Positions 1 through 64,000 of a stretch of 64,000 nt of DNA are shown here, piece after piece (position 1 is the stretch's first letter; each line of letters opens with the position of its first letter). The stretch covers positions 4,216,001 to 4,280,000 of the forward strand of contig NZ_AP029028.1 of assembly GCF_037076565.1 (NCBI RefSeq), in the 5' to 3' direction. The notes beneath the pieces were generated by a model. The model was not told where the DNA came from. It saw only the letters and a program-made list of their open reading frames with translations, and ran no database searches. The translations under genes and the position numbers were made by a program. Source of the DNA: Herbaspirillum sp. DW155 (GTDB lineage: Bacteria; Pseudomonadota; Gammaproteobacteria; Burkholderiales; Burkholderiaceae_D).

Positions 1-69
1 GCCCAGTTCAGCCAGGCAGGCGCCGGTCACGAGGCCGACATAGCCCGTGCCGATGATGGTGATTTTCAT
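1..69 (-). CDS. ugd: UDP-glucose 6-dehydrogenase, N-terminal fragment
   Basis: Only the first 23 codons are inside the window. They read MKITIIGTGYVGLVTGACLA and continue ELG, the Rossmann GxGYVGL dinucleotide-binding start typical of UDP-glucose/GDP-mannose dehydrogenases. The enzyme would oxidise UDP-glucose to UDP-glucuronate for surface polysaccharide. It lies 36 bp downstream of lapB on the same strand, so co-transcription is likely. The rest of the gene is cut off by the window edge, so UDP-glucose versus another nucleotide sugar cannot be decided. Confidence 0.8.
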   Translation of the reverse strand, partial: MKITIIGTGYVGLVTGACLAELG

Positions 70-105
70 GGTAGATCCAGAGTTCAAATACGGCCCGCAA
101 GGGCC

Positions 106-1281
106 TCAATTCATGACGTTCAATTCTTCGGTACGACGCGGCGGGTAAGTCTCCCACTGGCTGCAGCCCGGGCATTGCCAGTAGAACTGGCGCGCCTTGA
201 AGCCGCAATGGCTGCACTGGTAGCGCGCCAGCTTCTGCGTATAGCCATGCACCAGGGTCTTGACCACGGCCAGCTCGGGCTGCACCGTCTGGGGCGCACT
301 CATCATGCGCGCCTCCAGGAACTTGTCCAGACCCAGCAGCGTGGGGGTGCGACGCAATTCGTCACTCACCAGCACGTTGGCGGGATCGATGCCATCGGCA
401 TCCAGTACGGCCTTGAAGACCACTTCCAGCAGGTCGATCGAGGGCGCCTCGGCGAGGTAGGCACGCAGCAGGTTGATACCCTCCTGGGGACGGCCTACGG
501 CGATATAGCCATCCATCAGGCGCTGCGCCACCAGGGCAGTGTGCGGCACGCTCTGGTGCTCGACGCGGCGCCAGGTTTCCAGCGCGCCTTCGATGTCGCC
601 CTTGGCGCGCAAGGCGTCGCCCATCAGCATGGTAGCGCGCACGCTCTTGCGGTCGGCGGCCAGGGCCTTGTCCAGCAGGGCCATGGCGGCTTCGGTATTG
701 GTGCGCACCAGTTCGTCGGCGGCCAGTTCGCAGTAGAACTGGGCGATCTCGCGCTGGCGGCCGCCGGCGCCGGTAGCCTGCAGGATTTCGGCGGCGGAGA
801 TGGCGCGTTCCCACTCCTTCTCGCGCTGGTAGATTTCCAGCAGGGCGCGGCCCGCCTGGGCGCTGAAGGAGGTGTCGATGAGCTTGTTGAAGGTTTCTTC
901 GGCGCGGTCCAGCAGCCCCGCCTTCAGGTAATCCTGGCCCAGTTCGTAAAGCGCATGGCCCTGGTGCTCGGCCGGCAGATCAGGCCGCGCCAGCAGGTTC
1001 TGGTGCACGCGGATGGCGCGCTCGGTTTCGCCGCGGCGGCGGAACAGATTGCCCAGGGCGAAGTGCAGTTCCACCGTTTCAGGGTCCAGCTTGACGATTT
1101 CGATGAAGGCATCGATAGCCTTGTCGGGTTGCTCGTTGAGCAGGAAATTGAGACCCTTGAAGTAGCCGCGCGGCAGGGTGCGGGATTCCGACAGCAGCTG
1201 GTTGATATCCACCCGCGCGGCAATCCATCCCAGGCCGAAGAAGACCGGGATGCCAAGCAACCACCAAAATTCAAATTCCAT
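106..1281 (-). CDS. lapB: LPS assembly protein LapB (YciM), TPR protein with rubredoxin-type zinc knuckle
   Basis: The 391-aa length matches LapB/YciM, the inner-membrane adaptor that controls FtsH-dependent turnover of LpxC and so balances LPS with phospholipid synthesis. A single N-terminal membrane segment (about residues 5-21) is followed by tetratricopeptide repeats over roughly residues 35-330. The C-terminus holds a rubredoxin-like metal site with paired cysteines C356/C359 and C370/C373 (motifs CSHC and CPGC). The gene follows lapA by 16 bp, the usual lapAB arrangement. Family and role are known from E. coli; activity here is inferred. Confidence 0.93.
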   Translation of the reverse strand: MEFEFWWLLGIPVFFGLGWIAARVDINQLLSESRTLPRGYFKGLNFLLNEQPDKAIDAFIEIVKLDPETVELHFALGNLFRRRGETERAIRVHQNLLARPDLPAEHQGHALYELGQDYLKAGLLDRAEETFNKLIDTSFSAQAGRALLEIYQREKEWERAISAAEILQATGAGGRQREIAQFYCELAADELVRTNTEAAMALLDKALAADRKSVRATMLMGDALRAKGDIEGALETWRRVEHQSVPHTALVAQRLMDGYIAVGRPQEGINLLRAYLAEAPSIDLLEVVFKAVLDADGIDPANVLVSDELRRTPTLLGLDKFLEARMMSAPQTVQPELAVVKTLVHGYTQKLARYQCSHCGFKARQFYWQCPGCSQWETYPPRRTEELNVMN

Positions 1282-1297
1282 AAACAGTGAGGGGCAA

Positions 1298-1624
1298 TTA
1301 GAGGATGTGCTGCGCGGTGATCACGCTGTCAGGTTGCGGCGGCTGGGCCTGCACCTGGGCGATCTCTTCCTGCTGCTTCTGGACTTGCGACAGCGCCTTC
1401 TTGTAGCGCGCAGCTTCGCGGCGGTGACGCAGCGCCAGCGGCGCCATGGCCAATACGCCCAGCACCGCACCCACCACGAAGAAGGCCAGCAGCACCAGCA
1501 CCAGCGGGTCGGTACGTTCATAGCCGAGGAAGAAATGCAGGGTCACTTCCTGGGTATTGCGCAGCGCGAAGAAAAAGAAGAACACGAACAGGATGGCCGC
1601 GATCAATCGGGACAGTATTTTCAT
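1298..1624 (-). CDS. lapA: LapA-domain inner-membrane protein (DUF1049)
   Basis: A 108-aa protein with two hydrophobic segments (about residues 5-20 and 40-62), the second followed by a basic, coiled-coil-like tail rich in Arg, Gln and Glu. This is the LapA/YciS layout; LapA cooperates with LapB in LPS assembly. The reading frame is open for another 60 codons upstream, but the start at 1624 is preferred: it has an AAAGGA Shine-Dalgarno sequence and gives the family's usual length. The gene is separated from ihfB by 314 bp containing an intrinsic terminator, so lapAB probably has its own promoter. Confidence 0.85.
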   Translation of the reverse strand: MKILSRLIAAILFVFFFFFALRNTQEVTLHFFLGYERTDPLVLVLLAFFVVGAVLGVLAMAPLALRHRREAARYKKALSQVQKQQEEIAQVQAQPPQPDSVITAQHIL

Positions 1625-1938
1625 GGCGTAATCCTTTCTGGCGGGTCGTGGTATTGCCGCTGAGCATGAACGAGCGGGACGATCGCTCCGCAGCATTATT
1701 ACGCTGGCCGGAAAAATGGCGCCTGTTTCACGCGCATTCCCGGGCAATCCAGGGCAAATCGGGATTGTACGTGAAAAAAAACGGCATCCAAAGATGCCGT
1801 TCATTTTGTTGATCTGCCTTTACACCCGTTCACCTCGCAGTGTGCGAGTGTGCAGCTTTCAACCGATGTTACTGCTCGCGGGCGCAGAAAACTTCATCTG
1901 CGCACCGCAAGAACTGCCTGGTCACAGGCCCAGCCGGG
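1625..1938. other. ihfB-lapA intergenic region
   Basis: This 314-bp gap holds one clear element, the minus-strand terminator at 1773-1801. Reading towards lapA there is a TAATAAT hexamer-like stretch (complement of 1695-1701) that could be a -10 element, but no good -35 sits at the right distance. No ORF here has coding character. Confidence 0.5.
1773..1801 (-). terminator. Intrinsic terminator downstream of ihfB
   Basis: A perfect 9-bp stem (AACGGCATC / GATGCCGTT) with a 4-nt loop is followed on the minus strand by eight T residues. It should end transcripts of the gyrA-to-ihfB series and separates them from lapAB. Confidence 0.88.
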
Positions 1939-2244
1939 TCAATCCTCGCGGATTGGCTGGCCGACCATCGCATCGACGCGTTCGCGCAATTCCTTGCCCG
2001 GCTTGAAGTGGGGGACCCGTTTTTCGGGGACCATCACCTTGTCGCCGGACTTGGGATTGCGGCCGATACGCGGCGGACGGCGGTTGAGCGCGAAGCTGCC
2101 AAAGCCACGGATCTCGATGCGCTGGCCGGTCGCGAGTGCGTCGACCATGGCATCGAGGATGGTTTTGACCGCGTAATCCGCATCCTTGGCGACAAGTTGC
2201 GGATAACGCTCAGCCAGACGGGCGATCAGCTCCGACTTCGTCAT
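1939..2244 (-). CDS. ihfB: Integration host factor subunit beta
   Basis: A 101-aa DNA-bending protein of the HU/IHF family. The DNA-binding arm signature [15 protein letters not shown], ending in the family [10 protein letters not shown] segment, lies at about residues 61-82 and contains the intercalating Pro. It starts MTKSELI, typical of IHF-beta. It lies 13 bp downstream of rpsA, the conserved rpsA-ihfB arrangement in proteobacteria. IHF-beta dimerises with IHF-alpha (encoded elsewhere) to bend DNA at promoters and recombination sites. Confidence 0.97.
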
Positions 2245-2257
2245 CGTGACCGGAAGA

Positions 2258-3973
2258 TCAGTTCTTGTTGTCGAGCTTGGCCTTCAGCAGCGCGCCCAGG
2301 CTGGTGGTGCCCGAAGCAGCGTTGGAGTCAGCCGACATCTTCTGCATGGCTTCCTGGGTCTCGGCGTTGTCCTTGGCCTTGATCGACAGCTGGATGCTGC
2401 GAGCCTTGCGGTCGATGTTGATGACCAGGGCTTCGACGGAATCGCCAACCTTCAGGTGGGTACCGGCATCTTCCACGCGGTCGCGGGAGATTTCGGAAGC
2501 GCGCAGGTAGCCTTCGACTTCGTCGGTCAGCTGGATCACGGCGCCCTTGGGCTCAACCGACTTGACGGTACCGGTCACGATCGCACCCTTGTCGTTCAGG
2601 GCGGCGAAGTTGTTGAACGGATCGCCTTCCAGTTGCTTCACGCCCAGGGAGACGCGCTCGCGTTCCACGTCGATGGCCAGCACAACGGCTTCCAGCTCGT
2701 CGCCCTTCTTGAACTTGCGCACGGCTTCTTCGCCAGCTTCGGTCCAGGACAGGTCGGACAGGTGCACCAGGCCGTCGATATTGCCCGGCAGGCCGATGAA
2801 CACGCCGAAGTCGGTGATCGACTTGATCGAACCCTTGACCTTGTCGCCCTTCTTGTGGCTCATGGCGAAGTCGTCCCACGGGTTCGGCTTGCACTGCTTC
2901 ATGCCCAGGGAGATACGACGACGCTCTTCGTCGATTTCCAGAACCATGACTTCCACTTCGTCGCCCAGCTGGACAACCTTGTTCGGGGCCACGTTCTTGT
3001 TGGTCCAGTCCATTTCGGAGACGTGCACCAGGCCTTCGATGCCTTGTTCGACTTCCACGAATGCACCGTAGTCGGTCAGGTTGGTGACCTTGCCGAACAG
3101 GCGGGTGCCTTGCGGGTAGCGACGCGACAGGCCGGTCCACGGATCGTCGCCCAGTTGCTTCACGCCCAGGGAGACGCGGTTCTTCTCTTGATCGTACTTG
3201 AGGACCTTGGCGGTGATTTCCTGGCCAACCGACAGCACTTCCGACGGGTGACGCACGCGACGCCATGCCAGGTCGGTGATGTGCAGCAGGCCGTCGATGC
3301 CACCCAGGTCAACGAACGCACCGTAGTCGGTGATGTTCTTGACGATACCGGTGACGACGGTGCCTTCCTTCAGGGTTTCCATCAGCTTGGCGCGCTCTTC
3401 GCCCATCGAGGCTTCGATCACGGCACGGCGCGACAGAACGACGTTGTTGCGCTTGCGGTCCAGCTTGATGACCTTGAATTCCAGGGTCTTGCCTTCGAAC
3501 GGGGTGGTGTCCTTGACCGGACGGGTGTCGACCAGCGAACCCGGCAGGAAGGCACGGATGCCGTTGGTCAGAACGGTCAGGCCGCCCTTGACCTTGCCAT
3601 TGACGGTACCAGTGACGATCTCGCCGGACTCCATCGCCTTTTCCAGCGAGAGCCACGATGCCAGACGCTTGGCCTTGTCGCGCGACAGGATGGTGTCGCC
3701 GAAACCGTTTTCCAGGGATTCGATCGCAACGGAGATGAAGTCGCCGACGTTGACTTCGACTTCGCCGTTGTCGTTCTTGAATTCTTCAACAGGGATGAAC
3801 GCTTCGGACTTCAGGCCGGCGTTGACGATCACGAAGTTGTGATCCAGGCGCACGACTTCTGCCGAGATGACTTCACCCGAACGCATGTCCTGACGCGACA
3901 GCGATTCTTCGAACAGAGCAGCAAATTCGCTGGAGGTATCAACACCTGCAGCGATAACGGTAGTGGTAGACAT
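2258..3973 (-). CDS. rpsA: 30S ribosomal protein S1
   Basis: A 571-aa protein with six S1/OB-fold RNA-binding repeats. Motifs such as [20 protein letters not shown] and [10 protein letters not shown] mark repeats 3-5. S1 brings mRNA to the 30S subunit. The frame is open for 14 codons further upstream, but the ATG at 3973 gives the conserved N-terminus ([10 protein letters not shown]). It sits between cmk and ihfB as in other beta- and gammaproteobacteria. The 216 bp between cmk and rpsA may hold an rpsA promoter and autoregulatory leader; I see no decisive motif there. Confidence 0.97.
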
Positions 3974-4189
3974 AAAAGAAAGTAAGAAAGATTGGCCGGT
4001 ATCCGTGTGATGCAATCAGGCTGACTTGCACTGCCGTCTTCGTTGCCGCCGACGACATGGGTACTGGGTTAGGTTTATCAACACCCGTCAGACTTTGCAT
4101 CTGCCGGGCACCAATGGCACTACGGGTACAACAAGGACTTGCCCGTTATGGGGCCGCAAAGTACCGTTTCAAGCAGCTTGCAACGGCCT

Positions 4190-4858
4190 TCAGTGCCCCA
4201 GGGCAGCGTACCAGCTGAGTACCTGCTGCACCGCTTCGTCAGCGGTCATGTCGGATGTATCCAGGTGATATGCGCCCTCCGCAGCCTTCAAGGGGGCCGA
4301 CGAGCGATTCATGTCGCGTTCGTCGCGCTCCTTCAAATCTCTGGAGAGGTCTTCGATATTAGCAGAAAAACCCTTGTCAATCAATTGCTTATAGCGCCTT
4401 GTGGCGCGCGCCTCTACACTGGCGGTCAAAAATACCTTCAGACGGGCGCCCGGAAAGATGACGGTGCCCATATCCCGGCCATCGGCGACCAGCCCGGGAG
4501 GCTTCCTGAATGACAACTGCAGGCCATACAAAGCCTGGCGCACGGTGATCAGCGCGGCGATCTTGGAGGCGGTATTGCCGACCTTTTCTGCGCGGATGGC
4601 CTGGGTCACGTCTTCATTGGCCAGGAAGATATGGGCGCCATCGAAATGGCAGTGCAGGTGCTCGGCCGCCTTGGCCAGGGCGTGTTCATCATCCAGGGCT
4701 ACGCCGCGCCGCAACACGGACAGCGCCGTCAAGCGGTACAGCGCGCCCGAATCCAGGTAATGGAAGCCCAGTTCCCGGGCCACCTTCTGTGCCACCGTGC
4801 CCTTGCCGGAGGCGGTCGGGCCATCGATGGTGATGACCGGTATCTTTGCTTTTTCCAT
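4190..4858 (-). CDS. cmk: (d)CMP kinase
   Basis: A 222-aa P-loop nucleotide kinase with the phosphate-binding motif GPTASGKGT near residue 11, and [13 protein letters not shown] in the CMP-binding core. It converts CMP and dCMP to diphosphates with ATP. It lies between aroA (57 bp upstream) and rpsA in the conserved aroA-cmk-rpsA order. Length and motifs are fully normal. Confidence 0.97.
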
Positions 4859-4915
4859 AGCCTGAACCCCTTATCTGTGAATAATTTAGCTTAATTCCGT
4901 TAAACACAGGGTTTA

Positions 4916-6247
4916 TCAGATCAAGGTTTGTTCGGCAATCTTTTTGAAGACCTCGAAGTAATCGGGGAAGGTCTTGGCCACACACTTGGGGTCGTTGATG
5001 CGGATACGGGCGCCTTGCCGCAATGCACCATCCAGCGCCGCCAGCGAGAAGCACATGGCCATGCGGTGGTCGTCATAGGTGTCGATGGCGGCCGTGCCGA
5101 TCTCGGCTGGAGGCGTCACCGTCAGGTAGTCAGGGCCCTCCTCCACCTGCGCGCCCAGCTTGCGCAATTCGGTCGCCATAGCCGAAAGGCGGTCGGTTTC
5201 CTTGACGCGCCAGCTGGCGATGTTGCGCAGTGTGCTGGGACCGTCGGCATACAGCGCAGCCACGGCGATGGTCATGGCCGCATCCGGAATGTGGTTGAAG
5301 TCGGCATCGATGGCCTTCAGCGGGCCATTGGAAGACGCCTCGATCCAGTTCTCGCCCATGGTGATGGTGGCGCCCATCTGTTGCAGCGCTTCGACGAAGC
5401 GCACGTCGCCCTGGATGCTGTCGCGACCCACGCCCTCGACCCGGATCGGGCCGCCCGTGATGGCACCCGCCGCCAGGAAATACGAGGCCGACGACGCATC
5501 GCCCTCGACGTGGATGCTACCGGGGCTGCGATAATGCTGGCCCGGCTTGACGGTGAATTGTTGCCAGCCGTCACGCTCGACTTCCACGCCGAAGCGGCGC
5601 ATCAGGTTCAGGGTGATCTCGATGTAGGGCTTGGAGATGAGTTCGCCAACCACCTCGATTTGCATCGCCTCTTCGCGCGCCATCAGGGGAGCCGCCATCA
5701 GCAAGGCCGTCAGGAACTGGCTGGAGACGTTGCCGCGCACCTTCATGCGCGCCGATGTCAGCTGGCCACGGCGGATGTGCAGCGGCGGGTAGCCCGGATT
5801 GCCGGTGTAGTCGATGTGCATGCCCACCGCGTTCAAGGCATCCACCAGATCGCCGATGGGACGCTCATGCATGCGCGGCACGCCATGCAGGGTGTAGTCA
5901 CCGCCCAGCACGGCCAGGGCCGCCGTCAGCGGGCGGATCGCGGTGCCGGCATTGCCCATGAAGAGATCGGCCTGGTGCACCGGCAGCACGCCGTTGACGC
6001 CATGGACGATGTAATCCTGGGTGCCTTCGATCTGCTCCCACTTCACGCCCAGGGTCTGCAGGGCCATCAGCATGACCAGGGTATCGTCGGAGGCCAGCAG
6101 GTCGAAGATGCGGGTGGTCCCGCCCGAGAGGGCCGCCAGCAGCAGGATGCGGTTGGAGATGCTCTTGGAGCCGGGCAGCTTGACCGTGCCTTGCACGTGA
6201 TGCACCGGGGCCAGGTCGATATGACGGGGATAGGAAGCTTGTTTCAT
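4916..6247 (-). CDS. aroA: 3-phosphoshikimate 1-carboxyvinyltransferase (EPSP synthase)
   Basis: A 443-aa enzyme of the shikimate pathway, joining shikimate-3-phosphate and PEP. Diagnostic motifs are PGSKSISNR (substrate-binding Lys), [10 protein letters not shown] (about residue 95, the PEP-binding loop), and [10 protein letters not shown] with DDHRMAM near the C-terminus. The start at 6247 is preferred over one 20 codons upstream because it gives the canonical N-terminus. The Gly-Ala context of the PEP loop is that of class I, glyphosate-sensitive enzymes. It follows tyrA by 81 bp. Confidence 0.96.
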
Positions 6248-6328
6248 CTTGGTTGCTTTTCTGTGGATGAGTCGGTGGAGCAATCCGGCCGCCCGGGCGG
6301 CCGTCACATCGTTGCCGGGAAGAATGAT

Positions 6329-7216
6329 TCAGGAAGCCTTGCGTTCGGCCGCTTCGATGGCCGCCGCCCACTGCAGCCGCGCATGCTGGGCATTGGCATA
6401 GACCCGCTCGATGGCAGCACCATCGCCTGCCGCAATCATCTCCCGGATGCCCTGCAATTGCACCAGGTAGGCATCGACTTCGGTGAGCAGCGCATCGCGG
6501 TTGGCCAGCGTGATGTCGCGCCACATCTCCGGCGAGGAAGCGGCAATCCGGGTGAAATCGCGGAAACCGCTGGCAGCGTACTGGAACAGCGTGTCGGCAT
6601 GCGGCTTGGCGGCGATGTCGTCCACCAGCGCGAAGGCCAGCACGTGCGGCAGATGGCTCACTGAAGCGAACACCGCATCATGCTCCTGCGGCGAGAGACG
6701 ATGGATGATCGCGCCACAGGCACGCCAGGCTTGCGCCACAGTCTCGACGTCAGCATCGCGGTTCTCGGGCAAGGCGGTGATGACCACCTTCTTGCCTTCA
6801 TACAGTTCGGCCAGCGCGGCTTCCGGACCATGTTTTTCACGGCCCGCAATCGGATGCGCCGGGACGAACTGCGCAATGCGCTCCCCCAGCGCCTTGCGGG
6901 CGGCAGCCACCACATCGCTCTTGGTACTGCCGGCGTCGGTGACGATGGCCCGGGCATCCAGATGCGGCTTGATGGAAGCGAGGATGGCTTCGGTCTGCGC
7001 CACCGGCGCGGCCACCAGGATCAGGTCGGCGCCGGGGACGGCAGCGGCCGCATCGGTGGCGATGGCATCGATGATGCCCAGCGCGCGCGCACGCTCCAGG
7101 CTGGCCAGCGAGCGGCCCACGCCGACGATGTGCGCGGCCTGGCCGGCACGACGCAGGGCCAGGGCGAACGAGCCGCCGATCAAACCCACGCCGAAGATGA
7201 CGACTTTCTTGAACAC
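6329..7216 (-). CDS. tyrA: Prephenate dehydrogenase
   Basis: A 295-aa NAD(P)-dependent enzyme that oxidatively decarboxylates prephenate to 4-hydroxyphenylpyruvate for tyrosine. The N-terminal Rossmann motif is GVGLIGGSFA (residues 9-18). The substrate motifs HPIAGREKHG (about 121) and SHLPHVLAFAL (about 197) are present. It is a stand-alone dehydrogenase without a fused chorismate mutase, which is supplied by pheA 39 bp upstream. Confidence 0.94.
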   Translation of the reverse strand: MFKKVVIFGVGLIGGSFALALRRAGQAAHIVGVGRSLASLERARALGIIDAIATDAAAAVPGADLILVAAPVAQTEAILASIKPHLDARAIVTDAGSTKSDVVAAARKALGERIAQFVPAHPIAGREKHGPEAALAELYEGKKVVITALPENRDADVETVAQAWRACGAIIHRLSPQEHDAVFASVSHLPHVLAFALVDDIAAKPHADTLFQYAASGFRDFTRIAASSPEMWRDITLANRDALLTEVDAYLVQLQGIREMIAAGDGAAIERVYANAQHARLQWAAAIEAAERKAS

Positions 7217-7255
7217 GTTGAATTCAGCCTTGAAGAGTGGCAGGACGACAGGCGC

Positions 7256-8329
7256 TCACAGGCCCAGCGGATAGGAGCCCAGCAGCTTGAAGAAGGCGGC
7301 ATTCTGGCGCAGTTCTTCCAGCGCCTTGGCAACCTTTTCATCCTGCTCGTGACCTTCCAGATCGACGTAGAAATAATATTCCCACGCCCCCATGCGGGCC
7401 GGACGCGACTCGAAGCGCGTCATCGACACGCCATGACGCGCCAGCGGCGCCAGCAGGTTGTAGACCGCACCGGCCTTGTTGGGCACCGACAGCACGATGG
7501 AAGTCTGGTCACGGCCCGACGGCGCCGTGCGCAAACGGCCGATCACGGCAAAGCGGGTACGGTTGTGCGGATCGTCCTGAATGTGGGCATTGACGGTTTG
7601 CAGGCTGTACTTCTGGCCGGCGATTTCACCGGCGATGGCCGCCACGCTTTTATCTTCACCTGCCATGCGCGCGGCCTCGGCGTTGGAGGCCACCGCCTGG
7701 CGCTCGATGGCAGGATAGTTCATATTGAGCCAGGCATTGCACTGGGCGAGGGCCTGCGAGTGGGCGCAGATGCGGGTGATGCCGTCCATGTTGCCGCTGG
7801 CCGTCATCAGGCTGTGATGCACGGGAATGGCCACTTCACCGCTGATGGTCAGGGTGGTTTGCAGCAGCAGATCGAGGGTGCGATTGATCACGCCTTCGGA
7901 CGAATTCTCGATGGGCACCACGCCGAAATCGGCGGTACCGGCTTCGGCATCGCGGAACACTTCATCAATCGACACACACGGCAAACCCTCGATGGCATGG
8001 CCGAACTGCTGGTACACCGCCTGTTCGCTGAAGGTGCCTTCGGGGCCGAGGTAGGCCACCGTCACGCGCTTTTCCAGCGCGCGGCAGGCCGACATCACTT
8101 CGCGGAAAATGGTCTGGATATCGGTACCCAGCAAGGGACCGGGATTGCGGTCGGCGGCGCGGCGCAGCACCTGGGCTTCGCGCTCGGGGCGGAACACCGG
8201 GGCGTTGGTCTCGGCCTTGACGTGGCCCACTTCCTGCGCGACGCGCGCGCGCTGGTTCAGCAGGTCGAGGATCTGCGCATCGATGGCATCGATCTTCTGG
8301 CGCAGGGGCAGCAACTTGTCGTCACTCAT
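7256..8329 (-). CDS. pheA: Chorismate mutase / prephenate dehydratase (P-protein)
   Basis: A 357-aa bifunctional enzyme for phenylalanine synthesis. The AroQ chorismate mutase domain covers about residues 1-90. The dehydratase follows, starting at YLGPEGTFSEQA and including the catalytic TRF motif (HNRTRFAVIGR). A C-terminal ACT regulatory domain contains ESRPARMGAWEYYFYVD. The ACT domain implies phenylalanine feedback inhibition, as known for the family. It lies 130 bp downstream of serC. Confidence 0.97.
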   Translation of the reverse strand: MSDDKLLPLRQKIDAIDAQILDLLNQRARVAQEVGHVKAETNAPVFRPEREAQVLRRAADRNPGPLLGTDIQTIFREVMSACRALEKRVTVAYLGPEGTFSEQAVYQQFGHAIEGLPCVSIDEVFRDAEAGTADFGVVPIENSSEGVINRTLDLLLQTTLTISGEVAIPVHHSLMTASGNMDGITRICAHSQALAQCNAWLNMNYPAIERQAVASNAEAARMAGEDKSVAAIAGEIAGQKYSLQTVNAHIQDDPHNRTRFAVIGRLRTAPSGRDQTSIVLSVPNKAGAVYNLLAPLARHGVSMTRFESRPARMGAWEYYFYVDLEGHEQDEKVAKALEELRQNAAFFKLLGSYPLGL

Positions 8330-8459
8330 CTTGCTCTTTCAGTGTCTGCAGGCCGCATGCCGGCGCGAAGACCGGCCTGCGGCGCTGTTTGGCGTGGCGT
8401 TGGCAGGGCGTGGCAGAAGACCAGCACCGCACGGGCAACGCGCCCGGGGAGGTGCGGCC

Positions 8460-9590
8460 TCAGCCGTGCCGCTGTTCGAAGTCTTTCAGATAATCGACCA
8501 GGGCTTGTACGCCCTCGATCGGCATCGCGTTGTAGATCGATGCACGCATGCCGCCGACCGACTTGTGGCCTTTCAGCTGCAGCAGGCCGCGCTCTTTGGC
8601 GCCGGCCAGGAAGGTGTCATTGAGCGACTCGTCGCGCAGGAAGAACGGCACGTTCATGCGGGAACGGCAATCCGCTGCGATACGGTTGCTGTAGAAATCG
8701 GTGCTGTCCAGGTAGCCGTAGAGCAGTTCGGCCTTGGCGATGTTGCGCGCTTCCAGCGCGGCCACACCACCCTGGCGCTTGATCCACTGGAACACCAGGC
8801 CGGCGATGTAGATCGCGTAGGTCGGCGGGGTGTTGTACATGGAATCGTTGTCGGCCACGATCTTCCAGTCGAAGGCCGAGGGGCAGAACGGCAGCGCGTG
8901 TCCCAGCAGGTCTTCGCGCACGATGACGATGGTCACGCCGGCCGGGCCGATGTTCTTCTGGGCGCCTCCATAGATGACGCCGTATTTCGACACATCCACC
9001 TCGCGCGAGAGGATGTGCGAGGACATGTCGGCCACCAGCGGTGCGCCATCGGTATCGGCCGCAACTTCCGGCGTGTACTGGTACTCGACGCCATCGATGG
9101 TCTCGTTGCTGCAGATGTGCACGTAGGCGGCATTGCGCGAGAGCTTCCAGTCGGCACGCGCAGGGATGCTGGCAAACTTGCGGTCGGCCGAGGAGGCGGC
9201 CACGTTCACGGTGCAGTAGCGTCCCGCTTCCTTGATCGACTTGGTGGACCAGGAGCCCGTGTTGATGTAGTCGGCCACGCCCGCTTCGTGCTTGCCGGCC
9301 GGCGAACGCAGCGCGGCCAGGTTCATCGGGATGATGGCGTTCTCGGCGATGGCCCCGCCCTGCAGGAACAGCACCTTGTAGTTGGAAGGAATGTTCATCA
9401 GCGCGCGCACGTCAGCCAGCGCGGCTTCGATGATGGACATGTATTCCTTGCCGCGATGGCTCATCTCCATGACCGACATGCCACTGCCATGCCAGTCCAG
9501 CATCTCATCGGCTGCCTGTTGCAGCACTTCCTTGGGCAATACCGCCGGACCGGCGGAAAAGTTATAGACCATTTCTGCGTTCGCCATCAA
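8460..9590 (-). CDS. serC: Phosphoserine aminotransferase
   Basis: A 376-aa class V PLP aminotransferase. It begins with the signature [17 protein letters not shown] and has the PLP-lysine region [12 protein letters not shown] (about residue 205). It transfers an amino group to 3-phosphohydroxypyruvate for serine synthesis and also serves the PLP pathway. It lies 40 bp downstream of gyrA, as in many Burkholderiales. Start is either of two adjacent ATG codons (9590 or 9587). Confidence 0.96.
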
Positions 9591-9630
9591 AAAAGGCGGC
9601 AGGCGCGTTGCCCGCCGCCCTGGACTTGCT

Positions 9631-12276
<2,646 letters not shown>

Positions 12277-12987
12277 TGGAGAGTCGAAAGATGTTTCCCG
12301 GCCAGAAAATCGTGCCGGGCGGGCGTGGCCCTTGGACTGATCAGAACAGTGCATTCTAGCACGCCGGGAGGGTCAAAAGCCCCTCAACCGCCCTCTTCAC
12401 CCCTGCAACGGCTCGCTTCGCCGCTGCAGGGCCGGCCATTGCTGGCTCGACTCTCTATATATATTAGAGTGGCGCTGCCAGCGCGGATCACTGCCGCGCC
12501 GGAATGCGGCCGCAATTGCCTGCAGGAACCATGACGGGTGACATGGCGACAAGCCCGTCGCACGTCAATGCGGGAAAAAATTTCCGAAACTCACTTCTGC
12601 CGTCCGCGCCATCGGGCGAAATCCTACGCCGCAAGAATGGCGACGGGCGAGAGAAAATGACAACTACTTGCTCAAGCGAAAATGCGCGAACTGTATGAAA
12701 AATAAGGATTTTCTCTAAAAAATCCGGCTTTTTTCGGCCTGAAAGGAACAAAAACGGGCCAAAAATATCGCGTTGCGAAGAAACAACACAGTCCCAAAAA
12801 CGTTGTCTGGACCAATTGGCAAGCATCGCTGAAGGTCAATCCGTGTGGCAGAATGGCGGCTAAGTTCATTACTAGCCCCATGGAACAAGGGCCTGTGACG
12901 ACCTGAACACATGATATTATTCATTTTTTTGATGTCGTAATCTTGTAGCGCAGTTTATCTGCGGATATCTCACCCGAGAGGAGAAAC
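12277..12987. promoter_or_regulatory. gyrA-ompA divergent intergenic region
   Basis: This 711-bp gap must hold the divergent promoters of gyrA (minus) and the OmpA-family gene (plus). Around 12453-12469 is an AT-rich palindromic stretch (CTCTATATATATTAGAG) in otherwise GC-rich DNA, a candidate -10 area for gyrA. From about 12640 to 12960 the sequence is markedly AT-rich, with small hairpins such as GGATTTT/AAAATCC near 12707-12726. I cannot assign an exact ompA promoter. The short ORFs in this stretch lack Shine-Dalgarno sites and coding character. Confidence 0.4.
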
Positions 12988-13602
12988 ATGAACAAATTAG
13001 CAAAACTCGTCTTCGCTGCTGCGTCCGCAGCCATCGCACTGTCTGCCACCGCTCAGGAAACCAAGGACATCAAGGTTCGTCCCGGCAGCCTGTACCTGCA
13101 AGATGGCCGTGACGTCGTGACCCGCAGCGGTTTCGGTCTGTGCTGGCAAACCGCTTACGTGAACGGTCCGTGCGAAGAACCGCCCGCACCGGCTCCGGTT
13201 GCCGCTGCTGCTCCTGCTCCTGCTCCGGCACCTGCCGCTGCTCCGACCTCGGAAAAGGTCACCTACGCTGCTGACGCCTTCTTCGATTTCGACAAGGCAA
13301 CCCTGAAGCCGGCTGGCAAGGCCAAGCTGGACGAACTGGTTGGCAACCTGAAGTCGATCAACCTGGAAGTCATCATCGCCGTCGGCCACACCGACTCGAT
13401 CGGTTCCGTCGCCTACAACCAGAAGCTGTCGGTTCGCCGTGCTGAATCCGTCAAGGCCTACCTGGTTTCCAAGGGCGTTGAAGCCAACCGCGTCTACACC
13501 GAAGGCAAGGGCAAGTCGCAACCGGTCGCCGACAACAAGACCGCTGCCGGCCGCGCCAAGAACCGTCGCGTGGAAATCGAAGTTGTGGGCACCCGCAAGT
13601 AA
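12988..13602 (+). CDS. ompA: OmpA-family outer-membrane protein
   Basis: A 204-aa exported protein. Residues 1-22 form a signal peptide ending at SATAQ. A short beta-proteobacterial region with two Cys (GLCWQT and GPCEEP) follows, then an Ala/Pro hinge (about 65-88), and a C-terminal OmpA peptidoglycan-binding domain with GHTDSIG and NRRVEIEV. There is no eight-stranded barrel: the protein is far shorter than E. coli OmpA, as is common for the major OmpA-like porin of Burkholderiales. A GAGGAG ribosome site precedes the ATG and a strong terminator follows the gene, suggesting monocistronic high expression. Confidence 0.92.
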   Translation: MNKLAKLVFAAASAAIALSATAQETKDIKVRPGSLYLQDGRDVVTRSGFGLCWQTAYVNGPCEEPPAPAPVAAAAPAPAPAPAAAPTSEKVTYAADAFFDFDKATLKPAGKAKLDELVGNLKSINLEVIIAVGHTDSIGSVAYNQKLSVRRAESVKAYLVSKGVEANRVYTEGKGKSQPVADNKTAAGRAKNRRVEIEVVGTRK

Positions 13603-13628
13603 TCGATTGCTGCTACAAGGCTCTGATG

Positions 13629-13656
13629 AAAACCCCGCTTCGGCGGGGTTTTTTTA
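13629..13656 (+). terminator. Intrinsic terminator of the OmpA-family gene
   Basis: A perfect 8-bp stem AACCCCGC / GCGGGGTT with a TTCG tetraloop is followed by a T-run, 28 bp after the stop codon. Confidence 0.95.
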
Positions 13657-13772
13657 TTCCTGTTTCATTTGCTGGTCATGCACGTTTTGGCGTGCACTTG
13701 TCCCGTCATTGCGGCGCATCTTGACCTGGCACAGGCCACCCGCCGCGTCGGATTGGGCTATCATTAGGCCCC

Positions 13773-14489
13773 ATGAATACGACCAATGCGACCATGAACG
13801 CCGATCCCCAAGAGATCCAGAAATTCAGTGAACTGGCCCATCGCTGGTGGGACCCGGGTTCCGAATTCCGTCCCCTGCACGAAATCAACCCGCTGCGCCT
13901 GGAGTGGATCAACGCCCGCGCCCCGCTGGCCGGCAAGAAGGTGATCGACATCGGCTGCGGTGGCGGCATCCTGGCCGAATCGATGGCCAGGAAAGGCGCT
14001 GACGTCAGCGGCATCGACCTCTCCGACAAGGCCCTGAAAGTGGCCGATCTGCACAGCATGGAATCCGGCGTGCAAGTGCGCTACGAAAAGATCGCCGCCG
14101 AAGACATGGCCGCCCGCGAAGCCGGCCAGTATGACGTGGTGACCTGCATGGAAATGCTGGAACACGTGCCCGATCCGGCCGCCATCGTGCGCGCCGCCGC
14201 CACCCTGGCCAAACCGGGCGGCAAGCTGTTCTTCTCCACCCTGAACCGCAACATGAAGTCCTACGTGATGGCCATCATCGGCGCCGAATACGTGCTGCGC
14301 CTGCTGCCCAAAGGCACGCACGACTACGCCAAGTTCATCACCCCGGCCGAGCTGGCGCAGTACACGCGCGCAGCCGGCCTGCAGATCGATGCCTTCAAGG
14401 GCATGGGTTACAACCCGCTGACCAAGATCTATTCACTCAACGAAGATACCAGCGTGAACTATCTGGTGGCCTGTACCAAGCTGGCCTGA
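13773..14489 (+). CDS. ubiG: Ubiquinone biosynthesis O-methyltransferase
   Basis: A 238-aa SAM-dependent methyltransferase performing both O-methylations in ubiquinone synthesis. SAM motif I is [13 protein letters not shown] (about residues 57-69). The UbiG signatures [20 protein letters not shown] near the start and the EMLEHVPDP motif are present. It is followed after 76 bp, and a terminator, by gph; ubiG-gph is a common beta/gammaproteobacterial pair. Confidence 0.96.
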
Positions 14490-14517
14490 GTAGCCACACT
14501 GTCCGACCACACCTGAC

Positions 14518-14546
14518 CGCCGCAGCCCTCACGCTGCGGCGTTTTT
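14518..14546 (+). terminator. Intrinsic terminator between ubiG and gph
   Basis: A perfect 9-bp GC-rich stem (CGCCGCAGC / GCTGCGGCG) with a 6-nt loop is followed by TTTTT. It lies just before the gph start, so it may attenuate rather than fully separate the two genes. Confidence 0.85.
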
Positions 14547-14565
14547 CTCTCTTGCCCTGACGACC

Positions 14566-15222
14566 ATGCCACTACGCCCTCCGCGCGCGATCCTGTTCGA
14601 CCTCGACGGCACCCTTGCCGATACGGCTCCCGACCTGGCGGCCGCTGCCAACTTCCTGCGTCACCAAAAAGGCATGGAAAATGCCCCCTATGAAAGTTTG
14701 CGCCCGGTCGCCTCGGCCGGTGCCCGCGGGCTCATCGGTGCAGCATTGGGCATCCATCCAGGCGATGCTGAATATGAAGAGTTGCGCGTAATTTTCCTGG
14801 ACCGCTACCAGGCCAACATGACCACCCACAGCCGTCTCTTCGACGGCATCCCGGCACTGCTGGCGCAACTGGAAGCACGCGGCATCGCCTGGGGCATCGT
14901 CACCAACAAAGCGGCGCGTTTCACCGACGTGCTGGCGCCGCAGATCGGTCTGGGCCATGCCGGCTGCATTGTTTCGGGCGATACCACCCCGCATCCCAAA
15001 CCGCATCCGGCCCCCTTGCTGGAAGCGGCCCGGCGCCTGCAGCTGGCGCCCGAGGATTGCTGGTACGTCGGCGACGACCTGCGCGACATCCAGGCCGGGC
15101 GCGCCGCCAACATGCCCACCATTGCCGCCGCCTGGGGCTATTGCGGCCACACCGAGCCCGCCGCCTGGCAAGCCGATGCGCTGCTGCATGCGCCGCTGGA
15201 GATCCTGACCCTGCTGGACTGA
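14566..15222 (+). CDS. gph: Phosphoglycolate phosphatase, HAD superfamily
   Basis: A 218-aa HAD hydrolase. Motif I is FDLDGTLADTAPDL (Asp nucleophile near residue 11), motif II lies in WGIVTNK, and motifs III/IV are KPHPAPLLEA and WYVGDDLRDIQAG. It removes phosphate from 2-phosphoglycolate formed by DNA repair. Length, motifs and linkage to ubiG fit Gph; a related HAD specificity such as MupP cannot be excluded, because that gene also sits next to ubiG in some proteobacteria. Confidence 0.85.
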   Translation: MPLRPPRAILFDLDGTLADTAPDLAAAANFLRHQKGMENAPYESLRPVASAGARGLIGAALGIHPGDAEYEELRVIFLDRYQANMTTHSRLFDGIPALLAQLEARGIAWGIVTNKAARFTDVLAPQIGLGHAGCIVSGDTTPHPKPHPAPLLEAARRLQLAPEDCWYVGDDLRDIQAGRAANMPTIAAAWGYCGHTEPAAWQADALLHAPLEILTLLD

Positions 15223-15245
15223 TTCGCTCCTCCCGCCCTGCTGTT

Positions 15246-15278
15246 GATGCGCTCCCGGAAACTTGAGCGCATCTTTCC
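15246..15278 (+). terminator. Terminator-like hairpin after gph
   Basis: A perfect 9-bp stem GATGCGCTC / GAGCGCATC with a 10-nt loop is followed by a short TTTCC tract. The weak U-run lowers confidence. Confidence 0.6.
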
Positions 15279-15419
15279 TCTCCTAGCAGTGCCATGTCGC
15301 CTCGCATTAGAATGACGACAAGCCGGCACCCGCCGCAGCACCACCCCCAATCACAACCAGAACCGGCCACCTGCGCATTCACCGCGCCAGGACGGACCGG
15401 CACCGACAAGGGAAACCCC

Positions 15420-18400
15420 ATGAGCAAGCCGGACCGCGCCTCTCTCACTCAGCACGCTTACTGGCAACGCCTGCAACGTCCGCTGCGCTGGGCCGGCTGG
15501 ACCGTGGCCGTACTGCTGGCGCTGGCCGCACTGAGCAGGGCCGCCCTGCCGGCGCTGGTGCGCAAGATCGCCATCGACCAGACCCAGGCCCAGACCGGCC
15601 GCAAGCTGGAGATTGGGGAGATCGCCTTCAATCCCTTCAAGCTGGCCCTGCGCGCTTCCGACATCACGCTCTATGAAGCCGACGGCACGCATCCTTTCTT
15701 CAGCGCCAAGGGCTTGCTGGCCGACCTGTCCGCCGCTTCGCTGCTGCGCCTGGCACCGGTGCTGGATGAGATCAAACTAAGCGCGCCGCAACTGCACGTG
15801 GTGCGGGTGGATGCGCAGGGCATCGGCCACTACAACTTCTCCGACATCCTCGACAAGCTGGCGGCCCAGCCCAAGAGCGAAGGGCAGGCGCGCTTCTCGC
15901 TGGCCAATGTGCAACTGCAGGATGGCCAGATCCGCTTCGAAGACAAGGTGACCGGCAAGAACATCGACATCGCCGCGCTGCAGCTCGGCCTGCCCTTCAT
16001 CTCCAACCTGCCCGGCAATATCGACAGCTTCGTGCAGCCGCAACTGTCGGCCACCATCAATGGCACGCCGCTGCACCTGAAGGGCCGCAGCAAGCCTTTC
16101 GCCTCGACGCAGGAATCGGCCTTCGCCATCGACATCGACCAGCTCGACCTGGTGAGCTACCTGCCCTTCGTCCCGCTCGAATTGCCGGTGGCGATCCAGA
16201 GCGCCAAGCTCAGCACCAGGCTGGACCTGGGTTTCACCCGCAAGGATGACAAACCGGCCGTGACCCTCGCAGGCGAGCTTCGCCTGGATGACCTCGCCCT
16301 GCAGGACAAGGCCCGCGCACCGCTGCTCAAGGCCAGATCGCTGGCGCTGCAGGTGAAGCAATTCGACGTGCTGGCGGCCAGCGGTGAACTCAGCCAGCTC
16401 ACGCTGGAGCAGCCGCAGGTCTGGGCCAGCATGAATGCGCGTGGTGAGATCAACTGGCAGCGTGCGCTGGCCGGTAGCAGCAACGCTGCAAGCAAGAGCG
16501 CCAGCCGCGCGCCCGCCAGGCCGGTCGCCACACCGGCGGCCACTGCAGCCCAGCCGGTGCCGGTCATCACACTGCAGCAACTGACCGTGCACGGCGGCGA
16601 AGTCAACTGGCGCGACGAAGCCAACGCCGCACCTGCCCAGCTCATCAGGCTGGGCAAGATCGACGTCAACGCCACCCAACTCTCCACCGCCGCCGATGCC
16701 AAGCCCGCCCACCTGCTGCTGTCAGCCGTGGAAAACGACCATGGCAAGCTGGGCTTCAATGGACAGATCCAGCCGCTCAAGCCGACGGTAACGGGCAAGA
16801 TCACGCTGGAGAACATCGACCTCGCAGGCTTCCAGAACTACCTGGCGCGCGCCCCCATCAGCGAAGTGGCGGGCAAGCTCTCCGGCCAGACCACGCTGCA
16901 GCTGCGCGATGGCCATCTCAAGCTCGACGACAGCAAGTTGCAACTGGCCGAGCTGCGTTTGACGCCGCCGGGCAAGGGCGCCCAGCCACTGGCCCTGCAA
17001 TCGCTGTCGCTGCAGGCGGCCACGCTCACCGATACGCTGGACCAGCCGGTCCCCTTCAAGCTGCAGGCGCGCTTCGACAAGAATGGCAGCGCCGAACTGT
17101 CCGGCCAGGCTGCACCGCACTTCAAGAGCGTGGCGCTGGAGCTTGAGGTGAAGGATCTGCCCATCATGCCCTTCCAGCACTATTTCACCGATGTGCTCAA
17201 TGTCACCATCAGCAGCGGCCTGGCCAGCGCCAAAGGCAAGCTGGACGTGACCCTGCCGCTTGAGGATCGCAAGCTGGCGCTGGACTACAAGGGCAACGCC
17301 GCCATCACCAACCTGCGCATGCAGGACAAGCAGACCTCCACCGATTTCCTGCGCTGGCGCACGCTGGACCTGGCGGGCATCCAGGCCAAGCTGGGTGGAC
17401 GTCCGCAAGTGACGCTGGAAAAAGTCACGCTGTCCAATTTCTACGCACGTGCCATCCTTTCCGAGAAGGGCCGCCTGAACCTGCAGGACATCGTGGTCGC
17501 CGATGCACAGGAGCAGGGCTCGATCACCGACGACAGCAAGAAGGGCGGCAAGGATAGCGCGCCGTCCAACACCGTCAACGCCCGCAAGACGGCCTCCACC
17601 GCGCCCATCACCCCTACCGCACCGGCCGCCGATGCCGCCGTGGTGCGCGTGGGCCAGGTGGTGCTCGAAGGTGGCAACATCAACTACACCGACAACTTCG
17701 TCAAACCCAACTACACCGCCAACATGACCGGACTGGCCGGCAGCATCGGCCAGATCTCCTCGGAGAAGCCGCAACCGGCACCGGTCAACATCACCGGCAA
17801 GATCGACAACGATGCGCCGCTGCAGATCTCGGGCGCCCTCAATCCGCTCTTCAAGCCCATGTATCTGGATCTCAAGGCCAGCGCCAACGGCGTGCAACTG
17901 CCGCGCCTGACGCCCTACTCGGCCAAGTACGCCGGCTATCCGATCACCAAGGGCAAGCTGTCGATGGATGTGCACTACAAGATCGAGAACGATGAGCTGG
18001 TGGCCCAGAACGATCTGCGCATCGAACAACTGAGCTTCGGCGAACGCGTCGACAGCCCCGATGCCACGAATCTGCCGGTGATGCTGGCGGTCTCGCTGCT
18101 CAAGGATCGCGATGGCAACATCAACCTGAACCTGCCGATTTCCGGGTCGTTGTCGGACCCGCAGTTTTCGGTGGGCGGCATCATCGTGCGCGTGTTCGTG
18201 AACCTGATCGTCAAGGCCGTCACCTCACCGTTCGCACTGATCGGCTCGATGTTCCGACCTGACGAGCACATCGGCGAACTGCGCTATATCGAGTTCGCCC
18301 CCGGCTCCTCGGAAGTAACCGATGAGGTACGCAAGAAGCTCGATGCGCTGGGCTATGTGCTGCATGAGCGTCCCGGCATCAAGCTCGACATCACCGGCCG

Positions 18401-18833
18401 GGTCGATCCGCAGGTGGATGACCAGGGCCTGCGCCGCGAAGCGCTGGAGCGCGCGATGCGCGCGCTCAAACGCGCCGACCTGATCGCCAGGGAGGGTCAG
18501 CCCGACGGACCGGTGCGCATCAGTGCGGCCGAACGCAGCAAGTATCTGGAGCGCGTCTACAAGGACGGCAAGTTCGACAAGCCGCGCAACATGATCGGCC
18601 TGACCAAGGCGATGCCTGATGCCGACATGGAAAAGATGATCCTGGAGCATACCGAGGTGACGCAAGATGACTTGCGCAAGCTGGCCCAGCGCCGTGCCGA
18701 CCAGGTGCGAAATTATTTACAGGAACAGAGCGTGATCGAACCGGCACGCATCTTCCTGATCGCCCCCAGGCTGGATGGCGCCGGCATCCCGGACAAGGAG
18801 CCCAAGGCGCGGGTCGATCTGAGGATACAGTGA
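15420..18833 (+). CDS. Large DUF748 (AsmA-like) envelope protein
   Basis: A 1137-aa protein with one N-terminal membrane anchor (about residues 25-45) and a long region of DUF748/AsmA-type beta-strand repeats. It carries low-complexity Ala/Ser/Pro linkers around 360-380 and 710-735. The C-terminal part contains an OmpA-like stretch (IEFAPGSSEVTDEVRKKLDA). Such proteins span the periplasm, and relatives of AsmA/TamB are implicated in lipid transport between membranes, but no function is proven for this family. The frame is open upstream; the ATG at 15420 gives the natural N-terminus ahead of the membrane anchor. It is monocistronic, upstream of the tmRNA gene. Confidence 0.85.
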   Translation: MSKPDRASLTQHAYWQRLQRPLRWAGWTVAVLLALAALSRAALPALVRKIAIDQTQAQTGRKLEIGEIAFNPFKLALRASDITLYEADGTHPFFSAKGLLADLSAASLLRLAPVLDEIKLSAPQLHVVRVDAQGIGHYNFSDILDKLAAQPKSEGQARFSLANVQLQDGQIRFEDKVTGKNIDIAALQLGLPFISNLPGNIDSFVQPQLSATINGTPLHLKGRSKPFASTQESAFAIDIDQLDLVSYLPFVPLELPVAIQSAKLSTRLDLGFTRKDDKPAVTLAGELRLDDLALQDKARAPLLKARSLALQVKQFDVLAASGELSQLTLEQPQVWASMNARGEINWQRALAGSSNAASKSASRAPARPVATPAATAAQPVPVITLQQLTVHGGEVNWRDEANAAPAQLIRLGKIDVNATQLSTAADAKPAHLLLSAVENDHGKLGFNGQIQPLKPTVTGKITLENIDLAGFQNYLARAPISEVAGKLSGQTTLQLRDGHLKLDDSKLQLAELRLTPPGKGAQPLALQSLSLQAATLTDTLDQPVPFKLQARFDKNGSAELSGQAAPHFKSVALELEVKDLPIMPFQHYFTDVLNVTISSGLASAKGKLDVTLPLEDRKLALDYKGNAAITNLRMQDKQTSTDFLRWRTLDLAGIQAKLGGRPQVTLEKVTLSNFYARAILSEKGRLNLQDIVVADAQEQGSITDDSKKGGKDSAPSNTVNARKTASTAPITPTAPAADAAVVRVGQVVLEGGNINYTDNFVKPNYTANMTGLAGSIGQISSEKPQPAPVNITGKIDNDAPLQISGALNPLFKPMYLDLKASANGVQLPRLTPYSAKYAGYPITKGKLSMDVHYKIENDELVAQNDLRIEQLSFGERVDSPDATNLPVMLAVSLLKDRDGNINLNLPISGSLSDPQFSVGGIIVRVFVNLIVKAVTSPFALIGSMFRPDEHIGELRYIEFAPGSSEVTDEVRKKLDALGYVLHERPGIKLDITGRVDPQVDDQGLRREALERAMRALKRADLIAREGQPDGPVRISAAERSKYLERVYKDGKFDKPRNMIGLTKAMPDADMEKMILEHTEVTQDDLRKLAQRRADQVRNYLQEQSVIEPARIFLIAPRLDGAGIPDKEPKARVDLRIQ

Positions 18834-18879
18834 GCAGTGAGGAAGAGGCTGCGCAATCCGGCCTTGAAAAGCCTGGCGC

Positions 18880-18908
18880 TGCCCATACAGTAGGGAGTAG
18901 GTTATAAT
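18880..18908 (+). promoter_or_regulatory. Candidate ssrA promoter
   Basis: A consensus -10 TATAAT lies at 18903-18908, 17 bp after a weak -35 (TGCCCA, 18880-18885). A short hairpin (TCCCGC / GCGGGA) lies in the transcribed leader at about 18914-18932, ahead of the mature tmRNA 5' end. Confidence 0.6.
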
Positions 18909-19014
18909 CGACTTCCCGCCGAAAAAGCGGGAGCCTCTTCAGGAAGCGTTGCAAGAGGCAAGCGTAATACGCAAGTCCATGCGCCCAGCAGGATTTGCGA
19001 AGCTTCAACACCAC

Positions 19015-19395
19015 GGGGCCGACTTGGTTTCGACAGGGGTTGCAAAGCGGAACAGGGCATGCCGAGGACTGGTTACCTCGTTAATCCATCCGGAACTGCT
19101 TAAATGCAAACGACGAATCTTACGCTCTCGCAGCGTAAATCGCACCTAGAAACCTAAGAAACTTCTAGCTCTACAGCACTTCTTCCCTGGGGTGTGCTGG
19201 CAACAGCGGTAGAGTCATTTACAGGGAATCGTGGCGTATGGGGTTACTTCATACGTCATTAAATCCAAGGTAACTCGTCCTGTCGAAGCGTGTGCGTCCG
19301 CGTCGCCAGGATTAAAACCAATTGGCTGCACTACGCATGTAGAACTGTCTGTAGAGTGCTTCTGGACGCGGGTTCAATTCCCGCCGGCTCCACCA
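19015..19395 (+). ncRNA. ssrA: Transfer-messenger RNA (tmRNA)
   Basis: The gene begins with the conserved GGGGCCGAC 5' acceptor half and ends with a T-arm (GGTTCAATTCC) and an encoded CCA at 19393-19395. It rescues stalled ribosomes through trans-translation with SmpB. The resume codon GCA is at 19106 and the tag reading frame runs 19106-19138, encoding ANDESYALAA. Length (381 nt) and pseudoknot-rich centre are normal. tmRNA 3' ends are frequent integration sites; accessory genes begin just downstream. Confidence 0.97.
19106..19138 (+). other. tmRNA proteolysis-tag reading frame
   Basis: Ten codons plus TAA encode ANDESYALAA. The ALAA end is the ClpXP degron. Most beta-proteobacterial tags read ANDETYALAA, so Thr-to-Ser at position 5 is a conservative variant. 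Confidence 0.93.
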
Positions 19396-19401
19396 ATACC
19401 G

Positions 19402-19434
19402 ATGCCCAACTGTGTATGCAGTTGGGCATTTTTC
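19402..19434 (+). terminator. ssrA intrinsic terminator
   Basis: A perfect 11-bp stem (ATGCCCAACTG / CAGTTGGGCAT) with a 6-nt loop and a T-rich tail starts 7 bp after the tmRNA CCA end. Confidence 0.93.
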
Positions 19435-19683
19435 TTGCCCCCTCGCGCTTCTGCGAGGGTTCACGCGGATGCCTGCGGACTTTGTGGTTCGGCGGGGTGC
19501 GTCCTTAAAGGTGCAAATGTCAACCTGCTGGTAAAAATGGCCAGGATTGGGTGTACATGCAAATTATCACCCATTAAGGTCAAACCGACGGCAGCGGCAG
19601 CAAATTAGTCGACAGAATGCTCATCTGATAGACTCTCGGCGATCTTCATCGACTGTCAACCACACCACTTGATTGCCAACGCC

Positions 19684-19887
19684 ATGAATACCGAACCGTG
19701 GGTCACTGCCGAGCATGTCGCCCATCACCTGGGCGTGGCCAAGGACACCGTTTATCGGTGGCGCGAGCGCAAGGGTCTCCCTGCCCATCGGGTTGGGCGA
19801 CTGTGGAAATTCCAGCTTTCCGAGGTCGACGATTGGGTACGCGCGGGAGGCGCGGCCGAAGAAAAAGATCAAACAAAAGGGGAGTAA
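19684..19887 (+). CDS. Small helix-turn-helix (excisionase/MerR-fold) DNA-binding protein
   Basis: A 67-aa protein that is almost entirely one winged HTH of the excisionase type (VTAEHVAHHLGVAKDTVYRW, then a wing and WKFQLSEVDDW). Such proteins are often the first gene of type I restriction loci and may regulate them, or are Xis/AlpA-like regulators of mobile DNA. It ends 2 bp before the hsdR start codon, so it is translationally linked to hsdR. A TTG five codons upstream (19669) could also serve as start; neither start has a strong ribosome site. Confidence 0.8.
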   Translation: MNTEPWVTAEHVAHHLGVAKDTVYRWRERKGLPAHRVGRLWKFQLSEVDDWVRAGGAAEEKDQTKGE

Positions 19888-19889
19888 CG

Positions 19890-22310
19890 GTGACATTTAA
19901 CGAAGAAGAAACTCGCTTCCACCTGATTGATCCGATGCTGCGCAAAAAGGGCTATGACGACCCCCAGCGCATTCGCCTGGAAACACCTGCCCCGGTGGAG
20001 CCGACCGGACCAAAGGGCCGCCGCAGCAAACGCGGGGGCCGAACTGATTACCTGTTGTGCGTACAGGTCGGCAACATGCCCAAGCCGCTCCCCGTCGCGG
20101 TGCTGGAAGCCAAGCGCTCGGACGACCACCCGCTCGCGGGTATGGAACAAGCCAAAGGTTACGCGGACTGCAAGCGCTTTGACGTGCAGTATGTGTTTGC
20201 CACCAACGGCTATCTTTATGGCGACTACGACAAGCCCAGCGGTATCCAGACTGGTCCGCATCCGCTGGAAGATTTCCCGCCGCATCCGGACCTGTGCGCG
20301 CGTTATGCACGGGACAAAGGCATTGATCTGCGTTCGCCTGAAGCCGCGCTGCTGTTTCAGGCCGACAGCCCGGCGTGGTCTGCCACACGCTACTACCAGG
20401 ATGCCGCCATCCGCGCCGCCTTCGAAAAGATCATTCTGCAACGGCAAGCCGGCAATCCTGCGCGCGTGCTGCTCACGCTGGCTACCGGCGCCGGGAAAAC
20501 CGTCATCGCTACCAACCTGCTCTGGCGCATGGCGCAAGCGGGCCTGTTACCCAAGCCCGCGTTGTTCTTGTGTGATCGTGACGAACTGCGCGAACAAGCC
20601 TACACCAAGCTCAAGGCTGCCTTTGGCGGTAACGCGCGCATTGTGGAAACCGTGCGCGGCCAGAACGCCGCTGCGAATGCGCGTATCCACATCGCCACCT
20701 ATCAGACCTTGGGCATCGACGAAAACGGCGACGGCAGTTTTCTCACCGAGCACTATAGCGAGGATGCCTTCAGCGTCATCATCATCGACGAATGCCACCG
20801 TTCGGCCTGGGGCAGATGGTCGCAGGTGCTCACCCGCAACCCCAACGCCATTCACCTCGGCCTGACGGCCACACCGCGCAAGCTGAAGCCGCCCAAGCAT
20901 GACAAGAAATCCAGGGATGTCGAGGCTGCCATTGCCGCAGACGATGCCATCACTGCACACAATGTCGAATACTTCGGCGAGCCGGTCTATGAATACACGC
21001 TGGCACAGGCACAAGAAGACGGATACCTCGCTGCCTGCGAAATCATCAAGCGCAAGGCAGACATCGATGCTCGTGTTTTCACGCGCGAAGAAATTCTCAA
21101 GGCCGGTGTCAGGGACATCAAAACCGGTAAGCCGTTGATCGAGGAAGATCTGACCAAAGCCGAATATACCGGCAAGGACTTCGACGACGAACTGTTCATC
21201 GACCTGCGCACGCCCAAGATGTGCGAAGACCTGTTCCAGCTCTTGTGCAACAACGGCGGGCCGGAGCAGAAAGTCATCATCTTTTGCACCCGCGACCTCC
21301 ATGCCGACCGCGTAGCCATGCAGATGAACAACCTCTATGCGCGTTGGTGTAAGGAGAATGGCAAGACACGCAAAGATAATTACGCATTCAAGTGCACCGC
21401 CAATGGTGGTGCGGACAAGATCGACATCATGCGTGGCAGTGGCGAGCGCGCCTTCATCGCCTGCACGGTGGACTTGCTGGAGGCGGGGGTGGACATCGAA
21501 CGCCTGAATGCGGTGGTGTTCTTCCGCTACCTGCAATCGGCCATCAAGTTTTATCAGATGGTCGGGCGTGGTACCCGCATCCATGAAGAAACGCAGAAAT
21601 ATAAATTCTGGCTATACGACTACACCGGCGTCACCGATCTGTTTGGCGTGGATTTCATCACCAATCCGCCTCGAACGGGTGGCGGCGGCAGTGGTGGGGA
21701 AAGCGGCGGAGAAGATGAGGGCGGTGGCGATGATGGCGGTACGGTCGTGCCGGTGATCGGTGGACAAAAGGTGGTAGTCAATGCACAAGGTAGTTTCATC
21801 CTCGTCAACCGGGGTGGTGTGGCCACGCCGATTCCGGTGGATGAATACCGGCGCGAAGTCATGTCCCGCGTGCTTTCCGAAGCGCATAACCTTGATGACT
21901 TCCGGGCCCTGTGGGTGGAAGCGAAAAAGCGTCGTCAACTCATCGACCACTTGCTGGGTGATCACCTGAGCCCGGAAGTGATCCGTGATGCCGAACACAT
22001 GAACGACTTTGACCTTTACGACTTCTTTAGCAAGCACGGCTATCACGCTAGAGCACTGACCCGACAACAGCGCGCAATGGAATACCTGAACACCAATAGC
22101 GCCTGGTTTGAGGGCATGGATGCCAAGTCGGCCATTGTGCTTAGGGGCCTGGGGCGTCAGTTTGCATTGGATGGCACTGAGGCAGTAGAGAGTAATGCGC
22201 TTTGGGAAGTGCCGGAAATCAAATTGGCCGGTGGGATTAATGCGCTGCGCGCGGTGGGTGCGCCGACGCAAGTTATGCAGGATGCGAAGATGAGGTTATT
22301 TGGCGTATGA
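19890..22310 (+). CDS. hsdR: Type I restriction endonuclease subunit R
   Basis: An 806-aa motor-nuclease subunit. The N-terminal nuclease site has D53 and the E73-A-K75 motif. The SF2 helicase has Walker A LATGAGKT (about 197-204), Walker B DECH (300-303), and motif VI QMVGRGTR. A Gly-rich linker (about 595-615) precedes an EcoEI-R-like C-terminal domain. It cleaves unmodified DNA after ATP-driven translocation. The GTG start at 19890 has an AGGGGAG ribosome site; the frame is open 64 codons upstream only because it shadows the HTH gene. The stop overlaps the hsdS start by 4 bp. Confidence 0.94.
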   Translation: MTFNEEETRFHLIDPMLRKKGYDDPQRIRLETPAPVEPTGPKGRRSKRGGRTDYLLCVQVGNMPKPLPVAVLEAKRSDDHPLAGMEQAKGYADCKRFDVQYVFATNGYLYGDYDKPSGIQTGPHPLEDFPPHPDLCARYARDKGIDLRSPEAALLFQADSPAWSATRYYQDAAIRAAFEKIILQRQAGNPARVLLTLATGAGKTVIATNLLWRMAQAGLLPKPALFLCDRDELREQAYTKLKAAFGGNARIVETVRGQNAAANARIHIATYQTLGIDENGDGSFLTEHYSEDAFSVIIIDECHRSAWGRWSQVLTRNPNAIHLGLTATPRKLKPPKHDKKSRDVEAAIAADDAITAHNVEYFGEPVYEYTLAQAQEDGYLAACEIIKRKADIDARVFTREEILKAGVRDIKTGKPLIEEDLTKAEYTGKDFDDELFIDLRTPKMCEDLFQLLCNNGGPEQKVIIFCTRDLHADRVAMQMNNLYARWCKENGKTRKDNYAFKCTANGGADKIDIMRGSGERAFIACTVDLLEAGVDIERLNAVVFFRYLQSAIKFYQMVGRGTRIHEETQKYKFWLYDYTGVTDLFGVDFITNPPRTGGGGSGGESGGEDEGGGDDGGTVVPVIGGQKVVVNAQGSFILVNRGGVATPIPVDEYRREVMSRVLSEAHNLDDFRALWVEAKKRRQLIDHLLGDHLSPEVIRDAEHMNDFDLYDFFSKHGYHARALTRQQRAMEYLNTNSAWFEGMDAKSAIVLRGLGRQFALDGTEAVESNALWEVPEIKLAGGINALRAVGAPTQVMQDAKMRLFGV

Positions 22311-23500
22311 ACTGGCCAACAAAGAAACTATCAGCGGTTACGCAAATCAATCCTCGGCGGGTGTCAATCGAACGGGGCGATTCAGTCTCTACCTCGTTCG
22401 TGCCTATGGAGGCAGTAGATGAAATCCTTGGGGAGATTTCGCAAGCAGTTACTCAGCCTTACTCCAAAGTTAAGAAGGGTTACACCTATTTTGAAAACGG
22501 GGACGTAATCTTCGCTAAGATTACCCCTTGCATGCAAAATGGAAAGCATGCTGTGGTGAATAACCTCATTGATGGCTTCGGATTTGGTTCAACAGAGTTT
22601 CATGTGATTCGTGCCTCTGAACAAATCGTTCCAGAGTGGATTCACTATTATCTGCGACGTAAGCAAACACTGGATGCAGCGCTAAAGACTTTCACCGGTT
22701 CGGTTGGTCAGCAACGTGTTCCATCGACCTTCTTGGAAGACTTGGATATTCCTGTACCTGATCCTAATTTGCAACGCCAAATCGCCGCTCGCCTGAAATC
22801 CCAACTGGCTGAAGTGGAAACCGCACGGCAGGCGGCGCAGGTGCAGTTGCGTGAGGCCCGCCTGCTCAGTACAAAAATAGTTGACTCGATGTTCAATCAG
22901 TTTGATGAGTGGCAACCCATTGGCGAAGTCGCAAAAGTACAGTCTGGCTATGCATTTAAAAGTGAGAGTTTCAAACCTTCGGGAATTCGCCTTCTTCGAA
23001 ATGCCAATATTCTGCCTGGGAAAATTTATTGGGATGACGTCGTATATATCGATCCCAACGACGCCAGTCGATACCAAAGTTATGTGCTTAAAGAGAGAGA
23101 CATCCTGATCAGTCTAGACCGTCCTCTGATCTCAAGCGGCATCAAGGTGGCCCGCGTTGGCAAATCAGACTTACCGGCACTGTTGCTGCAACGAGTTGGA
23201 CGATTTTTATTGGAACCAACCGAAATTGATGCTGACTTCTTGTATGCATTTTTACAGTCGTCGCGATTTATTGATGCCATTTCAGGTCATGACCAGAGTC
23301 TAGGGGTGCCTCATATTTCTCCCGGTCAGGTTGAGGCTATCGAAATACCAATACTGCCGCTTGACGAGCAACGCTGTATCGCTACCCAGTTGAGACAACG
23401 ATTAGCCGAAGCAGATACCCTGCGTACCGCACTGGAACAACAATTACGCGATCTGGATGCCTTGCCGCAACGCATCCTCGCAAAAGCATTCGACACCTGA
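22307..23500 (+). CDS. hsdS: Type I restriction-modification specificity subunit S
   Basis: A 397-aa protein with two target-recognition domains. Each ends in a conserved helical spacer: IPVPDPNLQRQIAARL followed by LAEVETARQAAQ (about 150-180), and LDEQRCIATQLRQRLAEADTL at the C-terminus. HsdS dictates the bipartite DNA target and holds HsdM and HsdR together. The recognition domains are visibly AT-richer than the flanking genes, typical of horizontally shuffled specificity modules. The gene overlaps hsdR by 4 bp and ends 2 bp before hsdM. The recognised sequence cannot be predicted from sequence alone. Confidence 0.94.
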   Translation: MNWPTKKLSAVTQINPRRVSIERGDSVSTSFVPMEAVDEILGEISQAVTQPYSKVKKGYTYFENGDVIFAKITPCMQNGKHAVVNNLIDGFGFGSTEFHVIRASEQIVPEWIHYYLRRKQTLDAALKTFTGSVGQQRVPSTFLEDLDIPVPDPNLQRQIAARLKSQLAEVETARQAAQVQLREARLLSTKIVDSMFNQFDEWQPIGEVAKVQSGYAFKSESFKPSGIRLLRNANILPGKIYWDDVVYIDPNDASRYQSYVLKERDILISLDRPLISSGIKVARVGKSDLPALLLQRVGRFLLEPTEIDADFLYAFLQSSRFIDAISGHDQSLGVPHISPGQVEAIEIPILPLDEQRCIATQLRQRLAEADTLRTALEQQLRDLDALPQRILAKAFDT

Positions 23501-23502
23501 AC

Positions 23503-25419
23503 ATGGCCCGTACCAAGAAAACCGACAAAGCCCCCAAGGCCATTGCCTCCACCCAGTCGCTCTCAGCCTTCGTCAAGGGCATCTGCGATGTGATGCGTCG
23601 CTCCAATTGCGCCAGCGCCCTGCAATACGTGCCGGAGCTGACCTGGATTCTGTTCCTGCGTATCCTGGATGCGCAGGAGGCGCGCGAGGCGGAACAAGCC
23701 GAGGTACTGGGCGCAGACTTTTCGCCCGCACTGCATAGCCCTTTCCGCTGGCAGGATTGGGCCGCGCCCTGGTCAGACAAGACCGGTCACCCGACCACTT
23801 CAGATGGCAAAGCACAAGGCTGGAAGCGCCAGGAGTTGTTCGCCGCTGGCGATGGCCGGCTGTTCGACTTCATCAACAAAGAACTGCTGCCCGCTCTGCA
23901 CGCGCTGGACGTAGACCCGCGCACGAATCTGCCCAACCCGGCCGCCAGTCCAAAGCAACGCATCATCGGTCGCATCATGACGGCGGTGGAACGCGTGCGC
24001 GTGGATGATGAGGCCAACCTGCGTGACATTCTCGACCGGGTGCATGAAATCAGCATCGATCACATCGACGACCAGCACTTCTTTACCTTGTCGCAGGTGT
24101 ATGAAGACCTGCTGTTGAAGATGGGCGAGAAGAATTCGGACGGCGGACAGTTCTTTACCCCGCGCGAGGTAATTCGCGCCATGGTCCATACCGTGAATCC
24201 TTCACTGGGCAACACGGTGTACGACCCCTGCTGTGGCACGGGTGGTTTTTTGGCTGTGGCGTATGAGCACATTGAGCGCAAGCTGGGCAAAGCCCCCGCG
24301 TCTACCGACATTGAAAAACTCAAGCACGATACGTTTTTCGGGCGCGAAAAAGAGAACCTGGTGTTCCCGATCGCCCTGGCCAATCTGGTATTGCACGGCA
24401 TCGACCAGCCCAATCTGTGGCACGGCAATTCGCTGACGCGCCGCGCCACTTACGCCGAGTTATTCCGCCATGCACCCGCGCAGTTCGATGTGATCCTGAC
24501 CAATCCGCCGTTTGGCGGTAAAGAGGGGCGCGACGCGCAGAAGAATTTTGCGTTTGAGACCAGCTCTACCCAGGTGCTGTTCATGCAGGACATCCTCTCC
24601 GAACTCGCGCCGGGTGGCACCTGCGCCGTCGTGTTGGACGAGGGCTTGCTGTTCCGTACCAACGAGAGCGCTTTCGTGGAAACCAAGCGCAAGCTCACCG
24701 ATGAATGCGATCTCTGGGCAATTGTCAGCCTGCCGGGCGGGGTGTTCTCTACGGCAGGGGCGGGCGTGAAGACCAACTTGCTGTTCTTCACCAAGGGCAA
24801 GAAGACCAAACACATCTGGTACTACGATCTGTCGTGGGTAAAGGTGGGCAAGAAAACCCCGCTGACGCTGGCGCACTTTGGCTTTGGCAAAGATGGCGAA
24901 GTGCTCAATGATGATGCCTTGCCCGCCATGCTCACCAGCGACTGGCTGGCCGATGAAGAAAACGCAGGCAAGCCTTTCCCCAGCTACGCCCGCATGCTGC
25001 AACACCACGGCCAAGCTGAAGGTGCGAGCCGCTACTCCTGGACAATGGATTTCGCCGTCCGCCGTGAACAAGCACGCGAGCAAATGCGGCCACTCCAGGA
25101 AAAGGCGACGGGCATCAAGGCCGCCGTCGTTGATCTGAAAGAACGTCTCAAACAACTTAAAAAAGACAAGGCCGACGAACAGCAGATCGAGACGCTGGAA
25201 GCAACTGTTCGCCAACGAGAGAGAGAAATTCGTGACCTTGAGGCCGAGGCCGCTGCCATTGATGCAGCAGTGTTCGATCTGAAAGCAGTCAACCCCAATG
25301 TCTTGGCGGTAGTCGATGAGCGAACACCAGATGAAATCATTCAGAATATCTCGACCCAAGGACGCATCGTCGCGGACGCACTGGCTCGCTTGAATAAGTT
25401 GATGGTTGACGCCGAGTAG
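23503..25419 (+). CDS. hsdM: Type I restriction-modification N6-adenine methyltransferase subunit M
   Basis: A 638-aa methylase. An N-terminal HsdM helical domain (about 15-170) is followed by the SAM-binding motif DPCCGTGGF (about 241) and the catalytic NPPFGG (about 335). The C-terminal 130 residues are a long Lys/Glu/Gln coiled coil (KERLKQLKKDKADEQQIETL region), which extends the protein beyond the usual 500 or so residues. With HsdS it protects host DNA; with HsdR it forms the restriction complex. Confidence 0.95.
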   Translation: MARTKKTDKAPKAIASTQSLSAFVKGICDVMRRSNCASALQYVPELTWILFLRILDAQEAREAEQAEVLGADFSPALHSPFRWQDWAAPWSDKTGHPTTSDGKAQGWKRQELFAAGDGRLFDFINKELLPALHALDVDPRTNLPNPAASPKQRIIGRIMTAVERVRVDDEANLRDILDRVHEISIDHIDDQHFFTLSQVYEDLLLKMGEKNSDGGQFFTPREVIRAMVHTVNPSLGNTVYDPCCGTGGFLAVAYEHIERKLGKAPASTDIEKLKHDTFFGREKENLVFPIALANLVLHGIDQPNLWHGNSLTRRATYAELFRHAPAQFDVILTNPPFGGKEGRDAQKNFAFETSSTQVLFMQDILSELAPGGTCAVVLDEGLLFRTNESAFVETKRKLTDECDLWAIVSLPGGVFSTAGAGVKTNLLFFTKGKKTKHIWYYDLSWVKVGKKTPLTLAHFGFGKDGEVLNDDALPAMLTSDWLADEENAGKPFPSYARMLQHHGQAEGASRYSWTMDFAVRREQAREQMRPLQEKATGIKAAVVDLKERLKQLKKDKADEQQIETLEATVRQREREIRDLEAEAAAIDAAVFDLKAVNPNVLAVVDERTPDEIIQNISTQGRIVADALARLNKLMVDAE

Positions 25420-25477
25420 CGCTCATCTGAGCGATGGATCACGAGGATCTGCAAGCCGCAGGGAAGGACTAAAAAAC

Positions 25478-25861
25478 ATGGCGACAAGAAGAGAAATGAA
25501 GAGGCTTGAAAAGGCGGCACTGGGCAGTTGGCGCATCACCAGCATGGAACTGTGGGATGTCGATTACTTCGACATGGAGGTTCCTGCACACATCACGATC
25601 AAGAATGATCTGACAGGTACACTCCAGTTCGGTCTGGTACAAGGCGACATCGATGCCCGTGTCCATGAGCATGGAAGCACGGTGCGTATTGAATTCTCCT
25701 GGTCCGGCGTAGATGAAAATGATCCGGTGAGTGGACGCGGTTGGCTGGAGGTAACGGGCGATGAGGCGCAGGGGCGCATCTTCATCCATCTGGGCGACGA
25801 CTCGGCTTTCACTGCGGAGCGCTCAAGCAGCGAATGCGTACGCCTTGCCACAAGACTATAA
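25478..25861 (+). CDS. Conserved hypothetical protein linked to the hsd genes
   Basis: A 127-aa cytoplasmic protein with no signal peptide or membrane segment. It starts with a basic helix (MATRREMKRLEKAALGSWRI), continues with an aromatic-acidic segment (ELWDVDYFDMEVPAHI), and then alternating beta-strands with many acidic residues. I do not recognise a catalytic motif. It begins 58 bp after hsdM with its own AGGGAAGGA ribosome site, and its 3' end carries the promoter of the next toxin-antitoxin pair. Position suggests a restriction-locus accessory or anti-restriction partner, but that is inference only. Confidence 0.7.
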   Translation: MATRREMKRLEKAALGSWRITSMELWDVDYFDMEVPAHITIKNDLTGTLQFGLVQGDIDARVHEHGSTVRIEFSWSGVDENDPVSGRGWLEVTGDEAQGRIFIHLGDDSAFTAERSSSECVRLATRL

Positions 25862-25879
25862 AAAGACTATATTAAGTCT
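25845..25879 (+). promoter_or_regulatory. Promoter and palindromic operator of the toxin-antitoxin pair
   Basis: A -35 TTGCCA (25845-25850) and -10 TATATT (25868-25873) are separated by 17 bp. An inverted repeat AGACT-N6-AGTCT (25864-25879) overlaps the -10, the usual position for autorepression by a Phd/YefM antitoxin. AGACTATA is also repeated directly at 25853-25860 and 25864-25871. Confidence 0.65.
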
Positions 25880-25900
25880 CGCCCAATCAGGAGCATCGTC

Positions 25901-26176
25901 ATGCGCTACTCGTCACAAGTCAAACCCATCAGCTATCTGAAGGCCAATGCCGCCGACGTGTTGACGCACCTTGCTGAGCAGCGTCAGCCGATGGTCATCA
26001 CTCAACATGGCGAAGCGAAGGCTGTCCTGCAAGACGTTGCGTCCTTCGAGGAAACGCAAGAAACCCTGGCCCTGCTGAAGATCCTGGCCCTCGGCCAGCA
26101 GGATGTGGCTGCAGGCAAGGTCAAACCCGTGGCCGACGTCGTTGCCCGGCTTCGTGCCAAGCGAGCTGCAGACTGA
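25901..26176 (+). CDS. Antitoxin of the Phd/YefM family
   Basis: A 91-aa protein with the family start: residues 8-30 (ISYLKANAADVLTHLAEQRQ) form the DNA-binding Phd fold, followed by PMVITQHGEAKAVLQD. The C-terminal helices would wrap the toxin. An AGGAG ribosome site precedes the ATG. Its TGA overlaps the toxin ATG by 1 bp, so translation is coupled. The antitoxin probably represses its own promoter through the AGACT/AGTCT palindrome. Confidence 0.92.
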   Translation: MRYSSQVKPISYLKANAADVLTHLAEQRQPMVITQHGEAKAVLQDVASFEETQETLALLKILALGQQDVAAGKVKPVADVVARLRAKRAAD

Positions 26177-26517
26177 TGACGCGCAAGTCCGGCAAGTTCG
26201 AAGTCCTGCTGACCGAGGGTGCCGAACAGGACCTTGAGGCCCTTCACGACTACCTCTGTGAATTCGACTGTGTGGCCAATGCCAACCATGTCCTGGATCA
26301 GTTGATGATCGTCGTGGAAAGCCTGTCGAGCTTGCCTGAACGGGGCAGCTTTCCAAAGGAGCTGGTTGGCCTTGGCATCAAAGAATATCGTCAGACCTTT
26401 TTCAAGCCATACCGCGTGATCTATCGCGTTTCAGGCAATCAGGTCACCATCTACCTGATTGCAGATGGACGCCGTGACATGCAATCCGTGCTGGCTCGCC
26501 GCCTGCTGGGCGCGTGA
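26176..26517 (+). CDS. RelE/ParE-superfamily toxin
   Basis: A 113-aa protein with the RelE/ParE fold. It contains an early helix with EQDLEALHDYL, the RQTFFKPYRVIYRV strand pair, and IYLIADGRRDMQSVLARRLL at the C-terminus, a common ending in the ParE/RelE plasmid-stabilisation group. Toxins of this type cut mRNA on the ribosome (RelE) or poison gyrase (ParE); sequence alone does not decide. It is coupled to the upstream antitoxin and probably helps hold the accessory block in the chromosome. Confidence 0.9.
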   Translation: MTRKSGKFEVLLTEGAEQDLEALHDYLCEFDCVANANHVLDQLMIVVESLSSLPERGSFPKELVGLGIKEYRQTFFKPYRVIYRVSGNQVTIYLIADGRRDMQSVLARRLLGA

Positions 26518-26539
26518 AAGCGCTCCGGCAAGGCAGACC

Positions 26540-28279
26540 CTAACGCATCACACAATCAAAACTCCCCGCCTCATTCACCGGCCCGCTGCCGCGGTACTGC
26601 GGCCACGCCGGATAGCGGCACAAGGGCCGGCTGCGGCCCGGTACCGCCGTGGTATCAACGACGATCTGGTTCACCGGGGCCCGTCCCTGCTCCACCCATT
26701 GCTCCAGCGCCGTGAGCGAATCCCAGGAAGCATTGAAGGCCGTGCCGAACACGTGACCATAACCGGGGATCTCGTAATAGCGCACGAAACTCTCCAGCTT
26801 CTCGGCGCCCATAGCCTTTTGCAGCCGCGCCAGATACTGACGCGTGGCCTGCGTGCTGACCAGCGCATCGGCCGTGCCATGAGCGATGAGTATCTTGCCA
26901 CCCTTGTTGCGGAACGCCGAAAGGTCGGTCTCGTTCACATCCTGCAAGCCATTGAGCTGCACCACACGCGCCTGGTAGATGCCCGGCCTGGCGGGGTCGA
27001 GCGCAAGCGGATTGAAACTGACATCGCGCGTGACGAAGTAGCGCACCCATTGATCCCAGAAGGTACTGTGATACGGCGGGCTGCCCTTGTTGCTGACGGG
27101 CGGCATCGGGTGAGCGGGCTGCTCCGTACCCAGCCCCAGGGTCAGGATGGTGGCCTGGAACGGGCTGCCGGTCGCGGTTCCCCAATCGGTACCCCAGGTA
27201 TTGAAGCCGGGATAGCTTGTCTCGCCGCTGGCCAGTGGATAACTCAACACCAGCGGCGTACTGAAGACCTTGAAGGTGGCGATCTGCGCATCCGACAGGC
27301 AAGTATCACCACCCTCTCCCCCCTCACCACCGCCTTCGCAACGCAGCGGCTTGCCATTGAGGCGGGCAGTGGCCGGATCGAAGCTGGCATTGCAGGCATC
27401 GATGTTGCTGATGACCCCATCGGCCACGCCATCGAGCCGGTCGCAGGCGGCCATGGCGGCATCGAACAGCAGCTTGCGTCTGGCGGCATCCGGATAGGCA
27501 CCGGGCTGCGCCATGGCCTGCGTCATGCGGCCGAACTGCAGGTCCAGCGCCACCGCATTCCAGGCAGGATACAACGCGATGACGCCATCCACGTCGGCCG
27601 GCCAGCGGCTGGCCATGGCCAGCGCCTCGCGTCCGCCCGTGGAGCCGCCGGCAAAATACGTCCGCGCGGGTCGCTGCCCGTAATGCGCGGTGATGATGGC
27701 CAGCGCAGTGTCGCGGGTTTTCTTGAGGGCATCTCCGGCGAAATTGCTCAGGGCTTCGTCATTGCTGCCGAAAGAACCATCGCGCGAGCCCGTGGCATTG
27801 GCCTGGTGGCCGGAATCACTGGCGAAGGTGGCATAGCCGCGCCCCAGCGGACCGGGCTGGGTGGCCGCACCGGCCGGGACATTGGCGGCCACGTCGGGAA
27901 TGCTGCCGTCATAGCCGCCACCGCCGAACATCAGGGCCCGGCCATTCCACTGCACCGGCAGATCGACCTGGAAGCGGATCGCCGGTGCGGCCGGATCCAC
28001 CGGACTGATCTCGCCGCTGAGCTTGCAATAGGCGCCGACCGCCTTGGCCCCCTCACCGCTGGCGGCCACCATATCGGTGGCGGTCACGCGCGCGCCGCGC
28101 GTGGGCAAGCCGATGGTCGCAGCGGGGATGCTCATCTCGCGCAATTGGGTGCAGCTTTGTGGCGCCTGCGCCGCGCTGTCGGGCAGGCTGCTGCAGGCCG
28201 CCAGCAGCGCGATGAGGGATAGGACAAACAAGGCCGGATGCAACGAATGTAGCAATGGCCTGACGGGTGTTGCTGGCAT
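26540..28279 (-). CDS. Tannase/feruloyl esterase family lipoprotein
   Basis: A 579-aa secreted alpha/beta-hydrolase. The N-terminus has a signal with lipobox LLAAC (Cys29). The serine nucleophile lies in FAGGSTGGREAL (about residue 228), the Asp in the GTADAL segment and the His in PGYGHVFGTAF. The CDRLDGVADGVI segment with its cysteine pair is typical of the tannase family. Substrates are phenolic esters such as ferulates, gallates or, in some members, MHET-like aromatics. It lies 59 bp downstream of the maleylacetate reductase gene, so it may release aromatics for the hydroxyquinol route. Confidence 0.88.
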   Translation of the reverse strand: MPATPVRPLLHSLHPALFVLSLIALLAACSSLPDSAAQAPQSCTQLREMSIPAATIGLPTRGARVTATDMVAASGEGAKAVGAYCKLSGEISPVDPAAPAIRFQVDLPVQWNGRALMFGGGGYDGSIPDVAANVPAGAATQPGPLGRGYATFASDSGHQANATGSRDGSFGSNDEALSNFAGDALKKTRDTALAIITAHYGQRPARTYFAGGSTGGREALAMASRWPADVDGVIALYPAWNAVALDLQFGRMTQAMAQPGAYPDAARRKLLFDAAMAACDRLDGVADGVISNIDACNASFDPATARLNGKPLRCEGGGEGGEGGDTCLSDAQIATFKVFSTPLVLSYPLASGETSYPGFNTWGTDWGTATGSPFQATILTLGLGTEQPAHPMPPVSNKGSPPYHSTFWDQWVRYFVTRDVSFNPLALDPARPGIYQARVVQLNGLQDVNETDLSAFRNKGGKILIAHGTADALVSTQATRQYLARLQKAMGAEKLESFVRYYEIPGYGHVFGTAFNASWDSLTALEQWVEQGRAPVNQIVVDTTAVPGRSRPLCRYPAWPQYRGSGPVNEAGSFDCVMR

Positions 28280-28338
28280 GGCGGTCTCCTCGTGGTTTGA
28301 ATGTCTTCTGCCTCACGCGCGTACCGCTACACTATACG

Positions 28339-29415
28339 TCACCCCGGCGGGTGCCCGTGCCAGGCATTCTCCAGCAAGGCCCGCAGCGCCGTGCGCTCCA
28401 GCGGACGCGGATTGGCATAGGCATTCTGCAAGGCAATGTCGGTACAGCGATCCAGCTCGCCATACGGCATGCCCAGCTCGCGCAAGGACAGCGGTGCCTG
28501 CAGCGAACGCGCCAGTGCATGCACGCCCTGCGCAGCCTCCTCCACACCGAGCGCACGCGCGATGCGCTGCATGGCCTGTGGCGCGGCCGGCGCATTGTAG
28601 GCCAGCGCGTGCGGCAGGATCACCGTATGCGTCTGCGCGTGCGGCAGGTTGTAGCTGCCGCCCAGCGTATGGCACAGCTTGTGATGCAGCGACATGCCCA
28701 CATTGCCCAGCACCGTGCCACACAGCCAGGCGCCGTACAGGCACTGGCTGCGGGCCGCGAGGTCATCCGCGCGCACCTGCAGTTGCGGCAGTCCCCCGGC
28801 GAGGGCGCGCAGGCCCTCTTCGGCCAGCATCGACATGATGGGGTTGGCATCGGGCGCATAGAGCCCTTCGGCCGCGTGTGCCATGGCATTGATGCCGCTG
28901 GTCACCGACAGCTTCAACGGCAGGCCCAGGCTCAGTTCGGGATCGTAGATGACCGTGCGCGGCAGCACACGCGCATCGCGCCCGGTCTTCTTCAGACCTG
29001 CTTCGGTGATGCCGTAGATGGGCGTCATCTCGCTGCCGGCATAGGTGGTCGGAATGGCCAGGATGGGCAGGTCGGACTCCAGCGCGATGGCCTTGCCCAG
29101 TCCCATCGTGGAACCGCCGCCGATGGCGATGGCGCAGTCCGCACCCAGTTCACGCGCCACCTCGCGGGCGTGGCGCACGGTCTCGATGGGCAGGTGCATG
29201 ACGGCCTGGTCGAACAGCCCGGTACAGCGCTCGCCGATCAGCGCGGCGATGCGCTCGGCCTCGGCACGCTGGCCGGGCGTACACAGCACCAGGGCGCGGC
29301 GCGCGCCCAGCAGTTCGGTCTCGCGCGCCAGATGTTGCAGGCTGCCGGTACCGAAGATCACGCGGGCCGCAGCGCTGGTATAGGTAAAGCCGTGTGCTGG
29401 AATGGACAGGGACAT
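28339..29415 (-). CDS. Maleylacetate reductase
   Basis: A 358-aa iron-containing-ADH-family enzyme. The nucleotide site is AIGGGSTMGLGKAIAL (about residues 95-110), followed by IPTTYAGSEMTPIYGIT, the diagnostic segment of maleylacetate reductases. It reduces maleylacetate to 3-oxoadipate with NAD(P)H. It lies 36 bp downstream of the ring-cleavage dioxygenase that makes maleylacetate from hydroxyquinol, so the two form the lower pathway. Confidence 0.92.
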   Translation of the reverse strand: MSLSIPAHGFTYTSAAARVIFGTGSLQHLARETELLGARRALVLCTPGQRAEAERIAALIGERCTGLFDQAVMHLPIETVRHAREVARELGADCAIAIGGGSTMGLGKAIALESDLPILAIPTTYAGSEMTPIYGITEAGLKKTGRDARVLPRTVIYDPELSLGLPLKLSVTSGINAMAHAAEGLYAPDANPIMSMLAEEGLRALAGGLPQLQVRADDLAARSQCLYGAWLCGTVLGNVGMSLHHKLCHTLGGSYNLPHAQTHTVILPHALAYNAPAAPQAMQRIARALGVEEAAQGVHALARSLQAPLSLRELGMPYGELDRCTDIALQNAYANPRPLERTALRALLENAWHGHPPG

Positions 29416-29451
29416 GACAGGCTCGGTAGCGTTCAGTGGCGTTCAGTGGCG

Positions 29452-30318
29452 TTATTGGCGCTGGGGATTGAGGATGAAATCATAATCCAGCGTGTAGAAA
29501 GGCTGGTCGCACTGCGTGCCATCGGGCGCAACGCCGGGCGCATGGTACGGCCAGTCGGCGATGAGCGTGGAGCGTACGCCGAAGACGGCATCGGACTCCA
29601 GGTAGGGATCGCCGCGGCGGAAGACGTGCGTGATCAGGGTTTCGTAACCCTCGGCCTGGATGCGGAAATGCAGGTGCGCCGGACGCCAGGGATGGCGGCC
29701 CAGGGTCTCCAGCATCTTGCCCACCGGGCCGTCATGCGGGATCGGATAGGAATTGGCGAGGATGCTGCGAAAGTGGTAGCGCCCTTGCGCATCGGCATGC
29801 AGCGTACCGCGCGCCTGCAACTGCGCGAGGTCGGGATATTGCACGTCATAAAAACCGTCTTCATCGGCCTGCCACACCTCCAGTCGCGCGTGCGGCACGG
29901 GCTGACCATCCAGCCCGCGCACACAGCCGCTGACGAAGCAGGGCTGGCCCTTGGCGCCGTTGGCGATGTCTGCCCCCAGCGGATAGAGCGGCGAATTCTC
30001 GACGTGGAAAGGACCGAACACGGTGGCCTCGGTACAGCCGGCCGGCTTGTGGTTCTGCTGTGCCATCACCAGGGTCGACAGGCCCAGGGTGTCGGAGAGG
30101 AGGATGAATTCCTGACGCTTGTCCGAGCACAGCTGGCCGGTCTCGGTCAGGAAGCGGATGCCCTCGAACCATTCCGCCTCGGTCAGCTTGACCTCGCGCG
30201 CGAAGGCGTGCAGGTGCTGCACCAGGCTGGTCATGATCTGCCTCAGGCGTTCGTCGGGCATGCCGCCGTGGCGCGCCAGGACGGCCTGGGTGATGGTGTC
30301 TTCGTTGAGATTGAGCAT
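29452..30318 (-). CDS. Hydroxyquinol 1,2-dioxygenase (intradiol)
   Basis: A 288-aa non-haem Fe(III) intradiol dioxygenase. An N-terminal helical dimerisation domain (about 1-105) precedes the beta-sandwich catalytic domain. Metal ligands are expected at Tyr in YDVQYPDL, Tyr in GRYHFRSI, and the two His in PAHLHFRI. Its length and the maleylacetate reductase next door favour hydroxyquinol over catechol. The start at 30318 has a GAGGAG ribosome site; the open frame upstream of it is non-coding. Confidence 0.9.
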   Translation of the reverse strand: MLNLNEDTITQAVLARHGGMPDERLRQIMTSLVQHLHAFAREVKLTEAEWFEGIRFLTETGQLCSDKRQEFILLSDTLGLSTLVMAQQNHKPAGCTEATVFGPFHVENSPLYPLGADIANGAKGQPCFVSGCVRGLDGQPVPHARLEVWQADEDGFYDVQYPDLAQLQARGTLHADAQGRYHFRSILANSYPIPHDGPVGKMLETLGRHPWRPAHLHFRIQAEGYETLITHVFRRGDPYLESDAVFGVRSTLIADWPYHAPGVAPDGTQCDQPFYTLDYDFILNPQRQ

Positions 30319-30368
30319 GGTCTCCTCGCGATGGGAATTGTATGGATCTGATTTTTTCGCTGAGCGGT

Positions 30369-30402
30369 AATATAGGTCGTATCTGCAGGCAGATATATGA
30401 CC
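30369..30402. promoter_or_regulatory. Candidate LysR operator between divergent hydroxyquinol genes
   Basis: A 7-bp perfect inverted repeat TATCTGC-AG-GCAGATA at 30380-30395 is extended by outer GGTC (30375-30378) and GACC (30399-30402). A minus-strand -10-like TATATT lies at 30369-30374, directly next to it. The size, the divergent setting and the T-N11-A content suit a LysR-type recognition site; this is inference. Confidence 0.55.
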
Positions 30403-30459
30403 AAAGTGGAAAACTGTTTTCCACCCGGAACCGTCCCCCTCCCCGGAAAGGCCGCCACC

Positions 30460-31377
30460 ATGGACCGCTGGACACAATTCGAACTCTTCGTGCAGGTCGC
30501 CGAGCTGGGCAGTCTCTCGCGCGCGGCCGAGGCGCTGGGCCTGTCCAATGCTGCGGCCAGCCGCAGTCTGGCGGCACTGGAAGAGCGCCTGGGCGCGCGC
30601 CTGGTGGAACGCAGTACCCGCCGCCTGGGCCTGAGCCAGACCGGCGAGGCCTTCTATCGCCAGTGCAAGGCGGCGCTGGTGCAGATGAAAGAAGCCGAGG
30701 AACTGGTCAACGCCAATAGCGCCGCCCCGAGCGGACTGTTGCGGGTGACCTCCTCGCTGTCCTTCTGCATGAAGCACATCAGCCCCTTGCTGCCGCGCTT
30801 TCATCGGCTCTATCCGGACATCACGCTGGACGTGGTGGCCGCCAACCGCTACGTCGACCTGCTCGACAGCGGCATCGACGTGGCCATCCGCACCCGCGAG
30901 TTCGAGCCGGATTCCAACATCGCCGTGCGCCGGCTGGCCTCGACCCGGCGCATCCTGGCGGCCTCGCCCGGCTACCTGGCTGCACGCGGAGTTCCGCGCA
31001 CGCTGGAAGACCTGGCGTGCCATGACCTGCTGGTCTACAGCCATGCCAACCATCCCGGGCAGTTGCGCTTCGTCCATCGGGACGGCGGCGAACGCACCGT
31101 GGACATTGCCGCCCTGATGCAATCCAACGATGGCCAGATCATCCGCGCCGCCGCGCTGGAAGGACTGGGCATCCTGATCCAGCCCAACTACATCATCTAT
31201 GACGACGTGGTGGCCGGCCGTCTGGTCCCGGTGCTGGACGAATGGGATCTGCCGCGCCTGACCATCAACATCGCCTACCAGGGCCGCAAGCATCTGCCGG
31301 CCAGGGTGCGGGTGTTTGTGGATTTTCTGGTGCAGCATTTTGCGGAGATGGACTACGAGCGCAAATGGACGCGGTGA
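30460..31377 (+). CDS. LysR-family transcriptional regulator of the hydroxyquinol genes
   Basis: A 305-aa LysR protein. The N-terminal winged HTH (residues 1-60, LSRAAEALGLSNAAASRSLA) and the substrate-binding domain (about 90-295) are intact. The ATG at 30460 starts the conserved MDRWTQFELF; an in-frame start 21 codons upstream (30397) is less likely. It is divergent from the dioxygenase gene across 141 bp containing a symmetric operator candidate, so it probably controls that operon in response to an aromatic inducer and its own expression. Confidence 0.9.
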   Translation: MDRWTQFELFVQVAELGSLSRAAEALGLSNAAASRSLAALEERLGARLVERSTRRLGLSQTGEAFYRQCKAALVQMKEAEELVNANSAAPSGLLRVTSSLSFCMKHISPLLPRFHRLYPDITLDVVAANRYVDLLDSGIDVAIRTREFEPDSNIAVRRLASTRRILAASPGYLAARGVPRTLEDLACHDLLVYSHANHPGQLRFVHRDGGERTVDIAALMQSNDGQIIRAAALEGLGILIQPNYIIYDDVVAGRLVPVLDEWDLPRLTINIAYQGRKHLPARVRVFVDFLVQHFAEMDYERKWTR

Positions 31378-31404
31378 GGGTGCCCGGCGTCAGTAACATC
31401 GAAA

Positions 31405-31457
31405 TACCAATTGGTAAAATAAAGATACTCATTGGTAGCATTTATCTGACATTGGTA
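31405..31457 (+). repeat. TTGGTA repeats with a 12-bp palindrome
   Basis: A perfect palindrome TACCAATTGGTA (31405-31416) is followed by two further ATTGGTA copies (31431-31437 and 31451-31457). The TTGGTA cores start at 31411, 31432 and 31452, about two helical turns apart. They lie in the AT-rich first half of the control region of the photolyase operon. Confidence 0.7.
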
Positions 31458-31497
31458 GTAATCTAGGCTCCCTTGCAGCCTGAGCAGGTTCTGGAAG

Positions 31498-31586
31498 TGT
31501 ATTGCCGGCTGGCGTGCCACTGTATTGCGCACTGTATTGCCGAGCATGGCCGACTGTATTGCCAACTGTATTGCTGCTTGTGCCGC
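31498..31586 (+). repeat. Helically phased TGTATTGC direct-repeat array
   Basis: Five exact TGTATTGC copies start at 31498, 31521, 31533, 31555 and 31567. Three 5/8 matches at 31510, 31543 and 31579 fill the gaps, giving eight units at 10-12 bp spacing. The copies fall in different reading frames, so coding does not explain them. The array ends 24 bp before the start of the chalcone-isomerase-like gene. Confidence 0.75.
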
Positions 31587-31610
31587 GTCTTGTCCCTGAG
31601 GAGTCTCCCG

Positions 31611-32195
31611 ATGCCCAACGTCACCGTCCGCTCCCCCGATCTGCTGCGCCGGCAGCGCCTGCGCCTGGCCTGCTGCGTCTTCCTGCTGGCGCTGGCGGCG
31701 CTCTGGCCCGGCCGTGCGGCGCATGCGGCCCAGCCCTGGCGCGAGGCGCTGCCCGGTTCACTGCAGACGGTCGGCAGCGGCACCATGACCTGGCTGGGTT
31801 TCCGCATCTATCACGCCACCCTGTGGGCGCCACAAAAGCCGCTGGATGAGAGCCAGCCCTTTGCCCTGCAGCTGGACTACAAGGTCAAGATCAGCCGCGA
31901 CAAGCTGGCCACCACCTCCATCGAGGAAATCCAGCGCATGAGCCCGGCGCCCATCGCCGGCCCCACCCTGGCGCGCTGGAAAAACGAATTGCAGCGCGCC
32001 TTCATCGATGTAGCCGATGGCGACGAACTGGTCGGCGTCTACCTGCCCCAGCGCGGCATGCGCCTCTATGACCGGGAAAGGCTGCTGGCCGAGATCGCCG
32101 ATCCGGAACTGGCGCGTTCCTTCTTCAACATCTGGCTGGGCCAGCCCAGCCGCGACGACAGCCTGCGCCGCCGCCTGCTCGGGGAGACCCCTTGA
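31611..32195 (+). CDS. Chalcone-isomerase-like periplasmic protein
   Basis: A 194-aa exported protein. A signal peptide (about residues 14-40, ending RAAHA) precedes a domain with WLGFRIYHATLWAP and a YKVKISRDKLATTSIEEIQRM-type segment, characteristic of the bacterial chalcone-isomerase-like family. Function in bacteria is unknown; a lipid-binding role is plausible from the fold. The ATG at 31611 has a GAGGAG ribosome site. It overlaps the next gene by 4 bp and starts a three-gene operon with a transporter and a photolyase. Confidence 0.83.
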   Translation: MPNVTVRSPDLLRRQRLRLACCVFLLALAALWPGRAAHAAQPWREALPGSLQTVGSGTMTWLGFRIYHATLWAPQKPLDESQPFALQLDYKVKISRDKLATTSIEEIQRMSPAPIAGPTLARWKNELQRAFIDVADGDELVGVYLPQRGMRLYDRERLLAEIADPELARSFFNIWLGQPSRDDSLRRRLLGETP

Positions 32196-33445
32196 GCGCG
32201 GTGCCGGAGCGACCCTCGGCCTCCGCCACGCGCGCCAGCAACGCCGCCTATGGCGTACTGGGTGCGCCGCTGGCAATGGCGGCGCTGCCGCTGTTCGTGC
32301 AGATCCCGGCGTATTACGCCAGCCACGTCGGCGTGGCGCTGGCCCCGCTGGGCTGGGTGCTGTTTGCGGCGCGCCTGCTGGACATGCTGCAGGATCCCCT
32401 TTTTGGTCACCTGCTGGACCGCTCGGCACAGCGCCAGAAGCGCTGGATGGCGGCTGCCGGGGTGGTGCTTGCGTTAAGCTTCATCTCCCTCTGGAAGCCC
32501 CCTTCCACGGCCCAGGCCGCCATGCTGTGGCTGGTCGGTATGCTGGTGCTGGCTTATGGGGCGCACAGCATGCTGAGCATCGCTTATCTGTCCTGGGGTT
32601 CGCGCCTGCCGGAACAAGGCATGCACGCGGTTGCCTGGCGCGAAGGCGCCGGCCTGGCCGGTGTCATCGTGGCCAGCGTGGTGCCGGTGGGCATTCTGGC
32701 AGCGGACCCGGCGATGGTCGATCAGCGCCTCACCTGGTATTGCCTGTTCTTCGCTGCGGTGCTGGGCGTGGCGCTGCTGTTGCTGTTGCGCCAGCCGGCG
32801 CCGCCGATGGTGGTGCAGGGCCAGCGCTGGCTGGTGTCGCTGCGTGGCTTGTGGGCCAACCGGGCGTTCCGCTCGCTGCTGCCGCCCTATCTGCTCAATG
32901 CCTTGTCGGCCGCCATTGCGGCCACGCTGGCGCTGTTCTTCATCGAAGATCAGTTGCAGGAACGCGCACTGGCCGGACTCTTCCTGGCCGCCTACTTTGG
33001 CGCGGCCGCACTGGGCCTGCCGCTGTGGAGCGCGTTGGCCCGGCGCTTGGGCGCCATCGCCTGCTGGCGCCAGGCCATGCTGCTGTCCATTGCCGGCTTC
33101 ATCGGTGCGATATTGCTGGGGCCGGGCGAGCGCTGGGCGTTTCTGGCCGTGTGCCTGGCCACCGGGGCGGCGCTGGGCGCCGACCTGCTGCTGCCGCCGG
33201 TGCTGCTGGCGCGCGTGGTGACCCAGCCGGGCTCCACCGGTGCGGCCTTCGGCATCCTCACCATGCTGGGCAAGCTGGCGCTGGCGCTGGCGGGGATCGC
33301 CCTGCCGCTGCTGTCGGCCCTCGATTACCACCCTGGACAGGGGCCCAGCCACAGCCTGCCGCTGGTCTATGCCGCCCTGCCCTGCGCGCTGAAACTGGCG
33401 GCCTTCCTGGCGCTGGGGCGCTATGGGCGCCGGCACAGCGTATGA
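32192..33445 (+). CDS. GPH-type MFS transporter
   Basis: A 417-aa polytopic membrane protein with about 12 hydrophobic segments. The RLLDMLQDPLFGHLLDR motif in loop 2-3 is the signature of the glycoside-pentoside-hexuronide symporter group. The start is the TTG at 32192, which overlaps the preceding TGA and has GGGGAG five bases upstream; GTG 32201 is the alternative. Substrate is unknown. Its place between a chalcone-isomerase-like gene and a photolyase gene resembles light- or singlet-oxygen-response clusters of other proteobacteria, so a lipid or pigment-related cargo is possible. Confidence 0.85.
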   Translation: MSAVPERPSASATRASNAAYGVLGAPLAMAALPLFVQIPAYYASHVGVALAPLGWVLFAARLLDMLQDPLFGHLLDRSAQRQKRWMAAAGVVLALSFISLWKPPSTAQAAMLWLVGMLVLAYGAHSMLSIAYLSWGSRLPEQGMHAVAWREGAGLAGVIVASVVPVGILAADPAMVDQRLTWYCLFFAAVLGVALLLLLRQPAPPMVVQGQRWLVSLRGLWANRAFRSLLPPYLLNALSAAIAATLALFFIEDQLQERALAGLFLAAYFGAAALGLPLWSALARRLGAIACWRQAMLLSIAGFIGAILLGPGERWAFLAVCLATGAALGADLLLPPVLLARVVTQPGSTGAAFGILTMLGKLALALAGIALPLLSALDYHPGQGPSHSLPLVYAALPCALKLAAFLALGRYGRRHSV

Positions 33446-33466
33446 GCGACTGAACGTCGATTCACC

Positions 33467-35041
33467 ATGAAGAAGAATGCCCATGCGCCGGTCCACCCGG
33501 CTTCCACCTTGCGCCTGATCCTGGGCGACCAGTTGAATCCGCAACACTCCTGGTTCGACCATCTCGATCCAGAGGTGGTCTACGTGCTCATGGAAGTGCG
33601 TTCCGAAACCGACTACGTGCTGCACCATGCGCAAAAGATCCTGGCCCTCTTCGCCGCCATGCGCGCCTTCGCGCAGCACCTGCGGGCGGCCGGTCACCGG
33701 GTGCGCTATATCCGGCTGGACGACCCCAGCAACCGCCAGTCGCTGGTGGACAACCTGGAAGCGCTGGCTGCGCATTACCAGGCCCGCTGCGTGCAATGGC
33801 AGTCGCCGGACGAATGGCGCGTCGACCAGGTTTTGCAGCAATGGGGCGACGCCTGGGCGCAAGCGCACCAGGGACAGATTTGCGTAGTGGATAGCGAACA
33901 CTTCCTCACCGCCCGTCACGAATTGCCGCGCCTCTTCGAAGGCCGCAAGCAATGGCTGATGGAGCATTTCTACCGGCAGATGCGGCGCCGCTTCGAGTTG
34001 CTGCTCGATGGCGAAGGCAAGCCCGAGGGCGGCCAGTGGAATTTCGACCACGACAACCGCAAGCGCTGGCCCGGCAATCCGCCCGAGCCGCAAGACTGGC
34101 GCCAGCCGCATGACCACGGCGCGCTGTGGGAAATGCTGCAGGCCCAGGGCGTGCGCAGCTTCGGCGATCCGCAGGCCACGCAGTTGCGCTGGCCGCTGGA
34201 CCGCGCCGAAGCCCTGCAGCATCTGGAGCACTTCATCACCGCCGTGCTGCCGCACTTCGGCGACTACGAAGACGCCATGAGCAGCCAGGCCCGGCGCCTG
34301 TTCCATTCCCTGCTGTCGTTCGCGCTCAACGTGAAGATGCTGCATCCGCTGGAAGTGGTGCGCCGCGCCGAGGCCGCCTGTCGCGAAGGCCGCGCGCCAC
34401 TGGCGGCGGTGGAAGGTTTCATTCGCCAGATCATCGGCTGGCGTGAATATGTACGCGGCATCTACTGGTCGCAGATGCCCGGCTATGAAGAACGCAACGC
34501 GCTGGCGCACCGGCTGCCCCTGCCGGCCTGGTTCTGGACCGGCCAGACCCGCATGAACTGCCTGCGCCACGCCATCGGCCAGTCGCTGCAGACGGCGCAC
34601 GCCCATCACATCCAGCGCCTGATGGTGATCGGCAATTTCGCCCTGCTGGCCGGGCTGGACCCCAAGGCGCTGCATCACTGGTACCTGGGCATCTACATCG
34701 ATGCCTTCGAATGGGTGGAGCTGCCCAACACCCTGGGCATGAGCCAGTGGGCCGATGGTGGCATCATCGCCACCAAACCCTATGTGAGCAGCGCCGCCTA
34801 CATCGGCCGCATGAGCGACTATTGCCAGGGCTGCGCCTACGACCCCAAGCAAAAGACCAGTGCCGGGGCTTGTCCCTTCAATGCCCTGTACTGGGATTTC
34901 TTCCTGCGTCACCAGAGCAGCTTCGGCAACAATGCGCGCATGGGCATGGCCTATCAGCAGATCAAAAAGATGCCGCCGGACGATGTGGCTGCCCTGCAGC
35001 AACGCGCAGCCGACCTGCGCAGCCGGCTCGACACCCTTTGA
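33467..35041 (+). CDS. Fe-S bacterial cryptochrome/photolyase (PhrB/CryB type)
   Basis: A 524-aa member of the FeS-BCP class (deoxyribodipyrimidine photolyase-related). It begins RLILGDQLNPQHSWF, the class N-terminus. The FAD-binding half contains WREYVRGIYW, and the C-terminus holds the [4Fe-4S] cysteines in YCQGCAYDPKQK and GACPFNALYW. A fourth Cys is expected further upstream (MNCLRHAIG). Known members repair (6-4) photoproducts or act as light sensors. It lies 21 bp after the transporter gene. Confidence 0.92.
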   Translation: MKKNAHAPVHPASTLRLILGDQLNPQHSWFDHLDPEVVYVLMEVRSETDYVLHHAQKILALFAAMRAFAQHLRAAGHRVRYIRLDDPSNRQSLVDNLEALAAHYQARCVQWQSPDEWRVDQVLQQWGDAWAQAHQGQICVVDSEHFLTARHELPRLFEGRKQWLMEHFYRQMRRRFELLLDGEGKPEGGQWNFDHDNRKRWPGNPPEPQDWRQPHDHGALWEMLQAQGVRSFGDPQATQLRWPLDRAEALQHLEHFITAVLPHFGDYEDAMSSQARRLFHSLLSFALNVKMLHPLEVVRRAEAACREGRAPLAAVEGFIRQIIGWREYVRGIYWSQMPGYEERNALAHRLPLPAWFWTGQTRMNCLRHAIGQSLQTAHAHHIQRLMVIGNFALLAGLDPKALHHWYLGIYIDAFEWVELPNTLGMSQWADGGIIATKPYVSSAAYIGRMSDYCQGCAYDPKQKTSAGACPFNALYWDFFLRHQSSFGNNARMGMAYQQIKKMPPDDVAALQQRAADLRSRLDTL

Positions 35042-35267
35042 AGGCCGCACCGGCAGCCCCTCTCAAAGGGTGGTAATTGCTGCCGGAGCCTGTAAAAGCA
35101 GGCAAAATACACAAAATCTGACGAACTCACGAAATTCTCTGCATAATGGGCGGTCACAGGCTTGCCAATCAGCACCACTGTTGCTTTTCGTTGAAAAACG
35201 ATTATACCGATTTCAAATTCTATCTAATGAATTTGATTTATTTGTGTAAAATACCGATAATGGATTT

Positions 35268-35906
35268 ATGAAAACCGCAAAGACAACCAGCTCCGAGGTT
35301 TGCACCACGCAGGAAGCGGCCCACATCCTGGGCATCTCGGTGTCCTCCGTTCAGCAACTGGTCGAGGCCGGCATCATCGAGGCCTGGAAGACCAAGGGCG
35401 GACATCGCCGCATCCCGCTGGCAGCCGTGCAGGCGTACAAGGCCACGCCGGGGTCGTCGTCGGCCGGCGAGTCCGAGCATGGGCGCAGCAGTCCGGCAGC
35501 GCGTCCCGGCAATGGCCGCACGGCCGTGCTGATCATCGAGGACAACCGCCTGCAGCGCGAGCTTTACGCCAGCGCGATGGCTTCCTGGGGACTGCCGCTG
35601 GACCTGGTGTATTGCGACAACGGTTACAAGGCGCTCCTGGAGATCGCGCGCAGCAAACCCGACGTGGTGCTGGCCGATATCGTCATGGAAGGCATGGATG
35701 GCTACGAAGTGGTCAAGACCATCCTCCACGATCCGGAGTTGCGCGATGTGAGCATCGCCATCGTCAGCAGCCTGGATGCAGAAGAAATGGCGCAGCGGGG
35801 CGGTATTCCGGCCGGGGTGGTGTTCTTCCCCAAACCGGTCAATTTTGATGAATTGCGCGGTTACATGCGGGCCTGCAGTGCCCGCAGGGAGCGCGAGACC
35901 CGCTAA
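35268..35906 (+). CDS. Response regulator with N-terminal excisionase-type HTH and C-terminal receiver
   Basis: A 212-aa protein of unusual architecture. Residues 10-55 are a MerR/excisionase-fold HTH (TTQEAAHILGISVSSVQQLV, then WKTKGGHRRIPL). A flexible linker leads to a receiver (about 85-205) with the acidic pair in IIEDN, phosphoacceptor Asp in VLADIVMEGMDG, and the conserved Lys in FFPKPV. DNA binding precedes the receiver, the reverse of OmpR/NarL layouts. It heads a cluster of kinase, Hpt and hybrid kinase and is the likely output of that relay. No clear Shine-Dalgarno site precedes the ATG. Confidence 0.88.
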   Translation: MKTAKTTSSEVCTTQEAAHILGISVSSVQQLVEAGIIEAWKTKGGHRRIPLAAVQAYKATPGSSSAGESEHGRSSPAARPGNGRTAVLIIEDNRLQRELYASAMASWGLPLDLVYCDNGYKALLEIARSKPDVVLADIVMEGMDGYEVVKTILHDPELRDVSIAIVSSLDAEEMAQRGGIPAGVVFFPKPVNFDELRGYMRACSARRERETR

Positions 35907-35935
35907 GGGATCACCGAGGAAAGGCCAGCAGTGCC

Positions 35936-37603
35936 ATGAATGACCGGAAACACCCCTCTCTTTCTCTCCGGTTCGCGCGCATCGACCTGCGCCTGGCCCT
36001 GGGCCTGTTTTCGCTGCTGCTGATCTGCGGCCTGTGGCTGGGTGCCTTGAAGGAACTCAACAACAGCCGGGAAAACAACCTCGAAGACGCCCGCCGTGAC
36101 GCCCAGTCGCTGTCGCGGCTGTTCCTCGAACACGCCTACCGCACCATCGAGGCGGCCGACCAGGCCGCTGTCTATCTGCGCTACCGCTATGCCGAACGCG
36201 GCCAGTCGCTGGACCTGGCCACCGAGGTCAGCAACGGCCTGGTCGCCCGCAACGTCTACAACCTCTTCACCGTCGTCGATGCCAAGGGCGACGTGGTGCT
36301 CTCCAGCAAACCCTTCACGCCGCTGAACCTGTCCGACCGCGAGCACGTGCAGGTGCACATGCAGGGCGGTGAAGACAAGCTCTTCATCAGCAAGCCGGTG
36401 CTGGGACGCGTCTCGCAGAAATGGTCGCTGCAGCTCACCCGCCGCATCAACCGCCCGGATGGCGGCTTCGGCGGCGTCATCGTGGTGTCCATGGATCCGC
36501 AATACTTCACCAGCCTGTACCACCAGATCGACGTCGGCCGCCATGGCGTCATCACCCTGGTGGGTGCCGATGGGGTGGCGCGCGTGCGCCGCACCGGCGA
36601 CATGGATGCCATGGGAGAACAGGTGACCGGCGGCAAGGTCTACGCCGCCATGCTGGCCCAGGGCACCGGCATCATCGAGGCGGTGAGCCGAGTCGACGGC
36701 CGCGAACGCATCTATGCCTTCCACAAGCTGCGCGACTATCCGCTCTACGCCTCGGTGGGCATCGACATCGAAGAACGCCTGGCGCCCTATTACCGCGAAC
36801 GCAACCGCACCCTGACGCTGGCCTCCCTGATCACGCTGGCCGTGCTGATCTTCAACGCCGTGCTGATCTGGATGGCCGGCTCGCTGCTCAGGAGCCGCCA
36901 GGACGCCATGCAGGCCAGCCAGGCCAAGTCGCGCTTCCTGTCCAACATGTCGCATGAATTCCGCACCCCGCTCAATGGCGTGCTGGGCTATTCGGACGCG
37001 CTGCGCGAAGAACTGGGCGGGTCGCCCCTGGCGCAATACGCCACGGCCATCCATGACAGCGGCAACCGCCTGCTGGAGCTGGTCGAGGCCATCCTTGAAG
37101 TGACTGCGCTGGAAGACCGCCGGGTAGCCATCCACGCCGAGCCCGAGAATATCCGCGAACTGGTCGGCCAGGCCATCGCCCGCCATTACCAGAGCGCCCA
37201 ATCCAAGGGCCTGCAGCTGGAATGCCGCATCAGCGATGAAGTCCCGCAGATCGTCGTGTGCGACCAGCGCAAGGTGCTGCGCGTGCTCGACAACCTGATC
37301 GGCAATGCGGTGCGCTATACCGACACCGGGCGCATCCTGGTGGAGGTCGAGCGCAGCGGCGACCAGCTGGCGATCCGTATCAAGGACACCGGCATCGGTA
37401 TTCCCGCCGCGCAACTCGATACCATTTTCGAGAAATTCACCCAGGCCGATAACAGCGAACGGCGCGCCAAGGATGGTGCCGGCCTCGGTCTGACCATCGC
37501 GCAACGCCTGGTGACGCTCATGGGAGGCCAACTCATGTTACAGTCCAAACAACATCAAGGATCTACATTCAGCTTCACATTACCGTTACAAGAGCCGAAG
37601 TAA
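35936..37603 (+). CDS. Membrane sensor histidine kinase (Cache-HisKA-HATPase)
   Basis: A 555-aa kinase. Two membrane segments (about residues 20-38 and 295-322) flank a periplasmic Cache-like sensor. The HisKA motif is FLSNMSHEFRTPLNGVLGY (about 335), and the ATPase shows N-box DNLIGNAVRY, DTGIGIP and GAGLGLTIAQRLV. It has no fused receiver. It lies 29 bp after the HTH-receiver gene and just ahead of the Hpt gene, so these probably form one signalling chain. The ligand is unknown. Confidence 0.9.
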   Translation: MNDRKHPSLSLRFARIDLRLALGLFSLLLICGLWLGALKELNNSRENNLEDARRDAQSLSRLFLEHAYRTIEAADQAAVYLRYRYAERGQSLDLATEVSNGLVARNVYNLFTVVDAKGDVVLSSKPFTPLNLSDREHVQVHMQGGEDKLFISKPVLGRVSQKWSLQLTRRINRPDGGFGGVIVVSMDPQYFTSLYHQIDVGRHGVITLVGADGVARVRRTGDMDAMGEQVTGGKVYAAMLAQGTGIIEAVSRVDGRERIYAFHKLRDYPLYASVGIDIEERLAPYYRERNRTLTLASLITLAVLIFNAVLIWMAGSLLRSRQDAMQASQAKSRFLSNMSHEFRTPLNGVLGYSDALREELGGSPLAQYATAIHDSGNRLLELVEAILEVTALEDRRVAIHAEPENIRELVGQAIARHYQSAQSKGLQLECRISDEVPQIVVCDQRKVLRVLDNLIGNAVRYTDTGRILVEVERSGDQLAIRIKDTGIGIPAAQLDTIFEKFTQADNSERRAKDGAGLGLTIAQRLVTLMGGQLMLQSKQHQGSTFSFTLPLQEPK

Positions 37604-37634
37604 ATTGGCCACGACGAGAACAGAGGGGAAAAAC

Positions 37635-38009
37635 GTGCATCTGGTCCAGTCACTTGACGACTATCACCATATCGACCCCAGCCACCTGCTGGAAGCCGTG
37701 GGCGGGGACGCCGGCACCGTTGCTGCGCTGGCGCGCACCTTCGTCGAAAGCGCGCCACCGATCTTCGCGCGGCTGGAGCAGGCCGCCCTGGCGGGCAACG
37801 CCGAGCGCAGCCGGCATGAGAGCCATACCTTGAAAGGCATGAGCGCGCTGTTCCAGGCGCAGGCTCTCACGACGCTGCTGCAGCAGACCGAGCAGGCCGC
37901 GCGCAACGGTCAGGCGCCGTCCCCGGAAGAACTGCGGCAACTGCAGGCCAGCTTTGCGCTGGTGCTGGAAGAAATCGGGCGCTGCGCGCGCGCTCTGGCG
38001 CAGTCCTGA
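37635..38009 (+). CDS. Histidine phosphotransfer (Hpt) protein
   Basis: A 124-aa single Hpt domain. The phosphorylatable His lies in SRHESHTLKGMSALF (about residue 62), and the rest forms the four-helix bundle. The GTG at 37635 is chosen because AGAGGGGAA precedes it by 5 bp; a TTG ten codons upstream is less likely. It lies between a kinase and a hybrid kinase and can carry phosphate from the hybrid kinase's receiver to the HTH-receiver protein encoded at 35268-35906. Confidence 0.87.
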   Translation: MHLVQSLDDYHHIDPSHLLEAVGGDAGTVAALARTFVESAPPIFARLEQAALAGNAERSRHESHTLKGMSALFQAQALTTLLQQTEQAARNGQAPSPEELRQLQASFALVLEEIGRCARALAQS

Positions 38010-38045
38010 CCTGCAAGGGCAGCTTCTGCTCTGCCCTGCCAGCCC

Positions 38046-40292
38046 ATGACTTCTTCCATGCCCGCCACGCCGCGCATCCGCAAATCCGCCGTCACGCTCG
38101 GCGGCTTGCTGCTGGGCCTGCTGGCAGCCACCGTCATCGTTTCCGGCGCACTGCTGTACCGCGCCAGCCTCAATGACTGGCGCAGCGACCTGGCAACCCT
38201 CTCCACGGCGCTGGCCGAAAGCACCGCCCAGACCATCTCCTCGGCCAGCCTGGTACTGGACAGCATCCAGTCCGACATCGAAATGGCCAATGTCAACGAC
38301 GAGGACCAGCTGCGCGCGCATGTCAGCACCGCCGCCTATTCCCAGACCCTGCGCGAGAAGATCCGTGGTCTGCCCTTCATTCAGGGCATCGGCATCGGCA
38401 ATGCCCAGGGCCGCGTCATCGCCCAGTCACGGGTATTCCCCCCGGTACCGCTGGACCTGACCGACCGCGACTATTACTTCCACCACAGCCAGAATGCCTC
38501 GACCGAGGATTTCCTGAGTGAAACGGTCAGGTCGCGCGCCTCCGGCGCACAGACCTTCTATCTCACCCGCCGCATCAACGACCGCGAAGGGCGCATGCTG
38601 GCCATCGTGGTGGTGGCCCTGCCCTGCTCGTTCTTTGAAGATTTCTTCACTGCGGTGATCAAGGAAAAACCCTTCTCCATCGTGCTGGCGCGCCAGGACG
38701 AGAAGCCGCTGATCGGCACTTCACTGGTGCATGACACCACGTCGCGGCGCGATATCAGGCCGCTGGCCGACCTTCGCCCGCCGCGCCCGGCCGGCGCAGA
38801 CGGCAAGGAGCCCTACTACTTCATGCAGTCGCACTGGCTGGGCATTCACCGGCCTGTGCGTGATACGCCGATGTACCTGGAGATCGGCGTGACCGACAAG
38901 GTGTATTTCGGCGAATGGCTGGAATCGATGTATCCCCTGATGCTGGTGGCCGTCATCAGCCTGATCGGCCTGATCGGCGGCTTCGGGGTGGCCCTGCGCC
39001 AGGTGCGGCGGCGTGAACAGGATGCCCAGCTGGCGATGCAGATGAAGGAAGAAGCTGACCACGCCAACGAAGCCAAGTCACGCTTCCTGGCCATGGTCAG
39101 CCATGAAATCCGCACGCCCATGAATGGCATCCTGGGCTTGTCCGAGCTGCTCATGGAATCCGGCCTGTCGACCAAGCAGCGGCATTACGCCGACAGCATC
39201 CACAATGCCACCGGCGGGCTGGTGCGCATCATCAATGACATTCTCGATTTTTCCAAGATCGAATCCGGCAAGCTCGATCTGGAAGAGGTGCCTTTCCATC
39301 CGGCGCGGCTGGTGCGCGAGGTGGCCGAGCTGTACCGGCCTTCGATCCACAACAAGAAAGTGCAGCTGGACGTACGCATCGATTGCGACGACGCCCTCTG
39401 CCTGGTCGGCGACCCCTCGCGCCTGAAACAGGTGCTGGGCAACCTGCTGAGCAACGCCATCAAGTTCACCCAGGCCGGCTACGTGCGGCTGAGCATGTCG
39501 GCCCAGCAGGAAGAGACGATGCCGCCGCGCTTCCGGCTCTTCTTTGCCATTGCCGACAGCGGCATCGGCATTTCGCCCGAAGCCCTGAGCCAGCTCTTCC
39601 AGCCCTTCACCCAGGCCGACAGCTCGATCTCCCGTCGCTTCGGCGGCACCGGGCTGGGGCTGGCCATCTGCAAGAATCTGGTGGAACTGATGGGCGGCCG
39701 GATCGCCTGCCAGAGCGTGCCCGGACAATCCACCAAATTCAGTTTCGACATCCTTTGCCCTGAAGGCGTGGCGCCCACCAGCGTAAGGGAGGACAGTCCA
39801 CCCGCACCGCAGAGCGCCGCCAGCCCGCCCGAGCCAGCCACGGCAGCCCCGGTGGCAGCGGCGGCCGCCCTGGCGCCACCGCCTGCTGCCGCAGCCGCCC
39901 CGGCCACGCTCACCGGCGCGCGCATCCTGGTGGCCGAGGATACCGAGATCAACCGCCAGCTGCTGCGCATCCTGCTGGCGCGGCGGGGCTGCATCCTGGA
40001 CGAGGTGGAAAACGGCCAGCAGGCACTGGAAGCCTTGCGCAGCGGCAACTACGACATGGTGCTGATGGATTGCATGATGCCCGTCATGGACGGCTACCAG
40101 GCCACCGCCGAGATCCGCGCCTTCGAGCAGGCCCAGGGACGCCCGCGCACCCCCATCATCGCCCTCACCGCCAGCGCCATCGAAGGCGACCGCCAGCGCT
40201 GCCTGGATGCAGGGATGGACGACTACCTCAGCAAGCCCTTCACCCAGGTCGGCCTGATGAACGCCGTGGAAAAATGGCTGCAAAAACCATGA
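38046..40292 (+). CDS. Hybrid sensor histidine kinase (Cache-HisKA-HATPase-REC)
   Basis: A 748-aa membrane kinase. Transmembrane segments lie at about 14-38 and 297-318, with a dCache-type periplasmic sensor between them. The HisKA motif [18 protein letters not shown] (about 350) and ATPase motifs DSGIGIS and [13 protein letters not shown] follow. A Pro/Ala-rich linker (about 585-620) leads to a receiver with [18 protein letters not shown] (phosphoacceptor Asp) and SKPF. A phosphorelay through the neighbouring Hpt protein is likely. Confidence 0.92.
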
Positions 40293-40450
40293 AACCGGCA
40301 AGGATGAGCCTGATTCAGGAAAATCCCTAAGGAAATAAAACAACTGCTTAATTTGTTTTATTTGATTTATTTGCTGAGCCATCCTATGATGGTTCCTGAG
40401 CGCGCCAATATCCATTTCAACTACGCGCGCAACTATCAGGAGTCGTCATC

Positions 40451-42214
40451 ATGAAATGGTTCTACGATCTGAAAATCGCCCACAAGCTCAATGCCGCCTT
40501 TTTGGTAGTGCTGGTCTTCATCGTCGCGCTTGGCGGGTTCTCGCTGGTACAGCTGGAACAGGTCAACAAGACTTCCACGGAACTGGCCCGTGACTGGATG
40601 CCTGGCGTTGAAAGCCTGGGCAAGATCAGCCTGGCGCTGGCCCGCTCGCGCAGCTTCGACATGCAGCAGCTGCTCACCGACGACAAGAAGGAAGAACAGG
40701 CTTCCCGCGAGCGCGCCACCAAGCAGATGGCGCTGCTGGAGAAGGAAGTGGCGCGCTACCAGAGCTTGATCTCGGAGCCGCGCGAAAAAGAGATATTCCC
40801 CGAATTCGCGCGCAACATGGACGCCTACAAGGCCGCCCATGAACGCATGGACAAACTGTTCTCGCAAGGCCAGAAGCAGGCCGGCCATGAAGTGCTCAGC
40901 ACCAGCTCCACCGCCGTCTATCGCAAGCTGCAAGACCAGATCAATGAGCTGACCGAGATCAACGCCAAGGGCGCCGCCGCCTCCGCGCTGGAGGCAACCC
41001 GGGTGTATGAGCAAGCCCGCCTGGCCATCGCCGGCCTTATCGCCTGCTGCATCGTGCTGGCCCTGAGCCTGTCCTGGTGGATTGCGCGTCTGGTGGCCCG
41101 TCCGCTGACCCATGCCGTGACCATTGCCCGCCAGGTGGCCGACGGCGACCTGACCGCACGCATCCCCGACAACGCCGGCCGCGACGAAACCGGCCAGTTG
41201 ATGACCGCCTTGAAGCAGATGAACGACAACCTGCTCAAGATCGTCCACGAAGTGCGCATGGGCACCGACACCATCAGCACCGCCTCGGCCGAAATCGCCA
41301 GCGGCAACATGGACTTGTCCTCCCGTACCGAACAGCAGGCCGGCGCCCTGGAAGAAACCGCCTCGGCCATGGAAGAACTGACTTCCACCGTGCGCCAGAA
41401 CTCCGACAATGCACGCCAGGCCAACCAGCTGGCGGTCTCTGCGTCGGAGGTGGCCCAGGCCGGAGGCCAGGTGGTGAGCAAGGTAGTTCATACCATGGGT
41501 GCCATCAATGAATCCTCGCGCAAAATCGTGGACATCATCGCGGTCATCGACGGCATCGCCTTCCAGACCAACATCCTGGCCCTGAACGCGGCCGTGGAAG
41601 CGGCCCGTGCCGGGGAACAGGGACGCGGCTTCGCGGTGGTCGCCTCGGAGGTGCGCTCGCTGGCCCAGCGCAGTGCCTCGGCAGCGCGTGAAATCAAGAC
41701 CCTGATCGACGATTCGGTGGCCAAGGTCGAGACCGGCACCCAGCTGGTCGGCGAAGCCGGTCAGACCATGGATGAGGTGGTGGCCAGCGTCAAGCGCGTC
41801 TCCGACATCGTGGCCGAGATCACGGCGGCCGGTGCCGAGCAGAGCCAGGGCATCGAACAGATCAACAATGCCGTGACGCATATGGATGAAAACACCCAGC
41901 AGAACGCCGCCCTGGTCGAACAGGCCGCCGCTGCCGCCAAGGCCCTGCAGGAACAGGCCGCGCGTCTGACGCAGACGGTGGGCGTGTTCCGCCTCGACAG
42001 CAGCGCCGCGATGGTGCCGGCCAGCACCAGCCCGGCCCCGACTGCGCAGCCCGCCATGCGCACGGCCGCACCGCGCGACGTCACGCCGGCCCGCGCCGCC
42101 GTGAGCGCCCCGCGTGCCAAGGCCATCGCCCGCCCGGCCCCGGCTGCAACGCCGGCCGCCCCGACCCGGCGCCCGCAAGACAGCGGCGATGACGGCGACT
42201 GGGAACAATTCTGA
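40451..42214 (+). CDS. Methyl-accepting chemotaxis protein (4HB-MCP)
   Basis: A 587-aa chemoreceptor. Transmembrane helices at about 10-32 and 190-212 flank a four-helix-bundle ligand domain. A HAMP domain is followed by the cytoplasmic hairpin whose tip reads [24 protein letters not shown] when joined across residues; methylation helices with [15 protein letters not shown] flank it. The C-terminus is a Pro/Ala-rich tether ending in DWEQF, a CheR/CheB-docking pentapeptide like E. coli NWETF. It is followed by cheV after 19 bp. Confidence 0.94.
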
Positions 42215-42233
42215 CCAATCTATCGGGGACACC

Positions 42234-43196
42234 ATGGACGCCTTTCAAAAAGAAATCGACGAACGCACCAACCTGACCTCCAGCAACAAATTCGAACTGC
42301 TGCTCTTTCGTATCGGCACCCCCGACGGCAGCACGGACAAGCCCGGCGAACTGTATGGCATCAACGTCTTCAAGATCCGCGAGATCGTACCCATGATGGA
42401 GATCACCGCGGCCGCCGGGATGCGCTCGCCGATGCTGGGCATGGTCAACATCCGCGGCCAGGTGATGTCGGTGGTGGACCTGCCGGCCGTGGCGGGCTGC
42501 AAGGCCGGGCACGGCCTGAACATCCTGCTCATCACCGAGTTTGCCCGCCATACGCAGGCGTTCGCGGTGGAATCGGTGGAAGAGATCGTGCGTCTGGAAT
42601 GGAGCCAGGTCTTGCCGGCCGACTCCAGCGCCCACGGCAACGTGGTCACCAGCATCGCCCGTCTCGATTCAGCCCAGGACGGTGGCCGCCTGGTGCAGGT
42701 GCTGGACGTGGAACAGATTCTCAACATGGTCTCGCCGGTCAAGGAGCAGATGCAGCCGGCGCCCGCCGAGAGCAACGAACTGAAGATCAAGCCGGGCTCG
42801 GTGGTGCTGGCCGCTGATGATTCGCGCATGGCGCGGGCCCTGATCGAACAATGCCTGACCGACCTCAAGCTGCCCTACATCATGACCAACGACGGCCTGC
42901 AAGCCTGGAACAAGCTCAAGGAGCTGGCCGGGCAGGCAGAGCAGGAAGGCAAGCCGCTCACCGACAAGGTGGCCATGGTGCTGACCGACCTGGAAATGCC
43001 GGAGATGGATGGCTTCACCCTGACCCGCAAGATCAAGGCCTCGGACCTCTACAAGCAATTGCCGGTGGTGATCCATTCTTCACTGACCGGCGCCGCCAAC
43101 GAAGACCATGTGCGCTCGGTGGGCGCCAATGGCTACGTCGCAAAGTTTTCACCGCCTGACCTGGCAGCAATGCTGCGCAAGGTGCTGCCCCCCTGA
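42234..43196 (+). CDS. cheV: Chemotaxis coupling protein CheV
   Basis: A 320-aa fusion of a CheW-like coupling domain (about 15-165) and a receiver (about 185-315) with phosphoacceptor Asp in VLTDLEMPEMDG and Lys in GYVAKFSPPD. CheV links receptors to CheA and tunes adaptation. The ATG at 42234 has a GGGGAC ribosome site; the 40 open codons upstream are not coding. Its place directly after an MCP gene suggests it serves that receptor. Confidence 0.94.
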   Translation: MDAFQKEIDERTNLTSSNKFELLLFRIGTPDGSTDKPGELYGINVFKIREIVPMMEITAAAGMRSPMLGMVNIRGQVMSVVDLPAVAGCKAGHGLNILLITEFARHTQAFAVESVEEIVRLEWSQVLPADSSAHGNVVTSIARLDSAQDGGRLVQVLDVEQILNMVSPVKEQMQPAPAESNELKIKPGSVVLAADDSRMARALIEQCLTDLKLPYIMTNDGLQAWNKLKELAGQAEQEGKPLTDKVAMVLTDLEMPEMDGFTLTRKIKASDLYKQLPVVIHSSLTGAANEDHVRSVGANGYVAKFSPPDLAAMLRKVLPP

Positions 43197-43515
43197 CGGC
43201 ACCTACTTGCAGAGCCAGCAACGGCGCTTTTTACAAGCGCACGGCCGACACCCTGTCGGCCGGCAACACCCGCACCACGCCACCCTCACCGGTGGCGTGG
43301 TGCTTTGTGCTTTGTGATTTGTGCTGGATACCTGGATGCGCATGCTGCGCTGATGCCGACCAATCCTGACCGGATTGAGCTATCTCAAAATATTTCGAGA
43401 CCAAGCTCCTAGAATCGATAGTGAACATCCCTCCGGCAAGCCCTGCTCTTGCAGGCGATATGGATGTCTCCGCCCCGACCCGCGTGGGGTCGCATCCTGC
43501 TGCAGGAGGCTGGTC
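43197..43515. other. cheV-hemerythrin intergenic region with three tandem hairpins
   Basis: Within this 319-bp gap three perfect hairpins follow cheV: GCGCTT/AAGCGC (43224-43240), GGCCGACA/TGTCGGCC (43243-43261) and a 13-bp stem GCACCACGCCACC/GGTGGCGTGGTGC (43272-43303) followed by TTT. A short imperfect repeat of GCTTTGT-like units follows at about 43302-43323. Near 43390-43407 is a near-palindrome TCTCAAAATATTTCGAGA, possibly an operator for the next gene. Confidence 0.55.
43272..43306 (+). terminator. Likely terminator of the MCP-cheV unit
   Basis: A perfect 13-bp GC-rich stem with a 6-nt loop is followed by only three T residues. It is the last of three consecutive hairpins after cheV. 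Confidence 0.6.
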
Positions 43516-43962
43516 ATGACCCATACTGCCGATCCCGTTGCTCCCCTGCCCGACAGTACCGATGCGGGCATGCTGGCCCAACGCATTCCGGCCCTGCTGG
43601 CCGAGATGGATGCCGAGCACCGCGAGGTGCTGGAAAGTGTGGCGGCCCTGGCGGTGGTGCCGCCGGCGCGCTTTGCCAGCGCCTATGCCGCCCTGGTGGC
43701 GCAGATCGAGGAAGGATTCCGGGAAGAGGAGAAGATGATGGACGCCATCGGCTACGCCGAACTGCGCGCCCACCGCCGCGACCATGCCGAGCTGCTGGCC
43801 CTGCTGCATCGCCTGCGGCCGTATCTGGATGACGGCAACGCGCCGCTGGCCGACATCGTGATGGGGATGATCCCGGCCATGCTGGTGCGGCATATGGCGG
43901 GCATGGACCAGGCCCTGGCGCTGGCCCTGCGCCTGCACGGCGGCCTGGCGGACCCGGCCTGA
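43516..43962 (+). CDS. Hemerythrin-domain protein
   Basis: A 148-aa helical protein with the di-iron ligand pattern of bacterial hemerythrins: His in DAEHREVLESV, Glu in the EEGFREEEKMM helix, the H-R-R-D-H pair (about 90-94), and RHMAGMD near the C-terminus. Such proteins bind O2 and often accompany chemotaxis or c-di-GMP genes. A CAGGAGG ribosome site precedes the ATG. It follows the MCP-cheV pair and is convergent with an EAL gene, suggesting oxygen-related signalling; that link is inferred. Confidence 0.87.
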   Translation: MTHTADPVAPLPDSTDAGMLAQRIPALLAEMDAEHREVLESVAALAVVPPARFASAYAALVAQIEEGFREEEKMMDAIGYAELRAHRRDHAELLALLHRLRPYLDDGNAPLADIVMGMIPAMLVRHMAGMDQALALALRLHGGLADPA

Positions 43963-43963
43963 A

Positions 43964-43993
43964 CGGCGCCGGCAGGCCGGCCCGCCGGCGCCG
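43964..43993. terminator. GC-rich palindrome between convergent genes
   Basis: A stem GGCGCCGGC / GCCGGCGCC with an inner AGGCCGGCCC lies exactly between the convergent hemerythrin and EAL stop codons. It can act as a bidirectional terminator, though no T-tract follows on either strand. Confidence 0.5.
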
Positions 43994-43995
43994 AC

Positions 43996-45645
43996 TCAGG
44001 CTTGCAGCGTCAGGGAATCCGGTACGCCAGGTCCGGTGTCGGATTCGGGGCGGCGGATGATCTCCGGACCGGCACCGTAATCGGCCAGTGTCACCCGGTG
44101 GAAATCAATGAATTGCGCCGCCGGCATGGGCTTGGCAAACAGCCAGCCCTGGGCAAAGTCGACACCATGTTCGCTCAGGTAAGCAGCCTGCTCCAGCGTT
44201 TCCACGCCTTCGGCGACGATGTGCAGCTGCAGGCTCTTGGCCATGGCGATGATGTGGTCGATCACGGCACTGGTCGCCGCCCCGGTGCCGATGGTGCTGA
44301 CGAAGGACTTGTCGATCTTCAGCGCATCCATGGGCAGGCCCTGCAGATATTGCAGGTTCGAATAGCCGGTGCCGAAATCATCCAGCGCCATGGAGTGGCC
44401 CAGCTCCCGCGCCCGCGCGAGGGTCACGCGCGCGGCGGCGATATCCATGCAGCCGCGTTCGGTGGCTTCCATCCAGAACTGGCCGGTGCGGATGTCGGCC
44501 CCGGCCAGCGTCTGGCCGAGCACATCGAGGATGCGGCCGGTCTTGATATCCTGGGCGGCGACGTTGACCGCCACGTGCAGCGCGCGGTCGGCGCGCAAGG
44601 TATCCCCCAGTTCCCTGACCACGGTGGCGATGACCAGATCGGTCATCGGCAGGATCAGGCCGCTCTCCTCGGCCAGCGGCACGAACAGGTCCGGCCGCAC
44701 GATGCTGCCATCCGGACGGCGCCAGCGGATCAGCGCTTCGGCCCCCACGCAACGGCCGCTGGCCAGCTCGATGATGGGCTGGTAGTGGACGATGAATTCC
44801 TTCTTGCGCACGGCCAGCTGCAATTCGGCCAGCGGCGAGAGCCGCGCCTGCGAGACCCGCAACACCAGCACCACCAGCGCCAAGGCCAGCAGCACGCCCA
44901 CCGGCACGAACCAGTGCTGCTCGCTGGTCATGGTCTCCAGCACGTGCTGGCCATCGATGATGGCGGCCGCCGTCCAGCCATCGTGGCTGACGGTGGAGAC
45001 AAAGAAGCCGTCGAAATCCTGATTACCCGGCCCGCGCAGCGCCCGCCCGGCGATGCCGGCCGCGACCGGCATGCCATATTGCGCCACCAGGCCGATGCCA
45101 TTGCGTGCCAGCACCACGTGCACGCCCTCTTCCAGCACCACGTCGACAAACCGCTCACGATGCACCAGCGCCACGTGGGCGCCGTACTGGACCGCCATCA
45201 TGCTGGGGCCATCCGTGACGAAAGAACTCTGATTCAACGCCACGCCCACCCCGTCCCCCGTCGTGAAGACGGACGTGGGCTGCGGGCGGCGCAGCGCCTG
45301 GGCCTGGGCCTGGCGGTCCCAGGAGGTGCACTTGAGCTGGCCGTATTCGTAGTAGCCCATTTCTTCGATGGCGCCGGAATTGACGGTGATCAGCCGCATC
45401 TGGGCAATGTGTTCATCCGAGCAGGGAAGCAGCAACAGGGGGGACAAGGCCTTCAGCGACAGCTGGGTGGACTGGAAGGTGGTTTCGGCGCGTTCGATCA
45501 CGGTCTGGGCATAGCGCGTGAGCCGCTCATGCTCGGCCTGGATCACCGCCTGGCGCGACAGCCACAGCATGCCGGTCACCGGCGCCGTGGCGGCGACGAT
45601 GACGGCAATGATGGTCAGCACCACCACCCTGTTCTTGTTGTTCAC
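43996..45645 (-). CDS. Cyclic-di-GMP phosphodiesterase with CSS-like periplasmic sensor and EAL domain
   Basis: A 549-aa inner-membrane protein. Two membrane segments (about 8-30 and 245-265) enclose a CSS-type sensor with conserved Cys in LLPCSDEH and LKCTSW; the canonical C-S-S is C-T-S here. The EAL domain keeps all catalytic signatures: AEALIRW, NVAAQDI, MEATERG, LDDFGTGYSN, LKIDKSFV and AEGVET. It should hydrolyse c-di-GMP. In E. coli CSS-EAL proteins the cysteine pair responds to DsbA/DsbB redox state, so periplasmic thiol control is plausible. Confidence 0.92.
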   Translation of the reverse strand: MNNKNRVVVLTIIAVIVAATAPVTGMLWLSRQAVIQAEHERLTRYAQTVIERAETTFQSTQLSLKALSPLLLLPCSDEHIAQMRLITVNSGAIEEMGYYEYGQLKCTSWDRQAQAQALRRPQPTSVFTTGDGVGVALNQSSFVTDGPSMMAVQYGAHVALVHRERFVDVVLEEGVHVVLARNGIGLVAQYGMPVAAGIAGRALRGPGNQDFDGFFVSTVSHDGWTAAAIIDGQHVLETMTSEQHWFVPVGVLLALALVVLVLRVSQARLSPLAELQLAVRKKEFIVHYQPIIELASGRCVGAEALIRWRRPDGSIVRPDLFVPLAEESGLILPMTDLVIATVVRELGDTLRADRALHVAVNVAAQDIKTGRILDVLGQTLAGADIRTGQFWMEATERGCMDIAAARVTLARARELGHSMALDDFGTGYSNLQYLQGLPMDALKIDKSFVSTIGTGAATSAVIDHIIAMAKSLQLHIVAEGVETLEQAAYLSEHGVDFAQGWLFAKPMPAAQFIDFHRVTLADYGAGPEIIRRPESDTGPGVPDSLTLQA

Positions 45646-46006
45646 TTTCCCCCCTTGTGCCGCTACCTTGTCTGCGGCTGGTCCGAATCGACAGCCTTTC
45701 GTTTGATGCTCATCATTAGACCGTGTTTAAACAATTAAATCAATTTAAACAATTTATAGATGAATGAATTGTTTTGGCACATCCTGAGAACGACTCTCAG
45801 AAAGCGCCGGAAAATTATCACTTCCTCCTTTAAAATCAATCACCTAGGAAAAACACTCCGAAGGTAGCCGATTGGCCTGGCCGGCGCTGCCTCAGTTGGA
45901 CGCGCGCAACGAATTTACTAATTAACAGACAGGCCAATCATTTTTTTAGCGATTTAAATGAATTTGTGCTTTAATGATTCCATGGATCAATTCTTGGGAG
46001 TCGATG
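45646..46006. other. Intergenic region between divergent EAL and PAS genes
   Basis: A 361-bp, AT-rich gap between divergent genes. It contains several AATTTAAAC / CAATTTAAAC-like stretches (about 45726-45758) and a perfect hairpin CTGAGA-ACGAC-TCTCAG (45784-45800). The promoters of both genes must lie here, but I cannot place them with confidence. No coding ORF is apparent. Confidence 0.45.
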
Positions 46007-46516
46007 ATGCGTCTGAATCTGCCGGTGACCGACCAGGAGCGCGAGATTGACGCCCATGCCTCGATCGTCTCGAGAACTGATCTGCAGGGCCGCATCCGCT
46101 ACGTCAATCCGGCCTTCGTGAGCATCAGTGGCTTCACCGAGCAGGAGCTGATCGGTGCGCCGCAGAACATCGTGCGTCATCCGGACATGCCGGAACTGGT
46201 CTTCGGCGAGCTCTGGAGCGCGCTCAAGGCCGGCTTGCCCTGGACGGGGCTGCTCAAGAACCGCTGCAAGAATGGCGACTTCTACTGGGTCAGGGCCAAT
46301 GTCATGCCCATGTGGGAGCGTGGGGTCTGCACCGGGTACGTCTCGGTGCGCATCAAGGTCAGCCGCGCGGAGATCGACGCCGCCGAGCAGGCTTATCGGG
46401 AACTGAACCAGGCCAGCGCACGCGTGGCGCAGCAGCGTGGCGAGGTGGTGCCCACCGAGAGGCAAGGCACACTGCGCCAGCGCAGCCATGCGACCTCGGC
46501 CAGCTGCGCAACATGA
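46007..46516 (+). CDS. Stand-alone PAS (Aer-type) sensor protein
   Basis: A 169-aa soluble protein. It carries an Aer-like PAS domain with the family motifs SIVSRTDLQGRIRYVNPAF, then SGFTEQELIGAPQNIVRHPD and PWTGLLKNRCKNGDFYWVRA. These motifs are normally followed by a membrane anchor and an MCP signalling domain; here the protein stops shortly after the PAS core and has only a disordered tail. The start at 46007 is preferred to the ATG 3 bp upstream because of spacing to TGGGAG. Its stop overlaps the next kinase start by 4 bp, so it may deliver a redox or ligand signal to that kinase. Confidence 0.82.
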   Translation: MRLNLPVTDQEREIDAHASIVSRTDLQGRIRYVNPAFVSISGFTEQELIGAPQNIVRHPDMPELVFGELWSALKAGLPWTGLLKNRCKNGDFYWVRANVMPMWERGVCTGYVSVRIKVSRAEIDAAEQAYRELNQASARVAQQRGEVVPTERQGTLRQRSHATSASCAT

Positions 46517-47934
46517 ACACGGAGCGCGGCTCCGGTCCTTGTGACGGGGCCATTGCCACGGAGGCGAAGATGGGACACTGCGATGCATCGATGGTCAACG
46601 AATGCGCCAGCCTGCGCCCGCAGGCCGAAGAGGCACTCGATACCGGCGCGCTGGTCAAGGCCAATGCACGTTACCGTCACATCATCGGCAACACGCCGGC
46701 CATCATCTACAGCAGCGTGCCTTCGGGTGATTTCAAGCTCACCTTCGTGAGCGAAAACGCCTCTCGCCTGCTGGGCTACGAACCCTGGGAAATGCTGGAC
46801 GACCCCAACTTCTGGTTCAACCACATCCATCCCGACGACACCGCCGCGATCTTCTCCAGCCTGGCCATGCTGTTCGTGGAAGACCAGAAGATCTACGAAT
46901 ACCGTTTCCGCACCCACGATGGCAGCTACCTGTGGATGCACGACACCTTGCGCCTGATCCGCGATGCCGACGGCATGCCCCTGGAAGTGATCGGCCTGAT
47001 GACCGATATCACCGGCCGCAAGCAACTGGAAGACGCCCTGCAACGCCAGGCCGAGGAGCAACGGGCCCTGATCGAGCAGCTCAAGATGGCCCAGGCGCAA
47101 CTGATGCAGTCCGAGAAGCTGGCTTCCATCGGCCAGCTTGCCGCCGGCGTGGCGCATGAGATCAACAACCCGATCGGCTTCGTCAACGCCAACCTCAACA
47201 CCCTGGGCAACTACGTGGCCACGCTATTGGAAGGCATCAAGCTGTACCAGTGCGTCACCAGCGGCAGCCTGCCCTCGACCGTGGCGCACTCGGAACTGCA
47301 GTCCTTCGAGGATCGCGCCGACCTGCAATTCCTGAGCGAAGACGTCACCGAGCTGCTGGCCGAATCCAACGAGGGTCTGCAGCGCGTCAAGAGCATCGTG
47401 CAGTCGCTCAAGGATTTCTCGCGCACCGGCGAGAGCAACTGGCAGATGGCCGACCTGCATCGCGGCCTGGACAGTACCCTCAACATCGCCAACAACGAGC
47501 TGAAGTACAAGGTCACCATCGTCAAGGAATATGGCGAACTGCCCATGGTCAAGTGCCTGGCCTCGGAACTGAACCAGGTCTTCATGAACCTGCTGGTCAA
47601 TGCGGCCCAGGCCATCCATGACCGCGGCAGCGTCACCATCCGTACCGAGCGCGTGGGCGAACGGGTGGCCGTGAGCATCAGCGACACCGGCCACGGCATC
47701 GCACCGGAACACATCAACCGCATTTTTGAACCTTTCTTCACCACCAAGCCGGTCGGCAGCGGGACTGGCCTGGGATTGTCGCTGTCCTACGGCATCATCA
47801 AGAAGCATGGCGGCGATATTCATGTCAGCAGTGCACCGGGCAAAGGCACCACCTTCCGGATCGAATTGCCCATCGATCCCGCCAGCGCCCAGCCGTCGAG
47901 CATGGCCTCGGGCGAACCAGGAGAAGCATCATGA
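46513..47934 (+). CDS. Soluble PAS-domain sensor histidine kinase
   Basis: A 473-aa cytoplasmic kinase. One PAS/PAC unit (about 60-180) precedes a coiled coil and the phosphorylated His in LAAGVAHEINNPIGF (about 214). The ATPase shows LLVNAAQAI, DTGHGIAPEH, FTTKPVGSGTGLGLSLS. The spacing between the His region and the N-box is extended by about 60 residues (200-270 region), typical of the AtoS/ZraS-like group. It shares 4-bp ATGA overlaps with both the upstream PAS gene and the downstream HD-GYP-like gene, so the three are probably made in fixed ratio. Confidence 0.9.
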   Translation: MNTERGSGPCDGAIATEAKMGHCDASMVNECASLRPQAEEALDTGALVKANARYRHIIGNTPAIIYSSVPSGDFKLTFVSENASRLLGYEPWEMLDDPNFWFNHIHPDDTAAIFSSLAMLFVEDQKIYEYRFRTHDGSYLWMHDTLRLIRDADGMPLEVIGLMTDITGRKQLEDALQRQAEEQRALIEQLKMAQAQLMQSEKLASIGQLAAGVAHEINNPIGFVNANLNTLGNYVATLLEGIKLYQCVTSGSLPSTVAHSELQSFEDRADLQFLSEDVTELLAESNEGLQRVKSIVQSLKDFSRTGESNWQMADLHRGLDSTLNIANNELKYKVTIVKEYGELPMVKCLASELNQVFMNLLVNAAQAIHDRGSVTIRTERVGERVAVSISDTGHGIAPEHINRIFEPFFTTKPVGSGTGLGLSLSYGIIKKHGGDIHVSSAPGKGTTFRIELPIDPASAQPSSMASGEPGEAS

Positions 47935-49277
47935 CCGCCATCCACAGCCAGGAACTCCAGACCCTGCAACAAGCCGACCCGTTCGCCCTGCCGCCGCCGT
48001 GCGTGCTGCTGGTGGATGATGAGCAGAGCATCCTGTCGGCGCTCAAGCGCACCTTCCGCCCCCAGGGCTACCGCCTGCTGACCGCCACCAGTGCCGAAGC
48101 CGGCCTGGACATCCTGGCCAGCGCCGAAGTGGACCTGGTGATCTCCGACATGCGCATGCCCGGCATGAACGGCGCCCAGTTCCTGGCCCAGGTCAGGCAG
48201 CAGTGGCCGTCCACCATGCGCATCCTGCTGACCGGCTACTCCGAGATCGGCAGCACCATCTCGGCCATCAACGACGGCGGCATCCACCATTACCTCGCCA
48301 AGCCGTGGGAAGACCGCGAACTGCTCATGACGGTCGCCCACGCCCTGGAGGAACAGCAACTGCGCAAGCAGAAGATGGCGCTGGAACGCAAGGTGCGCGA
48401 GCAGAACCTGCAGCTGGCCGACTTCAACCGCCAGCTGGAACGCCAGGTGCAGTCGCGCACCGAAGAACTACGCCAGACCGTGCTGTTCCTCGAAAACGCC
48501 CAGGAAGAGGAACAGAAAGCCTTCCTCAGCATGCTGCACGTGTTCTCCGACATCAGCGAACTACGCGCCGGACTGACCAACGGCCAGTCGGCGCGCATTG
48601 CGCGCTGGTGTGAACAACTGGCGCTGCGCATGGGCATGAACAGCCATCACGCCAAGGAGATGATGATGGCCGGCATGCTGCACGGTATCGGCAAGCTGGA
48701 CCTGTCGGATGAACTGGTGAAGAAGCCCATCGAGAAGATGAGCAGTGACGAACTGCAGCGCTTCCTGTGGCATCCGGTGAAAGGGCAGATGCTACTCACG
48801 CCCATTCCGACCCTGGCCGAGACCGGCGAGATCATCCGCCACCAGCACGAACGCTATGACGGCCGGGGCGTACCGGAAAGCCTCTCGGGCGACGCCATTC
48901 CGCTGGGCTCGCGCATCCTGGCCGTGGTGCGCGACTTCGAGGGCCTGTGCAATGGCGGCATCACCAGCCATAACGTCAGCCCCGAGAAAGCCCTGTCGAT
49001 GCTGCGCACCCATGCCGGCCACCGCTATGACCCGCTGGTGGTCAACACCTTCATCGCCATGATGGAAGAGCAGCGCCTGGCCATGGAACAGCAGACCCGC
49101 CTGCTGGCCCCACAGGACCTGCGCGTGGGCATGAAGCTGGCCGAGGACCTGCGCACCCGCTCCGGCGTGCTGCTGCTGAACAAGGAACACGTGCTGGACG
49201 AAGCCATCCTGGCGCGCCTGCGGCGCTTCGAGCAGATCGACGAAATGCCGCTGAAGGCCAAGATCCTCTTGCACTGA
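47931..49277 (+). CDS. Receiver protein with degenerate HD-GYP domain
   Basis: A 448-aa RpfG-like protein. The receiver (about 24-140) has the acidic pair in LLVDDEQ, phosphoacceptor Asp in ISDMRMPGMNG and Lys in LAKPW. A coiled coil (about 145-190) leads to an HD-GYP fold. The catalytic HD dyad reads HG (AGMLHGIGKLDL), the HHE motif reads QHE (IIRHQHERYDG), and GYP reads GVP. Loss of the metal-binding Asp suggests it cannot hydrolyse c-di-GMP and may bind it or act by protein contact. It is coupled to the upstream kinase. Confidence 0.88.
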   Translation: MTAIHSQELQTLQQADPFALPPPCVLLVDDEQSILSALKRTFRPQGYRLLTATSAEAGLDILASAEVDLVISDMRMPGMNGAQFLAQVRQQWPSTMRILLTGYSEIGSTISAINDGGIHHYLAKPWEDRELLMTVAHALEEQQLRKQKMALERKVREQNLQLADFNRQLERQVQSRTEELRQTVLFLENAQEEEQKAFLSMLHVFSDISELRAGLTNGQSARIARWCEQLALRMGMNSHHAKEMMMAGMLHGIGKLDLSDELVKKPIEKMSSDELQRFLWHPVKGQMLLTPIPTLAETGEIIRHQHERYDGRGVPESLSGDAIPLGSRILAVVRDFEGLCNGGITSHNVSPEKALSMLRTHAGHRYDPLVVNTFIAMMEEQRLAMEQQTRLLAPQDLRVGMKLAEDLRTRSGVLLLNKEHVLDEAILARLRRFEQIDEMPLKAKILLH

Positions 49278-49655
49278 CCCACCCGCTGCGGCCAGGCTGC
49301 GCAACGCTGCCTGGCCGATGTCCCCCACCCCTGCCGTTTTTCCACCACAACCGGGGTCGCCCGGCGCAACGACGGCAAGGAACTCGCCCGCTCGCCCTCG
49401 TCCCCGTCAGGCCGCGCGGAGTGGCGTGTTGCCACTGACCATGGTCTTGATCCAGAAATTATTTGAATAATTTCTCGAATCAATTCTAAGTCTTCCCCAT
49501 AAAACTTCCTTTCTCTCGACCAAGTTCCATAGCGCGGCGACACTGCGTTTTTCTTCCCGCATGTCCTCGTTACCCGGCAATCGGCCAGCCCGACGAGCGG
49601 CGGTGAAGCCCATTAGATTCGTCCGATGCGTTCATATCGCTCAAGGGAGAAAAAC
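49278..49655. other. Intergenic region upstream of the orphan LuxR-type gene
   Basis: A 378-bp gap. A GC-rich hairpin (CGGCCAGGC/GCCTGGCCG, 49289-49317) lies just after the HD-GYP-like gene. A perfect 9-2-9 inverted repeat GAAATTATT-TG-AATAATTTC occupies 49455-49474 in an AT-rich patch and is a candidate operator or promoter element. No coding ORF is convincing. Confidence 0.5.
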
Positions 49656-50291
49656 GTGACAACTGCACATCTCGCTCACATCGTCGGTGGAGAAGAAGCG
49701 CTCGGCGGCCCGCTGGTCCGCCTGCTCGAGGCCGCCGGATTCCAGGTCGCCCACCATCGGTCGGCCGACAAATTCCTGCAGGAGACCAACGGCAATGCCC
49801 CCGGCGGGCTGGTCCTGGAAGTGCACATGCAGAATCTGGACGCACCGAGGCTGCGTTCGCTGCTCGATGAACGTGCGCTGGGGCGGCCGCTGATCGTCTT
49901 CACGGGGGCGACGCCGGTGGGTTCACTGGAGGACAGCCCTCATGCGGCCAACGACACCAGCCAGCACCATTACCCGGCAGCGGTGGCCGAGAACGGCAGC
50001 CAGCCAATGCTGCGCCAGCAGCTGGTGGAAGCCTTCCGGGGTGCGCTCATGCCCTTTGATGAATCCGGCCCGCTGATGCAACAGCGGCTGGAACATCACC
50101 AGCGCCTGAAGACCTTGACGCGGCGCGAACGTGAAGTACTGGATCGATTGGTGACGGGACGGCTGAACAAGCAGATCGCCGCCGAACTGGGGACTTCCGA
50201 ACGCACGGTGAAGGCGCATCGCCAGCAGGTCATGCGCAAGATGAAAGCCGGCTCGCTGGCCGCGCTGGTGGCGGCGATGACGCGCTACTGA
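49656..50291 (+). CDS. FixJ/NarL-type regulator with a non-phosphorylatable receiver
   Basis: A 211-aa protein with the FixJ layout: receiver-like domain (about 1-125) and LuxR-type HTH (about 145-205, LTRREREVLDRLVTGRLNKQIAAEL). The receiver lacks the acidic pocket: the usual DD is GG (HIVGGEEAL), the phosphoacceptor Asp is Glu (LVLEVHMQNL), and the Lys-Pro is missing. The GTG start at 49656 follows AAGGGAGA. No cognate kinase is adjacent. It probably acts without phosphorylation, constitutively or via another signal. Confidence 0.87.
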   Translation: MTTAHLAHIVGGEEALGGPLVRLLEAAGFQVAHHRSADKFLQETNGNAPGGLVLEVHMQNLDAPRLRSLLDERALGRPLIVFTGATPVGSLEDSPHAANDTSQHHYPAAVAENGSQPMLRQQLVEAFRGALMPFDESGPLMQQRLEHHQRLKTLTRREREVLDRLVTGRLNKQIAAELGTSERTVKAHRQQVMRKMKAGSLAALVAAMTRY

Positions 50292-50362
50292 GAAAAACTG
50301 ACGGGCCCACCGGCAAGGTCTTCTGCCCGTTTCTCCTTGCTGCTACTCCTGGTCGCCGGCCT

Positions 50363-51082
50363 TCAGCCGGTGACCGACTCTTCCGATTCCACCCGATTGC
50401 GTCCGCCGCGCTTGGCCTGGTACAAGGCCTGGTCGGCACGCGCATAGGCGTCTTCGAAATCGCTGCCGGCGTGAGCCCACGCCACCCCGAAGCTGGAGGT
50501 GACCGGTCGCGCCGGCAGGCACTGGAAACGTTCACCGGCAATGGCCTGGCGGATCTTGCCGGCCAGGATCACCGACTGTTCCAGCGCCACCTCAGCGAGC
50601 AGGATGGTGAATTCTTCGCCGCCGACCCGGCCGATCACGCCGTGGCCCGACAGGGTGGTGCGCAGGCGCCCGACCAGTTCGCGGATCACCGCGTCGCCGG
50701 CGGGATGGCCGAACTCATCATTGATGCGTTTGAAGAAATCGATGTCCAGCACGATCAGCGACATCGATGATTTTTCCAGAATCTGATGGGCGCGCTCGAA
50801 CACCGCGCCGCGATTGAGGGCACCGGTCAGGTTATCGTGCCGGGCCTTGTAATCCAGCTCGTCGCTGAGCTGTTTGAGGCGTGCATTGAGCAGGTTCAGT
50901 TCGCGCTCGGTGCGGTCGCTGCGCGAGATCAGGCGGCGGCTCTGGCGCATCAGCTGGCCGTAGTGCTGCACCAGTTCCTCCAGCGCCGCGCGGTGGGCGG
51001 CGGGGTCGCTGGCGGGGTCGGCCAGTACCGCATTGGCGCGGTGCAGGGCCTCGGCTTCAGCCGCGAAAAGGTCGCTGCCCAT
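50363..51082 (-). CDS. siaD: Diguanylate cyclase SiaD-like (GGDEF)
   Basis: A 239-aa cytoplasmic protein. An N-terminal helical stalk (about 1-80) precedes a GGDEF domain with active-site GGEEF (RVGGEEFTILL) and DNLTGALNRG. No RxxD inhibitory site is obvious immediately before the active site. It starts at the stop of the siaC-like gene (1-bp overlap). In Pseudomonas aeruginosa SiaD makes c-di-GMP only when bound by dephosphorylated SiaC; the same logic is inferred here from gene content and length. Confidence 0.9.
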   Translation of the reverse strand: MGSDLFAAEAEALHRANAVLADPASDPAAHRAALEELVQHYGQLMRQSRRLISRSDRTERELNLLNARLKQLSDELDYKARHDNLTGALNRGAVFERAHQILEKSSMSLIVLDIDFFKRINDEFGHPAGDAVIRELVGRLRTTLSGHGVIGRVGGEEFTILLAEVALEQSVILAGKIRQAIAGERFQCLPARPVTSSFGVAWAHAGSDFEDAYARADQALYQAKRGGRNRVESEESVTG

Positions 51083-51471
51083 CAGCTCTGGACCGCGTGA
51101 TCGTGGAAGACCAGCGCGGCAAAGTCTTCCTGCAATTCCTGGCCGAATTCGAAGATGGTGTCGTCTTCCTCGTCGTGGTACCAGTTGAGGATGACTTCGG
51201 TGCCGCTCTCGGCTTTCTCGTTCAAGGCATCGAAGAGCGAGAACAACATCTTGGTGCTGGAACTGTTGAAGTAGGCCAGCGCCACGTTGACGGTGATGGC
51301 GTCGCCCTTGTCGTCCTCGGCCAGGAAGCGGCGCAGCGTGGCGATGATCTCACCCCAGAACTGGGCCGCGTTTTCGGGATAGGATTCGCCCTTGAGCGAA
51401 AGCCTGCGCTGGTCGAAGCGGAAATCCACCTCGGGGGAACTGGCGCTGGCGGCGATGAATAAATTGTCCAT
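51082..51471 (-). CDS. siaC: SiaC-family regulatory phosphoprotein (DUF1987)
   Basis: A 129-aa protein of the SiaC family. It contains the conserved core VNVALAYFNSSSTKMLFSLF at about residues 60-80, which includes the Ser/Thr stretch whose Thr is phosphorylated in P. aeruginosa SiaC, and WYHDEEDDTIFEFGQEL near the C-terminus. The start at 51471 gives the natural N-terminus. It lies 28 bp downstream of siaB and overlaps siaD by 1 bp. The phosphorylation state, set by SiaA and SiaB, decides whether it activates SiaD. Confidence 0.9.
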   Translation of the reverse strand: MDNLFIAASASSPEVDFRFDQRRLSLKGESYPENAAQFWGEIIATLRRFLAEDDKGDAITVNVALAYFNSSSTKMLFSLFDALNEKAESGTEVILNWYHDEEDDTIFEFGQELQEDFAALVFHDHAVQS

Positions 51472-51499
51472 GGTGTCGTGGGTCAGTGGCGGCGGGCCA

Positions 51500-52063
51500 T
51501 CAGATGGTGGCCCTGAGATAGAAGGTCTGCGCGCCATCGGCGCCCGGCTGGGAAAACTCGAAGTCCAGCGGTGCGCTGGCATCGCGCGCCATCGTCAGGA
51601 AACCCAGGCCGGCACCCTTGCTGTCGGGTGCTGCCTCGGTGCGCAGCATTTCCTTGTAGGCGGCCTTGATTTCGTCGTTGGTCAGCGAGCGCAGGTGTTC
51701 CAGTTTGGAGCGCAGCCTGTCGGCCATCTCGGCATCCACCGGATTGGCGCAATGCAGGAAGTAACGGCCATCGGTCTGGGTGATGTAGACCGCGCCATGG
51801 CGCATCGGCGGCTCTGTGACTTTTCCTTCCTTTTCATGCAGATCTGCCGAGTAGTGGACGATGTTCTGTGCCATCTCGATGAAGGAAGAGAACAATTTGC
51901 GGCGCGTCTGCGCCAGCGCGCCGGTATGCTCGGCGCGCAGTTTCACGGCCTCGGCCATGGCCGCGATGATGGTCTGCGAAAAATACCCGACGTAGTAGAA
52001 AACGATGTCGCGCCGTGCGACGTAGCTGTGGAACTCCGCCCACTCCTGCTGGATACCGTTCAT
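51500..52063 (-). CDS. siaB: SiaB-family protein kinase (DUF6272)
   Basis: A 187-aa protein matching SiaB in length and context. Features are FHSYVARRDIVFYYVGYFSQ near the N-terminus, RRKLFSSFIEMAQNIVHYS (equivalent to the ATPase N-box helix of anti-sigma-type kinases), and KGAGLGFLTMARDA as a G-box-like segment. SiaB phosphorylates SiaC and so switches off SiaD. The start at 52063 overlaps siaA by 4 bp; the open frame upstream is a shadow of siaA. Confidence 0.9.
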   Translation of the reverse strand: MNGIQQEWAEFHSYVARRDIVFYYVGYFSQTIIAAMAEAVKLRAEHTGALAQTRRKLFSSFIEMAQNIVHYSADLHEKEGKVTEPPMRHGAVYITQTDGRYFLHCANPVDAEMADRLRSKLEHLRSLTNDEIKAAYKEMLRTEAAPDSKGAGLGFLTMARDASAPLDFEFSQPGADGAQTFYLRATI

Positions 52064-53373
52064 GCGTGTGTTCCGTGTTGAGAGTCTTGAAGAGCAGCGT
52101 CCAGACGGACACCGAAGAAACAGAGATCGTCGCGCCGCCGCTGCGTGCCCTGGTAATGCGCGTGGATCTCCGCGACCCTGCGTCCCAGCGCCGGCATGGG
52201 CAGGTGGCCGTGTTCCAGCAGGGTACGGCGCAGGCGCTGCTTGCCGAAGGCAATGTGCTTGGGACCACCGATCTGGTCGATCACGCCATCGGTACAGACG
52301 AAGATCATGGCGCCCGGTGCCAGGTGCTGGCTGTGGTTGTCCCATTGCATGTCGTCGGGGGTATCGACGTAGCCCAGCCCGGCACGCTTGCCCTCCACCG
52401 TCAGCACCTCAGTGCCATCGGCCACCAGCAGGAACAGCGGCATATTGGCGCTGCTGCTGGTGAGCGTGCGGGCAGCGCTGTCGAACCAGAAGAAGCAGGC
52501 ATCCATGCCATCGTCCGATTCGGACGGCTTGCCGGACTGGCCGTGCTGACCCAGCACGCGCTTCATGCTGCGGTTGACCTCGCGCATGAGCCGCGCCGGA
52601 TCGTGCGGACCGTGCAGTTCGAGGGCCTGCTTCAAGGAAGAGGAAGCGATCAGGGTCAGGAAGGCACCCGGCACGCCATGACCGGTGCAGTCCGCCACGG
52701 CGGCAAACCAACCGCCGGGATGAGGTTCGAAATGATAGAAGTCGCCGCCCACCACATCGCGCGGCTCCCATACGAGGCAGGCATCGGCCAGCGCCTCGGT
52801 CATGGCCGCGCGCGAGGCGCTGAGCATGGCGCGCTGGATCACGCTGGCGTAGTCGATGCTTTGCATGACCTGGCGGTTCTTCTCTTCCTGCATGGCCACC
52901 AGTTCGCGCATCAGTGCCAGCCCGGCGCCGAGGCCCGCCAGGCGGCCCTGTTCGACGATCAGGAAGCCATCGGCCAGGGTCTTGTCGCCCGAGGCCACGG
53001 CCAGCGCGCCCAGGGTTTCGATGGGGGTGTCGGCCTCGACGATGAGGGGGTCTTTGTCCATGAACGCGATGCAGCTCTTGCGCTCGTACAGCTCGCGGTG
53101 ATACGGCTTGGACATCTGGGACATGAAGATGTGGCGGCTGATGAGGCCGATGGGACGCTGACGCTCCACCACCGGCAGGCTCACCAGTTCCTTGTGCTGG
53201 CCGAAGATTTCCAGCACGGTGGCATTGTTCTCATCGAACTGGACCACCGGCACCTGTACCGCCAGCGCTCCCGCTGTGGGTTGGAACAACTTGCTCCCTG
53301 TCGCCGGAGTCAGACTGAAATGACTTTCCACCGTACACGCCCGCGTTGTGATTTTGGATAGACGGCGGATCAT
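52060..53373 (-). CDS. siaA: SiaA-like PP2C phosphatase with N-terminal CBS-type region
   Basis: A 437-aa protein. The C-terminal SpoIIE/PP2C phosphatase (about 190-430) has the metal-binding motifs VVGGDFYHF, VADCTGHGVPGAF, and FVCTDGVIDQ. The N-terminal 30-150 residues resemble a CBS-type pair (SLPVVERQRPIGLISRHIF), with no membrane segments. Pseudomonas SiaA instead has a periplasmic sensor, transmembrane helices and HAMP, so this version is predicted to be cytosolic with a different input. It should dephosphorylate SiaC. It is first in a tightly overlapping siaABCD order. Confidence 0.85.
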   Translation of the reverse strand: MIRRLSKITTRACTVESHFSLTPATGSKLFQPTAGALAVQVPVVQFDENNATVLEIFGQHKELVSLPVVERQRPIGLISRHIFMSQMSKPYHRELYERKSCIAFMDKDPLIVEADTPIETLGALAVASGDKTLADGFLIVEQGRLAGLGAGLALMRELVAMQEEKNRQVMQSIDYASVIQRAMLSASRAAMTEALADACLVWEPRDVVGGDFYHFEPHPGGWFAAVADCTGHGVPGAFLTLIASSSLKQALELHGPHDPARLMREVNRSMKRVLGQHGQSGKPSESDDGMDACFFWFDSAARTLTSSSANMPLFLLVADGTEVLTVEGKRAGLGYVDTPDDMQWDNHSQHLAPGAMIFVCTDGVIDQIGGPKHIAFGKQRLRRTLLEHGHLPMPALGRRVAEIHAHYQGTQRRRDDLCFFGVRLDAALQDSQHGTHA

Positions 53374-53445
53374 ATTTCATTCCTGTGACAAGAATGTGAC
53401 GCTGTTAAGCGACAACCCGTCAACAAGACGACACGATACGTCTTA

Positions 53446-55056
53446 TCAAATCACAAAAAACCCATGCGTCCCATCCCGCCCCAGTTGCTCCACCAATCCG
53501 AATTCCCAATCGAGATAAGCCTGCATGGCGCTGGCCGGATTGTCGGTACCTTCATAGGGACGCCGATAGCGGTCGATGCGTGCCGACAGCAGGTGCGTCT
53601 CGCCCTGCTCCAGAGGCAGGCCGGCCTGCGCCCAGGCGGCATTGCCCCCCTCCAGCAGATACACCGGCTGGCTCACCAGCGCCTGCAGGTCGGGCACGGC
53701 AAACTGCGCCAGCAAGGCGCTGCCGCAAGTCAGCACGAAACGGGTGGCTTGCGGGAAACGGCGCGCAGCGGCAGCGATGTCCGACCGCAGCACGAACCAG
53801 GCGCCCGGAATATGCCCGGCCACATAACGCGCACTCAGCGCCACATCCAGCACCACCGTGCCGCTGTCAGCCTGCAGCCAGCGCTGCAACTGCTGCGGGC
53901 TGATGCGTTGTCCGGGCCCGCTGGACGCCACCGGCAGTTCGCGCGGTGCCTCGCCCGTGACCGTGAAGTCTGCTGCCGTGGCGCCATCGACCACATACAC
54001 TTCCCACGCCATCTGTGCCAGCCATGAGGCCGTCATGTCGGCCCGCACGCCATCATCATCGACCAGCACGATGCGCGCGCCGCGCACCGGGGCATTCATC
54101 TCGGTCTCCTGCACCAGCTGACCACCGGGCGCAGAGAGGAAGCCAGGCAAATGTCCGGATCGGTATTGCTCGGGGGTCCGTACATCGAACCGATAGAGGG
54201 TGCGGTCAGCGCGCGCCAGTTCTTCCAGCCGCGCCAGCGCGATGCGCTTGACGCCCGCGCGGTCGGCCACGCTGCGTGCCTGACGCCGCGCCTGCTCGCG
54301 CTGGCTGGCCTCGACCGATTCCGGGAAGCGGCGCGCCTGGCCATGCTCCAGCGCCTGACCCGCCAGGGTCCAGCCGATGGTGCCATTGCGCAGTGCATGG
54401 ACCGGATTGGGAAGACCGGCATTGACCAGCGATTGCGTGCCGATGATGCTGCGCGTGCGCCCGGCGCAGTTGACGATGACGTGCGTCTTCGGGTCCGGTG
54501 CGATGGCCGGCAGGCGCAGCACCAGCTCGGCGCCGGGCACGCTGATGGAGCCGGGGATGTTCATGTTCTGGTATTCGTCGAAACGGCGCGCATCGACCAC
54601 CACCACATCTTCGCCACTGTCGAGCAGGGCCTTGACCTCTTCGGCCGCCAGCGACGGCGTATGGCGCTTCGCTTCCACCAGCTCGCCAAAGGCCTTGCTG
54701 GGCACGTTGACGTCCTGGAACAGCTCGCCGCCCGCCTCGCGCCAGCCGCGCACGCCTCCGGCCAGCACCCCGACGCGGGTATAGCCCAGCCCACGCAGGC
54801 GCAAGGCAGCGCGTACCGCCAGGCCTTCGCCATCATCGAGCGTGACGATACGCACATCACGACGCGGCAGGCGCGCGAAGACATTGAGTTCCAGATGCGA
54901 GAACGGAAAATTGGCCGCAAACAGCGGATGGGATTGCGCATGCGGCGCTTCCTCGCGCACGTCCAGCAGGGCGATTTCTTCACGGGCCAGCAAGGCGGCG
55001 CGCACCTCGGCATAGCTCACGACGGGCAAATGGGCGGCGGTTTGTTCTTGACTCAT
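53446..55056 (-). CDS. Four-domain rhodanese (sulfurtransferase)
   Basis: A 536-aa protein built of four rhodanese-like domains (about 10-120, 130-235, 265-375, 395-500). Active-site loops differ: domain 2 has Cys in VNCAGRTRS, domain 4 has Cys in LTCGSALLA, whereas domains 1 (VTLDDGEGLA) and 3 (VLVDDDGVRA) lack it. Only domain 2 has the canonical CxGxxR loop. It overlaps the cysteine dioxygenase gene by 4 bp, so it likely handles sulfane sulfur or sulfite made during cysteine oxidation. Confidence 0.88.
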   Translation of the reverse strand: MSQEQTAAHLPVVSYAEVRAALLAREEIALLDVREEAPHAQSHPLFAANFPFSHLELNVFARLPRRDVRIVTLDDGEGLAVRAALRLRGLGYTRVGVLAGGVRGWREAGGELFQDVNVPSKAFGELVEAKRHTPSLAAEEVKALLDSGEDVVVVDARRFDEYQNMNIPGSISVPGAELVLRLPAIAPDPKTHVIVNCAGRTRSIIGTQSLVNAGLPNPVHALRNGTIGWTLAGQALEHGQARRFPESVEASQREQARRQARSVADRAGVKRIALARLEELARADRTLYRFDVRTPEQYRSGHLPGFLSAPGGQLVQETEMNAPVRGARIVLVDDDGVRADMTASWLAQMAWEVYVVDGATAADFTVTGEAPRELPVASSGPGQRISPQQLQRWLQADSGTVVLDVALSARYVAGHIPGAWFVLRSDIAAAARRFPQATRFVLTCGSALLAQFAVPDLQALVSQPVYLLEGGNAAWAQAGLPLEQGETHLLSARIDRYRRPYEGTDNPASAMQAYLDWEFGLVEQLGRDGTHGFFVI

Positions 55057-55679
55057 GATGTGGCGGCTTCGATGGACAGGTCCCAGATGTTGGGCAAGGT
55101 GGTATTGGAATATCCCGAGATGAACGGTACCCGCCCTTTCTCGGGATGATAGACGGAGCGCCGCACGGCACCGATGTTGGCGCCATAGACATGGATGCTG
55201 ACCGAGACCCGATCGGCATGGGCATTGCTGACCTGGTGCACGTCATGCAGCCCGGGCTGGCTGGGCGACACCGCCTCGACCTGCCCCGCCTGCAACAGCG
55301 CGCGCTCGCCCACGGGCTGCAGCGTCTGGTCTTGCCAGGCATAGGATTGCGCATGCTCGGCCCCGCGCAGCACACCGATCAGACCCCAGACCGTATGGTC
55401 ATGTATGGGTGTACGTTGCCCCGGTCCCCATACAAAGCTCACGACCGAGAAGCGCTGCGCCGAATCCGCATGCAGCAGGAACTGCTGGTAACGCTCGGGA
55501 TGGGGCTGGGCATAGGTCTCGGGCAGCCAGTCATCCTGGGCCACCAGTTGCCGCAGCAATGCAGCGCCGCCGTGCAGGATGGCGGCCTCGTCGGCACGCG
55601 CATCGAGCAGGCCGGCAAAACCGGTCACGAATTCGCGCAAGCGCCAGAGCTGCTTGCCGGATGGATGCAGTGTGGACAT
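55053..55679 (-). CDS. Cysteine dioxygenase (cupin)
   Basis: A 208-aa cupin of the CDO family. The Fe(II) His ligands are in TPIHDHTVWG and in the GLHDVHQVSN strand. It oxidises cysteine, or a related thiol such as 3-mercaptopropionate, to the sulfinate. The start at 55679 has a GAGGGAG ribosome site. It is the first gene of a two-gene operon with the rhodanese. Just upstream is a run of five 11-bp direct repeats that may be regulatory. Confidence 0.88.
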   Translation of the reverse strand: MSTLHPSGKQLWRLREFVTGFAGLLDARADEAAILHGGAALLRQLVAQDDWLPETYAQPHPERYQQFLLHADSAQRFSVVSFVWGPGQRTPIHDHTVWGLIGVLRGAEHAQSYAWQDQTLQPVGERALLQAGQVEAVSPSQPGLHDVHQVSNAHADRVSVSIHVYGANIGAVRRSVYHPEKGRVPFISGYSNTTLPNIWDLSIEAATS

Positions 55680-55693
55680 GTCTCCCTCTTCGA

Positions 55694-55748
55694 TCTGAAG
55701 TGACCCTGAAGTGGCCCTGAAGTGGCCCTGAAGTGGCCCTGAAGTGAC
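55694..55748 (-). repeat. Five tandem 11-bp repeats upstream of cysteine dioxygenase
   Basis: Five contiguous 11-bp units (CCTGAAGTGGC on the plus strand) occupy 55694-55748. The three inner units are identical; the two outer ones have GAC instead of GGC at the end. They stop 14 bp before the start codon, in the leader or promoter of the operon. The period equals about one helical turn and is not a multiple of three. Confidence 0.9.
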
Positions 55749-55995
55749 CGGTCTGCGCCGGTTCAGGCTTCGACTATAAATCATTTGCGCAACTCAAGAT
55801 GAGCCCGCCAGTGTGTCGGCGCACCACACCAGGGTCAACGAAGCTCTGTGCATAAGAATATGCGCCGGCTCATCTTCAGCCTCTCCGTCATCACCGTCAG
55901 TGAGGGACCGCGCCCAGATCACGGTGCGGGACTACAGACCAACTCCTCACCGCTTCCTACCATGTGGGATCACCCCATTGCCCACGGAGGACAGC

Positions 55996-56855
55996 ATGAG
56001 CGACAACCAGACCGAGGGCCTTCCGGCCCAGCACCAATCCCGACAGCCCGGCAGCGAGCAGGAGATGCAGCCGCGTCCGCACAGCGCACCGGCCGGTACG
56101 CCCGGACAACGGCTGGCCGGCAAGGTGGCACTCATCACCGGCGGCGACAGCGGGATCGGCCGCGCCGTCGCGCTGGCCTACGCCCGCGAAGGCGCGCGTG
56201 TGGCCATCGTCTATCTGGATGAAGAAGAGGATGCGCGCCAGACCCAGAAGGACGTGCAGGCGCTGGACGCACCCTGCCTGCTGCTGCCGGGAGACGTCGG
56301 CTCGCCCGAGTTCTGCCGCAGTGCCGTGCGTGCGGTGATGGATGCCTACGGCCGCCTGGACGTGCTGGTCAACAACCGGCCCAGCAGTATCCGGCCAAGA
56401 GCATCGAACAGATTTCGCAGCAACAGCTGGAGCACACCTTCCGCACCAACATCTTCTCGATGTTCTACATGGTCAAGGAAGCCATGCCCTTCCTCACGCG
56501 CGGCGCACGCATCATCAACACCACCTCGGTGACGGCCTATCGCGGCAGCAAGCACCTGGTCGACTATGCCGCCACCAAAGGCGCCATCGTGGCGTTGACG
56601 CGCTCGCTGTCGCAGCAGCTGGCCCCGGCCGGCATCCACGTCAATGCGGTGGCGCCGGGTCCGATCTGGACCCCGCTGATTCCCGCCAGCTTCAGCGAGG
56701 AAGAAGTCGCCAGCTTCGGCAAGAACGTGCCGCTGGGCCGACCGGGACAGCCCGATGAAGTGGCCCCGGCCTATGTCTTCCTCGCCACCGAAGGCGCCTC
56801 CTACATGACGGGGCAAGTGCTGCATCCCAACGGCGGGGAAATCGTCAACACCTGA
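55996..56855 (+). pseudogene. Frameshifted short-chain dehydrogenase/reductase
   Basis: Two overlapping frames together make a complete SDR of about 286 aa. The first half carries the nucleotide site ALITGGDSGIGRAVAL and ends at VLVNN; the second, from about 56376, reads QQYPAKSIEQIS and continues with NTTSVTAYRG, active-site YAATKGA and GPIWTPLIP. A single-base loss at about 56375-56379 (right after the NN codons) breaks the frame. It resembles the YghA/GsiB-associated general-stress SDRs. Either a true pseudogene or a sequencing error; the rest of the gene is undamaged. Confidence 0.85.
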
Positions 56856-56902
56856 GCATGTCTGCAAACATCGCTGGCATTCATCCATACAAGGAGTCCA
56901 TC

Positions 56903-57307
56903 ATGAGCACCCAGACCGTTTTCGATACCGGCAATGTCGGCCAGTCCGGCCAGCCGGACCAATCCACCCGGCCGATGAGTTCATCAGCGTCGATGCTGAC
57001 CTGTATGCAGGCCTGTCAGCAGTGCCATGAAGCCTGCCGCAAGGCGGCCTTCGGCATCAGCCCGGCCGCCGCGCAAGACCTGGCTGCCGACGATGTGCGC
57101 CTGCTGCTGGAATGCGCCGAACTGTGCCAGCTGTCGGCCAACTGGCAACTGGCGGGGTCGCAGTATTGCCGCCAGATCTGCGCGGTCTGTGCCGAGGTCT
57201 GCCGCCAGTGTCAGGACCGCTGCAACGACAATGAAGGCATGCAGGAATGCGCGGCCGCCTGCCAGCGCTGCGCCGAGAGTTGCGAAGCCATGAGCAGCAT
57301 GGCCTGA
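56903..57307 (+). CDS. Cys-rich four-helix-bundle copper-storage-like protein (DUF326/Csp)
   Basis: A 134-aa protein with 16 cysteines, mostly in CxxxC and CxxC spacing along amphipathic helices (for example CMQACQQCHEAC and CAVCAEVCRQCQDRC). This is the copper-storage Csp pattern, where Cys residues line the core of a four-helix bundle and bind many Cu(I) ions. No signal peptide is present, so it is a cytosolic Csp3-type protein. An AAGGAG ribosome site precedes the ATG. It lies 47 bp after the SDR pseudogene. Confidence 0.88.
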   Translation: MSTQTVFDTGNVGQSGQPDQSTRPMSSSASMLTCMQACQQCHEACRKAAFGISPAAAQDLAADDVRLLLECAELCQLSANWQLAGSQYCRQICAVCAEVCRQCQDRCNDNEGMQECAAACQRCAESCEAMSSMA

Positions 57308-57404
57308 GCGGCGGGCCCCGGGAAGGGATCAGGAAAACCCCGATGGCGGACATGTTGCCGCCAGTACATGATGAGCCTACCCCAGACTTCACGAGAGTCC
57401 CGTC

Positions 57405-57764
57405 ATGCACAAGACCGCCCTGATCGCCACCCCCCAGCCTGAAGTCAGCCGTGCGCTCACCGAATGGCTGGCCATCAACGACATCGACATCCAGATCGCC
57501 AGCAGTGGCAGTGACGCCATCGAACACATCGTGCTGGACAAGCCCGACGTGGTACTGGCGCAACTGGCCATGGACGGCATGAGCGGCCTGCGTCTGGCGC
57601 ATTACCTGAAGGCGCAGAAGCAGTTGTCCGACGTGCCGGTGATTTTGCTGTGCCGCGACGAGCGCGAGATGAATCTGGTGAGGGGCCAATGGCCCGCGTT
57701 CCTGTGCGGCGGGTCGCTGAACCCTGCGCTGATTTCTGAATTGAAGCGCGAGCTGGTCAACTAG
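57405..57764 (+). CDS. Stand-alone receiver-fold protein lacking phosphorylation residues
   Basis: A 119-aa protein with the CheY-like alternating fold. The acidic pair near the N-terminus is absent (ALIATPQPEV), the phosphoacceptor position is Gln or Ala (VVLAQLAMDGMSG), and the Lys-Pro loop reads FLCGGSLNP. It therefore cannot be phosphorylated in the normal way. It has no output domain and is flanked by a Csp gene and a terminator, so its partner is unknown. Confidence 0.8.
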   Translation: MHKTALIATPQPEVSRALTEWLAINDIDIQIASSGSDAIEHIVLDKPDVVLAQLAMDGMSGLRLAHYLKAQKQLSDVPVILLCRDEREMNLVRGQWPAFLCGGSLNPALISELKRELVN

Positions 57765-57786
57765 CGACCGGCGCCATCAAACGACA

Positions 57787-57814
57787 AGGCCCGGTACCTC
57801 GCGGTACCGGGCCT
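57787..57814. terminator. Bidirectional hairpin terminator
   Basis: A perfect 12-bp stem AGGCCCGGTACC / GGTACCGGGCCT with a TCGC loop lies between the convergent receiver and transporter genes. T-tracts are weak on both sides. Confidence 0.7.
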
Positions 57815-57839
57815 GTTCAACTTGCAGCTGCCTTTACGA

Positions 57840-59150
57840 TCAGGCCTTGTAACCCTTGCTGCTCATCGGCACGAACGCCAGCAGCACGCCCAGGATGGAC
57901 AGGCCGATCACGTACAGCGCCGGACCTTGCGGGTCCGCCTTGATCCACAGCGAGATCAGCACCGGCGTCAGGCCGCCGAACACCGCATACGCCATGTTGT
58001 AGGCGAAGGACAAGCCGGTAAAGCGCACCGCCGGCGGGAAGGCGCGGGTGGAGACGATGGGCGTGAGCGAGATGCTGCCCACGAACAGGCCCACCAGCGC
58101 ATAGCCCCAGATGAGCGACTCGGGCGAGCCCGGCAACTGACCATAGAACCACCAGGTCGACAGACCCAGGCCACCCCAGCCGATGATCATGCTGGCGCGG
58201 GTGCCGATGCGGTCGCACAGCCAGCCGATGGCCAGGCAGCCGATGGTCAGCATCAGCGTGCCGGCGCAGTTGGCCTGCATCACCAGCTTGGCCGGCAGAT
58301 GATGCACGGTCTGCAGGTAGGAAGGCGTCATCAGGATCACCACCACCACCGCGCCCGACAGGCACCAGGTCATGCCGGCCGTCAGCACGCTGGCCGCACG
58401 GTGTTCACGCAGCACGGTCTTCAAGGGCAGCTCGCTGGACTCCTTGCGGCGCGCGGCCAGTTCGCGGAACACCGGCGTCTCTTCCAGATAGCGGCGCAGA
58501 TAAACCGACACCAGCCCGAACACGCCACCCAGGATGAAGGGAATGCGCCAGGCATACGCCGCCACTTCAGCCGGGGCGTAGACGCTGTTGATGAAGATGC
58601 CCATGAGCGAACCCAGCAGGATGCCGCCGGTAATGCCGGCGGTCAGCGAACCGACGCCGAAGCTGTAGCGGTTGGCCGGCACGTGTTCGGCCACGAACAC
58701 CCAGGCGCCCGGCATTTCTCCGCCGATGGCCGCGCCCTGCAGGGTGCGCATCAACAACAGCAGGATGGGCGCGGCCACGCCGATGCTGGCGTAGGTCGGC
58801 AAGAGGCCGATGACCAGCGTCGGCACCGCCATCAGGAAGATGGAGAGCGTAAACATGCGCTTGCGACCGATCACGTCGCCATAGTGGGCGATGATGATGC
58901 CGCCCACCGGGCGCGCCAGGTAACCGGCGGCGAAGATGCCGAAGGTCTGCAGCATGCGCAGCCATTCGGGCATGTCGGCCGGGAAGAACAGCTTGCCGAC
59001 CACCGCCGCGAAGAACACGTAGATGACGAAATCGTAGAACTCCAGCGTGCCACCCAGGGCGGACAGGCTCAGGGTGCGGTAGTCGGAGGAAGTAAGCGGT
59101 CGGTGCTGGGACTCACTGAGAGCCCCGGTCAATTCAGCGGAAGTGGTCAT
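57840..59150 (-). CDS. MFS transporter, metabolite:H+ symporter (MHS) family
   Basis: A 436-aa membrane protein with 12 hydrophobic segments. The MHS signature is visible: GGTLEFYDFVIYVFFA near the first helix, ARPVGGIIIAHYGDVIGRKR in loop 2-3 and RTLQGAAIGGEMPGAWVFVAEH in helix 5. Family members take up citrate, alpha-ketoglutarate, shikimate, proline/betaine or similar metabolites with protons. No neighbour indicates the substrate. Confidence 0.9.
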   Translation of the reverse strand: MTTSAELTGALSESQHRPLTSSDYRTLSLSALGGTLEFYDFVIYVFFAAVVGKLFFPADMPEWLRMLQTFGIFAAGYLARPVGGIIIAHYGDVIGRKRMFTLSIFLMAVPTLVIGLLPTYASIGVAAPILLLLMRTLQGAAIGGEMPGAWVFVAEHVPANRYSFGVGSLTAGITGGILLGSLMGIFINSVYAPAEVAAYAWRIPFILGGVFGLVSVYLRRYLEETPVFRELAARRKESSELPLKTVLREHRAASVLTAGMTWCLSGAVVVVILMTPSYLQTVHHLPAKLVMQANCAGTLMLTIGCLAIGWLCDRIGTRASMIIGWGGLGLSTWWFYGQLPGSPESLIWGYALVGLFVGSISLTPIVSTRAFPPAVRFTGLSFAYNMAYAVFGGLTPVLISLWIKADPQGPALYVIGLSILGVLLAFVPMSSKGYKA

Positions 59151-59587
59151 GTTGGTTCACTAACGGCAAAGCCGCCATCCGGTGTGCCGTGCGCATCGGC
59201 CATGAACAACGAAGCTCACGGCAATGCAGCAGCGGGCCGGAAGGCCTGCTTCAACTTGTTCGGTCGGGTGGCCGCAGACGGCATGTCTGCGAAGGACAGA
59301 TTCAGCGGAAAACGTAAAGCGAAGAAATACGATTTAGCGTCGAAACTTGCCTAATGATACCGCAAAAGCGGCCAAACTTTCGCAATGCAGCATTTCTTGC
59401 CGCCATCGGACGAGCGGGCAGCATCCATGCCGGTTTCGGGCCGCATGAAGTTTCTCACACCGTGAAAATGAAAAAGCCCGCTCTGCAGCTTCCCTGCAAA
59501 GCGAGCTTCTCGCAGAAGTGAACGAACCGGCCGGATTTCACCGCGCCTGCGCGGACCCGCCGTGGCGAGCCCGCGCATCGGTTGCGC
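59151..59587. other. Transporter promoter region and downstream terminator of the OmpR-type gene
   Basis: A 437-bp gap on the minus strand between the OmpR-type regulator (ending 59588) and the MHS transporter (starting 59150). It contains the terminator described at 59468-59515 and a small CCGC-AAAA-GCGG hairpin near 59363. The transporter promoter is expected in the AT-richer part (about 59300-59350), but no box pair is convincing. Confidence 0.4.
59468..59515 (-). terminator. Terminator downstream of the OmpR-type regulator
   Basis: On the minus strand a stem GCTCGCTTTGCAG / CTGCAGAGCGGGC (one internal mismatch region) is followed by TTTTT. It lies about 75 bp after the regulator stop codon. 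Confidence 0.75.
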
Positions 59588-60298
59588 TCAGGATTCCAGA
59601 ACGATGTCGACCGCCGAGGAACGGCGCAGCATCAGGAAGCCTTCGCCATAGATGTTGCGGATCTGCATGGGCGGCTCGCCCAGCGAACGCAGTTTCTGGC
59701 GCACGCGGTAGATCAGCGCGTCGATGCGATGGGCATCGTACTCCTCGCCCCCGGAGCGCAGCAGGTCGAACAACTGACCATGCGAGACCGGATAGTTGGG
59801 GCTTTGCAGCAGCGCGGCCAGGGCGGTGCTTTCCTTGTCGGTGAATTGCAGCACCACGTTGCCATTGCTGGACAGGCGCCCCGAGCGGCGATGGAAGGCC
59901 CACTTCTCGGCCTGCGGCGAACTCTGGTGCGGCGCGGTCTTCATGCGGCGCGCCAGGGCCGTCAGGGTGGCCGAGACTTCTTCCAGCCTGAGCGGCTTGC
60001 ACAGGTAGTAATCGGCGCCCTCGCTCATACAGCGCACCCGCTCCTCGCTGCGCGTGGCGGCAGTCAGGACGATGATGCCCATGGACGGGAAATTCTGCCG
60101 CAGCGAAGCCAGTTCGGGCAACAGGCTGCCGTCGGGCAAACCGGTGTCGGATAACAGGATGTCGGGCTGACGGCTCTTGAGGATGTCCCTGGCCTGGCTC
60201 AGTGCAGAGCAGACCGAGATCTCGTAACCTAATTCCCCCACATGTGCGCTCAACGTGTTACGCCAGTCGAGATCGCTTTCTACGATAAGTACTTTCAT
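59588..60298 (-). CDS. OmpR/PhoB-type response regulator
   Basis: A 236-aa regulator. The receiver (about 1-120) has VESD, phosphoacceptor Asp in LLSDTGLPDG and Lys in YLCKPL. The C-terminal winged helix (about 140-230) includes LIYRVRQKLRSLG, the recognition-helix region. The start at 60298 begins MKVLIVESDL; 32 further open codons upstream are not used. No kinase gene is adjacent, so it is an orphan in this window. Confidence 0.9.
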   Translation of the reverse strand: MKVLIVESDLDWRNTLSAHVGELGYEISVCSALSQARDILKSRQPDILLSDTGLPDGSLLPELASLRQNFPSMGIIVLTAATRSEERVRCMSEGADYYLCKPLRLEEVSATLTALARRMKTAPHQSSPQAEKWAFHRRSGRLSSNGNVVLQFTDKESTALAALLQSPNYPVSHGQLFDLLRSGGEEYDAHRIDALIYRVRQKLRSLGEPPMQIRNIYGEGFLMLRRSSAVDIVLES

Positions 60299-60463
60299 CA
60301 CTCTAGTGTTCCGGACGAACCTTTTTTTTATGACTGCCGGCGCATCCCCGCCTGTCTGTTGCAACGGGACTGCACACCACCCCCGGGCGCGCAAATGCTT
60401 TTCAGAGTCATAACGTTATACAGAAAATATCTGCGGATAAAATCATAAAAACTCGCAGACCCC

Positions 60464-60874
60464 TTACACCTGAAAACTCCACCGGGCCTGGCTTTGCGCG
60501 TGTTGACGCAGCAGGCCGGTGACGGTCCCCAGCAGGTGGTCGACCGAACATGGTTTGAGCAGAAAAGCGGCAATCGAAGGAATGCGCGCACTGGCAGCGG
60601 GCAAGTGCGCGCTGATCAGCACCACGGGAATTTGCGCAAACCGTTCATGCGACTTGATGTAACGCGCCAGCTCCATGCCATCCATGCGCGGCATGCGCAA
60701 ATCGGTCAGCACCAGGGCCGGTGCCTGCACCTGCAACTGCGCGATGGCATCCACGCCATCGGCCGCCCCCACGGCCTGCAGCCCACCCTGCCGCAAGATG
60801 CCGCACAGCATCTCGCGCGACTCGGGATGATCTTCCACGACCAGTACGGTCGCGGCCTCGTTGTCAGTTGCCAT
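60464..60874 (-). CDS. Single-domain response regulator
   Basis: A 136-aa receiver. Acidic residues are in VLVVEDH, phosphoacceptor Asp in VLTDLRMPRMDG, and Lys in FLLKPCS. No output domain. AGGAGGAG precedes two adjacent ATG codons; the second, at 60874, has better spacing (60877 is the alternative). It lies among other receiver genes near the KaiC-like gene and could act as a phosphate sink or CheY/DivK-like adaptor. Confidence 0.88.
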   Translation of the reverse strand: MATDNEAATVLVVEDHPESREMLCGILRQGGLQAVGAADGVDAIAQLQVQAPALVLTDLRMPRMDGMELARYIKSHERFAQIPVVLISAHLPAASARIPSIAAFLLKPCSVDHLLGTVTGLLRQHAQSQARWSFQV

Positions 60875-61145
60875 CATGTCTCCTCCTGCCCTCGCCAAAC
60901 CCTTGCCCCGCACTCTATCCCCTACCTGAGGTCACGGTGACTTGTTGTGAGTGATGGTGATGGTTGGGGATAAAACGCGATATCAGGAAATTCCTGAAAC
61001 TTGGACAACATTACGCTAACGCATGGTGCAGGCGGCTGACAGGCCGTCAGGGAGGCGTCGCGCAAAGGAGGGGAAGGACGGCACGAGGCCGCGTCCGGCA
61101 CCAGCGCAGAGCTTGGGCGGACGCGGATTCAGAGGTCAGGAATGG

Positions 61146-61541
61146 TCAGGCATGCGCGCTCAGGAGGCGCTGAATTTCTGTGACCAGATGGTCGAAGAAC
61201 ACCGGCTTGCGCAAAAACAGGTTGTGACTGGATTGCGACAGATTGTGGCGCTCCGGGGCGCCACTGCAAAGGATGACGGGCAGCGTTGCGCCACCGGGCA
61301 GCGCACGCAGCGCCGCACACAGCTCCAGACCGTTCATCACCGGCATCATGCAGTCCGAGATGACCAGATCGGGCCACTCCTGCTGCGCCTTGGTCAGCGC
61401 ATCGGCACCGTGGATGGCCGTCACCACGCGATAGCCATGCAGCTCCAGCAGCATGGCATAGGTATCGGTGATGTCGATCTCATCGTCGACGATCAGGAGC
61501 AGAGGCTGCGCGCCCTGCTGTGGAGCTGACACACCGGGCAT
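61146..61541 (-). CDS. Receiver protein paired with the KaiC-like ATPase
   Basis: A 131-aa single receiver with acidic pair in LLIVDDEID, phosphoacceptor Asp in VISDCMMPVMNG and Lys in FLRKPVF. It begins 2 bp after the KaiC-like stop codon on the same strand and is surely co-transcribed with it. KaiC-like proteins in non-cyanobacteria are often encoded with receivers or kinases, so it probably modulates or reads out the ATPase. Confidence 0.9.
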   Translation of the reverse strand: MPGVSAPQQGAQPLLLIVDDEIDITDTYAMLLELHGYRVVTAIHGADALTKAQQEWPDLVISDCMMPVMNGLELCAALRALPGGATLPVILCSGAPERHNLSQSSHNLFLRKPVFFDHLVTEIQRLLSAHA

Positions 61542-61543
61542 GG

Positions 61544-63022
61544 TCAGCGTCCATCCGCAAGCGGCGCGGGAAGAGGGGTGACCAGGCCATCGATCTCGAT
61601 GCCGGCGTCGGAAATGTTCATCAGACGGCTGGCACCGTCGTAGCCGTTTTCGCGCAGCTTCATCACCGAAATCTGACGGCGGTTGACGTCATCCTTGACC
61701 ACGTATTCCAGCAGCATCATGTTTTCATACAGCTGCGAGGAACTGGGATCGACCTGGGGCCGCGATTCGCGGAAATACGGCAATTGCTCGGTGATGAAGG
61801 TGGTCACGCCGCGCGCGCGCAGCTCATTGGTCAGCGCCACCAGGAAGGGCCGCATGCGCTGCTGCTGCACCACGATGCTGCGCAGGCCGTCCACGCCATC
61901 GATCAACAGGCGCGTCACGCCGCGCCGGGCGATGTTGTCCAGCATGCGCTTGGCCAGGTCGTCGCACAGCATTTCCAGCGGCAGCTGCCACATCATCTGC
62001 AGGGCACCGCTGTCGATATGTTCATCGAGCTGCATGCCGGCCTTGCGCGCCTTGGCCAGCAGGCGTTCGGGCGATTCGTAGAAGCCCAGGATCAGGCATT
62101 GCTGGCCGTCCTTCAGTCCCTGTTCGATGAAGTGCAGTCCCATGAGCGTCTTGCCCACGCCGGGACTGCCCAAGAGACAGGTCAGCGAACCGCTGACCAC
62201 GCCACCGCCGATGCACTTGTCCCAGGAAGGGATGCCCACGCTGACATAACGGTCCGAGGTGCCCGGCACCTTGCCGGCGCGGGTGGCGGTGGCTTCGAAG
62301 CGCGGGAATATCTCCACGCCGCTCTGGTTGATCTCGAAGACGTGCTTGCCCAGCAGGTGGTTGGCGCCGCGCAGCTTGAAGACCTTGATCTCGCGCACCA
62401 GCTGCATGCCGGATTCGTACTGGCTCAGTTCGATGACGCCATCGACCAGGGTGTTTTCCGACTCGGGCATGTTGCCTTCCACCGGCGAGAGCAGCAGGGT
62501 GGTGCAATGCATGGTGAACACCAGCGAGTTCAGGGAATGCATGAATTCCGACAGGTTCAGGTCCGAGGGCCCCGAATCGCGCACCGAACGGAAACCGTCG
62601 ATGATGAGCATGGCCGGGCGATGGCGGTTCAGTTCGGCGCTGATCAGGCGCAGCAGGCCGCGCAGGCCCTCGCTGGCCAGCGCGCCATAGCCGCTGAGCA
62701 TCTGCATCTGGCCGCCCACCAGGCTCTCGTCGAAGAAGTCAAAATTGCTCACGTGATTGAGCATCTTGGCGTGGGATTCGGCAATGAGCGTCAACAACAT
62801 CACCTTGTTGCCACTGCGCGCCTGGGCAAACCCCACCTGCGAGGCCAGCGTGGTCTTGCCGCTGCCGGCCAGCCCCTGGATCAGATAGAGGCTGCCGGCC
62901 GGCAGGCCACCACCGAGGATCTCGTCGAAACCGGCAATGCCGGTACTGAGCAGCGAGATGCGGCTGGGCCGCGAGGTCGTGACGGCAGCAGCAGCAGGAG
63001 GGAACGGCGGGTGATGATTCAT
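61544..63022 (-). CDS. KaiC-like double RecA/DnaB ATPase
   Basis: A 492-aa protein with two tandem KaiC domains. Walker A motifs are GLAGSGKTT (about 50-58) and GSPGVGKTL (about 281-289); Walker B-type strands are PAMLIIDGF and TRLLIDGVDG. Cyanobacterial KaiC has a Glu pair after each P-loop; here a single Glu is visible at each place (LIAESHA and GFYESPERL). There is no kaiA or kaiB in the window. The start ATG at 63022 lacks a Shine-Dalgarno sequence. A large inverted-repeat element lies between this gene and its likely promoter. Confidence 0.9.
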   Translation of the reverse strand: MNHHPPFPPAAAAVTTSRPSRISLLSTGIAGFDEILGGGLPAGSLYLIQGLAGSGKTTLASQVGFAQARSGNKVMLLTLIAESHAKMLNHVSNFDFFDESLVGGQMQMLSGYGALASEGLRGLLRLISAELNRHRPAMLIIDGFRSVRDSGPSDLNLSEFMHSLNSLVFTMHCTTLLLSPVEGNMPESENTLVDGVIELSQYESGMQLVREIKVFKLRGANHLLGKHVFEINQSGVEIFPRFEATATRAGKVPGTSDRYVSVGIPSWDKCIGGGVVSGSLTCLLGSPGVGKTLMGLHFIEQGLKDGQQCLILGFYESPERLLAKARKAGMQLDEHIDSGALQMMWQLPLEMLCDDLAKRMLDNIARRGVTRLLIDGVDGLRSIVVQQQRMRPFLVALTNELRARGVTTFITEQLPYFRESRPQVDPSSSQLYENMMLLEYVVKDDVNRRQISVMKLRENGYDGASRLMNISDAGIEIDGLVTPLPAPLADGR

Positions 63023-63058
63023 GGGGAAGGAAGACTCGCGTTTTTATTTCGCAAAGGT

Positions 63059-63332
63059 TTAGAACCCATTTCATAAATAGGCGTGAGTGCGAGCGAGTCC
63101 CGTTTGGGATGAAGTGCAAGGCGCGAATTTGGGTCAAGACTGGGCGTCTTGACCCAAATTCGTAACGCAGCAATTCGCCCAAACGGGCCGCTCCCTCCGG
63201 GTTCTGTCCAGAAAGGGCGCTGGCCGCGTTGCACTCCTTGCGTGTGGCACCGCCACACGACGCGTCGCGCGCCTTGCCAGCGCCCTTTCTGGACAGAACG
63301 CATCTCACGCCTATTTATGAAATGGGTTCTAA
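63059..63332 (-). repeat. 274-bp nested inverted-repeat element (three-way-junction fold)
   Basis: The outer arms, 63059-63087 and 63304-63332, are perfect 29-bp inverted repeats (starting TTAGAACCCATTTCAT). Inside are two further palindromic arms. The left arm, 63091-63193, pairs GAGCG, then CCCGTTTGGG (63099-63108 with 63178-63187), then a perfect 17-bp stem (63124-63140 with 63146-63162) closed by TGGGC. The right arm, 63201-63299, has a perfect 23-bp stem (63201-63223 with 63277-63299) and an inner CGTGTGG/CCACACG hairpin. Only 3-8 nt separate the arms, so the whole can fold as a three-way junction in DNA or RNA. Confidence 0.92.
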
Positions 63333-63344
63333 TGAGTTTTCGTC

Positions 63345-63372
63345 ATTATACGTTTGCGTATCACCTGATTAA
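63345..63372 (-). promoter_or_regulatory. Candidate promoter of the KaiC-receiver operon
   Basis: On the minus strand a perfect -10 TATAAT lies at 63345-63350, with a partial -35 (TTAATC, 63367-63372) 16 bp upstream. Transcription would begin around 63338, just before the nested inverted-repeat element, making that element the 5' leader of the KaiC gene. Confidence 0.5.
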
Positions 63373-63712
63373 GGTTGCCGGACAGACCGAAAGTTGCATG
63401 GATCAGAAAAAGAAAAAATCCTGACATCCGCAAAGCCTGGGCGGGCGCGGCCCGATACGACGGCATCTGCCTTGCGTTGCTGAACGCCATGAAAAATTTC
63501 TCGTGAAACAACACCCCCGGACGATCCATACAAGATCAGTGCGAGCGCCCGCATCCCCGCGCCAGAGCTGGCCGCCAGCGGACAGCCGCTGGCCTCGTCG
63601 CGGGTCAGCCTGTCCATACAAGGCCGCCGGCAACGGGCAGAGGACATGCGCAGCCGCAACAGAAAACACCGTTGCCCCCTCCCCCGCGCAGCGATCCCGA
63701 GCACGACTGAAA

Positions 63713-63756
63713 ATAAAAAAGACGCTGTTCCCTCACAAGGAACAGCGTCTTTTTTC
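63713..63756. terminator. Strong bidirectional intrinsic terminator
   Basis: A perfect 11-bp stem GACGCTGTTCC / GGAACAGCGTC with a 7-nt loop is flanked by an A-tract on the left and a T-tract on the right, so it can terminate in either direction. It ends the transporter gene at the window edge. Confidence 0.93.
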
Positions 63757-63768
63757 AGGCAAGGCCTC

Positions 63769-63999
63769 TCAGGACTTGGCGTACCGCCCTTCCAGATCGG
63801 CCTGTGCACGCAGGCGCTCATACTCGTTGAGCGGCATCGGCTGGGCATCACGCTCGCCCAGTTTTTCCAGCGGGATGCGATAGGTCTCGCGTGCGGAGAA
63901 CGCCGCCAGCGCCGCCACCACGGTGATGCCGAAGGCGATGCCGCCCACGGTCAGCCAGATATTGTTCGAGCCGGGCGGGGCGACGGCCGTAAACAGCGC
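63769..63999 (-). CDS. MHS-family MFS transporter, C-terminal fragment
   Basis: The last 76 codons of a gene whose start lies beyond the window. The fragment holds a final membrane helix (LTVGGIAFGITVVAALAAF) and the hydrophilic tail SARETYRIPLEKLGERDAQ with LNEYERLRAQ, a signature ending of metabolite:H+ symporters such as shikimate or alpha-ketoglutarate permeases. A second MHS transporter lies at 57840-59150. Substrate is unknown. Confidence 0.82.
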   Translation of the reverse strand, partial: ALFTAVAPPGSNNIWLTVGGIAFGITVVAALAAFSARETYRIPLEKLGERDAQPMPLNEYERLRAQADLEGRYAKS

Positions 64000-64000
64000 C

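Follow-up and report, generated by a model that had tools for sequence, protein, structure and literature searches.

A palindrome in the leader of a Herbaspirillum kaiC-like operon is probably a recently inserted MITE with a widespread two-armed core

From comparisons with other copies and with related genomes, we conclude that the nested palindrome in front of a kaiC-like gene of Herbaspirillum sp. DW155 is very probably the recent insertion of a small non-coding mobile element, a non-autonomous MITE. We put the probability of the whole explanation, in which a transposase acted in trans and the element inserted at a TA beside the -10 box of the kaiC-like operon, at roughly 0.9. A MITE in a leader is an unremarkable outcome for the question first asked, and the surprise is the core of the element, which is widespread, conserved in shape and found with several kinds of ends. 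The features that we refer to are listed below, with positions in the window (the whole stretch of 64,000 nucleotides that was analysed).

61544..63022, minus strand: KaiC-like gene, 492 aa, PF06745, whose leader received the insertion
63060..63061, no strand: TA target duplication, left copy (TA flanks in own-genome copies; empty site in relatives)
63062..63329, plus strand: 268-bp putative MITE (family 1), with 22 near-full own-genome copies; orientation as in alignment A2
63062..63087, plus strand: left terminal inverted repeat, 26 bp, perfect (direct reading and comparison with the 855-bp IS)
63091..63193, no strand: arm A, a hairpin whose stems measure 10 and 17 bp and whose internal loop has CAAGGCGC / AACGC
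63099-63108 / 63178-63187: 10-bp stem of arm A
63124-63140 / 63146-63162: 17-bp stem of arm A
63193..63201, no strand: palindromic centre CCCTCCGGG joining arms A and B
63201..63299, no strand: arm B, with a 24-bp stem, internal-loop motifs GCGTTGC / CGCCTTGC and a 7-bp apical hairpin
63201-63224 / 63276-63299: 24-bp stem of arm B
63241-63247 / 63253-63259: 7-bp apical stem of arm B
63304..63329, minus strand: right terminal inverted repeat, 26 bp, perfect (direct reading and comparison with the 855-bp IS)
63330..63331, no strand: TA target duplication, right copy (TA flanks in own-genome copies; empty site in relatives)
63345..63350, minus strand: -10 box TATAAT of the kaiC-like operon, conserved, upstream of the insertion

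The sequence-only reading had described perfect outer arms of 29 nt, and direct reading confirmed them at 63059-63087 and 63304-63332. They are made up of the 26 nt of the element ends, the TA duplication and an outermost T/A pair, which is a chance match because the flanking base differs between copies. Its inner stems of 17, 10 and 7 bp stand as described, and the one given as 23 bp is actually 24 bp long. For the 274-base palindrome the predicted minimum free energy is -192.1 kcal/mol; shuffled sequences average -96.1 (sd 4.81), which gives a z of -19.96, and 0 of 200 shuffles reached its fold energy. When searched with a covariance model of arm B (R1, covering 63191-63308), 53 of 100 loci show a match to arm A as well, on the other strand. 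By this comparison the two arms are homologous and in inverted order; counting the palindromic centre, the whole element is T-shaped and nearly dyad-symmetric. ORFs of 91-189 aa overlap the element, and to judge from where they lie and how long they are, none of them is a transposase.

On the single 5.47-Mb contig of the host chromosome lie 22 near-full copies of the element, 96-100% identical, plus fragments. The core is 268 bp long in 20 of these copies, and 267 and 266 bp in the other two. TA is present on both flanks of the core in 21 of the 22, the base preceding is C in 11 and the base following is G in 11. By a gene prediction with a home-made codon score, which is crude, no predicted gene runs across the insertion site in 17 of 20 own-genome copies, with 4 of those 17 having no gene predicted nearby at all, and the remaining 3 of the 20 lie inside a predicted frame. 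Two remnants of about 50 bp (L035:1039-1088 and L036:981-1029) consist of little beyond both terminal repeats and are likely deletions of the entire interior. DNA-level matches to the element were found in 32 of 34 genomes of the same genus and in 0 of 27 genomes outside it, and a blastn-level search of PLSDB with the element gave no plasmid match. For alignment A2 we took 42 of the 50 copies fetched from the genus (L111-L160), together with the window copy and L045 from the host genome; left out were L113, L115, L123 and L153 (near-duplicates or not needed), L147, L159 and L160 (232-249 bp), and L158 (no ends found).

The leader of the kaiC-like gene could be compared with 16 Herbaspirillum orthologues that are 75-92% identical to it at the DNA level over the gene. 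None of the 16 has a match to the element between 700 nt upstream and 70 nt into the gene. In the six orthologues whose leaders align best (L082-L085, L087 and L088) the TA is present once, and when the element and one TA are removed, the window leader aligns directly with its nearest relatives (CATTAAACC against CATTAAATC). The TATAAT box is kept in 16 of 17 aligned rows (our own and 15 of the 16 orthologues; L097 differs), as is an upstream box, GCAACTT, about 47 nt beyond it on the minus strand, which is shared by the kaiC-like promoters of the genus and may be an activator site. Since both boxes are conserved and the element is absent from the orthologues, the promoter is old and the element new, and the insertion at this locus is recent. 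The sequence-only reading had said that kaiC loci lacking the element, together with scattered copies bearing target duplications, would mark it as a mobile repeat and not a leader; we found both.

The placement of the element in the leader, between the conserved -10 box and the start codon, was nevertheless read correctly. The left edge had been put 37 bp before the start codon, and 36 nt lie between it and 63022. With TATAAT at 63345-63350, the transcript probably starts 6-7 nt downstream of the box, about 6 nt outside the right edge of the element, as had been proposed. We also agree that there is no Shine-Dalgarno site: none was seen before the start codon and, by eye, none is obvious in the aligned orthologues. 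A pattern scan of 62950-63500 reported no full sigma-70 site and no promoter-like or terminator-like site. At 63715-63755 there is a 17-bp perfect hairpin with a T run at the end on both strands, likely a bidirectional terminator.

At three sites the element matched with its ends but not with its interior, and these sites proved to hold an 855-bp IS. Two overlapping frames in it match DUF4096 and DDE_Tnp_1 (PF13340 and PF01609), and the NCBIfam model for the IS5 family, NF033580, gave 111.2 and 116.6 bits for its two ORFs against a cut-off of 110. An A7G4 run in the frame overlap suggests frameshifting. This IS may belong to the IS427 subgroup. Its transposase is present in 12 copies in the host genome, and TA lies on both sides of the IS in 10 of the 11 copies with ends read. 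The right end of the IS is the same as the end of the MITE over 19 nt and the left end agrees over 18 of 20 nt. When the MITE or the IS was used to search DNA, only the ends matched and the interior did not; as far as these searches go, the MITE did not arise by simple deletion from the IS. Given the near-identical ends, the 855-bp IS is most likely the mobiliser of the MITE. Among the best eight or fewer candidates per genome, a full-length match of 855 nt was found in at least 2 of the 34 genus genomes (G000 and G008) and fragments in three (G009, G019 and G028); there is also a 75%-identical match in another genus. As a point against the explanation, most genomes that bear the MITE must therefore use, or have used, other transposases.

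The same genome has a second MITE family with three copies, the same two-armed layout and different ends. These ends resemble those of a second, single-copy IS of 828 bp; over 119 residues its transposase shares 35% identity with that of the 855-bp IS. Among the genomes checked for transposases, ends were paired with an IS in the host genome only. The NF033580 matches in G084 and G337 have no convincing inverted repeats of at least 11 bp around them, and G342, G477, G536 and G020 have no NF033580 match at 1e-10. The left end of the 855-bp IS (L038:176-225) has GGGTCTGTTAAC just inside it, close to the end motif of the other family, and looks like a composite or replaced terminus. At L334:229-1958 the 855-bp IS occurs twice in a nearly head-to-tail arrangement, and the first copy lacks TA flanks. 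In G084 there are nine dispersed partial matches to the first half of NF033580 (L300, L303, L306, L309, L311, L313, L315, L317 and L319) with no convincing terminal repeats around them; these are relics or something else.

The element is short and non-coding, with many near-identical dispersed copies, terminal repeats, a target duplication, an empty site and a partner IS, which together are the marks of a MITE. One of the two alternatives in the sequence-only reading was a MITE-like element inserted between promoter and gene, and the copy number, TA duplication, empty sites and partner IS all favour it. We believe that an IS5-family transposase, most likely supplied by the 855-bp IS, acts in trans on the MITE. 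Comparison with relatives shows that the MITE entered a TA immediately past the -10 box of the kaiC-like operon and that this TA was duplicated. With the start site that we propose, the kaiC leader would have grown from about 46 to about 316 nt and would now open with a two-armed hairpin of great stability. If kaiC expression is affected, perhaps by RNase III cleavage or slowed transcription, that would be a side effect of the insertion. The interior of the element is not random: its outer and apical stems stay Watson-Crick while the sequence turns over, and the loop motifs are fixed.

Such a side effect on kaiC expression is possible from the placement in the leader. A stronger proposal is that the MITE has been co-opted locally, with its transcribed hairpin being cut by RNase III or slowing kaiC expression, as has been proposed for NEMIS/Correia elements. 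The element lies at about +6 of the proposed transcript, so that the kaiC mRNA would begin with it, its hairpin is predicted at -192 kcal/mol, and there is the precedent of NEMIS/Correia in Neisseria (PMC2229807, in the part available to us). However, this copy is identical or nearly so to other copies in the genome, which leaves little time for selection on the kaiC insertion, and the region of the start codon is predicted to fold separately from the element. We consider co-option to be rather unlikely.

To see at which level the palindromes are kept, we looked at covariation in the arms. In 44 family-1 copies, 98.3% of pair cells are paired compared with 91.7% in shuffled alignments, and 44 of 96 pairs have changed on both sides. 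Order-wide, arm B (92 rows) has 91.8% of its cells paired compared with 68.8% when shuffled, and 788 double-change cells compared with 233, in an alignment that was fitted to the model and so leans towards the model structure. For the mismatches we used 47 representatives below 85% identity, with two L045 rows of the 92 left out. Their basal and apical helices together have 1039 Watson-Crick, 12 GT and 17 AC cells. The other arm-B helices have GT 2 and AC 4, GT 42 and AC 1, and GT 22 and AC 22; the second of these counts belongs to the helix GCGT/CGCC, which is short, hardly varies and contains a T·G pair. The columns of the internal-loop motifs are kept at 83-100% across the 47 diverged representatives. 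Alignment A3 held 31 of 33 sequences (L111 and L125 left out), with three further loci having no extract, and alignment A4 combined 75 of the 100 arm-B loci with 16 sources, which came from the window and the genus.

As a control we took 6S RNA of this order, with 30 copies aligned and folded in the same way. Variable pairs in this control were GT in 17.0% and AC in 2.4% of cases, while order-wide variable pairs of the MITE arm on the plus strand were GT in 3.3% and AC in 3.0%. Some results lean the other way: with the structure called on the minus strand, variable pairs were GT in 6.2% and AC in 2.5% of cases, the GCGT/CGCC helix has its GT 42 and AC 1, all predicted plus-strand pairs, not only the variable ones, have GT 83 and AC 37, and the family-1 arms on the plus strand (antisense to kaiC) have GT 41 and AC 15, although the family-1 terminal repeats show the reverse balance (GT 7 and AC 13). 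On balance, the alignments suggest that the palindromes are kept at the DNA level, with little G·U excess in the outer and apical stems. Strong covariation is no sure sign of RNA in the intergenic hairpins of bacteria, and the balance of G·U and A·C mismatches may help to tell DNA structure from RNA structure.

The core could also be passive, with template switching at DNA hairpins keeping the arms palindromic without any function. There are two cases of the kind of change that this predicts: in L045 (own genome, 605-722) the inner part of arm B has been turned into a perfect palindrome, and in L151, a copy from a relative, the same arm-B segment is inverted. These are typical products of hairpin template switching and we read them as its footprints. 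Counted by eye, though, only 2 of 44 family-1 rows have been altered by a hairpin-type change, and such correction should erase the imperfect internal loops, yet their motif columns are conserved. Loops that are imperfectly paired and still fixed in their motifs are unlike the outcome of simple template correction, and we take them as a sign of selection on a folded core. We therefore think a passive core unlikely.

The other alternative in the sequence-only reading, a dedicated structured leader RNA controlling the KaiC-receiver operon, has in its favour that the element lies inside the proposed transcript, folds extremely well and stands behind a conserved promoter, but we regard it as very improbable because the element is absent from the 16 orthologous kaiC loci compared, 21 other near-full copies lie elsewhere in the genome, and the variable pairs show no G·U excess of the RNA type when the plus strand is read and, when the minus strand is read, an excess smaller than that of 6S RNA. 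Rfam at gathering score gave 0 matches in five loci that bear the element, and in the window region only four miRNA matches far below cut-off. The orthologous loci, Rfam and, with some counts leaning the other way, the strand-wise covariation against the 6S RNA control gave the regulatory RNA no support.

The two-armed core extends well beyond Herbaspirillum. The arm-B covariance model matched at least 85 of 294 genomes in a sample of the taxonomic family (15 of 44 genera), at least 74 of 300 in a sample of the order (43 of 134 genera) and at least 35 of 398 in a sample of the phylum (26 of 213 genera). These counts come from overlapping samples in which each genome had few of its candidates scored, and the E-values of the model are rough. 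Of the 35 matching genomes in the phylum sample, 7 belong to the order, 7 to other orders of the class and 21 to other classes. We read 97 copies in detail (the 100 arm-B model loci minus L253, L254 and L291). Terminal repeats are present in 90, and 82 of these 90 are 259-286 bp long, with a median of 270. Seven have no terminal repeats, four of which are cut by contig ends (L227, L230, L233 and L252). Six of seven further copies from the phylum scan have terminal repeats as well, at 264-279 bp; one is from the order, two are from elsewhere in the class and three are from outside the class. One copy, L188, has about 78 extra bp in the apex of arm A, apparently another palindromic repeat.

Greedy clustering of the ends of these elements over 16 nt gave 13 clusters at 62.5% identity and 20 at both 69% and 75%. 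Depending on the threshold, 7 to 10 clusters have two or more members, so we speak of roughly ten end types. One singleton cluster, L270, is a trimming artefact, and single-linkage clustering chained 84 of the 90 ends together at one threshold. Taken as sequence evidence, this points to a core shared by mobile elements with several end types across many Pseudomonadota, and we infer that the ends have been exchanged between elements and have not simply drifted.

The usual view of MITEs is that they are ISs that have shrunk and whose interior is random. In this case shape and motifs of the interior are conserved across genera and families, and beyond the class by model match with few copies read, while the ends differ among the elements that bear the core, though ends should decide the transposase. 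A tentative reading, which we would place a little short of even odds, is that the core acts as folded DNA (a hairpin or cruciform, in single-stranded or supercoiled DNA) and would aid transposition or persistence with several IS5-like transposases. More speculative, and in our view doubtful, is the fuller version in which the two-armed core around a CCCNNCGGG-like centre would be a common chassis for about ten transposon ends; a host factor or diverse IS5-like transposases would recognise it in its folded DNA form, and it would raise transposition or survival. If the core is functional, it would be a module for transposition or persistence that depends on no single transposase, and the turnover of its stems would offer natural data on how DNA hairpins behave in vivo.

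Our literature search found no recognised description of the element or its ends, in a coverage that takes in few of the subscription journals. In the portion of the 2024 review of prokaryotic MITEs available to us there is no occurrence of Burkholderi or Betaproteobacteri; it mentions Polaromonas once, citing the Polaromonas JS666 genome paper for MITEs (PMC10969869), and a described relative of the element may therefore exist in that genome. Correia/NEMIS elements, as far as the excerpts we had describe them, are 107 and 155 bp long with 24-bp TIRs and form a single stem-loop by 5'-3' pairing (PMC2229807, PMC10969869). The element resembles them in being short and non-coding, in its TIRs and TA at the ends, in having a hairpin transcribed beside genes and in size class. 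It is unlike them in its 268 bp, its different ends and its two conserved arms in place of a single stem, and we did not assign it to Correia/NEMIS for its length and its two arms.

The CIR repeats of Caulobacter and Brucella are about 110 bp long, with GANTC sites and no TIR listed in the section we saw (PMC2229807). Like the element, they have two hairpin arms and a linker and are conserved between species of Alphaproteobacteria (same source), but the arms of the element are enclosed by TIRs and a TA duplication. REPs, according to the parts of two papers that we had, are units of 20-40 bp tied to tyrosine transposases (PMC3733652, PMC2817692). REP/BIME sequences are similar as abundant palindromes between genes, whereas the element differs from REP/BIME-RAYT systems in its TIRs, TA duplications and IS5-type partners. 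The ends of the IS5-family ISs of 855 and 828 bp match those of the two MITE families of the host genome.

Integron attC sites and the hairpins of parvovirus ITRs keep their structure over changing stem sequence, and they act as T-shaped or cross-shaped folded DNA with conserved unpaired bases. For the element this is a likeness and not a membership; no tyrosine recombinase or Rep partner is known for it. If the core is indeed a module recognised by shape, it would be comparable in its logic to integron attC sites.
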